Source of the DNA: Cryomorphaceae bacterium
Lineage (GTDB): Bacteria; Bacteroidota; Bacteroidia; Flavobacteriales; Schleiferiaceae
NCBI GenBank assembly: GCA_020832345.1
Contig: JAFIEY010000002.1
Coordinates: 1 to 44,374, forward strand
Direction of reading: 5' to 3'
DNA: 44,374 nt
Shown one piece after another: positions 1-44,374 of the stretch. Each line of letters begins with the position of its first letter. The stretch's first letter is position 1. The position numbers and the translations under genes are program-made. The notes beneath the pieces are model-generated. The model was not told the DNA's origin, did no database searches, and was given only the letters and a program-made list of their open reading frames with translations.

Positions 1-1
1 T

Positions 2-841
2 ACCGGACATATTGAGGATGAGGAGACAGGGTTGACGTATGCCGGGGCAAGGTATTACCCGGCGAGGGAGAGTCAGTGGTTGAGTGTGGATCCGTTGGCG
101 GAGCATTTCCCGAGTTGGACACCGTATCATTATGTGCATAATAATCCGGTGAATTTGGTTGATCCGGATGGGAGAAATGCTGTTGATGAGGTTAAAGGAA
201 AGCATGAACCCTGCCCATTTACTCCCGTTGAAGATAATACCCAAAAAAATAATAGTAATTGGTTTAATCAAATGGGAAGGTGGATTTCAAAACAAATTAC
301 AGGAAAGGGAAAGTTGTCCAATCCAGCACCTCAATTTGAGTTTGTTGATGAAAATGAACGTTCAGTTAGTCTTTCTGAACGAAATGGAGCCCCAACTAAT
401 GCAAATTATGAGTTTCCAAGAATGGGAAGGAATGAAGTAGCTCGGGTGAATTATGACATGTTTAATGTTCCTGATGCTATTGTTGTAACCTATAACGACC
501 AAGAAATACTTAATTCTAATGGCCCAGTATCGGGAACAGGAAGTTCAAATGCACTAATTCCTGCCACTAGACGAAGATTGGGGGTTTTTGTAACTCCTCA
601 ACCTCAACGAGGAACAAATGAAAGTTCTTGGTATAATGTTGATTTAACTTTTACTACTGGTCCAACCGTGTTTAGGAAATCAACCCGTATGGCATTTTTT
701 GGTTTAATACCAATATCAAAAATAGATAGAATAACTGGAGACATGGCAGAAAGGTTAATTTCAGAAGGACGAGCACAACGTGGAACTAACTTTCAACAAA
801 AATGGAATCGTAGAAATCCTTTAAGACTGAAAAAGCTATGA
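2..841 (+). CDS. RHS/YD-repeat polymorphic toxin, C-terminal part (5' end outside window)
   Basis: The reading frame is open from the window edge, so only the 3' end of a larger gene is present. The first residues (TGHIEDEETGLTYAGARYY, then SVDPLAEHFPSWTPYHYVHN and NPVNLVDPDG) are the conserved end of the RHS core, which forms the shell that encloses a toxin and is cut near the DPDG motif. About 220 residues follow with no family I recognise; by position this is the variable effector tip. Base composition changes at the junction: the core (about 1-175) is G-rich and the tip is clearly AT-rich, as expected when tips are swapped by recombination. In Bacteroidota such proteins act in contact- or secretion-dependent competition. 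The toxic activity cannot be named from sequence, and no downstream gene can be assigned confidently as its immunity gene. Confidence 0.8.
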   Translation, partial: TGHIEDEETGLTYAGARYYPARESQWLSVDPLAEHFPSWTPYHYVHNNPVNLVDPDGRNAVDEVKGKHEPCPFTPVEDNTQKNNSNWFNQMGRWISKQITGKGKLSNPAPQFEFVDENERSVSLSERNGAPTNANYEFPRMGRNEVARVNYDMFNVPDAIVVTYNDQEILNSNGPVSGTGSSNALIPATRRRLGVFVTPQPQRGTNESSWYNVDLTFTTGPTVFRKSTRMAFFGLIPISKIDRITGDMAERLISEGRAQRGTNFQQKWNRRNPLRLKKL

Positions 842-1131
842 TGAAACCTTCACATACACTTCGTTTTATAGACAGAAAAATGTTGAAATGTAGTAGGTTG
901 CCCGACCGTTAATAAAAAATTTTTGACAGAAACATCTTGACGTCTAATAGCCGAGACAAAGTGGAATTATTTTTTAACCATAAAATTTATTTGACCCTAT
1001 TAGTTTTATGCTGAGTATTTGGGTTAATTGTATTTACAAAAAACTAATGAAAACTACACGAACAATGCTTGACACAAAGGACGACGATCAACGTATAGAT
1101 TCTTTAGACAATTAAAAATAATTTTGAACGA

Positions 1132-2298
1132 ATGAAATTTATTCTCTTTTTCATCCTTTTGCTTTCAGGAATCAATTCCTATTCCCAATTTAATATAGAT
1201 GCGGTGGTTCAAACTGACACATCGGTTTCATATTTCACCAAGCTTATAAAAGAAGAAAAAAGTGATCCCATTTGGTATTTTGGACGGTCGTATGCTTATG
1301 CATCTAAAGGAAAATATAGCAAGGCAAGGCAAGATCTCAAAAGAGGTCTTAAACTTTATGGAGAACCAAATGACACCCTATTTGATTATCAAGCAAAGCT
1401 TTACGCCCTGTCTGGAAAATATAAAAAAGCCTTATCTTTTGCTAAAGAGGTGGTTTCAATGCGACCGGATAATCCGTTTTACCATTTGCTAATTGGTGAG
1501 ATATATTCGCTAAAAGGGGATTCTAAAAAAGCCATTTTACAGTTTGACTCTGTTGCTCAAAAATTTCCAAACTTTCCAAATGTTTATTTTCAAAGAGGTC
1601 GAGAGCATAAAAGGTTATTTGCACATGACTCTGTGATTGTTTATCATGATTTTAAGAAAGCAATGGTTTTAGCCCTAAACGATACTCAGGAGGTAGTCCA
1701 TGATGCAATCTTTAATTTGGCAATATATTTTATTTCCAATAACAACTATGACTCAGCTACAAGTTATTATAATCTGTTAATTCAACTTGATTCAAATAAT
1801 TTTCATTTATATAATTTAGGATTTTTTTTGGGGGAATCATATTTTTATAATAAGAATTATGTGTTAGCAAAACAGTATCACGAAAAATCCTTATTTCAAG
1901 ATAATGAAAAATTAGCAAGAAGCTTGTATATGATTGGGCGTTGTTTTGAGCATTTAAAATCCTATGATTCTGCAATTTTCCATTATGAATATTCCCTTGA
2001 AATTGGAGATAAAAGTATTGATCGTTTTTCAACGCTACGCAAAGGAATTAGCTGTTATTATGGAGGATATCATGATATTGCATTGAAGGATTTAAATCGA
2101 GCAATAAAGAAATGGCATAAGGACAACCATGAGCCATACTATTACCTAGGAATGATTGCTTTAGCTGAAGGAGATCCATTTAAAGCTTGTAATTATTTTT
2201 ATGAGGCAATGAGATTAGACGATTTTAATAATGAAAATTTAAGTAAGAAAATTAAAGCAGGGTTAAAAAAGTGTGATGAAACCCACCTGAGAAAATGA
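1132..2298 (+). CDS. secreted TPR-repeat protein
   Basis: 388 residues. The N-terminus has a lysine then a hydrophobic stretch ending SYSQ, a typical Bacteroidota signal peptide, so the protein is exported. The rest is helical tetratricopeptide-like repeats (for example around residues 50-80, 85-120, 125-150, 190-230 and 255-360), with recurring patterns such as GKYSKARQDL, GKYKKALSFA, GDSKKAILQF and GDPFKACNYF. TPRs are protein-interaction scaffolds; no catalytic domain is visible. It lies 290 bp downstream of an RHS toxin tip, and a toxin-like ORF starts in the same frame directly after its stop codon. It may therefore be a passenger or immunity-type gene of the RHS island, but that is inferred from position only. 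Codon use is AT-rich like its neighbours. Confidence 0.75.
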   Translation: MKFILFFILLLSGINSYSQFNIDAVVQTDTSVSYFTKLIKEEKSDPIWYFGRSYAYASKGKYSKARQDLKRGLKLYGEPNDTLFDYQAKLYALSGKYKKALSFAKEVVSMRPDNPFYHLLIGEIYSLKGDSKKAILQFDSVAQKFPNFPNVYFQRGREHKRLFAHDSVIVYHDFKKAMVLALNDTQEVVHDAIFNLAIYFISNNNYDSATSYYNLLIQLDSNNFHLYNLGFFLGESYFYNKNYVLAKQYHEKSLFQDNEKLARSLYMIGRCFEHLKSYDSAIFHYEYSLEIGDKSIDRFSTLRKGISCYYGGYHDIALKDLNRAIKKWHKDNHEPYYYLGMIALAEGDPFKACNYFYEAMRLDDFNNENLSKKIKAGLKKCDETHLRK

Positions 2299-2880
2299 TT
2301 GCCAAACAGAAATACGATCAAATTAATTAATATTGACAAATATGAAAAGCAGGCTGCTTATTTTACTTTTTTTCTTACTGCCAAATTTGGAGCACATTTT
2401 AAGAATAATTTTTTCTTTAATGGAAAAAGAGTGTATTTGGCTTATGTTTATGTAGGGTTCGTTTTTATAGCCCACTTAACCATAACATTTGGGCGGATTG
2501 CGTCAGGCAGAACTAGTGGCGAAATAGAAGGAAACAAAATGCAAATTACAATTTCATTTAAAAGAAAAAATGATGTTGGTAGTTATATTGAAACCATGTG
2601 TCATGAATCTTTTCTACATGCAGATAAATATTCAGTTGATTTTTCACATAATGGAAAAATTGATTTTTCTGCTGGAATAGATAGGGATATTGTAGATTCT
2701 AATAAGTTTACCTACTCATCATTCAATAGTAAAGTTGGTGATATTCATCATTGGCAAGAAAGAAGAGATAGGGTTCTAGAGCAAAAAGGAGTGCCAATAA
2801 TGCAGAAATACTATAGAAGTATAGGCTTGACAAAAAGTCGAGAAGAAATTATTCAATCATTCTATAGTTATAGTGATTGA
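2299..2880 (+). CDS. orphan toxin-tip-like ORF with HExxxH motif
   Basis: The frame opens directly after the stop codon of the upstream TPR gene; the only early start is TTG at 2299 and the first ATG is about 80 codons in. The last 110 residues are the most protein-like part: an amphipathic beta region (MQITISFKRKND), then IETMCHESFLHADKYSVD. The HESFLH motif resembles the metal-binding helix of small metallopeptidase-like tips found at the ends of RHS proteins in Bacteroidota. I read it as an orphan RHS C-terminal tip whose core-encoding 5' part has been lost, a common remnant in these islands. Alternatively it is a free-standing gene started at TTG. The upstream 80 residues are rich in Phe and Tyr and may not all be translated. 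Function unproven. Confidence 0.45.
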   Translation: MPNRNTIKLINIDKYEKQAAYFTFFLTAKFGAHFKNNFFFNGKRVYLAYVYVGFVFIAHLTITFGRIASGRTSGEIEGNKMQITISFKRKNDVGSYIETMCHESFLHADKYSVDFSHNGKIDFSAGIDRDIVDSNKFTYSSFNSKVGDIHHWQERRDRVLEQKGVPIMQKYYRSIGLTKSREEIIQSFYSYSD

Positions 2881-3084
2881 TTAACATTAATCCTGCACTA
2901 CAAACTATTTTTGAAACCAATGAGAGAAATTAAGTTCATGGCGTCCATTCAGTTACTAAAAAGCATTTTTAAATAATGAAATCCACATTAGAACAGGGCT
3001 TCTCTAACATAAAGACGATCAAAAGTGGGTTTCCTCGCATAGGTGGGGCAAGCTATTAGACCATTTAAAAATCATTTTGTACTT

Positions 3085-3219
3085 ATGAAAATATTATTTT
3101 TTGTTTTGTTGTTTTTTTTATTTGGATGTAAACAAAACAATATCGCAGAGTTAACTTATGGAGGCAGTGTAATTGAGATAGACCGAAACGGGCACAAAGA
3201 CCTATTTTTCTGGGTTGTT
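3085..3219 (+). pseudogene. 5' fragment of a second lipoprotein gene, fused in frame to the next
   Basis: From the ATG at 3085 the frame reads MKILFFVLLFFLFGC, a complete lipoprotein signal with cysteine at residue 15, followed by about 30 residues (KQNNIAELTYGGSVIEID and on). It then runs without a stop into the signal peptide of the lipoprotein starting at 3220. Two tandem lipoprotein signals in one frame suggest that a recombination joined the start of one gene to the whole of another. It could also be an expressed fusion. A GTG at 3043 is the outermost possible start. Confidence 0.4.
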
Positions 3220-3726
3220 ATGAAGAAATTTCAATGGATTGTTTTGTTGGCAATCTCGTTGTCATGTGAAAATCCAAAGAGCAATCAATATCATGAATTA
3301 ATTGAGTATGATGATTTGGAGGGGAGTGATTCTGCACTTTTTTTGAACGTGGATTTCCATGATGAAATAGTTCGATTTTTAGATGAAATGGCTCCAAGAG
3401 GTATAAATGATTCCATTGTATTTGTTGTGGGGTTTTCCACTAAAAATGAGCACATTTCAAATCCGAATAATGATACTGTTGTATTATTTTCTATTCATAT
3501 TTGTGACACCGAATTTTCAAATTACAAGGGAGTGTTCAAGCTTAATGGTTACCTATTTACTGTTTATGATGATGACGATTTCAGTAGTTTATTTATTCAA
3601 AAAAAACATGTAAAATATGTTCCATTTGGCGAGTTATTTTGTTTAGAAATAGATACTATCCCGATGAAGTTTTTTAAAGTGCAATCAGGAATGCTGTTCA
3701 ATATTTTATATACAAAGAAGCCTTGA
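3220..3726 (+). CDS. hypothetical lipoprotein (possible immunity protein)
   Basis: 168 residues from the ATG at 3220. The N-terminus MKKFQWIVLLAISLSC is a lipoprotein signal with the lipid-anchored cysteine at residue 16, so the mature protein should sit in a membrane facing the periplasm or the outside. The mature part is acidic (several Asp/Glu runs, a stretch of four Asp) and predicted mostly beta. I do not recognise the family. The frame is open upstream to a GTG at 3043 and contains a second lipoprotein signal at 3085, but 3220 is preferred because signal peptides belong at the start of a protein. Small acidic lipoproteins beside RHS tips are often immunity proteins; here that is inferred from location only. 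Confidence 0.55.
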   Translation: MKKFQWIVLLAISLSCENPKSNQYHELIEYDDLEGSDSALFLNVDFHDEIVRFLDEMAPRGINDSIVFVVGFSTKNEHISNPNNDTVVLFSIHICDTEFSNYKGVFKLNGYLFTVYDDDDFSSLFIQKKHVKYVPFGELFCLEIDTIPMKFFKVQSGMLFNILYTKKP

Positions 3727-3899
3727 TGGCCTAGCGCAGTCTTACTCTATCTAAACGCAGTCTTGCCCGGAGACCCCTCTTATTTCATTTGAAAACCCCT
3801 TAGAAATTTCGAAGGATATTGATTTAAAGAGGGTGTATAAAGGTGCGAGATTTGTATGGTGGACTATAGTTTACTGGGCTCGAACCATAAAGTACAGAA

Positions 3900-4161
3900 T
3901 TACTTGTAATGTCCTTTGGCAGAGTGGATAAGTATTTTATCCTGGATTACTTCGTAAACGAGTCGATGTTCTTTGTCTATTCTCCGTGACCAGCACCCGG
4001 CAAGTTCGTGTTTTTAGGGGCTCAGGTTTTCCGATACCTGAAAAGGGATTTTCCTGAATAGCGCGGATCAATTGGGTGATTTTTTTAACGGTGGATTTAT
4101 TACCGGTTTTTACCCAATGATCCAAATCTTTTTTGATTTCGAGTAGAAAGACTATTTGCAT
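3900..4161 (-). pseudogene. yoeB: YoeB/Txe-family toxin, frameshifted
   Basis: The ATG at 4161 begins MQIVFLLEIKKDLDHWVKTG, and the frame continues to GIGKPEPLK, the usual first two thirds of a YoeB mRNA interferase. After PEPLK the frame goes wrong. Shifting by one base at the adenine run near 4012-4016 restores HELAGCWSRRIDKEHRLVYE and the terminal GHYK, ending at a TAA at 3900-3902. The catalytic residues of the family (Glu and Arg in the IDKEHR region, C-terminal His-Tyr) are therefore still encoded but out of frame. YoeB cleaves ribosome-bound mRNA and is normally neutralised by the antitoxin encoded just upstream. The antitoxin stop overlaps this start by 10 bases, the usual coupled layout. 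The toxin is probably inactive. Confidence 0.8.
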
Positions 4162-4370
4162 AACGCATCGAGTTCGTCCAGAGTCATTACAGTTCCTTTC
4201 CCTTCTTTTAAGTCCTGTCTGCTTTTTTGGATTTTTTCGATAAACTCCGGGTCATACGAACTTTCTTCAGCCATCTCAAACTTGATTTTAAGGGCTTCCA
4301 TAAATGCTTTTATTACCGTAAGCTCTTTGTTTTTTTTAGGGTGGACGATAAGAGTATTTTAGGCTTTCAT
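4152..4370 (-). pseudogene. DUF2683-type antitoxin partner of YoeB, with an early stop codon
   Basis: The minus-strand frame reads NTLIVHPKKNKELTVIKAFM, then EALKIKFEMAEE, and ends GTVMTLDELDALCK. This is the pattern of the small DUF2683 proteins that precede YoeB toxins in Bacteroidota. The only upstream ATG in frame (4368-4370) is followed three codons later by TAA (4359-4361), so the normal start is broken; translation could begin only at the internal ATG of AFME. The 3' end overlaps the toxin start. With the frameshift in the toxin, both partners appear to be decaying together. Confidence 0.65.
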
Positions 4371-4545
4371 AATATTTTAGTCATGTGAAATACAAAGATA
4401 TGAATTTTTCATCTAATGCATTGAAGAAAAACCTCAGACTAATAGACAACCTAAACAAAAACAAATTTTTGCTTCCCTCGCTCCAATACCAAAAACGTTC
4501 CCAAAACCAACTGCCGTTCCTCTCTCACAATCCTCAATAAAGTTT

Positions 4546-4671
4546 GAGTCTGCTCCAAAAAGTCCATTTCCGCCAAAATCTTTCTCGTCGATAGACTTTT
4601 GAATCCTCACTTGCTCCGGTTCAAAAATCCCCTCGATTTTGATTGAAATCATCCTTTTTTGGAGTGGACTC
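4546..4671 (-). repeat. palindromic intergenic repeat, copy A (long form)
   Basis: 126 bp. Read on the minus strand it begins GAGTCCACTCC and ends TTTTTGGAGCAGACTC, the imperfect inverted termini of the family, with the long-form interior (GATTTTTGAACC and GGATTCAAAAG as inner inverted arms). It lies in gene-poor DNA between two decayed toxin-antitoxin remnants. A spurious ORF runs through it (4434-4673). Confidence 0.85.
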
Positions 4672-4720
4672 AAGTTTTAGAAACCAAATAGAAACCCCAA
4701 AATCCTCAGACTACCAAAAA

Positions 4721-4795
4721 GGCGCCTTTACATCTGTTTTGGGGTGCCCACTTAGCTTTTCAAGCTGAGAAGGGCCAAAACAGATGTTTAGCGCC
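4721..4795. repeat. long nested palindrome
   Basis: Arms at 4721-4725 (GGCGC) and 4791-4795 (GCGCC), then 4730-4742 and 4775-4787 (ACATCTGTTTTGG paired with its exact complement, 13 bp). Inside are GCCC/GGGC and AGCTT/AAGCT around a loop of about 3 nt. The whole segment could fold into one stem of about 35 bp. Its sequence differs from the ten-copy family. It sits where the truncated RelE/ParE-like toxin loses its similarity, so it may have inserted there. No U-run follows, so it is not a clear terminator. Confidence 0.7.
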
Positions 4796-4849
4796 GAGTT
4801 TTTTAACTTCTCTGCGGAACGGAGTTATGGTGTCAAACTTATAGCTCAT
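4760..4849 (-). pseudogene. RelE/ParE-like toxin, truncated at 29 residues
   Basis: From the ATG at 4847-4849 the frame reads MSYKFDTITPFRREVKKLGA, matching the usual first strand and helix of RelE/ParE-type toxins (start, T-P-x-F-x-x-E-x-K-x-L pattern). It then runs into the palindrome at 4721-4795 and stops at 4760-4762. The ATG overlaps the stop of the upstream minus-strand frame, the usual antitoxin-toxin coupling. The remaining two thirds of a toxin are missing. Confidence 0.5.
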
Positions 4850-5064
4850 TGAGAAACTCACTAAAAGGTTTAGCTTTTTTCTTTCCGAATTTAATTAACA
4901 GACCCTTCAGCAGTTAGATATGTGCTTTCATCTTTTTGCAAACGTTCGTCCAAAACGATTTTCAAATCTGACGTAAGTTCAATATCGCTGTTGTCCTCTT
5001 CCACAATATATGGTAATAGACCTAGATTTATAGATAGCTTTAATCGAATCCTAAATATCCGTGT
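4839..5064 (-). pseudogene. antitoxin-like remnant with frameshift
   Basis: A minus-strand frame without a start codon reads LGLLPYIVEEDNSDIELTSD, then LKIVLDERLQKDESTYLTAE, and meets a stop at 4891-4893. A shift of frame there continues as LIKFGKKKAKPFSEFLNEL and ends at 4839-4841, overlapping the ATG of the toxin remnant. The acidic helical content and the overlap fit a small addiction-module antitoxin. The exact family is not certain. Confidence 0.35.
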
Positions 5065-5141
5065 TTATTTCCTGTGACTATTTTAAGTGATATTTTGTAT
5101 GCTTGTCAGGTTTTTTGAAATAGAAAGTGCTAACTGCGGAT

Positions 5142-5174
5142 AAAAAAACCGGAGCGATATCACTCCGGTTTTTT
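5142..5174 (-). terminator. rho-independent terminator of queA (possibly bidirectional)
   Basis: CCGGAG and CTCCGG arms with an 8-base loop, flanked by an A-run on the left and a T-run on the right. This gives a strong hairpin with a U tract in both directions, 20 bp downstream of the queA stop. Confidence 0.85.
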
Positions 5175-5194
5175 AAATTAAATATGAAAATGCC

Positions 5195-6256
5195 TTATAG
5201 GATAAGCATGGCATCACCATAACTGAGAAAACGGTACTTTTCTTTGATGGCTTCGTTATACGCTTTTTTCAACAAATGATAATCGGTAAACGCTGCGGTC
5301 ATCATTAGGATGGTGGACTGCGGCGGATGGAAATTGGTCAGCAGGGCATCAGCAATGGTAAAGTCGTGCGGCGGATAGATAAATTTATTCGTCCAGCCGT
5401 CAAACTTTTTCAGCTTGTCCTCGGTCGTGATGGAAGATTCCAATGCCCTCATCGTGGTTGTGCCCACAGAAATTATTTTCTTTTTATTGTCGATGGAACG
5501 ATTGACGATATCTGCTTCTTCTTGTGTGATAATCAATCGCTCAGAATCCATTTTGTGTTTGGAAAGGTCTTCAACTTCAACCGGGCGAAAAGTGCCCAGA
5601 CCCACGTGCAAAGTGATTTCCGCAATATTTAAGCCTTTGATTTCAAATCGCTTGAGCAATTGCTTGCTGAAGTGTAAACCCGAAACCGGTGCAGCTACGG
5701 CACCTTCGTGTTTGGCGAAAATAGTTTGGTAACGATCATCGTCCTCTGCATCGGCTTCCCGATTGAGGTATTTTGGAATTGGGGTTTGCCCAAGACGTTT
5801 GAGTTTTTGGCGAAACTCCTCGTACGAACCGTCGAATAAAAAACGCAATGTTCTGCCGCGTGAGGTCGTGTTGTCGATAACTTCGGCTACGAGCGAATCT
5901 TCGTCTGTGCCAAAAAATAATTTATTGCCAATGCGAATTTTCCTTGCCGGATCAACCAATACATCCCAAAGACGGGTCTCTTTGTTGAGTTCGCGGAGGA
6001 GAAAAACCTCAATACGGGCATTGGTCTTTTCTTTGTAACCGTACATCCGCGCAGGAAATACTTTGGAATTGTTGACGATAAAGCAATCACCTTCTTCAAA
6101 GTAATCCACTAAATCAGTGATCATTTTGTGTTCGAATGTTCCGGTCTTGCGATGCACTACCATCATTCGGGCATCGTCGCGATGCGTTGCCGGACGTTCA
6201 GCTACCAGTTCTTTGGGTAGTTTGTAGCTGAAGTGCGAGAGTTTCATCTTTTTCAT
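5195..6256 (-). CDS. queA: S-adenosylmethionine:tRNA ribosyltransferase-isomerase QueA
   Basis: 353 residues, full family length. QueA transfers the ribosyl part of S-adenosylmethionine to preQ1 at position 34 of certain tRNAs, giving epoxyqueuosine, in the cytoplasm. Family motifs are present throughout: [20 protein letters not shown] near the N-terminus, [35 protein letters not shown] in the middle, [13 protein letters not shown], and [17 protein letters not shown] near the C-terminus. The start at 6256 gives MKKMKLSHF; the Met at 6247 is an alternative. The gene stands alone, with a strong terminator just downstream and a candidate promoter at 6296-6303. Confidence 0.97.
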
Positions 6257-6295
6257 AAAGCTTACGGGCTTTTTTTATTAAGTTTAAACAGCCTG

Positions 6296-6303
6296 CAAAA
6301 TTA
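6296..6303 (-). promoter_or_regulatory. candidate -7 element for queA
   Basis: TAATTTTG on the minus strand, 40 bases upstream of the queA start, matching the Bacteroidota TAnnTTTG element. No clear -33 TTTG was identified. Confidence 0.45.
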
Positions 6304-6432
6304 CGACTTTTTTTCGTCATGTCAAGGGATGAATTTAGGGTTTGTTCGAGGCTGATTTGGGTCGTATTTTAGCGAACCAAAATCAACATTTTTTGTTGTT
6401 AAACTTATTACGAATTTAATTTTTCTATCGCA

Positions 6433-6888
6433 ATGACTCATTTAAAACCCGGAGATAAAGCCCCTAATTTTAAAGGGAAAGATCAAAATGGAAACCCCAT
6501 ATCCCTCAGTGATTTTCAAGGCAAAAAGTTGGTGGTGTATTTTTACCCCAAAGACGATACACCGGGCTGCACGGCCCAGGCTTGTAATTTGCGCGATAAT
6601 TACAAAGCCCTCATGGATTCAGGCTACCAGGTTCTGGGCGTAAGTGCCGACAATGAAAAGAAACACCAAAAGTTTATCGATAAATACGATTTGCCTTTCC
6701 CCCTTATCGCTGATACCGAGCGCGAGGTAATCAATGCTTTTGGCGTGTGGGGCAAAAAGAAGTTTATGGGACGGGAATACGACGGAATCTACCGCGAAAC
6801 TTTTGTAATCAATGGCGAAGGCGTTATCGAACAGGTCATTGAAAAAGTAAAAACCAAAGATCATACGGCGCAAATTCTCGAATCGTAG
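6433..6888 (+). CDS. bcp: thioredoxin-dependent peroxiredoxin, Bcp type
   Basis: 151 residues, the length of the Bcp/PrxQ group. These enzymes reduce hydrogen peroxide and organic peroxides using thioredoxin. The active-site segment FYPKDDTPGCTAQACNLRD carries the peroxidatic cysteine at residue 46 and the resolving cysteine five residues later at 51, the atypical two-cysteine arrangement of this class. The later signatures GVSADNEKKHQKF and YRETFVINGEG are also family-typical. The start ATG at 6433 gives a normal N-terminus (HLKPGDKAPNF). The gene is monocistronic: queA diverges upstream and a palindromic repeat follows 33 bp after the stop. Confidence 0.95.
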   Translation: MTHLKPGDKAPNFKGKDQNGNPISLSDFQGKKLVVYFYPKDDTPGCTAQACNLRDNYKALMDSGYQVLGVSADNEKKHQKFIDKYDLPFPLIADTEREVINAFGVWGKKKFMGREYDGIYRETFVINGEGVIEQVIEKVKTKDHTAQILES

Positions 6889-6921
6889 TTGGGTTCAGTT
6901 GATATACGGGAAAACGCCTGT

Positions 6922-7001
6922 GAGTTTGCTCCAAAAAATTTCATTCTGCCAAAATCTTCCTTGTCGATTTTGATTGAAATCTTCCTTTTTGGAGCGGACT
7001 C
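6922..7001 (-). repeat. palindromic intergenic repeat, copy B (medium form)
   Basis: 80 bp on the minus strand, with the same termini as the long form. The interior jumps from AAAATCGAC directly to AAGGAAGATTTTGG, so the inner hairpin is absent. It starts 33 bp after the bcp stop and lies upstream of the mrp promoter. Confidence 0.85.
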
Positions 7002-7076
7002 AATCTGGAAAGTATTTTACCGTAAATATAACAGTCTAAATCCGATTTGACTTAACATTCATTTCACAACCTCGTG

Positions 7077-7084
7077 TACTTTTG
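7077..7084 (+). promoter_or_regulatory. candidate -7 element for mrp
   Basis: TACTTTTG, matching TAnnTTTG. It would give a leader of about 105 nt before the mrp ATG, containing the stem-loop at 7134-7172. Confidence 0.45.
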
Positions 7085-7133
7085 CCGGTGGTTTGATGCC
7101 CAATATTTTTAGTGGATTCACAAATAGATTTCC

Positions 7134-7172
7134 GATTCATCAAAACCAATGTCGTTGTGGTTTTGATGAATC
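7134..7172. promoter_or_regulatory. perfect 14-bp inverted repeat in the mrp leader
   Basis: GATTCATCAAAACC (7134-7147) is exactly complementary to 7159-7172, with an 11-nt spacer; the right arm ends 21 bases before the mrp ATG. It can act as an RNA stem-loop near the ribosome site or as a dyad operator for a dimeric regulator. No T-run follows, so it is not a simple terminator. Confidence 0.7.
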
Positions 7173-7193
7173 AATAATTGATAAATTTTTATA

Positions 7194-8330
7194 ATGGCAG
7201 TTTCAAAAGAAGAAGTTTTTAAAGCCCTGAAAAGTGTTGTTGCAGCCGGAACGGATAAAGACATTACCGCTTTGGGTTTGGTGAGAAATATTCAAATTTT
7301 CGGTGAAGATGTAGAGGTTGACGTAGAAAGTCCTCAACCTACCCTGCACGCCAGAAAAAAGTTGGAAGTGGATGTTTTAAAGGCAGTTCACGAAAATATC
7401 AACCCAAAAATTAAGGTCAAAGTTCGCACGCACATCACGGAGCAACCCGAACAACCCAAATCCAATGAAATCAAGGGAAAACCCATTCCCGGTGTCGAAA
7501 ATATTATTGCCATTGCTTCGGGAAAGGGCGGTGTTGGGAAATCAACGGTGTCGGCTAACCTGGCTGTGGAATTGGCCAATATGGGATTTAAGGTCGGTTT
7601 GGTAGATGCCGATATTTATGGTCCCAGCATGCCCATGATGTTTGATGTGCCCAATGTAAAACCCACAGCCGTTGATATCGACGGAAAAAGTAAAATGCAA
7701 CCCGTAGAAAATTACGGGGTAAAAATGTTGTCCATCGGTTTTTTCGCCGGTGTTGATCAGGCCGTGGTGTGGAGGGGACCAATGGCTTCCAAGGCCCTCA
7801 ACCAATTGATTTGGGATGCCCACTGGGGGGAATTGGATTTCTTGCTGATTGATTTGCCACCCGGCACGGGAGACATCCACCTGAGTGTGGTGCAATCCGT
7901 TCCGTTAAATGGGGCGGTAATCGTAAGCACGCCGCAAAATGTTGCCCTCAGCGATGCCCGAAAAGGTGTGGGGATGTTTCGCGTACCCAACATCAATGTA
8001 CCGGTTTTGGGCATCGTAGAGAATATGGCTTATTTTACACCGGAAGAACTCCCCGATAACAAGTATTATATTTTTGGTCGGGAAGGGGCAAAACATTTGG
8101 CCGAAGAACTAGAGGTGCCTTTCCTGGGTGAAATTCCCCTGGTTCAAAGTATTCGCGAGGCCGGAGATGTTGGTCGTCCGGCGGTTTTACAAGGCACTAC
8201 AGTTGCGGCGGAAGCCTTTAGAAATGTCTGTCGCAATATGGTATCCGAATGTGTTAAGCGGAATGAAAGTTTGCCGCCCACGGAGGCGGTTCGGATTACC
8301 ACCATGGCGGGATGCAGCGCTGTAAAATAA
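7194..8330 (+). CDS. mrp: Mrp/ApbC-type iron-sulfur cluster carrier ATPase
   Basis: 378 residues. An N-terminal MIP18/DUF59 domain (about 1-85) is followed by a P-loop ATPase domain. The deviant Walker A, GKGGVGKST, is at residues 110-118; DADIYGPSMPMMF and LIDLPPGTGD follow. Mrp proteins bind Fe-S clusters as dimers and deliver them to apo-proteins in the cytoplasm. The CxxC pair found in many homologues after ENM is absent here (ENMAYFTPEELPDNKYYIF), which I believe is common in Bacteroidota members. A C-terminal cysteine (AGCSAVK) remains. It is followed by nfu and a 2-oxoacid oxidoreductase gene, a natural Fe-S group. The leader carries a perfect inverted repeat. Confidence 0.94.
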   Translation: MAVSKEEVFKALKSVVAAGTDKDITALGLVRNIQIFGEDVEVDVESPQPTLHARKKLEVDVLKAVHENINPKIKVKVRTHITEQPEQPKSNEIKGKPIPGVENIIAIASGKGGVGKSTVSANLAVELANMGFKVGLVDADIYGPSMPMMFDVPNVKPTAVDIDGKSKMQPVENYGVKMLSIGFFAGVDQAVVWRGPMASKALNQLIWDAHWGELDFLLIDLPPGTGDIHLSVVQSVPLNGAVIVSTPQNVALSDARKGVGMFRVPNINVPVLGIVENMAYFTPEELPDNKYYIFGREGAKHLAEELEVPFLGEIPLVQSIREAGDVGRPAVLQGTTVAAEAFRNVCRNMVSECVKRNESLPPTEAVRITTMAGCSAVK

Positions 8331-8360
8331 TAGCTTTTCGTCAACATCACAAACGTATCG

Positions 8361-8368
8361 TACTTTTG
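8361..8368 (+). promoter_or_regulatory. candidate -7 element for nfu
   Basis: TACTTTTG 37 bases before the nfu ATG, in the 75-bp gap after mrp. It suggests nfu-korA can be transcribed separately from mrp. Confidence 0.45.
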
Positions 8369-8405
8369 TCCATCGAGGTCATCAAAGACCGAAATCACAT
8401 TAATT

Positions 8406-8660
8406 ATGGCAAATCAGGAAATTAAAGATAAGGTAATCAAGGCCTTGGACGAGATAAGACCCTTCCTTCAATCGGATGGTGGAGATATATCTTTGGTGGA
8501 CATTACGGATGATATGACCGTTGTCGTGAAACTTCACGGAGCGTGTATTGGTTGCAGGGTCAATCAAATGACCTTAAAAAGTGGGGTGGAAATGACCATT
8601 AAAAAGTACTTGCCCAACATCAATAAAGTCGTGCAAGAAGGCGCGGTAACCCAAGCGTAA
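8406..8660 (+). CDS. NifU-like C-terminal domain protein (Nfu scaffold)
   Basis: 84 residues, a single NifU C-terminal domain. The signature is KLHGACIGCRVNQMTLKSGV, with cysteines at 47 and 50 that bridge a [4Fe-4S] cluster between two subunits. Such proteins act as intermediate carriers in Fe-S assembly in the cytoplasm. The stop is directly followed by the ATG of the 2-oxoacid oxidoreductase gene with no gap, so the two are translationally coupled. The product may help mature that enzyme or its partner, an inference from linkage. The upstream Mrp carrier fits the same pathway. Confidence 0.93.
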   Translation: MANQEIKDKVIKALDEIRPFLQSDGGDISLVDITDDMTVVVKLHGACIGCRVNQMTLKSGVEMTIKKYLPNINKVVQEGAVTQA

Positions 8661-10499
8661 ATGAACGAAAAGGCTCCAAAGCTTCTTGAGAAAGCGACCA
8701 TTTTGTTTGCCGGAGATTCCGGGGATGGGATTCAACTTACCGGTTTTCAGTTTTCGCAAAACACGGCTTTGGAAGGGCAGGACCTCAGCACTTATCCCGA
8801 TTTTCCCGCAGAAATCCGAGCACCAATTGGAACGGTTTCCGGCGTTTCCGGATTTAGAATTAATTTTGGAAGTCAGCGTATTTTTACCCCCGGCGCCCTT
8901 GTCGATGCACTGGTGGCTTTTAATGCAGCAGCCCTCACCAAAAATATTGACCAATTGAGAAACGGCGGAATTCTCATTGTTGATGAATCCGGTTTCTCTA
9001 AAAGAAATTTAACCCTAGCCCATATCCCCGAAGACCAAAATCCTTTGGACGATGAAGCTTTGGTCAATAGTTACAAGCTTTTGCGTTTTGATATTACGCA
9101 AATGACAAAGGAGGCTCTGGTCGATGTACCTGGTTCTCCAAAAGATAAAACGCGTTCCAAAAACTTTTTTGCCCTCGGACTGATTTACTGGATGTATAGT
9201 CGCTCATTACAACAAGGAGAAAAATTAATCGCAGAAAAATTCAAAGCTGGTTCTGTCGCCTTCGACGCCAATATCAAGGCTTTACGTGCAGGTTACCACT
9301 TGGGCGAAACCATCGAGGAAACCGCGGTCAGATTTCGGATGGATGCGGCACACCTTGCGCCCGGACGTTATCGCAGTGTCATGGGAAATCAGGCGGTGGC
9401 CTTGGCGCTAATTGCTGCTTCGCAAAAGGCCAATTTACCCTTGTTTTACGGCAGTTACCCCATTACGCCCGCTTCCGATATTTTACATGAATTGTCAAAA
9501 CAAAAACATTTCGGGGTAAAAACATTTCAAGCGGAGGACGAAATTGCCGCCATTACTTCCGCTATTGGAGCCGCTTATGGTGGTGCATTGGCCGTTACCG
9601 GTTCTTCTGGTCCAGGCATAGCGCTGAAAGGAGAAGGAATTGGACTCGCAGTAATTTTGGAGCTACCCCTAGTGGTCATCAATGTTCAGCGCGGTGGGCC
9701 ATCCACAGGTTTGCCCACCAAAACCGAACAAGCTGATTTGAATCAAGCATTGTACGGCAGAAATGGAGAAGCGCCCTTGCCCGTTTTGGCACCGGCTTCT
9801 CCCACGGATTGCTTTGATATTACTTATGCGGCGGCCAAAATTGCCGTCGAACACATGACCCCAGTTATGGTGCTTTCGGATGGTTTTTTGGCCAATGGGT
9901 CACAACCATGGAAATTTCCCGCAGCCTCGGATTTACCATTGATTTCCCCACCCGTTGCTTCGGAGCATACGGAAGATTACCAACCCTATCGCCGCGACGA
10001 AAATTTGGTCCGCAAATGGGGAATTCCGGGTACGGCAGGAATTGAACATCGAATTGGGGGATTGGAGAAGCAAGACATTACAGGAAATATTTCTTACGAT
10101 GCGGAAAATCATCAAAAGATGGTGAATTTTCGCCAACAAAAAATTGCCAATATCCCGGTTCCCGATTTAGCAATTGAGTGGGGCGATCCTGAAGGCGATG
10201 TGCTGGTACTCGGATGGGGATCAACATTTGGTGCCATTCGCGAAGCCGTTATCAACCTGAGAAATGATGGTGTGAAAGTTTCACAGGCACATTTGCGGTA
10301 TATTTATCCATTGCCGGCTAATTTTGAAGAACTTATTTCAGGGTTTACCCATATCCTAGTACCTGAAATGAATATGGGGCAGCTTTTGGGTTATCTCCGC
10401 CGTGAGATTTCCAAACCACTTACACCCCTTCATAAAGTTAAAGGTGTCCCTTTTGCTAGTTTGGAAATAGAAGAAGCAATTCGGCAGCTTTTGAAATGA
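8661..10499 (+). CDS. korA: 2-oxoacid:acceptor oxidoreductase, fused gamma-alpha subunit
   Basis: 612 residues. Residues 1 to about 190 are the gamma domain (KATILFAGDSGDGIQLTGFQ). From about 235 comes the alpha subunit pyrimidine-binding domain (GNQAVALALIAASQ, then YGSYPITPASDILHEL, AITSAIGAAYGGALAVTGSS). A C-terminal transketolase-like domain contains LVLGWGSTFGAIREAV. This enzyme class decarboxylates 2-oxoacids such as 2-oxoglutarate to acyl-CoA with ferredoxin as acceptor. The thiamine-diphosphate-binding beta subunit (KorB), usually encoded directly downstream, is missing; the next gene is convergent. The start overlaps nothing but abuts the nfu stop. Substrate specificity is not certain from sequence alone. 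Confidence 0.92.
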   Translation: MNEKAPKLLEKATILFAGDSGDGIQLTGFQFSQNTALEGQDLSTYPDFPAEIRAPIGTVSGVSGFRINFGSQRIFTPGALVDALVAFNAAALTKNIDQLRNGGILIVDESGFSKRNLTLAHIPEDQNPLDDEALVNSYKLLRFDITQMTKEALVDVPGSPKDKTRSKNFFALGLIYWMYSRSLQQGEKLIAEKFKAGSVAFDANIKALRAGYHLGETIEETAVRFRMDAAHLAPGRYRSVMGNQAVALALIAASQKANLPLFYGSYPITPASDILHELSKQKHFGVKTFQAEDEIAAITSAIGAAYGGALAVTGSSGPGIALKGEGIGLAVILELPLVVINVQRGGPSTGLPTKTEQADLNQALYGRNGEAPLPVLAPASPTDCFDITYAAAKIAVEHMTPVMVLSDGFLANGSQPWKFPAASDLPLISPPVASEHTEDYQPYRRDENLVRKWGIPGTAGIEHRIGGLEKQDITGNISYDAENHQKMVNFRQQKIANIPVPDLAIEWGDPEGDVLVLGWGSTFGAIREAVINLRNDGVKVSQAHLRYIYPLPANFEELISGFTHILVPEMNMGQLLGYLRREISKPLTPLHKVKGVPFASLEIEEAIRQLLK

Positions 10500-10517
10500 T
10501 ATGATTTTTAGAAACGC

Positions 10518-11750
10518 CTATTTTACCACGGGCTTAAATAATCCAAAATCTGAAAACACCTCTACATCAAGTGGTCTTTCCGGGTCAAAGAAATAAGTGC
10601 GTTCACAAAATGCCGGCACATTTGGTGGCGGGTGGGGTGGGCCGGTTTGAGGAATTAGCTCAACCACGGTCAATCTATAAATTTTACCTTTTTGATTGGC
10701 TTCAAGTAAAATGGATCCTTTGGGAAAAGCGATAGAATCCTCGGGATAAGTTCTACCAAAAATTGCAGTTAGTCCGAAAAAATAAATACTGTCCCGAGTT
10801 TCACGGAAATCTTTAAAAGTATATTTCCACAAGCCACAACCTGAATTTGAGTAAGCCGGGGACTTGAAATAATTGTGCGTTATGATGGTCGTTCCGGCTA
10901 TTCGGGTTTCTCTTTTTCCAAATGGCGGATTTTTTCGCAGTGCAAAACCCTCAATTAGGGAGTCATTTGGAGGACGAGAAATATGATGGAGCGCAATTTC
11001 TTTCCGTCGATTTAATTTAAAGGGCTTTTTGTGATCGGTAATGGCATAGCCAAATAGGTGGGTGTCAATAAACCCCCAAGCGTCGTAATAATAGATTACT
11101 TTATTGCTGTTTGGTATGGGTTGAGACCATAGAGAAATGTCCCATTGCTCCGATTGATTATTTTTTCTGCTTGTTGTATTTTGCAAAATAAATGTGAGAA
11201 GTAAACAGGTGAAAAGCGCATACCACATCCATTTTCGGGTATAATATACCAGTCGGACAACGTGCCACACGTGAAAAAACATGACAATGGGCAGCAAAAT
11301 AAAAGTCCACCCATAAACACTATTAAGTTCCCAAATGGTGATGTATTGATTATCTAAAAAAACCATTATATAGGCCAATTTGCTGAACCGTGCCAGCGCA
11401 ATTAAGATTAACCAAAAAAATACCATTATATAAGATCTGGCATACGCCTTGTACCTGGGATCTTTTTGTGAATGATGATAAAAATTCCCCATCCAAATCC
11501 AAATGGCAAGAGACAGTCCGAGTACTGAGGCTAAAAGGGAAAGGAAAAACCGAAAAAAAACCTCTCGATGCTCAATGGTTTCGATTTCATAAATCCCAGA
11601 GATCACCAAAAAATAGGATTCTTTGGTATGATGGAAGGCCAGTGAAATAACAATAGCGGAGAAAACGCCTGAAATAATACCTGCCCAAAACCTAAATCGT
11701 CCGATTTGTGCAATGCTTATTCGGGGTTTTTTTAAGGAAATTGGCGGCAT
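10518..11750 (-). CDS. multi-pass membrane protein of unknown function
   Basis: 410 residues from the ATG at 11750 (MPPISLKKPRISIAQIGRF). The frame is open further upstream into repeat copy C, but that extension is repeat DNA and was left out. Five likely membrane segments lie in the first half (FWAGIISGVFSAIVISLAF; FLSLLASVLGLSLAIWIW; a segment with MVFFWLILIALA; GWTFILLPIVMFFHVWHVV; YALFTCLLLTFIL). A C-terminal soluble region of about 200 residues follows, rich in aromatic residues and beta strands. I recognise no family. It is convergent with the korA-like gene (18 bp apart) and downstream of a MATE pump on the same strand, with repeat C between them. Confidence 0.7.
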   Translation of the reverse strand: MPPISLKKPRISIAQIGRFRFWAGIISGVFSAIVISLAFHHTKESYFLVISGIYEIETIEHREVFFRFFLSLLASVLGLSLAIWIWMGNFYHHSQKDPRYKAYARSYIMVFFWLILIALARFSKLAYIMVFLDNQYITIWELNSVYGWTFILLPIVMFFHVWHVVRLVYYTRKWMWYALFTCLLLTFILQNTTSRKNNQSEQWDISLWSQPIPNSNKVIYYYDAWGFIDTHLFGYAITDHKKPFKLNRRKEIALHHISRPPNDSLIEGFALRKNPPFGKRETRIAGTTIITHNYFKSPAYSNSGCGLWKYTFKDFRETRDSIYFFGLTAIFGRTYPEDSIAFPKGSILLEANQKGKIYRLTVVELIPQTGPPHPPPNVPAFCERTYFFDPERPLDVEVFSDFGLFKPVVK

Positions 11751-11791
11751 TATTTGAGGTAAATAGAAAGCATAAAGATACAGGATATTTT

Positions 11792-11933
11792 GAGTCTGCA
11801 CCAAAAAGTCTCTTCCTGCCAAAATCTTCCTTGTCTGTAGATTTTTGGATCGTCATTTACAAATAGTTATATCCGGTTCAAAAATCCCCTCCGCGTTGAT
11901 TTTGATTGAAATCATCTTTTTTTGCGTGGACTT
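11792..11933 (-). repeat. palindromic intergenic repeat, copy C (long form, diverged)
   Basis: About 142 bp on the minus strand, long form with inner arms GATTTTTGAACC and GATCCAAAAATC. Its left terminus is degraded (AAAGTCCACGC instead of GAGTCCACTCC). It begins 28 bp beyond the MATE stop and lies upstream of the membrane-protein gene. Confidence 0.8.
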
Positions 11934-11960
11934 TATTTTTAATTTTTCAGCGAAAATGAA

Positions 11961-13280
11961 TTACAATCGTCCAGCCATTTTCCAAAACCTTGTCATTAAA
12001 AGAATTGCGGATATGGTGAGTCCGCCAGCCAGTGCATACCATATACCCATAGCCCCCAAGGCAGTGTATTGGGAAAGAAAATAGGCCGTGGGCAAGGTGA
12101 TTATCCAGTATGCGACAAAGGTGATTAGGGTTGGAATTTTGACATCGGTAAAGCCGCGAAGGGCTCCAAGGCCTACGGCTTGTAATCCGTCTGAAAGTTG
12201 GAAAAAAACCGCCACAATCACCATGCTTCCCGCTAGCGCCAATACTTCCGGATCATCGGCGTAAAATCCGGTAAGGGTTTGGCGAAAAAACAATAAGATC
12301 AATCCGGTGAAACTCATCCAAACCACTGTCATGGTAAAAATCGACCTGGCGGCCATTCGGAGGTTTTTAGGATCCCGCCGACCAAGTTGATTGCCAATTC
12401 GCACCGCCGCTGCTGCACCTAATCCCGTAGCGGCCATATAACTGATGGATGCCAGGTTGATCGCAATTTGGTGTGCCGCCAACGCTTGGGCGCTAATTAA
12501 TCCGGCGAAAATGGCTGCGGTTGAAAAGGCACTGACCTCAAAAATGTATTGCAATCCAGAGGGCAGCCCAATGGCCAACAATTTTTTGACCACCACTTTA
12601 GAAAAATGAAATTGCAATAGGGAAATAAATTGGAGCTTTCGTTTGCGCCGCACATAAACCCACATTACCAGAAACATGAGCATTCGGGAAATTAGCGTAG
12701 CCCAACCGGCGCCGATTAAACCGAGTTTTGGAAATCCAAAGTGTCCGAAAATCAGAAGGTAGTTGAGAATTACATTGAGGATATTGCAGCCCACACTAAT
12801 GATCATGGCCGATTTTGTATCGGAATACCCTTCCGCAAATTGCTTAAAGGTCATAAACATCATCAGGGGAATGATGGAAGAAGAAAGTACAATATAATAA
12901 GGTGTGGTAATGGGAATGAGCTGAGGATCCTGACCAAAATATGGGAGCAGAGGAATGACCGCGAGCAACGACAAGAATAAAAGGACGGAGATGCACAAAT
13001 ACACATAAAAACCATGGTGTAAAAGTTTGCCCTGTAAATGGGTTTTGCGCATACCGTCGGCGTTGGCCACCAGTGGTGTTATGCCGAAGGTAACGCCCAA
13101 ACCAAAAACCATAAAGATGGAGAAAATCGAATTCGCCAAGGCTACACCCGCCAAAGGCAATGTCCCCAAAGCCCCCACCATCATACTGTCGGCAACACCA
13201 ACCATAACGTGGCCTAGCTGGCCAATCATCACGGGTACAGCAAGTTTAATGTTTGTTGCGTAGTGTTCTTTTGTTGTCAT
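11961..13280 (-). CDS. MATE-family efflux transporter
   Basis: 439 residues from the ATG at 13280 (MTTKEHYATNIKLAVPVMIG). A longer frame begins at 13322 but that start would lie upstream of the promoter. Twelve hydrophobic segments are arranged as two similar halves, as in NorM-type cation- or proton-driven multidrug exporters of the inner membrane. The first helix pair (MIGQLGHVMVGVADSMMVG, then LPLAGVALANSIF) carries the family pattern, and the equivalent QLSDGLQAVGLGALRG is in the second half. The gene diverges from rbfA; a -7 element lies just upstream. Repeat copy C follows its stop. Substrates cannot be predicted from the sequence. Confidence 0.93.
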   Translation of the reverse strand: MTTKEHYATNIKLAVPVMIGQLGHVMVGVADSMMVGALGTLPLAGVALANSIFSIFMVFGLGVTFGITPLVANADGMRKTHLQGKLLHHGFYVYLCISVLLFLSLLAVIPLLPYFGQDPQLIPITTPYYIVLSSSIIPLMMFMTFKQFAEGYSDTKSAMIISVGCNILNVILNYLLIFGHFGFPKLGLIGAGWATLISRMLMFLVMWVYVRRKRKLQFISLLQFHFSKVVVKKLLAIGLPSGLQYIFEVSAFSTAAIFAGLISAQALAAHQIAINLASISYMAATGLGAAAAVRIGNQLGRRDPKNLRMAARSIFTMTVVWMSFTGLILLFFRQTLTGFYADDPEVLALAGSMVIVAVFFQLSDGLQAVGLGALRGFTDVKIPTLITFVAYWIITLPTAYFLSQYTALGAMGIWYALAGGLTISAILLMTRFWKMAGRL

Positions 13281-13290
13281 AATTGGTTGG

Positions 13291-13298
13291 CAAAGGTA
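13291..13298 (-). promoter_or_regulatory. candidate -7 element for the MATE gene
   Basis: TACCTTTG on the minus strand, 10 bases upstream of the ATG at 13280, so the leader is very short. This position argues against the longer start at 13322. Confidence 0.5.
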
Positions 13299-13331
13299 TC
13301 TTGGCCATTCCATTTGCGACAATTAATATTG

Positions 13332-13339
13332 TACCTTTG
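13332..13339 (+). promoter_or_regulatory. candidate -7 element for rbfA
   Basis: TACCTTTG 34 bases before the rbfA ATG. With the element at 13291-13298 it makes a divergent promoter pair. A TTTG lies 15 bp further upstream, closer than the usual spacing. Confidence 0.5.
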
Positions 13340-13373
13340 CCCCAAATAAAAATTTAATTTAGAAGCGAAGATT

Positions 13374-13733
13374 ATGGATGCCACCCGACTTACACGCCTT
13401 ACGCAATTGATTTCACAGGAACTCGGTGTAATATTTCAACGATTATCACAAAATCATTTTCGCGGAACCCTAATTAGTGTCACCAAAGTGCGCATCAGTC
13501 CGGATTTGTCGGTGGGCAGGGTATATTTAAGTGTATTCCCTTCCAAGCAGGCGCAAGAAATACTGGACAGTATTAAATCCAATCAGGGACTCATCAAAAG
13601 AGAACTGGGAGAAGTCATGCGCAATCAACTTCGGAAAATGCCCGATTTCTCATATTTTGTGGATGATTCTCTGGATTACGAGGAAAACATCGATAAACTT
13701 CTTCGCGGTGAAGGAGATAATCCAATTGCCTGA
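13374..13733 (+). CDS. rbfA: ribosome-binding factor A
   Basis: 119 residues, normal length. RbfA is a KH-fold protein that binds the 30S subunit during late 16S rRNA maturation and cold adaptation. Recognisable segments are RLTQLISQELGVIFQ at the N-terminus, SVTKVRISPDLSVGRVYLSV in the core strand, and LGEVMRNQLRKMPDFSYFVD followed by LDYEENIDKLL at the end. The ATG at 13374 is preceded by a plausible promoter. The downstream permease begins 56 bp later on the same strand; rbfA followed by a LolC/FtsX-type permease is an arrangement I recall from other Bacteroidota. Confidence 0.95.
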   Translation: MDATRLTRLTQLISQELGVIFQRLSQNHFRGTLISVTKVRISPDLSVGRVYLSVFPSKQAQEILDSIKSNQGLIKRELGEVMRNQLRKMPDFSYFVDDSLDYEENIDKLLRGEGDNPIA

Positions 13734-13788
13734 TTTTTTCTAATGGGCTTTTGCGAGCATTATTAAAATAACCATACTTATCCAATCC

Positions 13789-14997
13789 ATGAATTTACCC
13801 TATTTTATTGCACGAAGGTATTTTTTTTCACGCCATAGTACCACGGCAGTAAACATTTTGGCGGGTATAAGCATTGCGGGTTTGGTGGTGGGAACAGCTG
13901 CCCTCTTGGTCATACTCTCTGCATTTAACGGACTGGAGGATTTGGTCAAAGGTTTTTATGCCTCCTTTGATCCCGACATTAAAGTTGAAGCTCGAATAGG
14001 AAAAAACTTCACCTACGACGATGCGCTGCTCGACCCCATTGCAGATTGGGAAGAGGTGGCTACGGTGAGTAAGGTTTTGGAAGAGCGGGTGCTTCTACGG
14101 TATCGCGAACAGGAATTCATCGCAACGGTAAAGGGTGTCGATTCGCTCTATCATCACGCAACCGGAATTGCAGATGCGATCTATCGCGGAGAATACAAAA
14201 CCGGTTACCCCGATGCGGTTATAGGAATCGGGGTGGCATGGCATCTGGGGCTGAGCTACGTAGGTCGCTCAGAATCGGTGCAAATGTACGTGCCCAAAGC
14301 CTCCGCCCGGAATTTGCTTCAACCCGACCGGGCGTTTAATCAGGATGTGGTTTACGCTGCCGGACTTTTTGCCGTTCAACCCGAATTTGACGTTCGCTAT
14401 ATCTTGGGAGATCTCAGCCGAATTCAACGCATGAGCGATCAGGAAAACACGGTGAGTTCATTGGATATTAGACTTCAGAATAATGTCCGACTTCGCCGTT
14501 TTGTGGAAAAGTTGCAAAATTATTTGGGCGATGATTTTGTTGTACGCGATCGAAATGACCAGCAAGCGGCTTTTTTCAAAGTGATGCGAGCGGAAGGTTT
14601 AGTGACCTACCTCGTTTTTACCCTCATACTACTCATTTCATCATTTACACTTTTTGGCGCCTTGAGCATGATGATTCTCGACAAGAAAAAAGACATTCAC
14701 ACCCTTTGGATATTGGGTATGCCGAAAAGGAAATTGAGAAAATTGTTCTTTTCTGAAGGACTACTGGTCACGGTTGTGGGCGCTGTTACGGGTATTATCC
14801 TTGGCGGAATCATCGTTGTCCTTCAGCATTATTTTGGTTTGGTTTCGATGGGATCGGGTTATGTGGTAGATTCTTATCCGGTGAGATTAACCGTATTGGA
14901 TGTGCTGAAGGTATTGATCACCGTATTGGTCATCGGTGTGTTTATCAGTTATGTGGCCGGAAGGAGAATGAAAATTGGGCAATTGAAGTCCGTATGA
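13789..14997 (+). CDS. LolC/FtsX-family ABC transporter permease
   Basis: 402 residues. The N-terminus, YFIARRYFFSRHSTTAVNIL followed by a first membrane helix (AGISIAGLVVGTAALLVIL), then a periplasmic domain of about 220 residues and three further helices (YLVFTLILLISSFTLFGALS; GLLVTVVGAVTGIILGGIIV; LKVLITVLVIGVFISYVAG) give the four-helix plan of the lipoprotein-releasing LolC/LolE group. These permeases work with an ATPase (LolD) to move lipoproteins out of the inner membrane. No ATPase gene is present in the window, so the partner is encoded elsewhere. Repeat copy D begins 12 bp after the stop. Confidence 0.88.
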   Translation: MNLPYFIARRYFFSRHSTTAVNILAGISIAGLVVGTAALLVILSAFNGLEDLVKGFYASFDPDIKVEARIGKNFTYDDALLDPIADWEEVATVSKVLEERVLLRYREQEFIATVKGVDSLYHHATGIADAIYRGEYKTGYPDAVIGIGVAWHLGLSYVGRSESVQMYVPKASARNLLQPDRAFNQDVVYAAGLFAVQPEFDVRYILGDLSRIQRMSDQENTVSSLDIRLQNNVRLRRFVEKLQNYLGDDFVVRDRNDQQAAFFKVMRAEGLVTYLVFTLILLISSFTLFGALSMMILDKKKDIHTLWILGMPKRKLRKLFFSEGLLVTVVGAVTGIILGGIIVVLQHYFGLVSMGSGYVVDSYPVRLTVLDVLKVLITVLVIGVFISYVAGRRMKIGQLKSV

Positions 14998-15008
14998 CTT
15001 TCAAGGTT

Positions 15009-15062
15009 GAGTCCACTCCAAAAAGGATGATTTTGGCAGAAAGGGACTTTTTGGAGCAGACT
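15009..15062 (+). repeat. palindromic intergenic repeat, copy D (short form)
   Basis: 54 bp: GAGTCCACTCC at the left and GGAGCAGACTT at the right, with the interior reduced to AAAAAGGATGATTTTGGCAG and AAAGGGACTTTTT. The left part matches the 5' half of the long form and the right part its 3' half, joined at a shared GATTT. It lies 12 bp after the permease stop. Confidence 0.85.
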
Positions 15063-15085
15063 TAAGGTTTGCGACTTTACCTAAT

Positions 15086-15114
15086 AAAAAAAGCCCCACG
15101 AAAATCCGCGAGGC
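15086..15114 (-). terminator. likely terminator of the small secreted-protein gene
   Basis: An imperfect GC-rich hairpin (GCCTCGCG and CGTGGGGC on the minus strand) followed by seven T, directly after the stop at 15122. Confidence 0.65.
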
Positions 15115-15121
15115 AATAAGA

Positions 15122-15388
15122 CTATTCAGTAATTTGAGGCTCTAACCGTAAATCATTTGACTCTCGTCCGCGAAAGTCAAGTCTTTTTTCTTTACGTTGG
15201 AGTTCACGCATCTTACGTTCAACTATTTTTCTTTGTTTCGGCGTGAGTTCCATTTCTTCATTTGAATCGGGAACTTCAGCTCTGATGCCCTCGGTAGTTT
15301 CCGTATTTTCTTTGGGTTTTTCCTGTGCAAAAGCACTTGTAGCGCTCAATCCAAAAAGAATGATGGCTGGTAAAATGATCTTTTTCAT
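15122..15388 (-). CDS. small secreted basic/acidic protein, unknown function
   Basis: 88 residues. The N-terminus MKKIILPAIILFGLSATSAF ending in AQ is a clear signal peptide. The mature part is short and highly charged: an acidic stretch (ENTETTEGIRAEVPDSNEEM) followed by a basic helix (TPKQRKIVERKMRELQRKEK). I recognise no family. It stands alone with its own terminator, convergent with the upstream permease gene. Its size and charge suggest a periplasmic helical protein, but nothing more can be said. Confidence 0.7.
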   Translation of the reverse strand: MKKIILPAIILFGLSATSAFAQEKPKENTETTEGIRAEVPDSNEEMELTPKQRKIVERKMRELQRKEKRLDFRGRESNDLRLEPQITE

Positions 15389-15445
15389 GGTGATTAAAGT
15401 TTAAGGTTACAAGGGATTAGTTTCAATTTCAATGCCAATTTTTTT

Positions 15446-16300
15446 TTAGGGGTTTAAAAAGGGGTTTTCAAATACCAAAACACTCTTTTCTGTCAACACA
15501 AAAATGTAATTGTCTTCCAAGCGAATTCGGCGAATATCCGTGCCCGGAAGCTGCACTTTACTTTGCTTTGGTCTCTCCAAACTGTGAATTTCCAAAACCC
15601 CATCTTTGCGGAAAATCAGATTTTGATTTTTCACTTGAAATCTTTGCAGCCCGGTAATGGGAATGGTTTTTTTGTGGTTCCCGAAAAAATCAAAAACCAG
15701 AATCCCGCGTTCGGGACAATTGAGATAAACACCGTTCATATCGCTGACCAGATAGTTTGGCTCAACTTCCATTCCGGCCAACTTTGTTATTATTTGTGAT
15801 TGAAACTCCACTCTTCGGGTTTCTGTATTAAAACGATGCAAACGATCGGTGGATTGGTCATAGAGCCAAATCATGTTTTGATCGGCGGAGGAAACCAGCT
15901 GTATGTCCATAATGCCCAATTGCTCGGGGGAAAAATTAGCCGATGCTCTGTTGAGTTGGTTGTCGATAATCTGAATGATGTTGAAGGGCTTGTACAACAC
16001 CACCACCGAAAGGGGATTGAAAGCGTCTATATGGGCGATTTCTCCATTTTGCGGATCAGAAAAACGAACGCGTTTTTTTGAGGAAAGTGGTTTGGGATAC
16101 TTCGTTATTTGGTTTCGCTCCACGATGTATAAAGCCCCGAGATGGTCGGTCGTCATCAAGGCTTCTTTGTCGCGGATTTTAAAAATCGCCAGCGTATCCG
16201 GCGGCAAGGTCTGTCCCCAAATTGTGGAAAAACTTAAAATGGTCATGAGGACAAACAATCCTTTGCTACGCCATTTTTCTGTGAATATCGAGTAATTCAT
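15446..16300 (-). CDS. secreted propeller-like protein encoded behind GH3
   Basis: 284 residues from the Met at 16300 (MNYSIFTEKWRSKGLFVLMT, signal peptide ending near SFSTIWGQ). A longer start at 16309 is possible. The mature part is almost all short beta strands with repeating motifs such as GALYIVERNQITKY, MIWLYDQSTDRLHRF, GVYLNCPERGILVFDFFG and NYIFVLTEKSVLVFEN. This is the rhythm of a beta-propeller with about five or six blades, similar to other Bacteroidota single-propeller proteins. The start lies inside the 3' end of the GH3 gene (overlap about 35 bp), so the two are cotranscribed and translationally coupled. Function unknown. Confidence 0.75.
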   Translation of the reverse strand: MNYSIFTEKWRSKGLFVLMTILSFSTIWGQTLPPDTLAIFKIRDKEALMTTDHLGALYIVERNQITKYPKPLSSKKRVRFSDPQNGEIAHIDAFNPLSVVVLYKPFNIIQIIDNQLNRASANFSPEQLGIMDIQLVSSADQNMIWLYDQSTDRLHRFNTETRRVEFQSQIITKLAGMEVEPNYLVSDMNGVYLNCPERGILVFDFFGNHKKTIPITGLQRFQVKNQNLIFRKDGVLEIHSLERPKQSKVQLPGTDIRRIRLEDNYIFVLTEKSVLVFENPFLNP

Positions 16301-17795
16301 TGAGCACATCTCTTTGATTGGATAATCGGGGGACTTTGTGTTGCCCGCCCAGTTTGTTTTTATTTTTCAACCACTGATAAAAAACCCCTTCGTGCGCCTG
16401 ATGCAGAATTGGTTTTTTTAACGCCATGTTTTTATGTCGCTTGGCCTCGTAGTCGCTATTGAGTGTTTTTAAATGTCGATCCAAAGCTTCCGTGAATACA
16501 TCCAGGTTTTTTGGTGGACGAGAAAATTCCACAATCCACTCGTGGGCACCGGATTCATTTCCCTCCATAAAAACGGGTGCAGCACTGTATTCTTTTACCA
16601 AACAATCGCTTTCTTCGGAAGCCATTTCCAATGCCCTGTCAGCGTTGCCCACCATGAGTTCCTCGCCAAATACATTGATGTGGTGCTTGGTGCGTCCTGC
16701 GATTTGAAATCTGTAAGGGCGAGTGGAGGTAAAAGTGATGGTGTCGCCAATATTGTAACGCCAAAGGCCGCCATTGGTCGAAATTATAACCACATAAACC
16801 ACACCCGTTTCAACTTCTGCAAGTGGTATGATATAATCGTAGGGCGCCTGCATTTTATCCAGGGGAATAAATTCGTAGAAAATCCCGTAGTCCAGCATTA
16901 AGAGCATTTCCTTGCTGTTGAGTTGATCCTGAATACCAAAAAATCCTTCACTTGCATTGTAAATTTCCATATAGTGAAAATTGTTTTTATCCGGCATGAT
17001 GGTGTCAAATTGCCGGCGAAACGGCTCAAAACTAACCCCGCCGTGCAGGTACAATTCGAGGTTTGGCCAAATTTCCTGAATGTTTGAAGCGCCGGTTTTT
17101 TTCAAAATGTGATTCATTAAAACCAACATCCATGAGGGAACGCCTGCCAATGATGTTACATCTTCTTTCATGGTGGAATTGGCTATGGCTTCCATTTTAG
17201 ATTCCCATTCGGGCATCAAACTAATTTCACGTGAAGGCGTAGATCGCAATTCCACCCAAACCGGAAAATTTTCTATCAAAATGGCACTCAAATCTCCGAA
17301 GTAGGATTGGTTGTTGATGGAAGAAATTTGCGTGCTTCCACCCAATCTTAGCGAACGCCCTGTGAATATTTTGCTTTCGTTTTTGTTGTTGAAATACAGG
17401 GCCAGCATGTCCTTGCCAGCCTTAAAATGGCAATCTTCCAATGCATCACTGCTGAGGGGGATATACTTGCTTTTGGCGTTTGTGGTGCCCGAAGATTTGG
17501 CAAACCACCTGATTTCTGAGGGCCATAGAATGTTTTGTTCACCATTGCGAATTCGCTCAATTTCCGGTTCAATTTCTTCATAAGTGACAATGGGAACATC
17601 TCTGGCAAAATCGGCGTAATTCTCAATGTTGTCAAATCCATAACGCCTGCCGTATTCCGTTTTTACGGATTTACTAATATTAGAGGCAAGGAGGTTGATT
17701 TGCACCTCATCGGGATGTTCCATGAATAGTTCGATTTGACGTATCCGTTTTTTGATTACCCAAACCAGAAAGGAGTTGAAAATATCCGAAAGCAT
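16266..17795 (-). CDS. GH3-family acyl-adenylating protein
   Basis: 509 residues, normal length for bacterial GH3 proteins. GH3 enzymes belong to the adenylate-forming superfamily; plant members join amino acids to hormones, while the bacterial substrates are mostly unknown. The ATP-binding motif reads FAKSSGTTNAKSKYIPLS at about residues 95-112. Further family segments are YNASEGFFGIQDQL, VVIISTNGGLWRYNIGDTI and INVFGEELMVGNADRAL near the end, the last probably closing the active site. The C-terminal region (KLGGQHKVPRLSNQRDVLNE) is typical. Repeat E lies upstream and a propeller protein is encoded in overlap downstream. Confidence 0.92.
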   Translation of the reverse strand: MLSDIFNSFLVWVIKKRIRQIELFMEHPDEVQINLLASNISKSVKTEYGRRYGFDNIENYADFARDVPIVTYEEIEPEIERIRNGEQNILWPSEIRWFAKSSGTTNAKSKYIPLSSDALEDCHFKAGKDMLALYFNNKNESKIFTGRSLRLGGSTQISSINNQSYFGDLSAILIENFPVWVELRSTPSREISLMPEWESKMEAIANSTMKEDVTSLAGVPSWMLVLMNHILKKTGASNIQEIWPNLELYLHGGVSFEPFRRQFDTIMPDKNNFHYMEIYNASEGFFGIQDQLNSKEMLLMLDYGIFYEFIPLDKMQAPYDYIIPLAEVETGVVYVVIISTNGGLWRYNIGDTITFTSTRPYRFQIAGRTKHHINVFGEELMVGNADRALEMASEESDCLVKEYSAAPVFMEGNESGAHEWIVEFSRPPKNLDVFTEALDRHLKTLNSDYEAKRHKNMALKKPILHQAHEGVFYQWLKNKNKLGGQHKVPRLSNQRDVLNELLDIHRKMA

Positions 17796-17843
17796 AAGTG
17801 TGTTTTATATGGCGGTCAATTAACACCATGTGGTTTTATGTGT

Positions 17844-17898
17844 GAGTCTGCTCCAAAAAGTCCCATTCTGCTAAAATCTTTCTTTTTGGAGTGGACTC
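17844..17898 (-). repeat. palindromic intergenic repeat, copy E (short form)
   Basis: 55 bp on the minus strand, short form (interior AAAAAGAAAGATTTTAGCAG). It begins 7 bp after the stop of the DUF2892 gene and ends 48 bp before the GH3 start. Confidence 0.85.
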
Positions 17899-17904
17899 AT
17901 GTAT

Positions 17905-18117
17905 TTAATCCGCTTGATCTATCTTGCAGGTTTTCACTCCAATAATTGTATAGAGCGGGCAAAAGCTAACCGCACTGGTCAGAATAAAAACAACTGCAAC
18001 GGCTAAAAGTACGATGGTCAATGTGCCGGAAATCCATCCCAAAAAATATGCGGCGCCAATGGCCAATGCAATCAAAACGCGAATGAGCTTATCCGTAGTA
18101 CCCATGTTTTTTTTCAT
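17905..18117 (-). CDS. small DUF2892-type membrane protein
   Basis: 70 residues from the ATG at 18117 (MKKNMGTTDKLIRVLIALAI). The frame is open further upstream to 18156, but the shorter start gives the usual N-terminus. Two hydrophobic segments (LIALAIGAAYFLGWISG and IVLLAVAVVFILTSAVSFCP) and the ending CPLYTIIGVKTC are the DUF2892 (YgaP-like) pattern of small inner-membrane proteins, often linked to sulfur or thiol chemistry through the cysteines. No rhodanese domain is fused here. It is followed by repeat E and precedes the divergent kbl gene. Confidence 0.85.
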   Translation of the reverse strand: MKKNMGTTDKLIRVLIALAIGAAYFLGWISGTLTIVLLAVAVVFILTSAVSFCPLYTIIGVKTCKIDQAD

Positions 18118-18178
18118 GATGTGAATTTTTTTGTTAGGTGTAAAGTTAAGCATCAATATTGATTTGGTGAAAAACTTT

Positions 18179-18320
18179 GAGTCTGCTCCAAAAAGTCCCT
18201 TTCTGTCAAAATCTTCCTTGTCGGCTTATTTTTGAATTGTCACTAACAGCTAGTTAGCTGCGGTTCAAAAATCCCCTCCGCATCGATTTTGATTGAAATC
18301 ATCCTTTTTGGAGTGGACTC
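18179..18320 (-). repeat. palindromic intergenic repeat, copy F (long form)
   Basis: 142 bp on the minus strand, with the complete nested structure: outer arms GAGTCCACTCCAAAAAG and CTTTTTGGAGCAGACTC, inner arms GATTTTTGAA and TTCAAAAAT, innermost CTAAC and GTTAG. It fills the middle of the 397-bp divergent gap between the DUF2892 gene and kbl, one of the copies not behind a stop codon. The rest of that gap (18321-18485) shows no feature except the kbl promoter. Confidence 0.88.
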
Positions 18321-18485
18321 AACTTTCTTTTGGGAGGAAATTTTACGAATTGTTTTTGCAGGGATTTGTTTTGAAGCATTTGAATATTTCGGTCAGTTGA
18401 TTTTCAAAAACTTCCCAATAATTCTAATACTGGCCAAAAGCAAAATCAAATACCTAAAAACATGTGTTTTCAAGGCATCCCTCCT

Positions 18486-18493
18486 TATCTTTG
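18486..18493 (+). promoter_or_regulatory. candidate -7 element for kbl
   Basis: TATCTTTG 21 bases before the kbl ATG, a close match to TAnnTTTG with a short leader. Confidence 0.55.
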
Positions 18494-18514
18494 TGCTTTT
18501 AAAATCAAAAGCGC

Positions 18515-19705
18515 ATGTACGGAGATATTCAAAAACATTTACAGCAAGAATTGGAAGCCATTAAATCGGCGGGTTTATATAAAAGGGAACGGATTATCCT
18601 CGGGCCGCAAGGTGCTGAAATATCAGTAGGTGACGGTCAAAAGGTGCTCAACTTTTGCTCAAATAATTACCTCGGATTGAGTAGTCATCCCAAAGTAATT
18701 CAAGCCGCCAAAGACGCCCTCGATTCTCACGGATTTGGGATGAGTAGCGTTCGGTTTATCTGTGGCACTCAAGACATTCATAAAACCCTCGAAAAGAAAA
18801 TTGCCGATTTTCACCAAACGGAGGATACCATTTTATACGCTGCGGCATTTGACGCCAACGGTGGTGTTTTTGAACCCTTACTCGGCCCTGAAGACGCCAT
18901 TATTTCCGATTCATTAAATCACGCTTCCATTATCGATGGGGTGCGACTATGTAAGGCCAAACGCTTTCGGTACGAAAACAACAACATGGCCGATCTCGAA
19001 GAAAAACTCAAAGAGGCAGCCGATGTGAGTCGCTTCAGAATTATCGTCACCGATGGGGTATTTTCCATGGATGGATACGTGGCCAAAATGGATCAAATTG
19101 TTGCTTTGGCAAAAAAATATGATGCCCTCGTGATGGTTGACGAATGCCATGCGACCGGATTTATTGGAAAAACCGGTCGTGGTTCAGTTGAACACTGCGG
19201 TGTACTCGGCGAAGTAGATATTATTACCGGAACGCTGGGCAAAGCCTTAGGTGGCGCCATGGGCGGTTTTACCACCGGAAAAAAAGAAATCATCGAGATG
19301 CTTCGGCAAAGATCGCGTCCGTATTTGTTTAGCAATTCTCTGGCGCCTTCCATCGTCGGTGCATCTATTGCGGTTTTTGACCTCCTAAATGAAACCACCG
19401 AACTACGCGATACTTTGGAAGAAAACACCGCCTATTTCAAAAAAGGCATTAAAGCAGCGGGTTTTGATATCAAGGATGGCGATTCAGCTATTGTTCCCGT
19501 AATGTTATACGATGCTGCACTTTCACAGACTTTTGCCGACGAATTATTAAAAGAAGGGATTTACGTTATTGGATTTTTCTATCCGGTTGTTCCGAAAGGA
19601 GAGGCGCGAATTCGGGTGCAATTATCTGCCGCCCACACCCGAGAACACCTCGACAAAGCCATAAATGCCTTTACTGCGGTAGGTAAAAAATTGAACGTTA
19701 TTTGA
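18515..19705 (+). CDS. kbl: glycine C-acetyltransferase (2-amino-3-ketobutyrate CoA ligase)
   Basis: 396 residues, normal length. It is a pyridoxal-phosphate enzyme of the alpha-oxoamine synthase group that splits 2-amino-3-oxobutyrate with CoA into glycine and acetyl-CoA, the second step of threonine breakdown. Visible motifs are [69 protein letters not shown], and the cofactor lysine at about residue 243 in [14 protein letters not shown]. The combination [11 protein letters not shown] and YGD at the start separates it from the related biotin and heme enzymes. No threonine dehydrogenase gene is nearby. The gene is alone, with a close promoter. Confidence 0.95.
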
Positions 19706-19744
19706 TTTTTTGAAAAAATAGTTGGAAGATTTCTTACAATTTTA

Positions 19745-19752
19745 TAATTTTG
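19745..19752 (+). promoter_or_regulatory. candidate -7 element for the flavin reductase gene
   Basis: TAATTTTG 28 bases before the ATG at 19781. Confidence 0.45.
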
Positions 19753-19780
19753 TCGCCCTCGCATTTTTAATCTCTTTTAT

Positions 19781-20683
19781 ATGCTCAGTTTAAAACTTAG
19801 TGAATTATCACCTCAGGAACGCCAAGGGTATCTTCAGGCCGCCATTGGCCCGAGACCTATTGCTCTGGCCAGCACCATCGATGAAGATGGCCATCCCAAC
19901 CTGAGCCCGTTTAGCTTTTTTAATGTATTCAGTAGCAATCCGCCCATATTGATTTTTTCTCCGGCGAGAAGGGTGCGAAACAATACAACGAAAGATACTT
20001 TGCACAATGTGGAAGCCACCAAAGAAGTGGTGATCAATGTGGTCAATTTTGATTTGGTGGAACAAACCTCACTGGCCAGTACGGAGTACGCCACAGGTGT
20101 AAATGAATTTATCAAAGCAGGACTCACCATGGAGCCGTCAGTAATGATTGCTCCGCCAAGAGTTAAGGAGTCACCGGTGCAAATGGAATGTAAAGTCCGT
20201 GAAATTATCCCTCTGGGCGATCAGGGTGGTGCCGGAAATTTAGTGATTTGCGAAGTCCTGTACATCCATATCGATAAACGTATTCTCAATTCGGAGGGCA
20301 AAATCGATCAACATAAAATCGACTTGGTGGCCAGACTGGGCGGGAATTGGTACGCCAGAGCATCCGGCGACGCCCTTTTTGAAGTTGAAAAGCCAATCGC
20401 AACCAAGGGAATTGGAGTAGATCAAATTCCGCCGCGCATTCGGAACTCCTACGTTTTCGACGGTAATGATTTGGGAAAACTGGGCAATGTACAACAGCTT
20501 CCCTCTGACGCTGAAGTGAAATCCGTTTTGGATCACCCACGTGTACAAGAAATTTTTTCGCAATCTGCCGACGGACTGGAAGCGCGCGAATCGCTGCATC
20601 ATTATGCAAAAGAATTACTGGAAAAAGGCAAAGTGGAAAAAGCATGGAAGGTGCTGCTTTGCGACAATATTTCAAAACAATAA
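19781..20683 (+). CDS. flavin reductase-like FMN-binding protein
   Basis: 300 residues. The first 180 form the split-barrel flavin reductase domain (AIGPRPIALASTIDEDGHPN, then LSPFSFFNVFSSNPPILIF and VINVVNFDLVEQTSLASTEY), which binds FMN and may reduce it with NAD(P)H or use it in another redox role. The C-terminal 110 residues (from about 190) are an extra region with LDHPRVQEIF and a helical end; this long form is common in Bacteroidota and its function is unknown. A promoter element lies just upstream. The DUF3127 gene follows 24 bp later on the same strand, so the two may share a transcript. Confidence 0.9.
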   Translation: MLSLKLSELSPQERQGYLQAAIGPRPIALASTIDEDGHPNLSPFSFFNVFSSNPPILIFSPARRVRNNTTKDTLHNVEATKEVVINVVNFDLVEQTSLASTEYATGVNEFIKAGLTMEPSVMIAPPRVKESPVQMECKVREIIPLGDQGGAGNLVICEVLYIHIDKRILNSEGKIDQHKIDLVARLGGNWYARASGDALFEVEKPIATKGIGVDQIPPRIRNSYVFDGNDLGKLGNVQQLPSDAEVKSVLDHPRVQEIFSQSADGLEARESLHHYAKELLEKGKVEKAWKVLLCDNISKQ

Positions 20684-20707
20684 TACACAAACCAAAAACA
20701 GTTAATT

Positions 20708-21109
20708 ATGGAAGTAACAGGTAAAATTAAAGAAATTTTCCCCGAAAAACAGGTAAGTGCATCTTTCCGCAAACGCGAATTGGTAATCACCACGCAAGAG
20801 CAATATCCCCAGCATCTTATCATAGAATTTGTTCAGGACAAGGGGGATTTGTTGAATAATTTCGCCCAGGGCCAAGACGTAAAAGTATCCATTAACCTTC
20901 GTGGTCGCGAATGGACAGCACCCGACGGACAGGTCAAGTATTTCAATTCCATTCACGGTTGGAGAATTGAGCCACTTTCCGCTGAGCCTGTGGGTAGCCA
21001 GCCCGAAAGCAATCAATCTGCCGGATATACCAACAGTCCGCCAAGTAATCTGCCACCACTCGACACCCCGGCTTCCGGAGGAGGTGACGACGATGACTTG
21101 CCTTTCTAA
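20708..21109 (+). CDS. DUF3127 protein, OB-fold/single-strand-binding-like
   Basis: 133 residues. Residues 1-90 (VTGKIKEIFPEKQVSASFRK, then VSINLRGREWTAPDGQVKYF and FNSIHGWRIE) match the DUF3127 family, whose strand pattern resembles a small OB fold. A Ser/Pro/Gly-rich linker of about 35 residues ends in an acidic tail GDDDDLPF. This is close to the tail of single-stranded DNA-binding protein (DDDIPF), which docks partner proteins. The resemblance suggests a ssDNA- or partner-binding role, but the family has no proven function that I know of. A UUCG-capped hairpin lies between it and the transporter gene downstream. Confidence 0.88.
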   Translation: MEVTGKIKEIFPEKQVSASFRKRELVITTQEQYPQHLIIEFVQDKGDLLNNFAQGQDVKVSINLRGREWTAPDGQVKYFNSIHGWRIEPLSAEPVGSQPESNQSAGYTNSPPSNLPPLDTPASGGGDDDDLPF

Positions 21110-21114
21110 AGTGC

Positions 21115-21139
21115 ATTGGTCGAGCTTCGGCTGACCGAT
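21115..21139 (+). other. UUCG-capped hairpin before the AtoE-type gene
   Basis: ATTGGTC (21115-21121) pairs with GACCGAT (21133-21139), and AGC-TTCG-GCT closes the top. It ends 7 bases before the ATG at 21147, so it may limit ribosome access or separate the two messages. No T-run follows. Confidence 0.5.
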
Positions 21140-21146
21140 AAGAACC

Positions 21147-22472
21147 ATGGGACTTTCCCTGCGCATAGAAAAGCTTTTTAAAATCCTAATGCCCGGTCCA
21201 TTCGGATTGGCCATTGTTCTCACCGTGTTGGCCATGCTGATGTCCCTCTTTAAGGGAACACATTCTGTAATAGAGATAGGTCAGCATTGGCAACGCGGTT
21301 TTTGGGATCCACCGATGATGGTGTTTACCCTGCAAATGGCGCTTATTTTGGTGTTGGGCTACAGCGTGGCCATCAGTCCACCAGCGACACGGCTTATCCA
21401 TTCCGTATTAAAAACAATAAAAACTCAGGGCCAAGGCATCATCCTACTCACGGTTTTTAGCATGACTTTGGGGTGGGTCAATTGGGGTTTGGGGCTCATT
21501 TTTGGGGCAGTTATGGCTCGAAAACTCGCGGAAAGTTTTCAGAAGCGAAACATCCCCTTTTATTTTCCCTTACTCGGTGCCGGTGGTTATGCGGGAATGA
21601 TGACTTGGCATTCCGGACTATCGGGTTCTGCGCCACTCAAAGCTGCCGAATTCGGGCATCTCGTGGATTTGTCGCCAAATACTTTAGGGGTGCCGGATTT
21701 TATTCCGCTTGCAGAAACGGTGTTTTCTACACGAAACATCCTAGCTTTTACAGTTTTGCTTTTTGCTATTCCTTTTCTCCTGTGGTTATTTCGAAAAAAA
21801 CATGCTGATCCCGGGACTTTAAAACCATTTGAATCCACAGAATTTGATGCGGTCAAACCGCAAGGTGCCGAAAAATTTGAGCATTGGAAATTTCCGGCCA
21901 TGTTGATAGGAAGCGCCATTTTGGTAATTGTACTGTTTGAGTTATTTGTGGGCGCTGTTACTTTTGGACCCAATTCACTCAATAGTATTTTTTTAGCATT
22001 GGCACTTTTGGTCTACGGCACACTGTCTAAGTTTTTTCAATCTATACGCGCCGGCATGGACGGTGCGGCAGCCATTCTCATTCAATTTCCCTTCTATTTT
22101 GGCATCATGGGTATTCTTCGCTACGGCGGATTAATAGACGATATGACGCAATTTTTTGTGCAATCCGGTGCTGCTGACGGAATGGGGTATTTGATTATGG
22201 CAAGTTCCGGATTAGTCAATTTTTTTGTGCCCAGTGGTGGCGGACAGTGGGCGGTGCAAGGCCCTTTGATTATTTCACTTTGCAGTCAATTGGAAATACC
22301 CCTATCCAGAGGGATAATGGCCATGGCGTATGGCGACCAACTCACCAATATGTTGCAACCCTTTTGGGCTTTGCCATTACTGTCCATTACCGGACTAAAG
22401 GCGCACCGCGTTTTGCCATATACATTTTTGATGATGATGGTTGGTGTGCTTGTTTATGTATTGGTCGTTTAA
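21147..22472 (+). CDS. short-chain fatty acid transporter, AtoE family
   Basis: 441 residues with about 12 membrane helices. Family segments: IEIGQHWQRGFWDPPMMVFT near residue 40, the long motif AGGYAGMMTWHSGLSGSAPL, and NFFVPSGGGQWAVQGPLII followed by MAYGDQLTNMLQPFWALPLL near the C-terminus. AtoE-type carriers move short-chain fatty acids such as acetoacetate or butyrate across the inner membrane. No acetoacetate-CoA transferase lies next to it. Its 3' end overlaps the convergent histidine kinase gene by 4 bp, so both transcripts run into each other. Confidence 0.92.
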   Translation: MGLSLRIEKLFKILMPGPFGLAIVLTVLAMLMSLFKGTHSVIEIGQHWQRGFWDPPMMVFTLQMALILVLGYSVAISPPATRLIHSVLKTIKTQGQGIILLTVFSMTLGWVNWGLGLIFGAVMARKLAESFQKRNIPFYFPLLGAGGYAGMMTWHSGLSGSAPLKAAEFGHLVDLSPNTLGVPDFIPLAETVFSTRNILAFTVLLFAIPFLLWLFRKKHADPGTLKPFESTEFDAVKPQGAEKFEHWKFPAMLIGSAILVIVLFELFVGAVTFGPNSLNSIFLALALLVYGTLSKFFQSIRAGMDGAAAILIQFPFYFGIMGILRYGGLIDDMTQFFVQSGAADGMGYLIMASSGLVNFFVPSGGGQWAVQGPLIISLCSQLEIPLSRGIMAMAYGDQLTNMLQPFWALPLLSITGLKAHRVLPYTFLMMMVGVLVYVLVV

Positions 22473-24805
22473 AAACCTTCCTTAAAAGGTATCAACACCT
22501 CTACTTTTGTGCCCTGTGGCAAATCAAAAAACTTAATATTTTCGATTTTTTGCCCCTTTGGATTTACCAATTTGAGCCTACTTTCTGTAATAGACAAGCC
22601 CACAGATTCATGTTTTTTCTCTTTCGGTTGTATCGATTTTTTCCTTTGTCGCCCCACGCCATTATCTACGATTTCACATTTTAAGAAATTGTCTAATTTA
22701 CTGATTGACAAAGTAATTTTACCTTTATTGTCCAAGGGTTTGATGCCGTGAATAATCGCATTTTCTAAAAAAGGTTGTATCACCAGAGGGGGTAGGAGGA
22801 TTTCTTCGGTATCCATATCCGGGGGAATGGATATTTCAAAGTCAAACTTATTTTCGTACGTCTCCCGTTCTAAATCCATATAGGTTTTTAGGGTTTGAAT
22901 TTCGGTTTCCAGGGAGACCTCGTCGTGGATGGAGTTGTGAAGTTGAGACCGAATGAGTTTGGAAAATTTAATCAATAAATTAGATGCCTCTCGGTTTTTA
23001 TTGCTGATAATAAAGTGATTAATGGAGTTTAGTGTGTTGTACAAAAAGTGCGGTTTCATTTGGGAACGCATCAATTTATTTTCAAGGGATATCACCGCCA
23101 TGGTATGTTTTGATTTTCTGCGATAGCTGTAAAAGGATACCCCGGCAATCAAACTAATTAACATAAAGGCTGTCCCCATTAAATAATTTCTCCGAACACT
23201 TTCCATCCGTTCTAGTTCCGCTTCCCTCAAAGCTTTCTCCGCAATTGAAAGTTCTAGTTCGGCGGAGGTTTTCTCAATTTCCAGTTGGGATTTTTTAAGC
23301 TGGTTTTGCTTGTTTTCATTTTCGAGCTCTAAAAGGGCTATGGATTTTTCCTTTTCAATATTGGTTACTTTTGCAAAATTGAGTTCCGCTTGGCGCTTTT
23401 GTAGTTCAAGATTTTGAATGGATTTTTCTTTGGACAATAATTCTATTTCCCGTTGCTTTTTTAAGGTTTGGTATTCGGTTTCCAATCGGGCAACATTTTC
23501 ACCGTATTCCTCCCTTTGTATGGTATCATTGTAAAAGGTAGCAATACGGAAAAGCTCCAGTGCCGTTTCGAAGTTCCCGTTTAGGGCTTCAAAAGCCGAC
23601 ATATTTTCGTAATACTTCTGAATGACTTTTTTATTACCTATTTTTTTTGCGGTATTGATGGCGCTTTTAAAATTTTCTCTCGCCTTTTCGGGTTCATCTA
23701 TTTCCACATATAAAACCCCCAAATTATTGTTTAAAATCAGCACCCCCTCATGATCACCAATTTCTTTTCGCACCTTCATCGATTTGAGAAAATACGCCTC
23801 TGCCGCAGGAAAATCCTTTTGCCCCAAAGCAATGGCGCCAATGGTTTCGTAAGTCCTACCCATTGCTCGCTTGTCTTTGAGAAGTTCGTTGTATTCCGAA
23901 GCTTTTAGAGCAAAAATCATGGCTGAATCCAGATCTTCTTTCATCCGGAAAATAATGGCCATATTATTGTACAAGGCTGCTTGTTTGCGCTCATCACCTA
24001 CCTGCTCGTTGATGGCGGCAGCTTTGAGGTAGTGTTCCTTGGCATTGTCGATTCTACCCGTGCTTCCATAAATATTTCCAATATTGATGTGTGAACCTAC
24101 AATTTGGGTTTTGTCACCATCAATTTCGTATAGGATTTTTAATGCCTCATAGCTGTAGGTCAGAGCTTGGTTTACTTTTCCCGCTTTTCGCATAACGGTT
24201 CCCCGACCTGAAAGTGCTGATGCTTTATTTTCTAATGCACCGATATTTTCAAACTCGTCGATTACAATTCCATAGAGGGAGTCGGAAGCTTGGAGATTGT
24301 GCTTCAACATCAAACATTTGGCAATTTTCTCTTTAGATATAGTGGCTTCAACAGATCTTTCAGGAATACTTTTGTTGATGTCATGTGCCTTTTGATGGTA
24401 ATAAATAGCCTGGTCTATCTCATCCTGATATTCTGAAAGTGCGCCCATTCGATTGAAGGCATCTGCTTTGCTAGTTGGGGCCGAATGAGGCAACTTGGTA
24501 ATTCCTTCAAACCATTTACTAGCCTCCGCATAGTTTCGATCCTTACTGAACAAAAGCCCTTTTTTGTTCATCACCGCTACCAAATCATCTATGGAATTGG
24601 CGTTTTGCGCGAGTTTGTATGCACTGTCTAAAAGCAGGTGTGCTCCCGGCATGTCGTGCTTTTGCCGTGCATCTGCATCCAAAAGCAAACTCGATATCCC
24701 CGATTGAAAATCAATAGATCTTGATTCCCTGATTTCGTTTTTTTGGGCTGCTAAAAAGTGTATGGTGAGTATAAATGTTTTGGTGAAAATAATAAATCTC
24801 CTCAT
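22469..24805 (-). CDS. TPR-containing LytS-type sensor histidine kinase
   Basis: 778 residues from the ATG at 24805 (MRRFIIFTKTFILTIHF, signal or anchor). About residues 40-430 are tetratricopeptide repeats (AEASKWFEGI, QALTYSYEALKILY, DNAKEHYLKAAAINEQVGDE and others). A charged coiled coil (430-545), one membrane helix (YLMGTAFMLISLIAGVSFYS) and the His_kinase domain follow, with the phospho-acceptor in MKPHFLYNTLNSINHF. The ATP-binding domain has PFLENAIIHGI, DNGVGR and VGLSITESRL. This is the usual Bacteroidota design of a TPR sensor kinase that acts through a LytTR response regulator. No such regulator is adjacent, so this is an orphan kinase. Confidence 0.93.
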   Translation of the reverse strand: MRRFIIFTKTFILTIHFLAAQKNEIRESRSIDFQSGISSLLLDADARQKHDMPGAHLLLDSAYKLAQNANSIDDLVAVMNKKGLLFSKDRNYAEASKWFEGITKLPHSAPTSKADAFNRMGALSEYQDEIDQAIYYHQKAHDINKSIPERSVEATISKEKIAKCLMLKHNLQASDSLYGIVIDEFENIGALENKASALSGRGTVMRKAGKVNQALTYSYEALKILYEIDGDKTQIVGSHINIGNIYGSTGRIDNAKEHYLKAAAINEQVGDERKQAALYNNMAIIFRMKEDLDSAMIFALKASEYNELLKDKRAMGRTYETIGAIALGQKDFPAAEAYFLKSMKVRKEIGDHEGVLILNNNLGVLYVEIDEPEKARENFKSAINTAKKIGNKKVIQKYYENMSAFEALNGNFETALELFRIATFYNDTIQREEYGENVARLETEYQTLKKQREIELLSKEKSIQNLELQKRQAELNFAKVTNIEKEKSIALLELENENKQNQLKKSQLEIEKTSAELELSIAEKALREAELERMESVRRNYLMGTAFMLISLIAGVSFYSYRRKSKHTMAVISLENKLMRSQMKPHFLYNTLNSINHFIISNKNREASNLLIKFSKLIRSQLHNSIHDEVSLETEIQTLKTYMDLERETYENKFDFEISIPPDMDTEEILLPPLVIQPFLENAIIHGIKPLDNKGKITLSISKLDNFLKCEIVDNGVGRQRKKSIQPKEKKHESVGLSITESRLKLVNPKGQKIENIKFFDLPQGTKVEVLIPFKEGF

Positions 24806-24831
24806 CAAAGCATTTTTTTGACAAATCTACT

Positions 24832-24839
24832 GTTTTAAG
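24832..24839 (-). promoter_or_regulatory. candidate -7 element for the TPR kinase
   Basis: TAGATTTG on the minus strand, 26 bases upstream of the ATG at 24805. Confidence 0.5.
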
Positions 24840-25022
24840 GTACAAACAAAAAAATAAAAACCTACTATTTTTATTAATTTTTTGTTTGGATGTTTGACCC
24901 AATGTAAAGATGAAATCTACTTTTGAACGTTTTATTGGGTTAGAACGTTTTCTCATGAGGGTTTCAATTTTTTTAAAAAACCTGCGTTAGGTTGTATAAC
25001 TCCTATTGGCGATTTAATTCAT

Positions 25023-25076
25023 GTGTCCACACCAAAAAAGAAAGATTTTGGCAAAAGGGACTTTTTGGAGCAGACT
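25023..25076 (+). repeat. palindromic intergenic repeat, copy G (short form)
   Basis: 54 bp, with a left end slightly changed (GTGTCCACACC) and an intact right end. It lies in the 329-bp divergent gap between the kinase and porZ, 26 bp before the porZ -7 element. Besides this copy and two promoters the gap holds nothing recognisable. Confidence 0.82.
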
Positions 25077-25102
25077 CATTATTAAACACAGGAGGCTTGA
25101 AG

Positions 25103-25110
25103 TATATTTG
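25103..25110 (+). promoter_or_regulatory. candidate -7 element for porZ-recO
   Basis: TATATTTG 24 bases before the porZ ATG. Confidence 0.5.
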
Positions 25111-25134
25111 CCCTAATATTACATAATTCCCGTT

Positions 25135-27441
25135 ATGCGTAATTTATATTCGTTGGTTTCTCTTTTGGTTTCACTTACTTTATGTGGTCAGCATAAAGGA
25201 ATGTGGACAGAACATTTGTCTTTTAATAACTTAGTAGATGTAGCTCAAGTTGGTAATTTGATTTTTGGCGCGACTTCCCAAGGCATAATGATTTACGATA
25301 AGTCGGATGGATCGGTTGAAAGACTTACAAAGCAAAATGGGCTCAGCGATGTAGAGATTGTCGCTCTGGCTGTTCATGAGCCAACCAACCGACTGGTCAT
25401 TGGTTATCAAAACGGAAATATAGATTTATACCGCAATGGAAGAATCACCAATATTTCTGATATCTCTCGTTCCACGCTTTATTTGGGAAACCGCAGACTT
25501 AATCATATTCGGGTGATAAACAACAATCTGTACGTTTCCATGGCCTTTGGAATTGTGGTAGTCAATTTGTCTGAAAATTTAGTTCGAGAAACCTATATTA
25601 TTGGCCCGGCGGGTAGTCAGTTAGAAGTTTTTCAGGTGGATATTGATCCCGTTGGGGGATTTGTTTACGCTGGCACACCGGATGGACTGTACCGTGCTTC
25701 TTTGCAATCACCACTCATATTTTTTCAAAGCTGGTCCAGAGTTAGTCGGTTTGGTCAGGCGGAAATTCCCTTTGTCACGGTTTTTAAAGACCGACCATTT
25801 GTTTTGCGAACCGACCCCAACGCTTCTGATTCCGTCCTATATCTACAGGACTCCGTTTGGGTTCATTTTGATGGGTTTGTACCACAAAACTATAGCGAAC
25901 TCCGCGCTTCAAACGACTTATTAATCGGTGCTCACGACTTTGGTCTTCGTGCTTTTAACGAAAATCTAGGTTCAATTTACAACCTAACGCAAGACAATCT
26001 TCGCAGAGATAATTTTATTCCCAACAAAGTGATTCGGGATAAAGATGGAGAAAGACTTTGGATTGCTTCCATGCAAACCGGTCTCAACGAAATCAGTCCG
26101 GAAAGGTACTTTCTCACTTACCTGCCCGAGGGCCCTCCGGCAAACAACGCATTTTCCCTTTTTCACAATGGCGAAAAACTATACGTTTCAACCGCTGCAT
26201 TGTCGAGTACCGCAACGGAACAGTTTGATCGTTCCGGGGTTTATACGTATAGCAATTTTTCTTGGGATCAAATTTCCGGTGATCAGCTCAATAACATCAA
26301 CGATATTGTGGCCGTTGCATCTCATCCGGATAATCCAAATCATTTGTTTTTTGCCTCTTGGGGTGGTGGATTACAAGAATTTAAAGATGGACAACTCATC
26401 AATACTTTTAATACGAGTAATTTATCAGAGCATGCACTTACCCCTGTTTCAAACACTTCATCATCCAATATTCGCGTAGCTGCAATGGATTGGGACAGCA
26501 AGGGTAATTTATGGATTGTTACATCCCAAAACGACAATCCATTAGCCGTAAGGCGAGCTGACGGAACCTGGGAACAATTTTCATTGGGCAGCACCGTAAA
26601 CACAACTACGATTGTGCAAAAAATGATGGTGACTTCAATTGACCAAATATGGGTGCAAACGCGTTCTTCAGGTATTGTAGTAGCACAGGAAAACGAAAGT
26701 GGAGGAATGGATATTCGACATCTCAATCAAAGTGAAGGCTCGGGGGAGTTGCCCTCAAATGCGGTCAATGATTTTGATGAGGATAGAAATGGCGCAATAT
26801 GGATAGGAACGGGCGCAGGCGTTGGGGTGATTTTTAATCCGAGAAATATTTTTATTTCGGGCCAAAACTACGATGCCGTCCGGATTACCTTTGAGGAAGA
26901 CGGTGTTGTTCAGGCCCTTTTGGCTTCGGAAAACGTAACCAAAGTATTGGTGGACGGCGCTAATAAAAAATGGTTTGGGACGAGTTTTCGGGGCGCTTTT
27001 TACACCTCGTCAGATGGAAGGGAAGAAATCTTTGCATTCAATCGCTCTACCAGTCCATTACCATCCAATAACATTCTCGATATTGCCGTGGACCCCGAAT
27101 CCGGTGAGGTGTTTTTTGCCACTTCTGGAGGGGTCACATCTTTTCAAGGTGCTGCAACTGAAGGTAAAGATGAGTTTGAAGAACCCTTTGCCTATCCCAA
27201 TCCGGTAAGACCCGATTATTCAGGACCTATTTTTATAAGGAATTTGGTGACCGATGCGCAGGTGAAGATTACCGATGTTTACGGAAATTTGGTGTTTGAA
27301 ACCAGAGCAGAAGGAGGCCAAGCCGTGTGGGATGGTCGAGGTTTTCACGGCGAACCGGTTGCCAGTGGCGTTTATCAGGCGATGATGAACGACCGCGAAG
27401 GCTTTCAAACTGCTGTGGTGAAGATTCTCATCGTTAGATAA
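25135..27441 (+). CDS. porZ: PorZ-like type IX secretion system protein
   Basis: 768 residues. A signal peptide (MRNLYSLVSLLVSLTLCG) precedes two beta-propellers built from repeats of the two-component-regulator propeller type (GATSQGIMIYDKSDGSVERL, GLSDVEIVALAVHEPTNRL, YAGTPDGLYRASLQSP, GNLWIVTSQNDNPLAV, NGAIWIGTGAGVGVIFN). The last 80 residues (FAYPNPVRPDYSGPIFI, then ITDVYGNLVFETRAEGGQAV and WDGRGFHGEPVASGVYQAMM) resemble a T9SS C-terminal domain. PorZ is a surface component of the T9SS attachment complex that processes and anchors cargo. Its stop overlaps the recO start by one base; this porZ-recO order is common in Bacteroidota and supports the name. Confidence 0.9.
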   Translation: MRNLYSLVSLLVSLTLCGQHKGMWTEHLSFNNLVDVAQVGNLIFGATSQGIMIYDKSDGSVERLTKQNGLSDVEIVALAVHEPTNRLVIGYQNGNIDLYRNGRITNISDISRSTLYLGNRRLNHIRVINNNLYVSMAFGIVVVNLSENLVRETYIIGPAGSQLEVFQVDIDPVGGFVYAGTPDGLYRASLQSPLIFFQSWSRVSRFGQAEIPFVTVFKDRPFVLRTDPNASDSVLYLQDSVWVHFDGFVPQNYSELRASNDLLIGAHDFGLRAFNENLGSIYNLTQDNLRRDNFIPNKVIRDKDGERLWIASMQTGLNEISPERYFLTYLPEGPPANNAFSLFHNGEKLYVSTAALSSTATEQFDRSGVYTYSNFSWDQISGDQLNNINDIVAVASHPDNPNHLFFASWGGGLQEFKDGQLINTFNTSNLSEHALTPVSNTSSSNIRVAAMDWDSKGNLWIVTSQNDNPLAVRRADGTWEQFSLGSTVNTTTIVQKMMVTSIDQIWVQTRSSGIVVAQENESGGMDIRHLNQSEGSGELPSNAVNDFDEDRNGAIWIGTGAGVGVIFNPRNIFISGQNYDAVRITFEEDGVVQALLASENVTKVLVDGANKKWFGTSFRGAFYTSSDGREEIFAFNRSTSPLPSNNILDIAVDPESGEVFFATSGGVTSFQGAATEGKDEFEEPFAYPNPVRPDYSGPIFIRNLVTDAQVKITDVYGNLVFETRAEGGQAVWDGRGFHGEPVASGVYQAMMNDREGFQTAVVKILIVR

Positions 27442-28163
27442 TGTTTGAAAAAACACCTTTTGTCATTCTTAGAAAATTCCCTTTTGGCGAACGGGGCGTG
27501 GTGTTGCACGTTTTTACAAAAACTTTGGGGCGAATTCCCATTCTCATAAAAAGTGCACGATCGAAAAAAAGCCCGCTGCCCTACGGTATGATGCGACCGC
27601 TTTTCCCCTTTGAGGCTTTATTGGTTCGTTCCCGCGCCTCTGATTTTTACATGATTAAGGAGGCTAAGCCCTTAGGATTATTCGACAAAACCGTCAGTGA
27701 TCCGTATCGAACGGCATTGGCTTTTTTTATTGCCGATGTTTGGTCGCACGCTGTAAAAGAAGAGGGTTCGCAAGAGGCGTTGTTTTCTTTTATGCATTAC
27801 GTGGTGGAAACACTGGAAGAAATGGAAAGTGGTTTGGCGTATTTTCATCATTGGGTTTTGATGCGAACAGCATATTACCTAGGTTTTTCGCCAGGAGCTT
27901 CTACACTTTCTCCACCGTATTTTTTCGATTTAATCAACGGGGATTACCTCAGCCAACCACCGGCTCATCCTTATTCCGTTTCTTCTGACACTGCAGAGGT
28001 TTTCAGTTATTTGTGTCAATTTAAAACCTTTCCCGAACAGCGTCCACCTGGCTGGTCATCGATTTCAAAACGAGAAAGTTTGCAACAAATCATGAATTTT
28101 TACAGACTGCATATTGATGGGTTTAAAATGCCGGTGAGTTTGGAGGTCTTAATGACCCTATAG
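27441..28163 (+). CDS. recO: DNA repair protein RecO
   Basis: 240 residues. RecO brings RecA to single-stranded DNA coated by SSB and anneals strands in the RecFOR pathway. The N-terminal OB fold (TPFVILRKFPFGERGVVLHV, then FTKTLGRIPILIKSARSKKS) and the central helical part (LALFIADVWSHAV-type pattern AFFIADVWSHAVKEEG, HHWVLMRTAYYLGFSPG) match. The zinc-binding cysteines of some RecO proteins are absent, as I recall for Bacteroidota members. It starts with the last base of the porZ stop codon. The patatin-barrel gene is convergent, 28 bp away. Confidence 0.92.
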   Translation: MFEKTPFVILRKFPFGERGVVLHVFTKTLGRIPILIKSARSKKSPLPYGMMRPLFPFEALLVRSRASDFYMIKEAKPLGLFDKTVSDPYRTALAFFIADVWSHAVKEEGSQEALFSFMHYVVETLEEMESGLAYFHHWVLMRTAYYLGFSPGASTLSPPYFFDLINGDYLSQPPAHPYSVSSDTAEVFSYLCQFKTFPEQRPPGWSSISKRESLQQIMNFYRLHIDGFKMPVSLEVLMTL

Positions 28164-28191
28164 AAATTTCGGTTTTTTGAAACCAAGAGGG

Positions 28192-30429
28192 TTAGAACCA
28201 AAACCCAAAATTAAAGAAACCAAGCAGGCTACCAGTGGCCGTGGATCGGTGAATGGCCAACTCCAAGGGGCCTGCCATGGTAGAGTATCCAACTTTCAAC
28301 CCGTAACCAAGGTGCCATTCCGGATCCGCGTACAAACTCGAAGGCCTTCCTCCAACACCGGCAATATTGGTCATGGCCACCAAATACATGTTTTTTCTCC
28401 ATTCCCATTGCACGTCTAGTCCTACCAACAGCGCATTATCTCTAAAGAGTTGTCTGGGATCCTCAATGGTGCCTGCTGTACCCAATTCACGGTAACGAAA
28501 CCCCACCATGGGAATTTGATTGTTGAAATAATTTTCGCCCATACCGCCCAAAAAGGCCATGTAGGGCAGTGTGGCCTGGTTGAAAAAAGAGAACACACCA
28601 CCCATCCGCGGTTGAACGGAAATATTTTCGGTGGCCGCATAAGCCCAAAGATAATTGAATTTTATGTTGAGAAATGAAGCTTCAGTTCCACTTCGGTACG
28701 ATGCGTAGGTGTTGTTGACCAAACGAATTTCGGTTGTATTAGACCTTCCACTGGTGGGGTACACATTTTTGTTCAAAAAATCGGAACGAAAAAATATACC
28801 TAAATTTAGGTGATACAAAAAGGGTCGAATGTAGTTGTTATCGAATAAGGACTCCCGAAAGGAAGGAAGTCCGGAAAAACTTTGACTTGTGTAGTGGTGT
28901 TCGATAAAACCGCCGTAATTGAAATTGTTGTGGGATGTTGCCTGCCAGTATAATTTGGTTTGCACATCGTCGTGACTGCTTTTTCCCTGATAGCTGTTCA
29001 TGGCATAAAAATCATAATTGGAAAAAATTGCTCGTGTAGAAATGCCCAAACCTGGGAATTTGCCCTTATTAAAATAGTAATCGAAAGAAAATCTTGGGGT
29101 TTCACCCATCACGGCGTCAGCACTTAAAACAGATCCTTTGAAAACTACGTTTCTACGGGTATAATTGAGGAGAATGCCGATGCCGAAATCGATATCATAC
29201 CGCAAGCCCAAGCCGAGAATACCGTCGCTTTCGGCCTCCCGAACCCTTATCTCAAGCGTATAGTCATTGCTGTCAGCTTCCAGAAAAATATGATAACTCA
29301 CCTGATCGAAAAAATCAGTGCCGTATAGAAAATTGATATTTTTTTCCAAACCACTAATGGAAACAGGATTTTCCGGTTTTACGCCCAATACACCTTTGAT
29401 GGTGGCTTTATCGACTTTTTCTCTGCCCGGATGGCGAATTTTATTCACAAAAATGGTATCGGGAAAAGGTTGGTATTCGGGAACGGAATCCGGCGGATAA
29501 TTTTTAAAAATCTCGGCAATTTTTTTAAGGGCTTCCATTTGATTTCTGGCTTCCTCTCTTCCTCTTCGAATGATCAATTTGTTTTTGTCAAAATCCGGAA
29601 CACCGAGCCCGGTCATATCAGGCCTGATGATGAGATCGCAGTGTGCCTCGCGTTCAGCGGTTGTTTGGAAATTGATATACATCCCGGTTTTTTCGAGAAT
29701 ACGCGCAAGAGTTGGTCGTTTTATGGTATCGCCAATGGTGGTTTGTACATCAATTCCAATAATGATATCGGCCCCAAGTTCCACGAGTTTATCCGCCGGA
29801 AAATTGTTCACCACCCCACCGTCGATCATATAAGTGCCATTTAGGTTGAAGGGCATAAAAATAGAGGGAATGGCCATGGATGCTCGCATGGCGTCGGTGA
29901 GAATGCCTGAGGTTAGTACCCTTTCTCTGCCGGTATTGAGTTCTGTAGCAATACAAACAAATTGGCGGGGTAATTTTAGAAAATCAATTTCCCCGTGAAA
30001 ACCCTGTGTGAGATGTGATAATTTGGTATAAACCTTTTGGCCGTTGACAAAACCGCTGGGAACAAGCACCTTGTTTTCTTGTAATTTAAGTTTCAGTATG
30101 TATCTGTCATGTCGATTGCGTTCTAAATACGGGCGATACAAACGTTTTGGTTCCGAGCTGATGAGGTCGTCCCAGTCGGCACTTTCAATTATATTCCGAA
30201 TGGACCGGGGTTTGTGTCCGATGGCGTATAATCCGCCTACCACTGCGCCAATACTTGTTCCGGCCACCATGTCAACCGGGATGCCAAGGCTGTCGAGAAT
30301 TTCCAGAACACCTACGTGCGCAAATCCTTTAGCACCGCCCCCGCTCAGCACCAGGCCAACTTTTGGTCGTTGGGCCTGAATCTTAAATGCGAGGGCTAAA
30401 ACGCATAAAAAAAGGAAGATTCTACGCAA
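28192..30429 (-). CDS. patatin-like phospholipase fused to an outer-membrane barrel (PlpD type)
   Basis: 745 residues. The start is TTG at 30429; no ATG is available upstream in frame. A signal peptide (RRIFLFLCVLALAFKIQAQ) precedes the patatin domain with the oxyanion loop SGGGAKGFAHVG, the nucleophile Ser 59 in GTSIG, and the catalytic Asp 203 in MIDGG. A POTRA-like segment (about 320-400) leads to a C-terminal Omp85-type barrel ending in a phenylalanine (GFFNFGFWF). This is the layout of type Vd autotransporters, which pass a lipase through their own barrel; in Bacteroidota the role is unknown. A promoter element is at 30455-30462. Convergent with recO. Confidence 0.93.
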   Translation of the reverse strand: MRRIFLFLCVLALAFKIQAQRPKVGLVLSGGGAKGFAHVGVLEILDSLGIPVDMVAGTSIGAVVGGLYAIGHKPRSIRNIIESADWDDLISSEPKRLYRPYLERNRHDRYILKLKLQENKVLVPSGFVNGQKVYTKLSHLTQGFHGEIDFLKLPRQFVCIATELNTGRERVLTSGILTDAMRASMAIPSIFMPFNLNGTYMIDGGVVNNFPADKLVELGADIIIGIDVQTTIGDTIKRPTLARILEKTGMYINFQTTAEREAHCDLIIRPDMTGLGVPDFDKNKLIIRRGREEARNQMEALKKIAEIFKNYPPDSVPEYQPFPDTIFVNKIRHPGREKVDKATIKGVLGVKPENPVSISGLEKNINFLYGTDFFDQVSYHIFLEADSNDYTLEIRVREAESDGILGLGLRYDIDFGIGILLNYTRRNVVFKGSVLSADAVMGETPRFSFDYYFNKGKFPGLGISTRAIFSNYDFYAMNSYQGKSSHDDVQTKLYWQATSHNNFNYGGFIEHHYTSQSFSGLPSFRESLFDNNYIRPFLYHLNLGIFFRSDFLNKNVYPTSGRSNTTEIRLVNNTYASYRSGTEASFLNIKFNYLWAYAATENISVQPRMGGVFSFFNQATLPYMAFLGGMGENYFNNQIPMVGFRYRELGTAGTIEDPRQLFRDNALLVGLDVQWEWRKNMYLVAMTNIAGVGGRPSSLYADPEWHLGYGLKVGYSTMAGPLELAIHRSTATGSLLGFFNFGFWF

Positions 30430-30454
30430 AGTATTGGGTGTTTATTTCTGAGGA

Positions 30455-30462
30455 CAAATTTA
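30455..30462 (-). promoter_or_regulatory. candidate -7 element for the patatin-barrel gene
   Basis: TAAATTTG on the minus strand, 25 bases before the TTG start, supporting that start. Confidence 0.5.
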
Positions 30463-30474
30463 TAATTTCCACGT

Positions 30475-30482
30475 TATATTTG
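30475..30482 (+). promoter_or_regulatory. candidate -7 element for the lipoprotein gene
   Basis: TATATTTG 46 bases before the ATG at 30529, divergent with the patatin promoter 12 bp away. Confidence 0.5.
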
Positions 30483-30528
30483 CAGTCTGTAAAGCGCAGA
30501 ATTAAACCAAAGCACGATATTTTTCTCC

Positions 30529-31623
30529 ATGCAAACTTTTTTAAAAGCAATTTTTGCCACTATCATTTTGTCCTTCGGTTTCACTTCTTGTAGCAATGAG
30601 CTTCCAATAAATGCTGAATGGAAAGACATCGCGTATGTATATGGCCTGCTCGACGCGGGGCAAGATACGCAATTTGTTCGCATAGGAAAGGCTTTTTTAG
30701 GGGATGGCCCACCAAGTGATTTTGCCCAGGTTTCGGATTCCATTTATTACGATGAAATAATCGTCCGTCTTTTGGAGGTCAACAATGGCAATGTCACAAA
30801 GACGATTCCCTTGGAGCGAATAGAGAAACCCGGACTTATGGAGGAGGGCTTTTTTACCACAGCCGATTATCGTTTATACTATACAAGGGAAAACCTAAAT
30901 GTGGATAGAGTATATCGGATTGAGGTGGAAAAACCCGACGGTGGCCCAACTGTGGTAGCGGAAACAGCCATTACTAATTGGACCTTAAATCAAAATACCG
31001 GAAATGTTGTAGAACCGTTTACCAATCTATTGCCTTTTATCAATAATTTTAATCGACCGGTTCAGTTTGTTTGGAACGAAGCCAATAACGCAGCAGTTTA
31101 CGAAGGGAAAATTACCTTATATTATCGAGAGCAAAGCAAGAGTAATCGAAGCGATATAAAAAACAAAACCATGGAGTATTTCTTCCGGTCAGGAAGGAGT
31201 CCGGGATCAACAAGTTCATCGATCAGCGCTGAGCAGTTTTTTGGTTTTGTATCCAGTAATCTTGAAGTAAATCCCAATGTTTTTCGGTATTTTGATCGTA
31301 TCATTTTAGAGGTATATGCCGGGGGTGAAGATTTGGCGTCTTACGCCTCTATTAACGGCGTTTCAACAGGAATAGCCCAAGAACGACCAACATTTACCAA
31401 CATAGAAAATGGAGTGGGCGTATTCAGTAGCAAAGCGCGAACTTTTGCCCTAACCAATGGACAACTCAAGGAGTTCTCATTAAACGCCCAATCCTTTAAA
31501 GAATTGGTCATGGGATTGTGTGATTATAATTTTGTGAGAACACAGTTTACAGATTCCTGTTATTGTGATGGGGGCGTTATTCAACGAATTGGAAGCACTA
31601 CTGGGAACTGTAATTTGGACTAA
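30529..31623 (+). CDS. lipoprotein, DUF4249-like
   Basis: 364 residues. The N-terminus MQTFLKAIFATIILSFGFTS then Cys 21 is a lipoprotein signal. The mature part is beta-rich, with segments such as AYVYGLLDAGQDTQFVRIGK, DEIIVRLLEVNNG, YRIEVEKPDGG and FFGFVSSNLEVNPNVFRYFD. The opening theme of an Ig-like domain with VYGLL.....QFVRI and the Cys pairs near the end (CDYN, DSCYCDGG, GNCNLD) suggest the DUF4249 group of Bacteroidota surface lipoproteins, often linked to uptake systems. No TonB receptor lies next to it, so this assignment is tentative. It diverges from the patatin gene; repeat H begins 31 bp after the stop. Confidence 0.65.
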   Translation: MQTFLKAIFATIILSFGFTSCSNELPINAEWKDIAYVYGLLDAGQDTQFVRIGKAFLGDGPPSDFAQVSDSIYYDEIIVRLLEVNNGNVTKTIPLERIEKPGLMEEGFFTTADYRLYYTRENLNVDRVYRIEVEKPDGGPTVVAETAITNWTLNQNTGNVVEPFTNLLPFINNFNRPVQFVWNEANNAAVYEGKITLYYREQSKSNRSDIKNKTMEYFFRSGRSPGSTSSSISAEQFFGFVSSNLEVNPNVFRYFDRIILEVYAGGEDLASYASINGVSTGIAQERPTFTNIENGVGVFSSKARTFALTNGQLKEFSLNAQSFKELVMGLCDYNFVRTQFTDSCYCDGGVIQRIGSTTGNCNLD

Positions 31624-31653
31624 TTTCCGGGTGAATTTTTAGAAATAAATCAA

Positions 31654-31737
31654 GAGTCCACTCCAAGAATGATAATTTCAATCAAAATCTACTGAAAAGA
31701 AAGATTTTGGCAGAAAGGGACTTTTTGGAGCAGACTC
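31654..31737 (+). repeat. palindromic intergenic repeat, copy H (medium form)
   Basis: 84 bp with both termini, the GATTT...AAAATC inner element and no inner hairpin. It lies 31 bp after the lipoprotein stop and just before the GC-rich block. Confidence 0.85.
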
Positions 31738-31800
31738 AGGTCTTGAAAACAGATCCCCGGAAAGGGAGAAGCTTCAACTGTCATAAATTGGCTCGATTTT

Positions 31801-31950
31801 CCTCTGCGCCCGCGATTGAAGCATGTATCCCGCAAGCCAAAACGCGTGTGGACGCCAGCTGGAAAGAGCGACGGCAGGAGCTCCTTTCCAGCTGCTGCGA
31901 ACACCGTGTTTTTGGGTGAGGAATACAGCGGAAAGCGCGAAATGGCGCCA
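31801..31950. ncRNA. GC-rich structured element, possible noncoding RNA or repeat
   Basis: A block much richer in G+C than its flanks, in a 540-bp gap without a convincing gene. The outer stem pairs GCGCC (31806-31810) with GGCGC (31944-31948) and CGCG (31811-31814) with CGCG (31936-31939). An internal hairpin pairs CAGCTGGAAAG (31856-31866) with CTTTCCAGCTG (31884-31894). The phrases ATTGAAGCATGTATCC and AATACAGCGGAAAGCGCG remind me of a structured intergenic element that recurs in Flavobacteria, from memory only. GCTTCAA (31771-31777) could also pair with TTGAAGC (31816-31822) as an alternative fold. Strand is not decided. The rest of the gap (31950-32088) is AT-rich with nothing visible before the next promoter. 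Confidence 0.5.
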
Positions 31951-32088
31951 ATCTAAACATTGCTAAATGGAGGGTTTATATATACTTTATCCATGGGGTT
32001 TTCAAATGAGGGCGAAACAGTATTCACAAAAAAATCAACCCTACAACAATTTTTTTTAATATAGCAGCTGTTAATAAATAATTTATCG

Positions 32089-32096
32089 TACCTTTG
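32089..32096 (+). promoter_or_regulatory. candidate -7 element for the T9SS cargo gene
   Basis: TACCTTTG 67 bases before the ATG at 32164. Confidence 0.5.
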
Positions 32097-32163
32097 TTTG
32101 TAGTATAATTAACACGAACATTTTTGTTCAGTAAAGTAATTTTTTATTAGGACCTGATAGTGT

Positions 32164-34359
32164 ATGCGTAAATTTTTACTCATCGTGATTGTTGCACTTT
32201 TGATGGTGCCCGCCATGAAGGGATCACACCTCGTTGGCGGAGATTTTACGTATGAGTGTTTGGGCAACCACAATTACCGACTTAAGCTAACTATTTTTCG
32301 CGATTGCAATACAGGAGTTGCCGGATTTGATGCGCAAGTGCCATTTGGAATTTATAACGGAACGACACTTCTCAATGTGAAAATGGTACCCATCACCAAT
32401 ACATATCCGCATATACCGTTGGTGCCCGACTCTTGCAGCCCACCGCCACCCACTGTTTGTGTTGAATATGCGGAGTATATCGACACTTTTTACCTGCCCC
32501 CACATCCCGCTGGTTATAATATTTCGCACCAACGCTGCTGCCGCAATAACGCGATTGTAAACATTGTGAATTCAGGCCAAACCGGAAACACCTGGCACGC
32601 TGCCATTCCACCCAACGATTCCTTTTGCAACAGCTCTGTCGATTTCCTTACCTTTCCCTCTTTACTGCTTTGCTATAACCAACCTATGGAAATTGAGATG
32701 CCACATATCGACCCAGATGGTGATAGCTTGGTTTTCTCGCTTTGTGATCCGCTACTCGGTGGTGGCCTTCAACAAAATCAAGGGCCTATGGGTATCATTC
32801 CAAACCCGCCAACTCCGCCTCCGTATGCTTCACCGAGCTATTCGCCTGGCTTTACCTCCCAAGTTCCCATAACCGGCAGTCCTGATCTCACCATAAATCC
32901 GGTAACCGGTACCATGATGGTAATTCCCAGTCCTATCACGGGTTTGTTTACAGTGACGATTTGCGTGGACGAATATCGAAATGGCGTTTTGATTAATACG
33001 GTTAAACGAGAAATGCAGTTTGTGGTGGCCAATTGCGTCCTTCAAACAAAGGCGAGTATTGTCCCTCAAGCCAATTTACCCTCAAATGCCTTGTGTAATG
33101 GACTGACTATTGAGTTTTTAAATTTTAGTTCGGGAATGAACTCAGCCTATTGGAAGTTTAATGACACCGCCAACGCGCCTAATGACACTTCTACGGCGTT
33201 TAACCCGGTTTATACTTTTAGCGATACGGGCGTATATGAAGTTATGTTGATCATAAATAAAGGCCATCCAATTTGTGCAGATACCACCATTCGGCTCTTT
33301 GAAGTCCGCCTTCCTGTGGACAATGAATTTATTTGGAAGCCCAGTCCGTGCTTGGATAAAGGACTGGAGTTTGAGATGACGGGCACACCATTAAGTCAAT
33401 ACGCCAAAATAGAATGGAACTTTGGCAATAATGCAACTCCGCAAACTTTTAATGGAAGACATCCACCACCTGTTTATTTCTCCGATGACGGAGGGCCTTA
33501 TATTGTAACGCTTGAAACAGAGGATTTTACTTGTAAAAGCACTTATACGGAAGAATTAACTTTATTTCCACGGGTAGGTGCAGAAATTCGAGGCGGTGCA
33601 GATTTTGCCTGTGCCCCGCAAGAAATTACTTTTAATGCAGATATTACCTCGTCAGGGCCAGTAGAGATTTTTTGGGATATGGACGATGGTAGCACTTATG
33701 GCAACGTTCGAAATATTAAACATACCTATTCCCAACATGGCACATATTATCCGACGATTTTAATCCGGTCTATCAATAATTGTGTGGATACTTTTGCCGT
33801 AGAAATTGATCCCATAGTAGTTTATCCCAGTCCTTATGCAGAGTTGCGTTCAAATCTTAAGGAACTTTCTGTATATAATCCATTGGCCACCTTCTATTCC
33901 AATATGTCGGATGATGTAGAGTCCTCTGAGCTCAATTTTGATGATGGGCAATTTTTATCTCCTGCACCGGAAATATGTGACCATCAGTACATAGGAGATT
34001 CTGCCCGATATCGACCTTATTTGGCAGTTGTAAATCCTTATGGTTGCACCGATACCTCTTGGATAGATATTTTTGTGATACCGATGACTAATATTTTCGT
34101 GCCCAATGCATTCCATCCGAATGGTAACGGCATGAATGACTTGTTTCAAATTCACGCTTCAAACGTAAAAGACTATAAGTTGTATATTTTTAACCGTTGG
34201 GGACAGCAGGTTTTTTACTCAGACAATCCTGAACATCACTGGGATGGCACCTATAACGGAGAGCCCTCACCCAGTGGAGTTTACGTTTTCCGCCTCGATG
34301 TAATCGATAATCAGGAATACCCCTATCACAAAACGGGGAATCTTATGCTGGTACGCTAA
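32164..34359 (+). CDS. secreted PKD-domain protein with T9SS type B sorting domain
   Basis: 731 residues. A signal peptide (MRKFLLIVIVALLMVPAMKG) precedes a cysteine-containing beta region (SHLVGGDFTYECLGNHNYRL, the usual start of this protein type). PKD-like modules follow at about 310-560 (NDTSTAFNPVYTFSDTGVYE; FWDMDDGSTYGNVRNIKHTY). The last 90 residues (NIFVPNAFHPNGNGMNDLFQ, YKLYIFNRWGQQVFYSDNP, WDGTYNGEPSPSGVYVFRL) are the gliding-motility-associated C-terminal sorting domain, so the protein is exported and placed on the surface by the type IX system. It is probably a large surface adhesin-like cargo. Its 3' end overlaps the convergent PAP2 gene by 17 bp. Confidence 0.93.
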   Translation: MRKFLLIVIVALLMVPAMKGSHLVGGDFTYECLGNHNYRLKLTIFRDCNTGVAGFDAQVPFGIYNGTTLLNVKMVPITNTYPHIPLVPDSCSPPPPTVCVEYAEYIDTFYLPPHPAGYNISHQRCCRNNAIVNIVNSGQTGNTWHAAIPPNDSFCNSSVDFLTFPSLLLCYNQPMEIEMPHIDPDGDSLVFSLCDPLLGGGLQQNQGPMGIIPNPPTPPPYASPSYSPGFTSQVPITGSPDLTINPVTGTMMVIPSPITGLFTVTICVDEYRNGVLINTVKREMQFVVANCVLQTKASIVPQANLPSNALCNGLTIEFLNFSSGMNSAYWKFNDTANAPNDTSTAFNPVYTFSDTGVYEVMLIINKGHPICADTTIRLFEVRLPVDNEFIWKPSPCLDKGLEFEMTGTPLSQYAKIEWNFGNNATPQTFNGRHPPPVYFSDDGGPYIVTLETEDFTCKSTYTEELTLFPRVGAEIRGGADFACAPQEITFNADITSSGPVEIFWDMDDGSTYGNVRNIKHTYSQHGTYYPTILIRSINNCVDTFAVEIDPIVVYPSPYAELRSNLKELSVYNPLATFYSNMSDDVESSELNFDDGQFLSPAPEICDHQYIGDSARYRPYLAVVNPYGCTDTSWIDIFVIPMTNIFVPNAFHPNGNGMNDLFQIHASNVKDYKLYIFNRWGQQVFYSDNPEHHWDGTYNGEPSPSGVYVFRLDVIDNQEYPYHKTGNLMLVR

Positions 34360-34918
34360 CCTGAGCCGGTCTTTTTGCCGCAAATCCTACCGACAGTCCG
34401 ATTATCGCACCGAATAAAGCGCCAAAGAATATATCGGCCGGATAATGAACGCCAATGTGAATGCGACTGTAGCTCACCAAAAACGCCCAGATGACCATAA
34501 ATGTCCACCATTTTTTGTTGGTGGTAATCCCCACAAAAAACGCAAGGGCAAATGTGTTGGCCGCATGAGAGGAAACAAAACCGTATTTGCCGCCACAACC
34601 TTCTTTTAAAGCTCTGAAAAGTCCATCGAGTGCCGGTTCGTTGCAAGGCCGTAATCGCTGAAACGTTTCTTTAAACAATCTCACTGAACCCTGATCGGCC
34701 AAAAGCGCCATAATTACCAATCCGCCAATAATCCACAGAAATGCCTTGCCCGGATATTTTTTATAAAGGACAAATAATAGCAAGGCATACAATGGAATCC
34801 AAACATCTACACGGGTGATGAACAAAAAAAATCCGTCGAGAAAGGCCGGACTATTATTGTTCATCCACAAAAATATTTGTGTATCGGCTTCAACAAACCA
34901 GCGAATAAGATTCATCAT
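34343..34918 (-). CDS. PAP2-family membrane phosphatase
   Basis: 191 residues. Five or six membrane helices carry the three motifs of the PAP2 superfamily: K83-x6-R90-P91 (KETFQRLRP), S-S-H118 (GFVSSHA) and S151-R152-x4-H157-x4-D162 (SRIHIGVHYPAD). The histidines and Asp form the phosphate-transfer site, on the periplasmic side in most members. Substrates are lipid phosphates such as undecaprenyl pyrophosphate or phosphatidyl phosphates; which one is not shown. The ATG overlaps the obg stop by one base, so it follows adk-obg in one transcript. The 3' end overlaps the T9SS cargo gene. Confidence 0.93.
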   Translation of the reverse strand: MMNLIRWFVEADTQIFLWMNNNSPAFLDGFFLFITRVDVWIPLYALLLFVLYKKYPGKAFLWIIGGLVIMALLADQGSVRLFKETFQRLRPCNEPALDGLFRALKEGCGGKYGFVSSHAANTFALAFFVGITTNKKWWTFMVIWAFLVSYSRIHIGVHYPADIFFGALFGAIIGLSVGFAAKRPAQVSVPA

Positions 34919-35907
34919 TACTGCATGAGTTTCCAGAGTTCATCTTTGAGTTCATCTAAATTATACCCACTTACTGAGGAAATAAAAATATAGGGCAAGG
35001 GCAGTGTAAAGGTTTTTTCCATTTCACGCATCATTTGCTCGTCCAGCATATCAGCCTTACTGATGGCCACCATTTGCTTTTTGTGCAACAATTCGGGGTT
35101 GAATTTTTTCAATTCTTCCTGTAAAACGTTAAACTCCTTTTCAATATCCTCACTATCTGCCGGTAATAGATAAAGCAATACGGCGTTGCGTTCTATATGG
35201 CGCAAAAACCGGTGACCTAGACCTTTACCTTCGGCAGCGCCTTCAATAATTCCGGGGATATCGGCCATCACAAAAGATTGATGTCCGCGATAACCTACGA
35301 TGCCCAGATTGGGCACCAGGGTGGTGAAGGGGTAATCGGCGATTTCGGGTTTGGCTGCAGTAATAGAAGAAAGCAAAGTTGATTTTCCCGCATTAGGAAG
35401 TCCAACCAAGCCGACATCCGCAAGGACTTTGAGTTCGAGAATAATCCAACCTTCCTGGCCCTCTTCACCGGGTTGGGCATATCGAGGAGTTTGATTGGTC
35501 GGTGATTTAAAGTGGTCGTTGCCAAGTCCGCCCCTTCCGCCTTTTTTAGCGATGATCTCTTCTCCGGCCTCGGTAATTTCTCCAAAGATTTCCCCGGTTT
35601 CCCCATCCTTGATGACGGTACCCAATGGAACATCAATATATTCGTCGTTACCCTCTTTGCCGGTGCGGTGGTTTTTTTGTCCGTTTTCACCGTTTCCGGC
35701 GCGGATGTGTTTTCGGTATTTTAGGTGCAAAAGGGTCCACATTTGCTCGTTTCCACGAATAATGATGTGTCCACCTCGTCCGCCATCACCGCCATCCGGA
35801 CCGCCTTTGGGAATGTATTTCGCCCGGTGAAGGTGCGCGCTACCTGCGCCGCCGTTTCCGGAGGTAAGGTGAATTTTTACGTAATCTATGAAGTTGCTTC
35901 CTGCCAT
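34918..35907 (-). CDS. obg: GTPase Obg/CgtA
   Basis: 329 residues. The N-terminal glycine-rich Obg fold ([59 protein letters not shown]) is followed by the GTPase domain: G1 GLPNAGKST at 169-177, G2 region [12 protein letters not shown]3 [17 protein letters not shown]4 SKAD, G5 SSV. The C-terminal OCT domain of many Obg proteins is absent, as in other Bacteroidota. Obg acts in late 50S ribosome assembly and stress control. It lies 3 bp after adk and overlaps the PAP2 start. Confidence 0.95.
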
Positions 35908-35910
35908 GTT

Positions 35911-36483
35911 TTAAAGTGCATCAATGGCGACAAACAAGCGTTCCGAAATCTCGGAAATGCTGCCTATGCCATCGATTTTTATATGTTTGCCCAATGCTTG
36001 ATAATGCGATTTTACAGGCTCGGTTTCTTTGCGATATACCGCGATTCGGTTTTCAATGACTTTGGGATCCGCATCATCGGCCCTTCCAGATGTTTTTGCT
36101 CGCTCTGCCAAACGTGATTTTAATTCCGCTTCCGGCACTTCAAGTGATAACAATGCACTAATGGCTTCATTTCTGGAAGCTAGGAAATTGTCAAGTGCCT
36201 CTGCCTGAGCAGAAGTTCTCGGAAATCCGTCGAAGATAAACCCCTTGGCATCGGCGTGTTTAATTACCTCGCTTTCTAAAAGCTCGATGGTCAAGGAATC
36301 GGGAACTAATTGCCCCTTATCCATAAAAGCTTTCGCCTTAGCACCGAGTTCGGTATTGTTTTTAATATGATAGCGAAATATATCTCCTGTAGATAAGTGT
36401 ATCAAATTGTATTTTTCCTGAAGAAACGCTGCCTGGGTTCCTTTTCCTGCTCCCGGTGGGCCAAAGAGGATAATATGTAGCAT
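35911..36483 (-). CDS. adk: adenylate kinase
   Basis: 190 residues, a short form with a small LID loop lacking zinc cysteines. The P-loop GPPGAGKGT is at residues 8-16, followed by HLSTGDIFRYHIKNNTELG, GFIFDGFPRTSAQAEALDNF and RLAERAKTSGRADDADPKVI. The enzyme interconverts ATP and AMP with two ADP. The start is the ATG at 36483. A near-match promoter element (TATCTTCG) lies at about 36510-36517 on the minus strand, and repeat I separates it from the upstream operon. Confidence 0.96.
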   Translation of the reverse strand: MLHIILFGPPGAGKGTQAAFLQEKYNLIHLSTGDIFRYHIKNNTELGAKAKAFMDKGQLVPDSLTIELLESEVIKHADAKGFIFDGFPRTSAQAEALDNFLASRNEAISALLSLEVPEAELKSRLAERAKTSGRADDADPKVIENRIAVYRKETEPVKSHYQALGKHIKIDGIGSISEISERLFVAIDAL

Positions 36484-36537
36484 GATTTTGAATGTTTTAT
36501 TTGAAGCTGCGAAGATAACCCTTATTGGGTAAAGTAT

Positions 36538-36679
36538 GAGTCCACTCCAAAAAGGATGATTTCAATCAAAATCGACGCGGAGGGAATTTTTGAACCGCAG
36601 CTAACTATTTGTTAGTGAGGATTCAAAAATCTGCCGACAAGGAAGATTTTGGCAGAAAGGGACTTTTTGGAGTAGACTC
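36538..36679 (+). repeat. palindromic intergenic repeat, copy I (long form, reference copy)
   Basis: 142 bp and complete: outer arms GAGTCCACTCCAAAAAG and CTTTTTGGAGTAGACTC, inner arms GAATTTTTGAACC and GGATTCAAAAATC, and innermost CTAAC/GTTAG. It begins 32 bp past the carbonic-anhydrase stop (which is on the other strand) and ends upstream of the adk start. Used as the reference to compare the other copies. Confidence 0.9.
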
Positions 36680-36710
36680 AAGTATGGGATTGATAAAAAA
36701 GCACGAAAAA

Positions 36711-37295
36711 CTACTTCTTCGGCAGATAATCTTTAGGGTGATTTTTTCTATCCTTTTCAATTTCGGTTAATGGCGAACAAGGCTCTGAAAGGGTTTTCCA
36801 TTGTTCGGGTAATTTTTGATACAACTTGGTCCCCTCAGTTTTCCAGTTGATGACCTCGTCGGTAACATCTTTTACAATTTTAGCGGGATTGCCCACTGCG
36901 ATTTTTCGGTTGGGAATGACTGTGCCCTGAGGAACAAAGGCAAGCGCACCTATGATACATTCTTCGCCTATCACTACCTCATCCATTAATACGGCGTTCA
37001 TGCCCACGAGGCAATTTCGCCCCACCCTTGCCCCGTGAATTATTGCCCCGTGACCGATATGGGCATTTTCTTCCAATACCACCGTGACGCCTGGGAACAT
37101 GTGTACGGTGCAATTTTCCTGAACGTTGCAGCCATCGCCAATTTCAATTCTGCCCCAGTCGCCGCGAAGTACGCAGCCCGGACCGATATACACATCTCTT
37201 CCGATAATGACATCGCCAATTACGGTGGCCTGGGGGTGAACAAAGGCATCGGGATGCACCACAGGGGTAAATCCATTAAACTTATAAAAAGCCAT
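36711..37295 (-). CDS. gamma-class carbonic anhydrase-like hexapeptide-repeat protein
   Basis: 194 residues from the ATG at 37295 (MAFYKFNGFTPVVHPDAFVH). A longer frame opens at 37328 but would overlap the DksA-type gene. Left-handed beta-helix hexapeptide repeats (ATVIGDVIIGRDVYIGPGCV, CNVQENCTVHMFPGVTVVL) lead to the metal-ligand segment AHIGHGAIIHGARVGRNCLV, with the three histidines of gamma carbonic anhydrases. Homologues include PaaY, a thioesterase or carbonic-anhydrase-like protein of phenylacetate degradation. It is last in an operon with a thiolase and a PaaI-type thioesterase, which favours the PaaY reading, but that remains inference. Confidence 0.88.
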   Translation of the reverse strand: MAFYKFNGFTPVVHPDAFVHPQATVIGDVIIGRDVYIGPGCVLRGDWGRIEIGDGCNVQENCTVHMFPGVTVVLEENAHIGHGAIIHGARVGRNCLVGMNAVLMDEVVIGEECIIGALAFVPQGTVIPNRKIAVGNPAKIVKDVTDEVINWKTEGTKLYQKLPEQWKTLSEPCSPLTEIEKDRKNHPKDYLPKK

Positions 37296-37306
37296 AAGGT
37301 TGGTTT

Positions 37307-37630
37307 TTATTGTGCACAATTTACGCAAAGAAGACTTTGCGGACGAATGAGAATCCGACCTACAGGAATTGGTTTTTTACATTTTACGCAAATGCCAAAA
37401 TCCGGTGTTCCAAAACGTGAAAGTACCCGCTCCAAATTTTTAAGTTTTCCCTCTGCTTGTCTGAGTGATGCTTCTGCCACACTTTTGTTGTTGATGGCAT
37501 CCATCCTTGAAACCCTTCCATAAGCCACATCCGGTGTAATGGGTTTTGTCGCATCGCGTAATTCCTCGATATATTTTCGGGTTTTTACAATTTCGGATTC
37601 TATGGTTTCTTTTATTTCTTCGGGATTCAT
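37307..37630 (-). CDS. TraR/DksA-type zinc-finger protein
   Basis: 107 residues. A helical coiled-coil part (about 1-75) is followed by a zinc finger with the cysteine pattern FGICVKCKKPIPVGRILIRP then LLCVNC (about residues 80-106), as in DksA/TraR. DksA-type proteins enter the secondary channel of RNA polymerase. The acidic tip typical of DksA is not obvious in the coiled coil, so direct action like DksA is uncertain. It lies between the thiolase (11 bp upstream) and the carbonic-anhydrase-like gene (11 bp downstream) in one transcript. Confidence 0.9.
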   Translation of the reverse strand: MNPEEIKETIESEIVKTRKYIEELRDATKPITPDVAYGRVSRMDAINNKSVAEASLRQAEGKLKNLERVLSRFGTPDFGICVKCKKPIPVGRILIRPQSLLCVNCAQ

Positions 37631-37641
37631 TTTTGATGGAA

Positions 37642-38844
37642 TTATGCGCGTTCAATTACCACTGCATAACCCTGTCCAACCCCGATACACATTGTACAAA
37701 GTGCATATTTTTTTTGGGTTTTTTGTAACTGAATCGCTGCGGTTTGTAACAATCTGGCGCCACTCATGCCCAGTGGATGTCCAAGTGCAATAGCACCGCC
37801 ATTTGGGTTGATTCGCGAATCGTTGTCGGCTAATCCCATTTTTCGGGTGCAGGCCAGTACCTGAGCAGAAAAGGCTTCGTTGAGTTCAATAATGTCCATG
37901 TCGTTTAGGCTGAGTCCTGCTTTTTTTAGGGCAATTTCTGAGGCATATACCGGGCCAATACCCATAATGCGTGGCTCCACACCGGCAACTCCCATAGATA
38001 CAATCCTTGCCATCGGCTTTAGATTGTGGGTTTTAATGGCATTTTCCGAAGCGTACAACAGAGCACCTGCACCGTCGTTTAAGCCCGAAGCATTTCCGGC
38101 CGTAACACTTCCGTTTTTTCGGAAGGCTGGTCGCAATGTGGCAAGTTTTTCTATGCTTGTATTGGGCTTGATAAACTCGTCGTGGCGGACAATTAGGGCT
38201 TCCATTTTCCGGCGGGGAATTTCAATTTCCAAAATCTCCTCACCCAATCGACCGTTTTCCTGTGCATTGGCCGCTTTTTTCTGCGACCAGTGGGCGAATG
38301 CGTCTTGGTCTTCCCGACTTATTCCGTATTGTTCGACCAAATTCTCAGCGGTTTCCCCCATGGCATCTACGCCAAATTCGAGTTGCATCAGGGGATTGAT
38401 AAAGCGCCATCCAAAACTCGAGTCGTACATCTTGCTATCGGTGCCAAACGCTTTGCTGGGCTTGCTCATCACATAAGGCGCCCGGGTCATGTGTTCAACA
38501 CCGCCGCCGATGATCAGGTCAGCATCACCGGAACGAATGGCTCTGGCAGCGTGAATGCCGGCAGACATACCACTTGCACATAATCTATTGATGGTTTCGC
38601 CTGGAACGCTGTGGGGCAAGCCCGCGAGCAACAAAGCCATTCGGGCTACATTTCGGTTATCCTCACCCGCCTGGTTGGCACATCCCATAATAACATCATT
38701 TATGGCGCCAGGATCCAGTGATGTATTTCGGGCAACCAAACCTTTGATGATGTTCGCGGCCAAATCGTCGGCGCGAATGCCGGAAAGTGATCCGCCAAAA
38801 TTGCCAATCGGACTTCTCAATCCATCGATGATAAATGCTTCCAT
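37642..38844 (-). CDS. acetyl-CoA C-acyltransferase (thiolase)
   Basis: 400 residues, normal thiolase length. Catalytic residues are visible: nucleophile Cys 89 (INRLCASGMSAG), His 356 in GGAIALGHPLGMSG, and Cys 386 in TMCIGVGQG. Thiolases cleave or form 3-oxoacyl-CoA with CoA; this sequence looks like the broad acetyl-CoA C-acyltransferase/3-oxoadipyl-CoA thiolase group (PcaF/PaaJ). The middle region (EHMTRAPYVMSKPSKAFGTD) fits that group. Together with PaaI and the hexapeptide-repeat protein it suggests aromatic acid (phenylacetate) or fatty acid breakdown. No other paa genes are in the window. Confidence 0.92.
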   Translation of the reverse strand: MEAFIIDGLRSPIGNFGGSLSGIRADDLAANIIKGLVARNTSLDPGAINDVIMGCANQAGEDNRNVARMALLLAGLPHSVPGETINRLCASGMSAGIHAARAIRSGDADLIIGGGVEHMTRAPYVMSKPSKAFGTDSKMYDSSFGWRFINPLMQLEFGVDAMGETAENLVEQYGISREDQDAFAHWSQKKAANAQENGRLGEEILEIEIPRRKMEALIVRHDEFIKPNTSIEKLATLRPAFRKNGSVTAGNASGLNDGAGALLYASENAIKTHNLKPMARIVSMGVAGVEPRIMGIGPVYASEIALKKAGLSLNDMDIIELNEAFSAQVLACTRKMGLADNDSRINPNGGAIALGHPLGMSGARLLQTAAIQLQKTQKKYALCTMCIGVGQGYAVVIERA

Positions 38845-38869
38845 ATTGTTTAAATCTTTTTGAATTTTT

Positions 38870-39286
38870 TTATTCGGTTAAATTCCATTTTTTGCCCAAA
38901 AACATAACAGTACCTTCAAAAAACGCAACTGTTTTTCCCTGGTTGTTGGTGATTTCAATGCCATATCTGCCGAGGGTTTTTCCCCGATGTTTTTCCGTTG
39001 CCGTCGCTGTAATGTTATCCCCGGAAGAAATAGGCTTGACGTAAGACATGGAACAGGAAATGCTCATGGCTTGTTCACCGTGTCCATTGGCGGCAAAAGC
39101 CAGTGCACTATCGGCAAGTGCGTAGGCGATACCGCCGTGCGCTACGGAAAAACCATTGAGCATTTCGGGACGAATCTCCAGAGAAAGTTTGCAAAGTCCG
39201 GGGTTTGCAATCAGCACTTCAATGCCAAGCCAGCGGCTGAAGGCATCGTTTTTCATCATCTGTTCCACGATTTGCTTGGCCGTCAT
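38870..39286 (-). CDS. paaI: PaaI-type hotdog thioesterase
   Basis: 138 residues, a single hotdog domain. The segment NGFSVAHGGIAYALADSALA carries the HGG-x4-LAD pattern of PaaI thioesterases; CSMSYVKPISSGDNITATAT and TLGRYGIEITNNQGKTVAFF complete the domain. PaaI removes CoA from stalled hydroxyphenylacetyl-CoA intermediates and keeps CoA free. It is followed 25 bp later by the thiolase and preceded 30 bp by an unknown protein on the same strand. Confidence 0.9.
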   Translation of the reverse strand: MTAKQIVEQMMKNDAFSRWLGIEVLIANPGLCKLSLEIRPEMLNGFSVAHGGIAYALADSALAFAANGHGEQAMSISCSMSYVKPISSGDNITATATEKHRGKTLGRYGIEITNNQGKTVAFFEGTVMFLGKKWNLTE

Positions 39287-39316
39287 GCTTTTAAAATGAA
39301 GTAAATACTTCGCAAA

Positions 39317-39817
39317 TTATGCGTTGGTGGGCTTGGGTTCCATGGTACACTCTTCAACGGCGCCAATAATAACCTCAATTACGAGAAGTAAATTGAGCAC
39401 CTCCGCCATGCCAATGCGCTCCTCGCGTAAAAAATCAGACATGTAAATCTCGAAAAACTGTTGAAGGACTTTTGGATTTTCCGCACTGGCGTAAATGTCA
39501 TCTATGCTTATTTCCTCCTGATATTCAATGTTGTCATAACGCGTGACCATCGACTTAACTTTTTTCTCGATGGTTTCTGCTGAGGAAATATTTAAAGGAA
39601 TGCCGCGTATTTTGAATCCCAATTGCAAACTCATCAGGGTCAAAATAAAAAACTCGATGTCCTCTTCCTGAAAGTCCTCTACCAAGTTCATCACAAACCG
39701 GAAGAGATAAGGTTGTTCATCGAGTAAAATCTGGGTATTCTTGTCGTAGTCGGTATCGTCCCATCGGCTGATTTGGTCAAGGGCGACCGACAGGATATCG
39801 TCGGGATGTAAATTCAT
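39317..39817 (-). CDS. conserved hypothetical acidic helical protein
   Basis: 166 residues, all helical and acidic, without signal peptide or membrane segment (DDILSVALDQISRWDDTDYD, FRFVMNLVEDFQEEDIEFFI, YMSDFLREERIGMAEVLNLL). I do not recognise a family; the content fits a cytoplasmic Bacteroidota-specific protein. It heads the operon that continues with PaaI, thiolase, the DksA-type protein and the carbonic-anhydrase-like protein. A promoter element lies at 39841-39848. The gap upstream (39849-40098) holds two near-identical copies of ATTAGAAATTAG (39963-39974 and 39977-39988) and no gene. Confidence 0.75.
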   Translation of the reverse strand: MNLHPDDILSVALDQISRWDDTDYDKNTQILLDEQPYLFRFVMNLVEDFQEEDIEFFILTLMSLQLGFKIRGIPLNISSAETIEKKVKSMVTRYDNIEYQEEISIDDIYASAENPKVLQQFFEIYMSDFLREERIGMAEVLNLLLVIEVIIGAVEECTMEPKPTNA

Positions 39818-39840
39818 ATTCCTTTGGTCATAAGTTTCGG

Positions 39841-39848
39841 CAAAACTA
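39841..39848 (-). promoter_or_regulatory. candidate -7 element for the PaaI/thiolase operon
   Basis: TAGTTTTG on the minus strand, 23 bases before the ATG at 39817. Confidence 0.5.
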
Positions 39849-40098
39849 CGAAATAAAAATGGGACGTTTTTTAATTGACAGTTGACGAAGTTGGATGCCG
39901 AACGACCTTCGGTATTTGTGGGGATTGCGGGAGAAAGGAGACTTTTGGGGAAGCAATTTTTAATTAGAAATTAGTGATTAGAAATTAGCAATTTTGGTAG
40001 GTGAAGTTATTTGATTTACACCTAAAATACTGATTATAATGAAATTTTTAATCCTTAACTTAATAGCAATTGATATCCCCACAGTGCTCCAGCACCAA

Positions 40099-41073
40099 TC
40101 ACCCTTTGGGATAATAATCTGTTAGTCGGCCTAGGGCAGCATTTTCCGATTGCCAGTTTAGATCCGGGTAGCGCAGTTGCAGCTCCATTAGGCTTTCAGT
40201 CGTTTTTTGTAAAAATGCTTTGGCCGATTGTGTGTCGGGGTGCAGCGGACGATGTTGTAATTTCTTCCACAGTTCTGTGAGATCACGGTGTTGGGCTTGT
40301 GCCGCCTCAGAAAAGATCCATTTTATAAAAGTCTTGCGAATGAGTTCTATGGCTACCGGTGATGGGTGTTTTAGGTCTTCGGCGTAAAATCTGTAGTCGC
40401 GGAGTTCGTCGTGAAGGATTTCGTAGGCGGGAAAATACAAAGCCTCTCCTCCGGTTTCCAGCCAATGACAAAACAAGTGGAGCACGGATTTGCCCCTTTG
40501 GTTGTCCACCGGATTATCGTATCGGATGGGGCTTACACTCACAATAAAGCGGGTATGTGGATAAGCGTTGCGCACGGCTTTCCACATGGCCTGTAACTCT
40601 TCCAATTCCGCAAGGGTGCGCGTAAAATGCTGTTGCGGTAGTTTGTGGCAGTTGTTGACCACCCGATTTTGTTTTTTGTGTAGCCAATGCCAACCCGTAC
40701 CAAAGGTGAGCACCACTGTCGGGTTTTTGAGTTTTCGGGAATTCTCCAATGACCGATTGATGTTTCGCAGACAAAAATCTGCCTGGGTGTTGGAAAACTG
40801 TCCGTGGTGATCAAAGGAAAAGAATAAATCGTCGTTTTTTTCCAAGTCATCCGTTCCGTATCGCAGGGTGGACTGAATCACCAATAATTGCTGGAGGGCG
40901 CTCAACGGGTTATAGGTGATTCCAAAGGGATTAACGACAACGGGAAATTTTTTGTCCCGTAGATCGAATCCGATGTTTTCGCTAAAGCAAGAACCTACAA
41001 ACAATAAGGGTTCGTTGGGATTTAATTGAAAAGGGGGTGATGAAAGCGGGACTTTGGTTGAGAAATTTTCCAA
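40099..41073 (-). CDS. GSCFA-domain protein
   Basis: 324 residues. The start is TTG at 41073, as no ATG lies upstream in frame after the stop of the previous gene. The family motif appears as FVGSCFSENIGFDLRDKKFP at about residue 25, with the later segments TFGTGWHWLHKKQNRVVNNC, FIVSVSPIRYDN and YFPAYEILHDELRDYRFYAE. GSCFA proteins are SGNH-hydrolase-like; the serine of GSCF may be the nucleophile and the C-terminal DLKHPS (D and H) would complete a triad. The substrate is unknown. It begins 24 bp after an outer-membrane barrel gene and may share its transcript. Confidence 0.85.
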   Translation of the reverse strand: MENFSTKVPLSSPPFQLNPNEPLLFVGSCFSENIGFDLRDKKFPVVVNPFGITYNPLSALQQLLVIQSTLRYGTDDLEKNDDLFFSFDHHGQFSNTQADFCLRNINRSLENSRKLKNPTVVLTFGTGWHWLHKKQNRVVNNCHKLPQQHFTRTLAELEELQAMWKAVRNAYPHTRFIVSVSPIRYDNPVDNQRGKSVLHLFCHWLETGGEALYFPAYEILHDELRDYRFYAEDLKHPSPVAIELIRKTFIKWIFSEAAQAQHRDLTELWKKLQHRPLHPDTQSAKAFLQKTTESLMELQLRYPDLNWQSENAALGRLTDYYPKG

Positions 41074-41097
41074 GGTAAGTAGGTGTGTAGGTCTAAC

Positions 41098-41853
41098 TTA
41101 AATGATAATGCCCAGAAGGAGATAGACAAAATTATGTTCCGGTCCCCGGCTAAATACCGGATTGATATCGTATCCGGCAGTGAGTTTTAGTTTTTTATAC
41201 CCAATTTGCGTGGCGAGTCCGTAACGAAACATATTGAAATTGTAATTCCCCTTAGATTTTATATTCATGCGGTCACCGTAGTTGTCGGTGTAAATTTGTC
41301 GCTGGTAACCATTCATTCGAACGCCGATTTCTCCGCCAATACCAAAAGTAAAGCCGTTGTCAACGCCATAAGGACTTAAATCGAGATGAAACATCAGGGG
41401 GATATTGAGATAGGCGATCACAAACTGACTTCGGTCGATGTCTCCCAAAGGATTCGTCAATAGCTCAGTGCCATTGTTGGTTTTCATTAATATGGTATTT
41501 TCAGGAAGCCCTATGCGGTTTACCGAAAACCCAAGGCCATATTGCAGCACAAAGGGCTTTTTATCAAAACGATATTTTGCGCCAAAACCAAATTTCCACA
41601 TCCACGACCGAAATGTTTCCGCAGTTTCTGATCCGGAGGGTGAAGCAAAGCTATTGTCAACCCAGTTGTTAAGTCCAAAATGTATGTCTGCCCAGGGAAG
41701 ATTCTCTTTTTGATATTTGACTTTACGCACATAAAGATCGTAATTTTCCTCCATTTTTTTCTTCCATAATTCCTTCTTGGAAATAGAATCACTTTGCGCT
41801 TTTAAACTGCCAACCAATAAAAGCAGTGGAAGAAGATAGCATAATTTCCGCAT
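41098..41853 (-). CDS. outer-membrane beta-barrel protein (PorT-like)
   Basis: 251 residues. Signal peptide MRKLCYLLPLLLLVGSLKAQ, then a charged helix (KKELWKKKMEENYDLYVRKV), then alternating beta strands of an eight-stranded barrel with aromatic girdles (FGLNNWVDNSF, FGFGAKYRFDKKPFVLQYGL, IPLMFHLDLSPYGVDNGFTF, MFRYGLATQIGYKKLKLTAG, FVYLLLGIII at the end). This matches the outer-membrane beta-barrel/PorT family of Bacteroidota. The helix before the barrel is a bit unusual. It is the first gene of a pair with the GSCFA gene. Confidence 0.8.
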   Translation of the reverse strand: MRKLCYLLPLLLLVGSLKAQSDSISKKELWKKKMEENYDLYVRKVKYQKENLPWADIHFGLNNWVDNSFASPSGSETAETFRSWMWKFGFGAKYRFDKKPFVLQYGLGFSVNRIGLPENTILMKTNNGTELLTNPLGDIDRSQFVIAYLNIPLMFHLDLSPYGVDNGFTFGIGGEIGVRMNGYQRQIYTDNYGDRMNIKSKGNYNFNMFRYGLATQIGYKKLKLTAGYDINPVFSRGPEHNFVYLLLGIII

Positions 41854-41948
41854 GGTTTATAATTTGGGGCTAAGGTACAGCTTAATTCTCAGGACAGCAA
41901 TGCAGTTTATCATTTCTGAAACCTTATTTCTGAAACGCTTTTTAGTCG

Positions 41949-41956
41949 TAGCTTTG
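41949..41956 (+). promoter_or_regulatory. candidate -7 element for the DUF3298 lipoprotein gene
   Basis: TAGCTTTG 46 bases before the ATG at 42003. A direct repeat ATTTCTGAAAC lies just upstream (41912-41922 and 41926-41936) and might bind a regulator. Confidence 0.45.
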
Positions 41957-42002
41957 GGGCATTGAACAGGCTTTCTTTCAGGCATTACATATAATTGAAA
42001 TT

Positions 42003-42800
42003 ATGAAAAACACGGTAAAATTAATTTTCGCACTTACCCTCGCGGTGATGGTAGGTTGCGGTCAGGAGGCGGAGGTGACAGCCGTGGTTCAGGAAAGCGA
42101 CTCACTGACTTTTGATTACAAGGTTTTCGAAAAGACCACTGGTGATTGCGAGCAATCGTGCTTGTCGATTCGGATCAAGCAGCTCAGATTGCAAGGCGCA
42201 CCGGAAATTCAAAAAACCGTTGACAGCACATTGCTCTCCATGGGTTCTGGCAGTCATGCCAACATTGATGCACTGATTGACGTTTCCATCGAAGAATTTT
42301 CTCGGTTGCTGGAGGAAATTCCTTCCTACGATATGCCTTGGGAAATAGAGCGAATGGCCCTGGTTAGTTATAACAATAACGGACTGCTCGGCGTCAGTGT
42401 TTCGGATTACTCATTTACTGGCGGGGCGCACCCCAATAGCTTCCACGTCAAAAGGGTTTTTCGGGTTCACGATGGAAAAATGCTCCGTTGGGAAGACTTC
42501 TTTGACGCTTCGCAAATGATAACTTTTTTGTCGTATGCCGAACGAAAATTTCGCAAGGACAACAACATTAGCGACAAAACCACGCTGGAAGAAGCCGGCT
42601 TTTGGTTTGAAGATAATGTTTTTTTTCTACCGGAAAATTACGGAATAGACAGCAGTGGTTTATTCTTTTTTTACAACGCCTACGAGATTGCACCCTACAG
42701 CGAGGGGGCCATTATACTGGAATTTACCTGGGATCAAATTTCACCTTTTCTGCAAAAACCCTACGGTGATTTGTTTGGTGAGGTTCTGATGCAGCCTTAG
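42003..42800 (+). CDS. lipoprotein with DUF3298-type domain
   Basis: 265 residues. MKNTVKLIFALTLAVMVG then Cys 19 is a lipoprotein signal. The mature protein shows the DUF4163/DUF3298 pattern, also seen in the anti-sigma factor RsiV and peptidoglycan-related proteins: an N-terminal beta part (FDYKVFEKTTGDCEQSCLSI), the core segment VSVSDYSFTGGAHPNSFHVK, and the C-terminal DUF3298 strand set (MLRWEDFFDASQMITFLSYA, FFYNAYEIAPYSEGAIILEF). RsiV-like domains bind lysozyme, but binding here is not shown. Repeat J begins 22 bp after the stop. Confidence 0.85.
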   Translation: MKNTVKLIFALTLAVMVGCGQEAEVTAVVQESDSLTFDYKVFEKTTGDCEQSCLSIRIKQLRLQGAPEIQKTVDSTLLSMGSGSHANIDALIDVSIEEFSRLLEEIPSYDMPWEIERMALVSYNNNGLLGVSVSDYSFTGGAHPNSFHVKRVFRVHDGKMLRWEDFFDASQMITFLSYAERKFRKDNNISDKTTLEEAGFWFEDNVFFLPENYGIDSSGLFFFYNAYEIAPYSEGAIILEFTWDQISPFLQKPYGDLFGEVLMQP

Positions 42801-42821
42801 TTTTTTATAAATTTACGAACG

Positions 42822-42877
42822 GAGTCCACTCTATTAAAGAAAGATTTTGGCAGAAAGGGACTTTTTAGAGCAGACTC
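42822..42877 (+). repeat. palindromic intergenic repeat, copy J (short form)
   Basis: 56 bp, short form with a slightly degraded left arm (GAGTCCACTCT then ATTAAAG). It lies between the lipoprotein stop and the gatC promoter. Confidence 0.82.
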
Positions 42878-42927
42878 AGAACGTAATATGTAAATTTCGA
42901 GTGTGCTGGGTAGAAATATAAATTACC

Positions 42928-42935
42928 TATCTTTG
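42928..42935 (+). promoter_or_regulatory. candidate -7 element for gatC
   Basis: TATCTTTG 20 bases before the gatC ATG. Confidence 0.55.
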
Positions 42936-42955
42936 CCGCTGAAAATTTTTGTAAA

Positions 42956-43249
42956 ATGAAAGTATCTACTGCGGAACTTGAAAAAATTGCCCACCTGGCG
43001 CGTATAGAACTCAGCGAAGTTGAGAAGGAAGATATGCTAAAGGATTTCAACAAAATACTGACCTTTGTCGAGAAGGTGCAGGAGTTGGATTTGTCCTCGG
43101 TGGCGCCGATGGAGTATGTGAGCGACCGCGTAGATGCCCTTCGCGATGATGTGCTCGGCAAGGAGAGCAGTCAGCAGGATGCATTGCGCAACGCACCCGA
43201 CCACGACACGGCCTACATCAAGGTGCCCCGTATGGTCAAAAATGAGTGA
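42956..43249 (+). CDS. gatC: aspartyl/glutamyl-tRNA(Asn/Gln) amidotransferase subunit C
   Basis: 97 residues, normal length. GatC is the small belt subunit of GatCAB, which converts mischarged Glu-tRNA(Gln) and Asp-tRNA(Asn). Typical features are LEKIAHLARIELSEVEKED, MLKDFNKILTFVEKVQELD and the Pro/Asp-rich C-terminal tail (DVLGKESSQQDALRNAPDHD, then FIKVPRVV-like YIKVPRMVKNE). The gatA and gatB genes are elsewhere. The last bases overlap the FTHF cyclo-ligase start by 8 nt. Confidence 0.94.
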   Translation: MKVSTAELEKIAHLARIELSEVEKEDMLKDFNKILTFVEKVQELDLSSVAPMEYVSDRVDALRDDVLGKESSQQDALRNAPDHDTAYIKVPRMVKNE

Positions 43250-43826
43250 GGTGGATATATCGCACCACAAAAAACAATTACGCACCATTTTTTTGTCCCG
43301 CCGAAACGACCTTGCTCCGGAGCAAAAGGCGGAAATGGATCGTCGGATATGCGAAGGGATTTGGAAAAAAATCGAGGCATTGCAACCCCGGGTCATTCAC
43401 ACATTTCTACCCATCAATAGTGAGATAAATTTTTATCCTGTGATCAAACGAAGTATAGCAGCAGGCATAACCATCGTTTGTCCACGAGCCCTTCCCAACC
43501 GCAGAATGTCGCATTTGGTATTACGTGATTTGTCAGCCACAACCCCCGGCGTAATGGGCACCATTTATCCTTCGGGTGAAAATGAATATTTGGGAACCTA
43601 CGATTTGATCTTGGTGCCCGGACTGGCCTACGATCAGCGGGGTCATCGCTTGGGTTACGGCGGCGGTTACTACGACGCCTTTCTAAAAAACCATCCGGAT
43701 GCCTTCAAACTCGGACTTTTCTATGCCTTTCAGGCCTGCGATAAACTACCGATAGGGATGCATGATGTTCAGTTGGATGGTGTTGTGACGGAGGTGGGGG
43801 AGAGGGGGTTTACTAGCACAGCGTAA
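43242..43826 (+). CDS. 5-formyltetrahydrofolate cyclo-ligase
   Basis: 194 residues from the ATG at 43242 (MSEVDISHHKKQLRTIFLSR). A longer frame starting at 43134 only reads through gatC in another frame and is not used. The basic N-terminal helix, the middle segment VIHTFLPINSEINFYPVIKR and the C-terminal nucleotide site YDLILVPGLAYDQRGHRLGY followed by GGGYYDAFL are those of this ATP-dependent enzyme, which turns 5-formyl-THF into methenyl-THF. It is coupled to gatC by overlap. Confidence 0.94.
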   Translation: MSEVDISHHKKQLRTIFLSRRNDLAPEQKAEMDRRICEGIWKKIEALQPRVIHTFLPINSEINFYPVIKRSIAAGITIVCPRALPNRRMSHLVLRDLSATTPGVMGTIYPSGENEYLGTYDLILVPGLAYDQRGHRLGYGGGYYDAFLKNHPDAFKLGLFYAFQACDKLPIGMHDVQLDGVVTEVGERGFTSTA

Positions 43827-43828
43827 TT

Positions 43829-44263
43829 TCAAGATTTATTTTTAATGATCTCAGTAAGTTCATCTACCTTTTTGTTAAGATTTTCAATTTTTTCTTCAAG
43901 CGGATTATTATTGTCGCTAATCATGGAATCAACAAAGATGGAATTCACAAGAGAAAGACCGAATATTCCTCCTACAAATAAAATAGTAACAAAATAGATT
44001 CTAATAAAAAACTCCACAAATGGAGAAAACGTATTGTTTTCAATCATTGAGTCTGGAATTTCATACCATCCTTCCACAGTAAAAACTTTAAAAATGTTGT
44101 AAAGGGAGATTAATGGATTTCCAAAGTGTTCACTTGCAATGTTTTTGAAAAGAAACGTAGAGAGGACTGCGATTACAATATTAAATACACCAAAGGCAAA
44201 TAAAATCAGAAGTGAGGATTTTGCAGCTCTGTAAGTAAAATTTACAAAACAACTTGAACAAAA
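43829..44263 (-). pseudogene. voltage-gated-type ion channel pore domain (Ion_trans), 5' part missing
   Basis: The minus-strand frame is open over 144 codons from right after the TAG at 44264-44266 to the stop at 43829, but it has no usual start codon before a GTG at 44077. Order of parts: S5-like helix (SSLLILFAFGVFNIVIAVLS), pore segment with filter-like SLYNIFKVFTVEGWYEIPDS, S6-like helix (IYFVTILFVGGIFGLSLVNS), and a C-terminal coiled coil (PLEEKIENLNKKVDELTEII). This is the pore module of Na/Ca-type channels (compare T-x-E-x-W filters). The voltage-sensor helices S1-S4 are absent at the point where another ORF ends. It is either a disrupted channel or an unusual pore-only one. Confidence 0.6.
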
Positions 44264-44374
44264 CTATGGATAAATTCGATAGTTTAGGTCAGGAATAATT
44301 GGATGGTGAGCAATTCGATTTTTATCCAGTTCTGTTTTGTCTATTCTGATGCCTTTTTGATATTGCTTCAGGTT
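44264..44374 (-). CDS. C-terminal end of another ORF, possibly a transposase (continues past window)
   Basis: From the window edge 36 codons are open in the same frame as the channel remnant, ending with a TAG at 44264-44266. Residues include NLKQYQKGIRIDKTELDKN and IAHHPIIPDLNYRIYP. The pattern YQKGI....H.......NY.I.P is similar to C-termini of ISAzo13-type transposases as I remember them, but the fragment is short. If right, an insertion sequence cut the channel gene. Confidence 0.35.
   Translation of the reverse strand, partial: NLKQYQKGIRIDKTELDKNRIAHHPIIPDLNYRIYP

Follow-up and report, generated by a model that had tools for sequence, protein, structure and literature searches.

Channel Remnant at the Contig End

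The right end of the window, as the whole analysed stretch of 44,374 nucleotides is called here, raises the question of how a reading frame came to encode the pore of an ion channel with neither a voltage sensor nor a start codon. The original prediction proposed either that an insertion sequence (IS) had cut a channel gene or that this is a minimal channel started in an unusual way. The frame lies on the minus strand, a detail added by the present analysis, and is open over 144 codons from 44263 down to 43832, with the stop codon at 43829–43831 and TAG (44264–44266) directly preceding it. Its earliest ATG, GTG or TTG is the GTG at 44077, within the selectivity filter, where the 82-aa ORF of the ORF list begins. 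The Pfam profile PF00520 (Ion_trans) matched the remnant at positions 118–232 of 241 with 25.7 bits (cut-off 25). The S5, TVEGW pore loop and S6 described earlier are present, S1–S4 are absent from this match, and the lack of a voltage sensor and of a start codon had been read correctly.

The channel part proper occupies 43829–44231 on the minus strand, and its alignment with 14 intact relatives begins in the S4–S5 linker; it comprises 133 codons (44230–43832) preceded by a single base of a split codon (44231). It reads as the 3′ portion of a voltage-gated channel gene that has been split, and contains the last residues of the S4–S5 linker, S5, the pore loop with TVEGWYE, S6 and a coiled-coil-like tail. 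The latter agrees with the C-terminal coiled coil expected before, its pattern L-x3-I-x2-L-x3-V-x2-L being heptad-like as judged by eye. The 11 leading codons of the frame (44263–44231) consist of IS DNA, a 3-bp repeat and the one base of the split codon, and therefore the channel part amounts to 133 aa.

The 144-aa remnant had no match in the plasmid collection. On the plus strand, an ORF at 43242–43826, which we take to encode a 5-formyltetrahydrofolate cyclo-ligase-like protein, points at the remnant and stops 2 bases short of its stop codon.

Insertion Sequence

The window is an entire contig of the source assembly (G000:C68) and ends at 44374 inside a repeat, so that the sequence to the right of it is present only on another contig. 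The extreme ends of contigs C247 and C161 carry bases 44232–44370 again with 100% identity, and the segment 44235–44374 is the end of a multi-copy IS. Its terminal inverted repeat (44235–44263) matches the opposite IS end, situated on contig C195, at 22 of 29 positions. Inverted repeats had been expected near 44264; an imperfect repeat does exist, and the IS boundary lies at 44234/44235, not near 44264.

The minus strand of 44264–44374 encodes the C-terminus of a transposase (36 codons and the stop 44264–44266), and the ORF whose stop was said to precede the channel frame is this transposase tail. A mobile element is thus present on the right flank, where it had been proposed to look for one. 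The tail corresponds to positions 275–308 of 308 in PF07592 with E 0.02, below the cut-off, and a 64% identical relative from genome G928 has two segments above the cut-off (53.1 and 38.9 bits versus 26.9). By these sequence comparisons, the IS is probably ISAzo13-like. It resembles the ISAzo13 family (PF07592) probably in the C-terminus of the transposase, as seen via the 64% relative, in its terminal inverted repeats and in a probable short target duplication, but it is known here from its ends alone, and the 36-residue tail itself scores below the cut-off.

The probable 3-bp target-site duplication (44232–44234) reads TAA on the plus strand and TTA in the gene sense, and recurs at the junction on C195. 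TTA also flanks three other IS ends seen, therefore the triplet could instead belong to the IS. Other ends of the element were located at G000:C154:77705-77852, C247:3369-3507 and C161:12908-13046. The ends on C68, C247 and C161 are identical over 139 bp, and a few bases distinguish the C154 end from that on C195. Neither the body of the IS nor a full transposase was found in the source assembly, where the transposase search gave three tails only. At the DNA level, the IS end was found only in the source genome among 99 genomes comprising the source and its relatives. PF07592 gave no match in 196 genomes of the order, nor in the control genomes, so that this negative result carries no information. 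The transposase tail had no match in the plasmid collection.

Missing Half of the Channel Gene

A search of the source genome with the Ion_trans profile gave four places, two of which are complete and have TVGYGD, a potassium-type filter. The segment C195:134–499 on the minus strand corresponds to profile positions 5–124 (S1–S4), complementary to positions 118–232 of the remnant; no further channel halves were found in the source genome by this search. The C195 half reads 129 aa, then a stop at the IS edge, and adjoins the opposite IS end. The S1–S4 portion had been proposed to lie on the far side of an IS, and the place where it was found agrees with this. In its S4 segment, R-I-L-R-V-F-K-F-F-R-F-I-K, every third residue is basic.

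When joined, the two halves match at 50%, over residues 4–256, the one intact channel of G009, a relative of the source from the same family (L056 in the set of loci). Aligned with three intact relatives, they leave exactly one residue missing in between, as would be expected of a 3-bp target duplication. A zero-length duplication was considered and rejected: the joined halves are in frame without any duplication, but the relatives have one extra residue, and a 3-bp duplication fits. The insertion point falls in the S4–S5 linker according to the alignment to 14 intact relatives, with which the junction and the reading frame agree.

It may be concluded that an ordinary six-segment channel gene of CavMr/BacNav type was, almost certainly, split in its S4–S5 linker by an ISAzo13-like IS, as the first of the two original explanations had it. 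The multi-copy IS end with its transposase C-terminus, the S1–S4 half beside the opposite end, the imperfect inverted repeats with TTA at both junctions, the probable duplication and the intact one-gene relatives all point in this direction. The insertion accounts for the absent start codon, the stop ahead of the frame and the loss of the voltage sensor. Since the IS is present in several copies, the assembly was interrupted within it, so that S5, the pore and S6 came to stand at the end of the window contig and S1–S4 at the start of C195; we infer the join C68–IS–C195. Judged by the repetition of 44232–44370 at two other contig ends and by the complementary profile half beside the opposite IS end, the split gene is beyond chance. 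The channel fragment alone is ordinary, a product of an IS-split gene and an assembly break.

Both contigs end in repeats, and no contig of the 260 in the source assembly spans the IS, which might speak for an accident of assembly or binning, with halves derived from different strains or copies that never formed one gene in the source organism. In our opinion, such an accident is very improbable, since complementary halves of one rare subfamily abut opposite ends of the same IS, a second copy of either half was not found in the source genome, and the estimated contamination is low (0.23). Still less probable is the second original explanation, a genuine minimal channel of S5, pore and S6 produced from a non-standard start, by read-through or as a fusion from the preceding ORF. 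The frame is indeed open over its whole length, with an intact filter and S6, but its leading codons come from the IS end, the repeat and the split codon, the preceding ORF encodes the tail of a transposase, the missing S1–S4 are present on C195, and S1–S4 are carried by 24 of the 24 relatives in the tree set. With the insertion thus preferred, the properties of the unbroken gene can be considered.

Properties of the Intact Channel

The intact relatives of the channel are single genes with S1–S6, and those paired with the partner described below have 255–268 aa. By sequence they are voltage-gated channels, and the suggestion that a homologue search might reveal a non-channel family found no confirmation. 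The combination of S1–S4 and S5–P–S6 in one gene, by which a single-domain PF00520 channel is recognised, was found in the pre-insertion gene and not in the split source copy. In a sequence comparison of the G009 channel with solved structures, T-type Ca2+ channels came first with E 3e-28 (summed over repeats), and bacterial entries named 'Ion transport protein' followed from E 6e-16; the same channel had no match in the phage collection. The filter T-x-(E/D)-G-W is present in all 25 channels of the tree set, and position 7 is acidic in 24 of them.

CavMr is a voltage-dependent Ca2+ channel of Meiothermus ruber with the filter TLEGWVD, and in filters of its type, according to the available part of its description, the fourth position is Gly and the seventh is polar or acidic (PMC7041947). 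In TVEGWYE, the source filter, positions 4 and 7 are occupied by Gly and an acidic residue, respectively. As these features match those of CavMr, permeability of the channel to Ca2+ is likely, as far as the filter residues tell. A single domain with S1–S6, the T-x-E-G-W filter and an S4 with basic residues at intervals of three are, within the published text available, common to CavMr, ancestor-like BacNavs and the pre-insertion channel. On the other hand, pairing with a nuclease is not mentioned for CavMr in the available part of its description (PMC7041947), and the source copy is broken.

Partner Protein with a Nuclease Fold

On C195, the ATG of the channel gene overlaps by one base the stop codon of a gene for a 616-aa protein, which is intact in the source genome. 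The Pfam profile Mrr_cat matched the C-terminus of this protein with 16.0 in the source copy, below the cut-off of 21, and with 22.9, above it, in the copy from G009. Searched against the PDB by sequence, the 616-aa family gave nothing meaningful. A structural model was built from 79 of the 81 fetched homologues and reached a mean pLDDT of 90.2. Its residues 431–616 resemble N.BspD6I (Z 14.1, rmsd 3.4, 174 aligned) and FokI (Z 13.5, rmsd 3.2, 150 aligned), and the top Foldseek match of the model was FokI with E 3.6e-4. The residues E468, D498, E512, K514, Q530 and Y534 occur in all 79 rows of the alignment, the motif D-x13-E-x-K (D-ExK) being invariant. The C-terminus of the protein is, by its model, a PD-(D/E)xK nuclease fold of the FokI/BspD6I type.

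The N-terminal 432 residues were folded separately from 44 rows. This part had no Foldseek match at E 0.001 and showed weak winged-helix-like matches, the best with Z 7.3 and all under Z 8. Because these fold matches are weak, DNA binding by the N-terminal part may be offered as a guess from the model. Compared with FokI/BspD6I, type IIS and nicking endonucleases, the protein thus appears to have the cleavage-domain fold in common, and differs in that its N-terminal 430 residues give only such weak matches and its gene is mostly solitary. A type IIG gene lies near the nuclease gene in the source genome.

A viral-collection contig also carries a member of the nuclease family, with 54% identity (L136, IMGVR_UViG_2839188362_000002, locus 5001-6842), as do three Pseudoalteromonas replicons, NZ_CP091443, NZ_CP032091 and NZ_CP133572, with 34–35% identity.

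Distribution of the Channel–Nuclease Pair

Nuclease loci were collected by a pattern scan of GTDB contigs, from which the best 80 of at least 175 relatives were taken and supplemented with one viral contig, the source genome being excluded (n = 81), and channels at these loci were called with the channel profile at E 1e-3. In 16 of 81 loci of this set, the nuclease gene has as its immediate neighbour, on the same strand, a channel gene of the same clade. It stands upstream of the nuclease in 13 (L074, L077, L079, L083, L084, L086, L087, L088, L089, L093, L097, L098 and L117) and downstream in three (L056, L073 and L076). The upstream frames overlap the nuclease by 4–32 nt in 12 of 13 cases and lie 3 nt apart in one, stop codons counted. 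The downstream offsets are −4, +2 and 0, with a stop/start overlap of 4 nt in L056 and of 1 nt in the source genome. L084 is cut by a contig end, and L089 contains a run of N; the split of the L089 channel over two frames was considered as a second disruption and rejected on account of this run. No channel match was found in the other 65 of the 81 loci, 58 of which have at least 1 kb on both sides.

In the nuclease tree, the 13 upstream cases fall within one branch of 19 rows and the downstream ones, the source included, in two other places, which means that the paired cases lack independence. In the tree of the channels, where the source channel was entered with its halves joined by X, 11 upstream and four downstream channels (source included) form one clade (99/97) together with the solitary channel L137 (G530:C27:7960-8727), and the other nine solitary channels fall outside it. 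The genome G530 had no nuclease match at E 1e-5, and no channel was found within the 4-kb locus of the G373 nuclease. When 395 genomes were drawn evenly from the phylum (E 1e-30), the nuclease occurred in two and the channel subfamily in 11, the source being included in both counts. Among 39 channel loci (10 + 29) with flanks of about 1.5 kb, some shorter, the 616-aa protein was found in the G009 locus only.

An intact channel gene with a gene for a nuclease of FokI-type fold is a recurrent two-gene arrangement in some relatives, and the pair is probably a functional unit. No description of such a pair was found in the literature within the open-licence PMC scope.

Defence-Type Gene Neighbourhood

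The source nuclease belongs to a cluster of defence-type genes at G000:C195:529-14568 (L008/L055), which comprises the 616-aa nuclease, a type IIG restriction-modification gene (E 1.4e-289), a large NTPase and a SIR2-like gene. The NTPase matched Pfam AAA above the cut-off, nSTAND and NACHT below it, and PDC-M54A partially. Against PADLOC-DB 2.0.0, the best E for the 616-aa protein of the source was 0.039, which does not rise over noise, and the halves of the source channel, the G009 nuclease and the G009 channel had no match.

The 131 nearest ORFs of the nuclease loci matched 73 PADLOC families at E 1e-10, with DRT, PtuB, PD-T7-3 and LmuA among the matches listed. From this set and from alignment A4, L107 (5′ end cut) and L129 (a near-copy of L118) of the 81 loci were excluded; ORFs of more than 900 aa were left out as well, together with 17 of 148 ORFs, namely 14 channels and three short ones (two at L089, one at L103). 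The 92 ORFs flanking the 16 paired loci matched 48 families at E 1e-20, and DarT, DarG, AbiEii, PDC-S02, PDC-S19 and PDC-S70 were among the matches listed. As a control, 42 ORFs beside other ion channels (E 1e-10) matched 16 families, mainly GajB/UvrD helicase models, as well as RTasHel, PDC-S48, DEDDh, mad3 and caspase; L023, L036 and L037, which had no clear gene call, and also L024 and L042 are not in this set. Since protein counts cannot be read from these scans, their thresholds and designs differ, and the control is small and unmatched, they are only suggestive of a defence-gene neighbourhood of the pair.

Possible Function

RexAB of phage lambda and P. putida causes abortive infection, for which it has been proposed that a DNA-binding sensor opens a channel in the membrane, according to the available part of the source (PMC12894663). 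By functional analogy with what is given there, the pair considered here would likewise consist of two genes, for a DNA-linked soluble protein and a membrane channel; it differs in having a channel from the voltage-gated superfamily and a partner with a nuclease fold. The chance that the pair serves anti-phage defence may be put slightly below even. The nuclease protein would bind or cut invading DNA, and the coupled channel, probably permeable to Ca2+/Na+, might open upon engagement of the partner or upon infection-linked depolarisation. Ion gradients would collapse through the open channel, which would thus add a second layer, an abortive one, of the kind suggested for RexA/RexB. The source genome retains an intact nuclease gene and has lost the channel arm alone.

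Taken as a whole, this reading assumes that the intact pair forms an anti-phage system not described before, recurrent in Bacteroidota and Ignavibacteriota with both gene orders, in which a voltage-gated Ca2+-permeable channel acts as abortive effector or depolarisation sensor coupled to a FokI-type nuclease, and that the window host lost the channel arm to an IS and kept the nuclease; we estimate its probability at about 0.4. Since the nuclease is intact here without the channel and channel-less in 65 of the 81 loci, the data suggest that the channel is neither an antidote of the nuclease nor indispensable to it.

The same 65 loci (within the best 80 of at least 175 relatives and one viral contig), the existence of solitary channels and the PADLOC result, in which neither protein matched a model better than E 0.039, also suit a different explanation. 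The two genes may be neighbours without joint function, or the channel may serve ion/pH homeostasis or another role, being cargo beside a nuclease that acts alone. This is a serious if tentative possibility, set against the fact that the genes overlap or abut, in both gene orders, and that the partner has a FokI-type fold; moreover, defence-type genes adjoin the source copy, and DarT, DarG, AbiEii and PDC models occur near some paired loci.

To our knowledge, little is known about the role of single-domain voltage-gated channels in most bacteria. For one clade, the recurrent link with a restriction-type nuclease offers an answer that can be tested, in that these channels may be immune effectors or sensors. 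If the anti-phage reading is true, the Rex idea of a DNA-associated protein combined with an ion channel would extend to the superfamily of the animal Nav/Cav channels.

In solitary-channel loci of family f52, another neighbour recurs: the ORF adjoining the channel in six of them (L140, L141, L142, L144, L145 and L146) presumably encodes a Sua5/YrdC-type protein.
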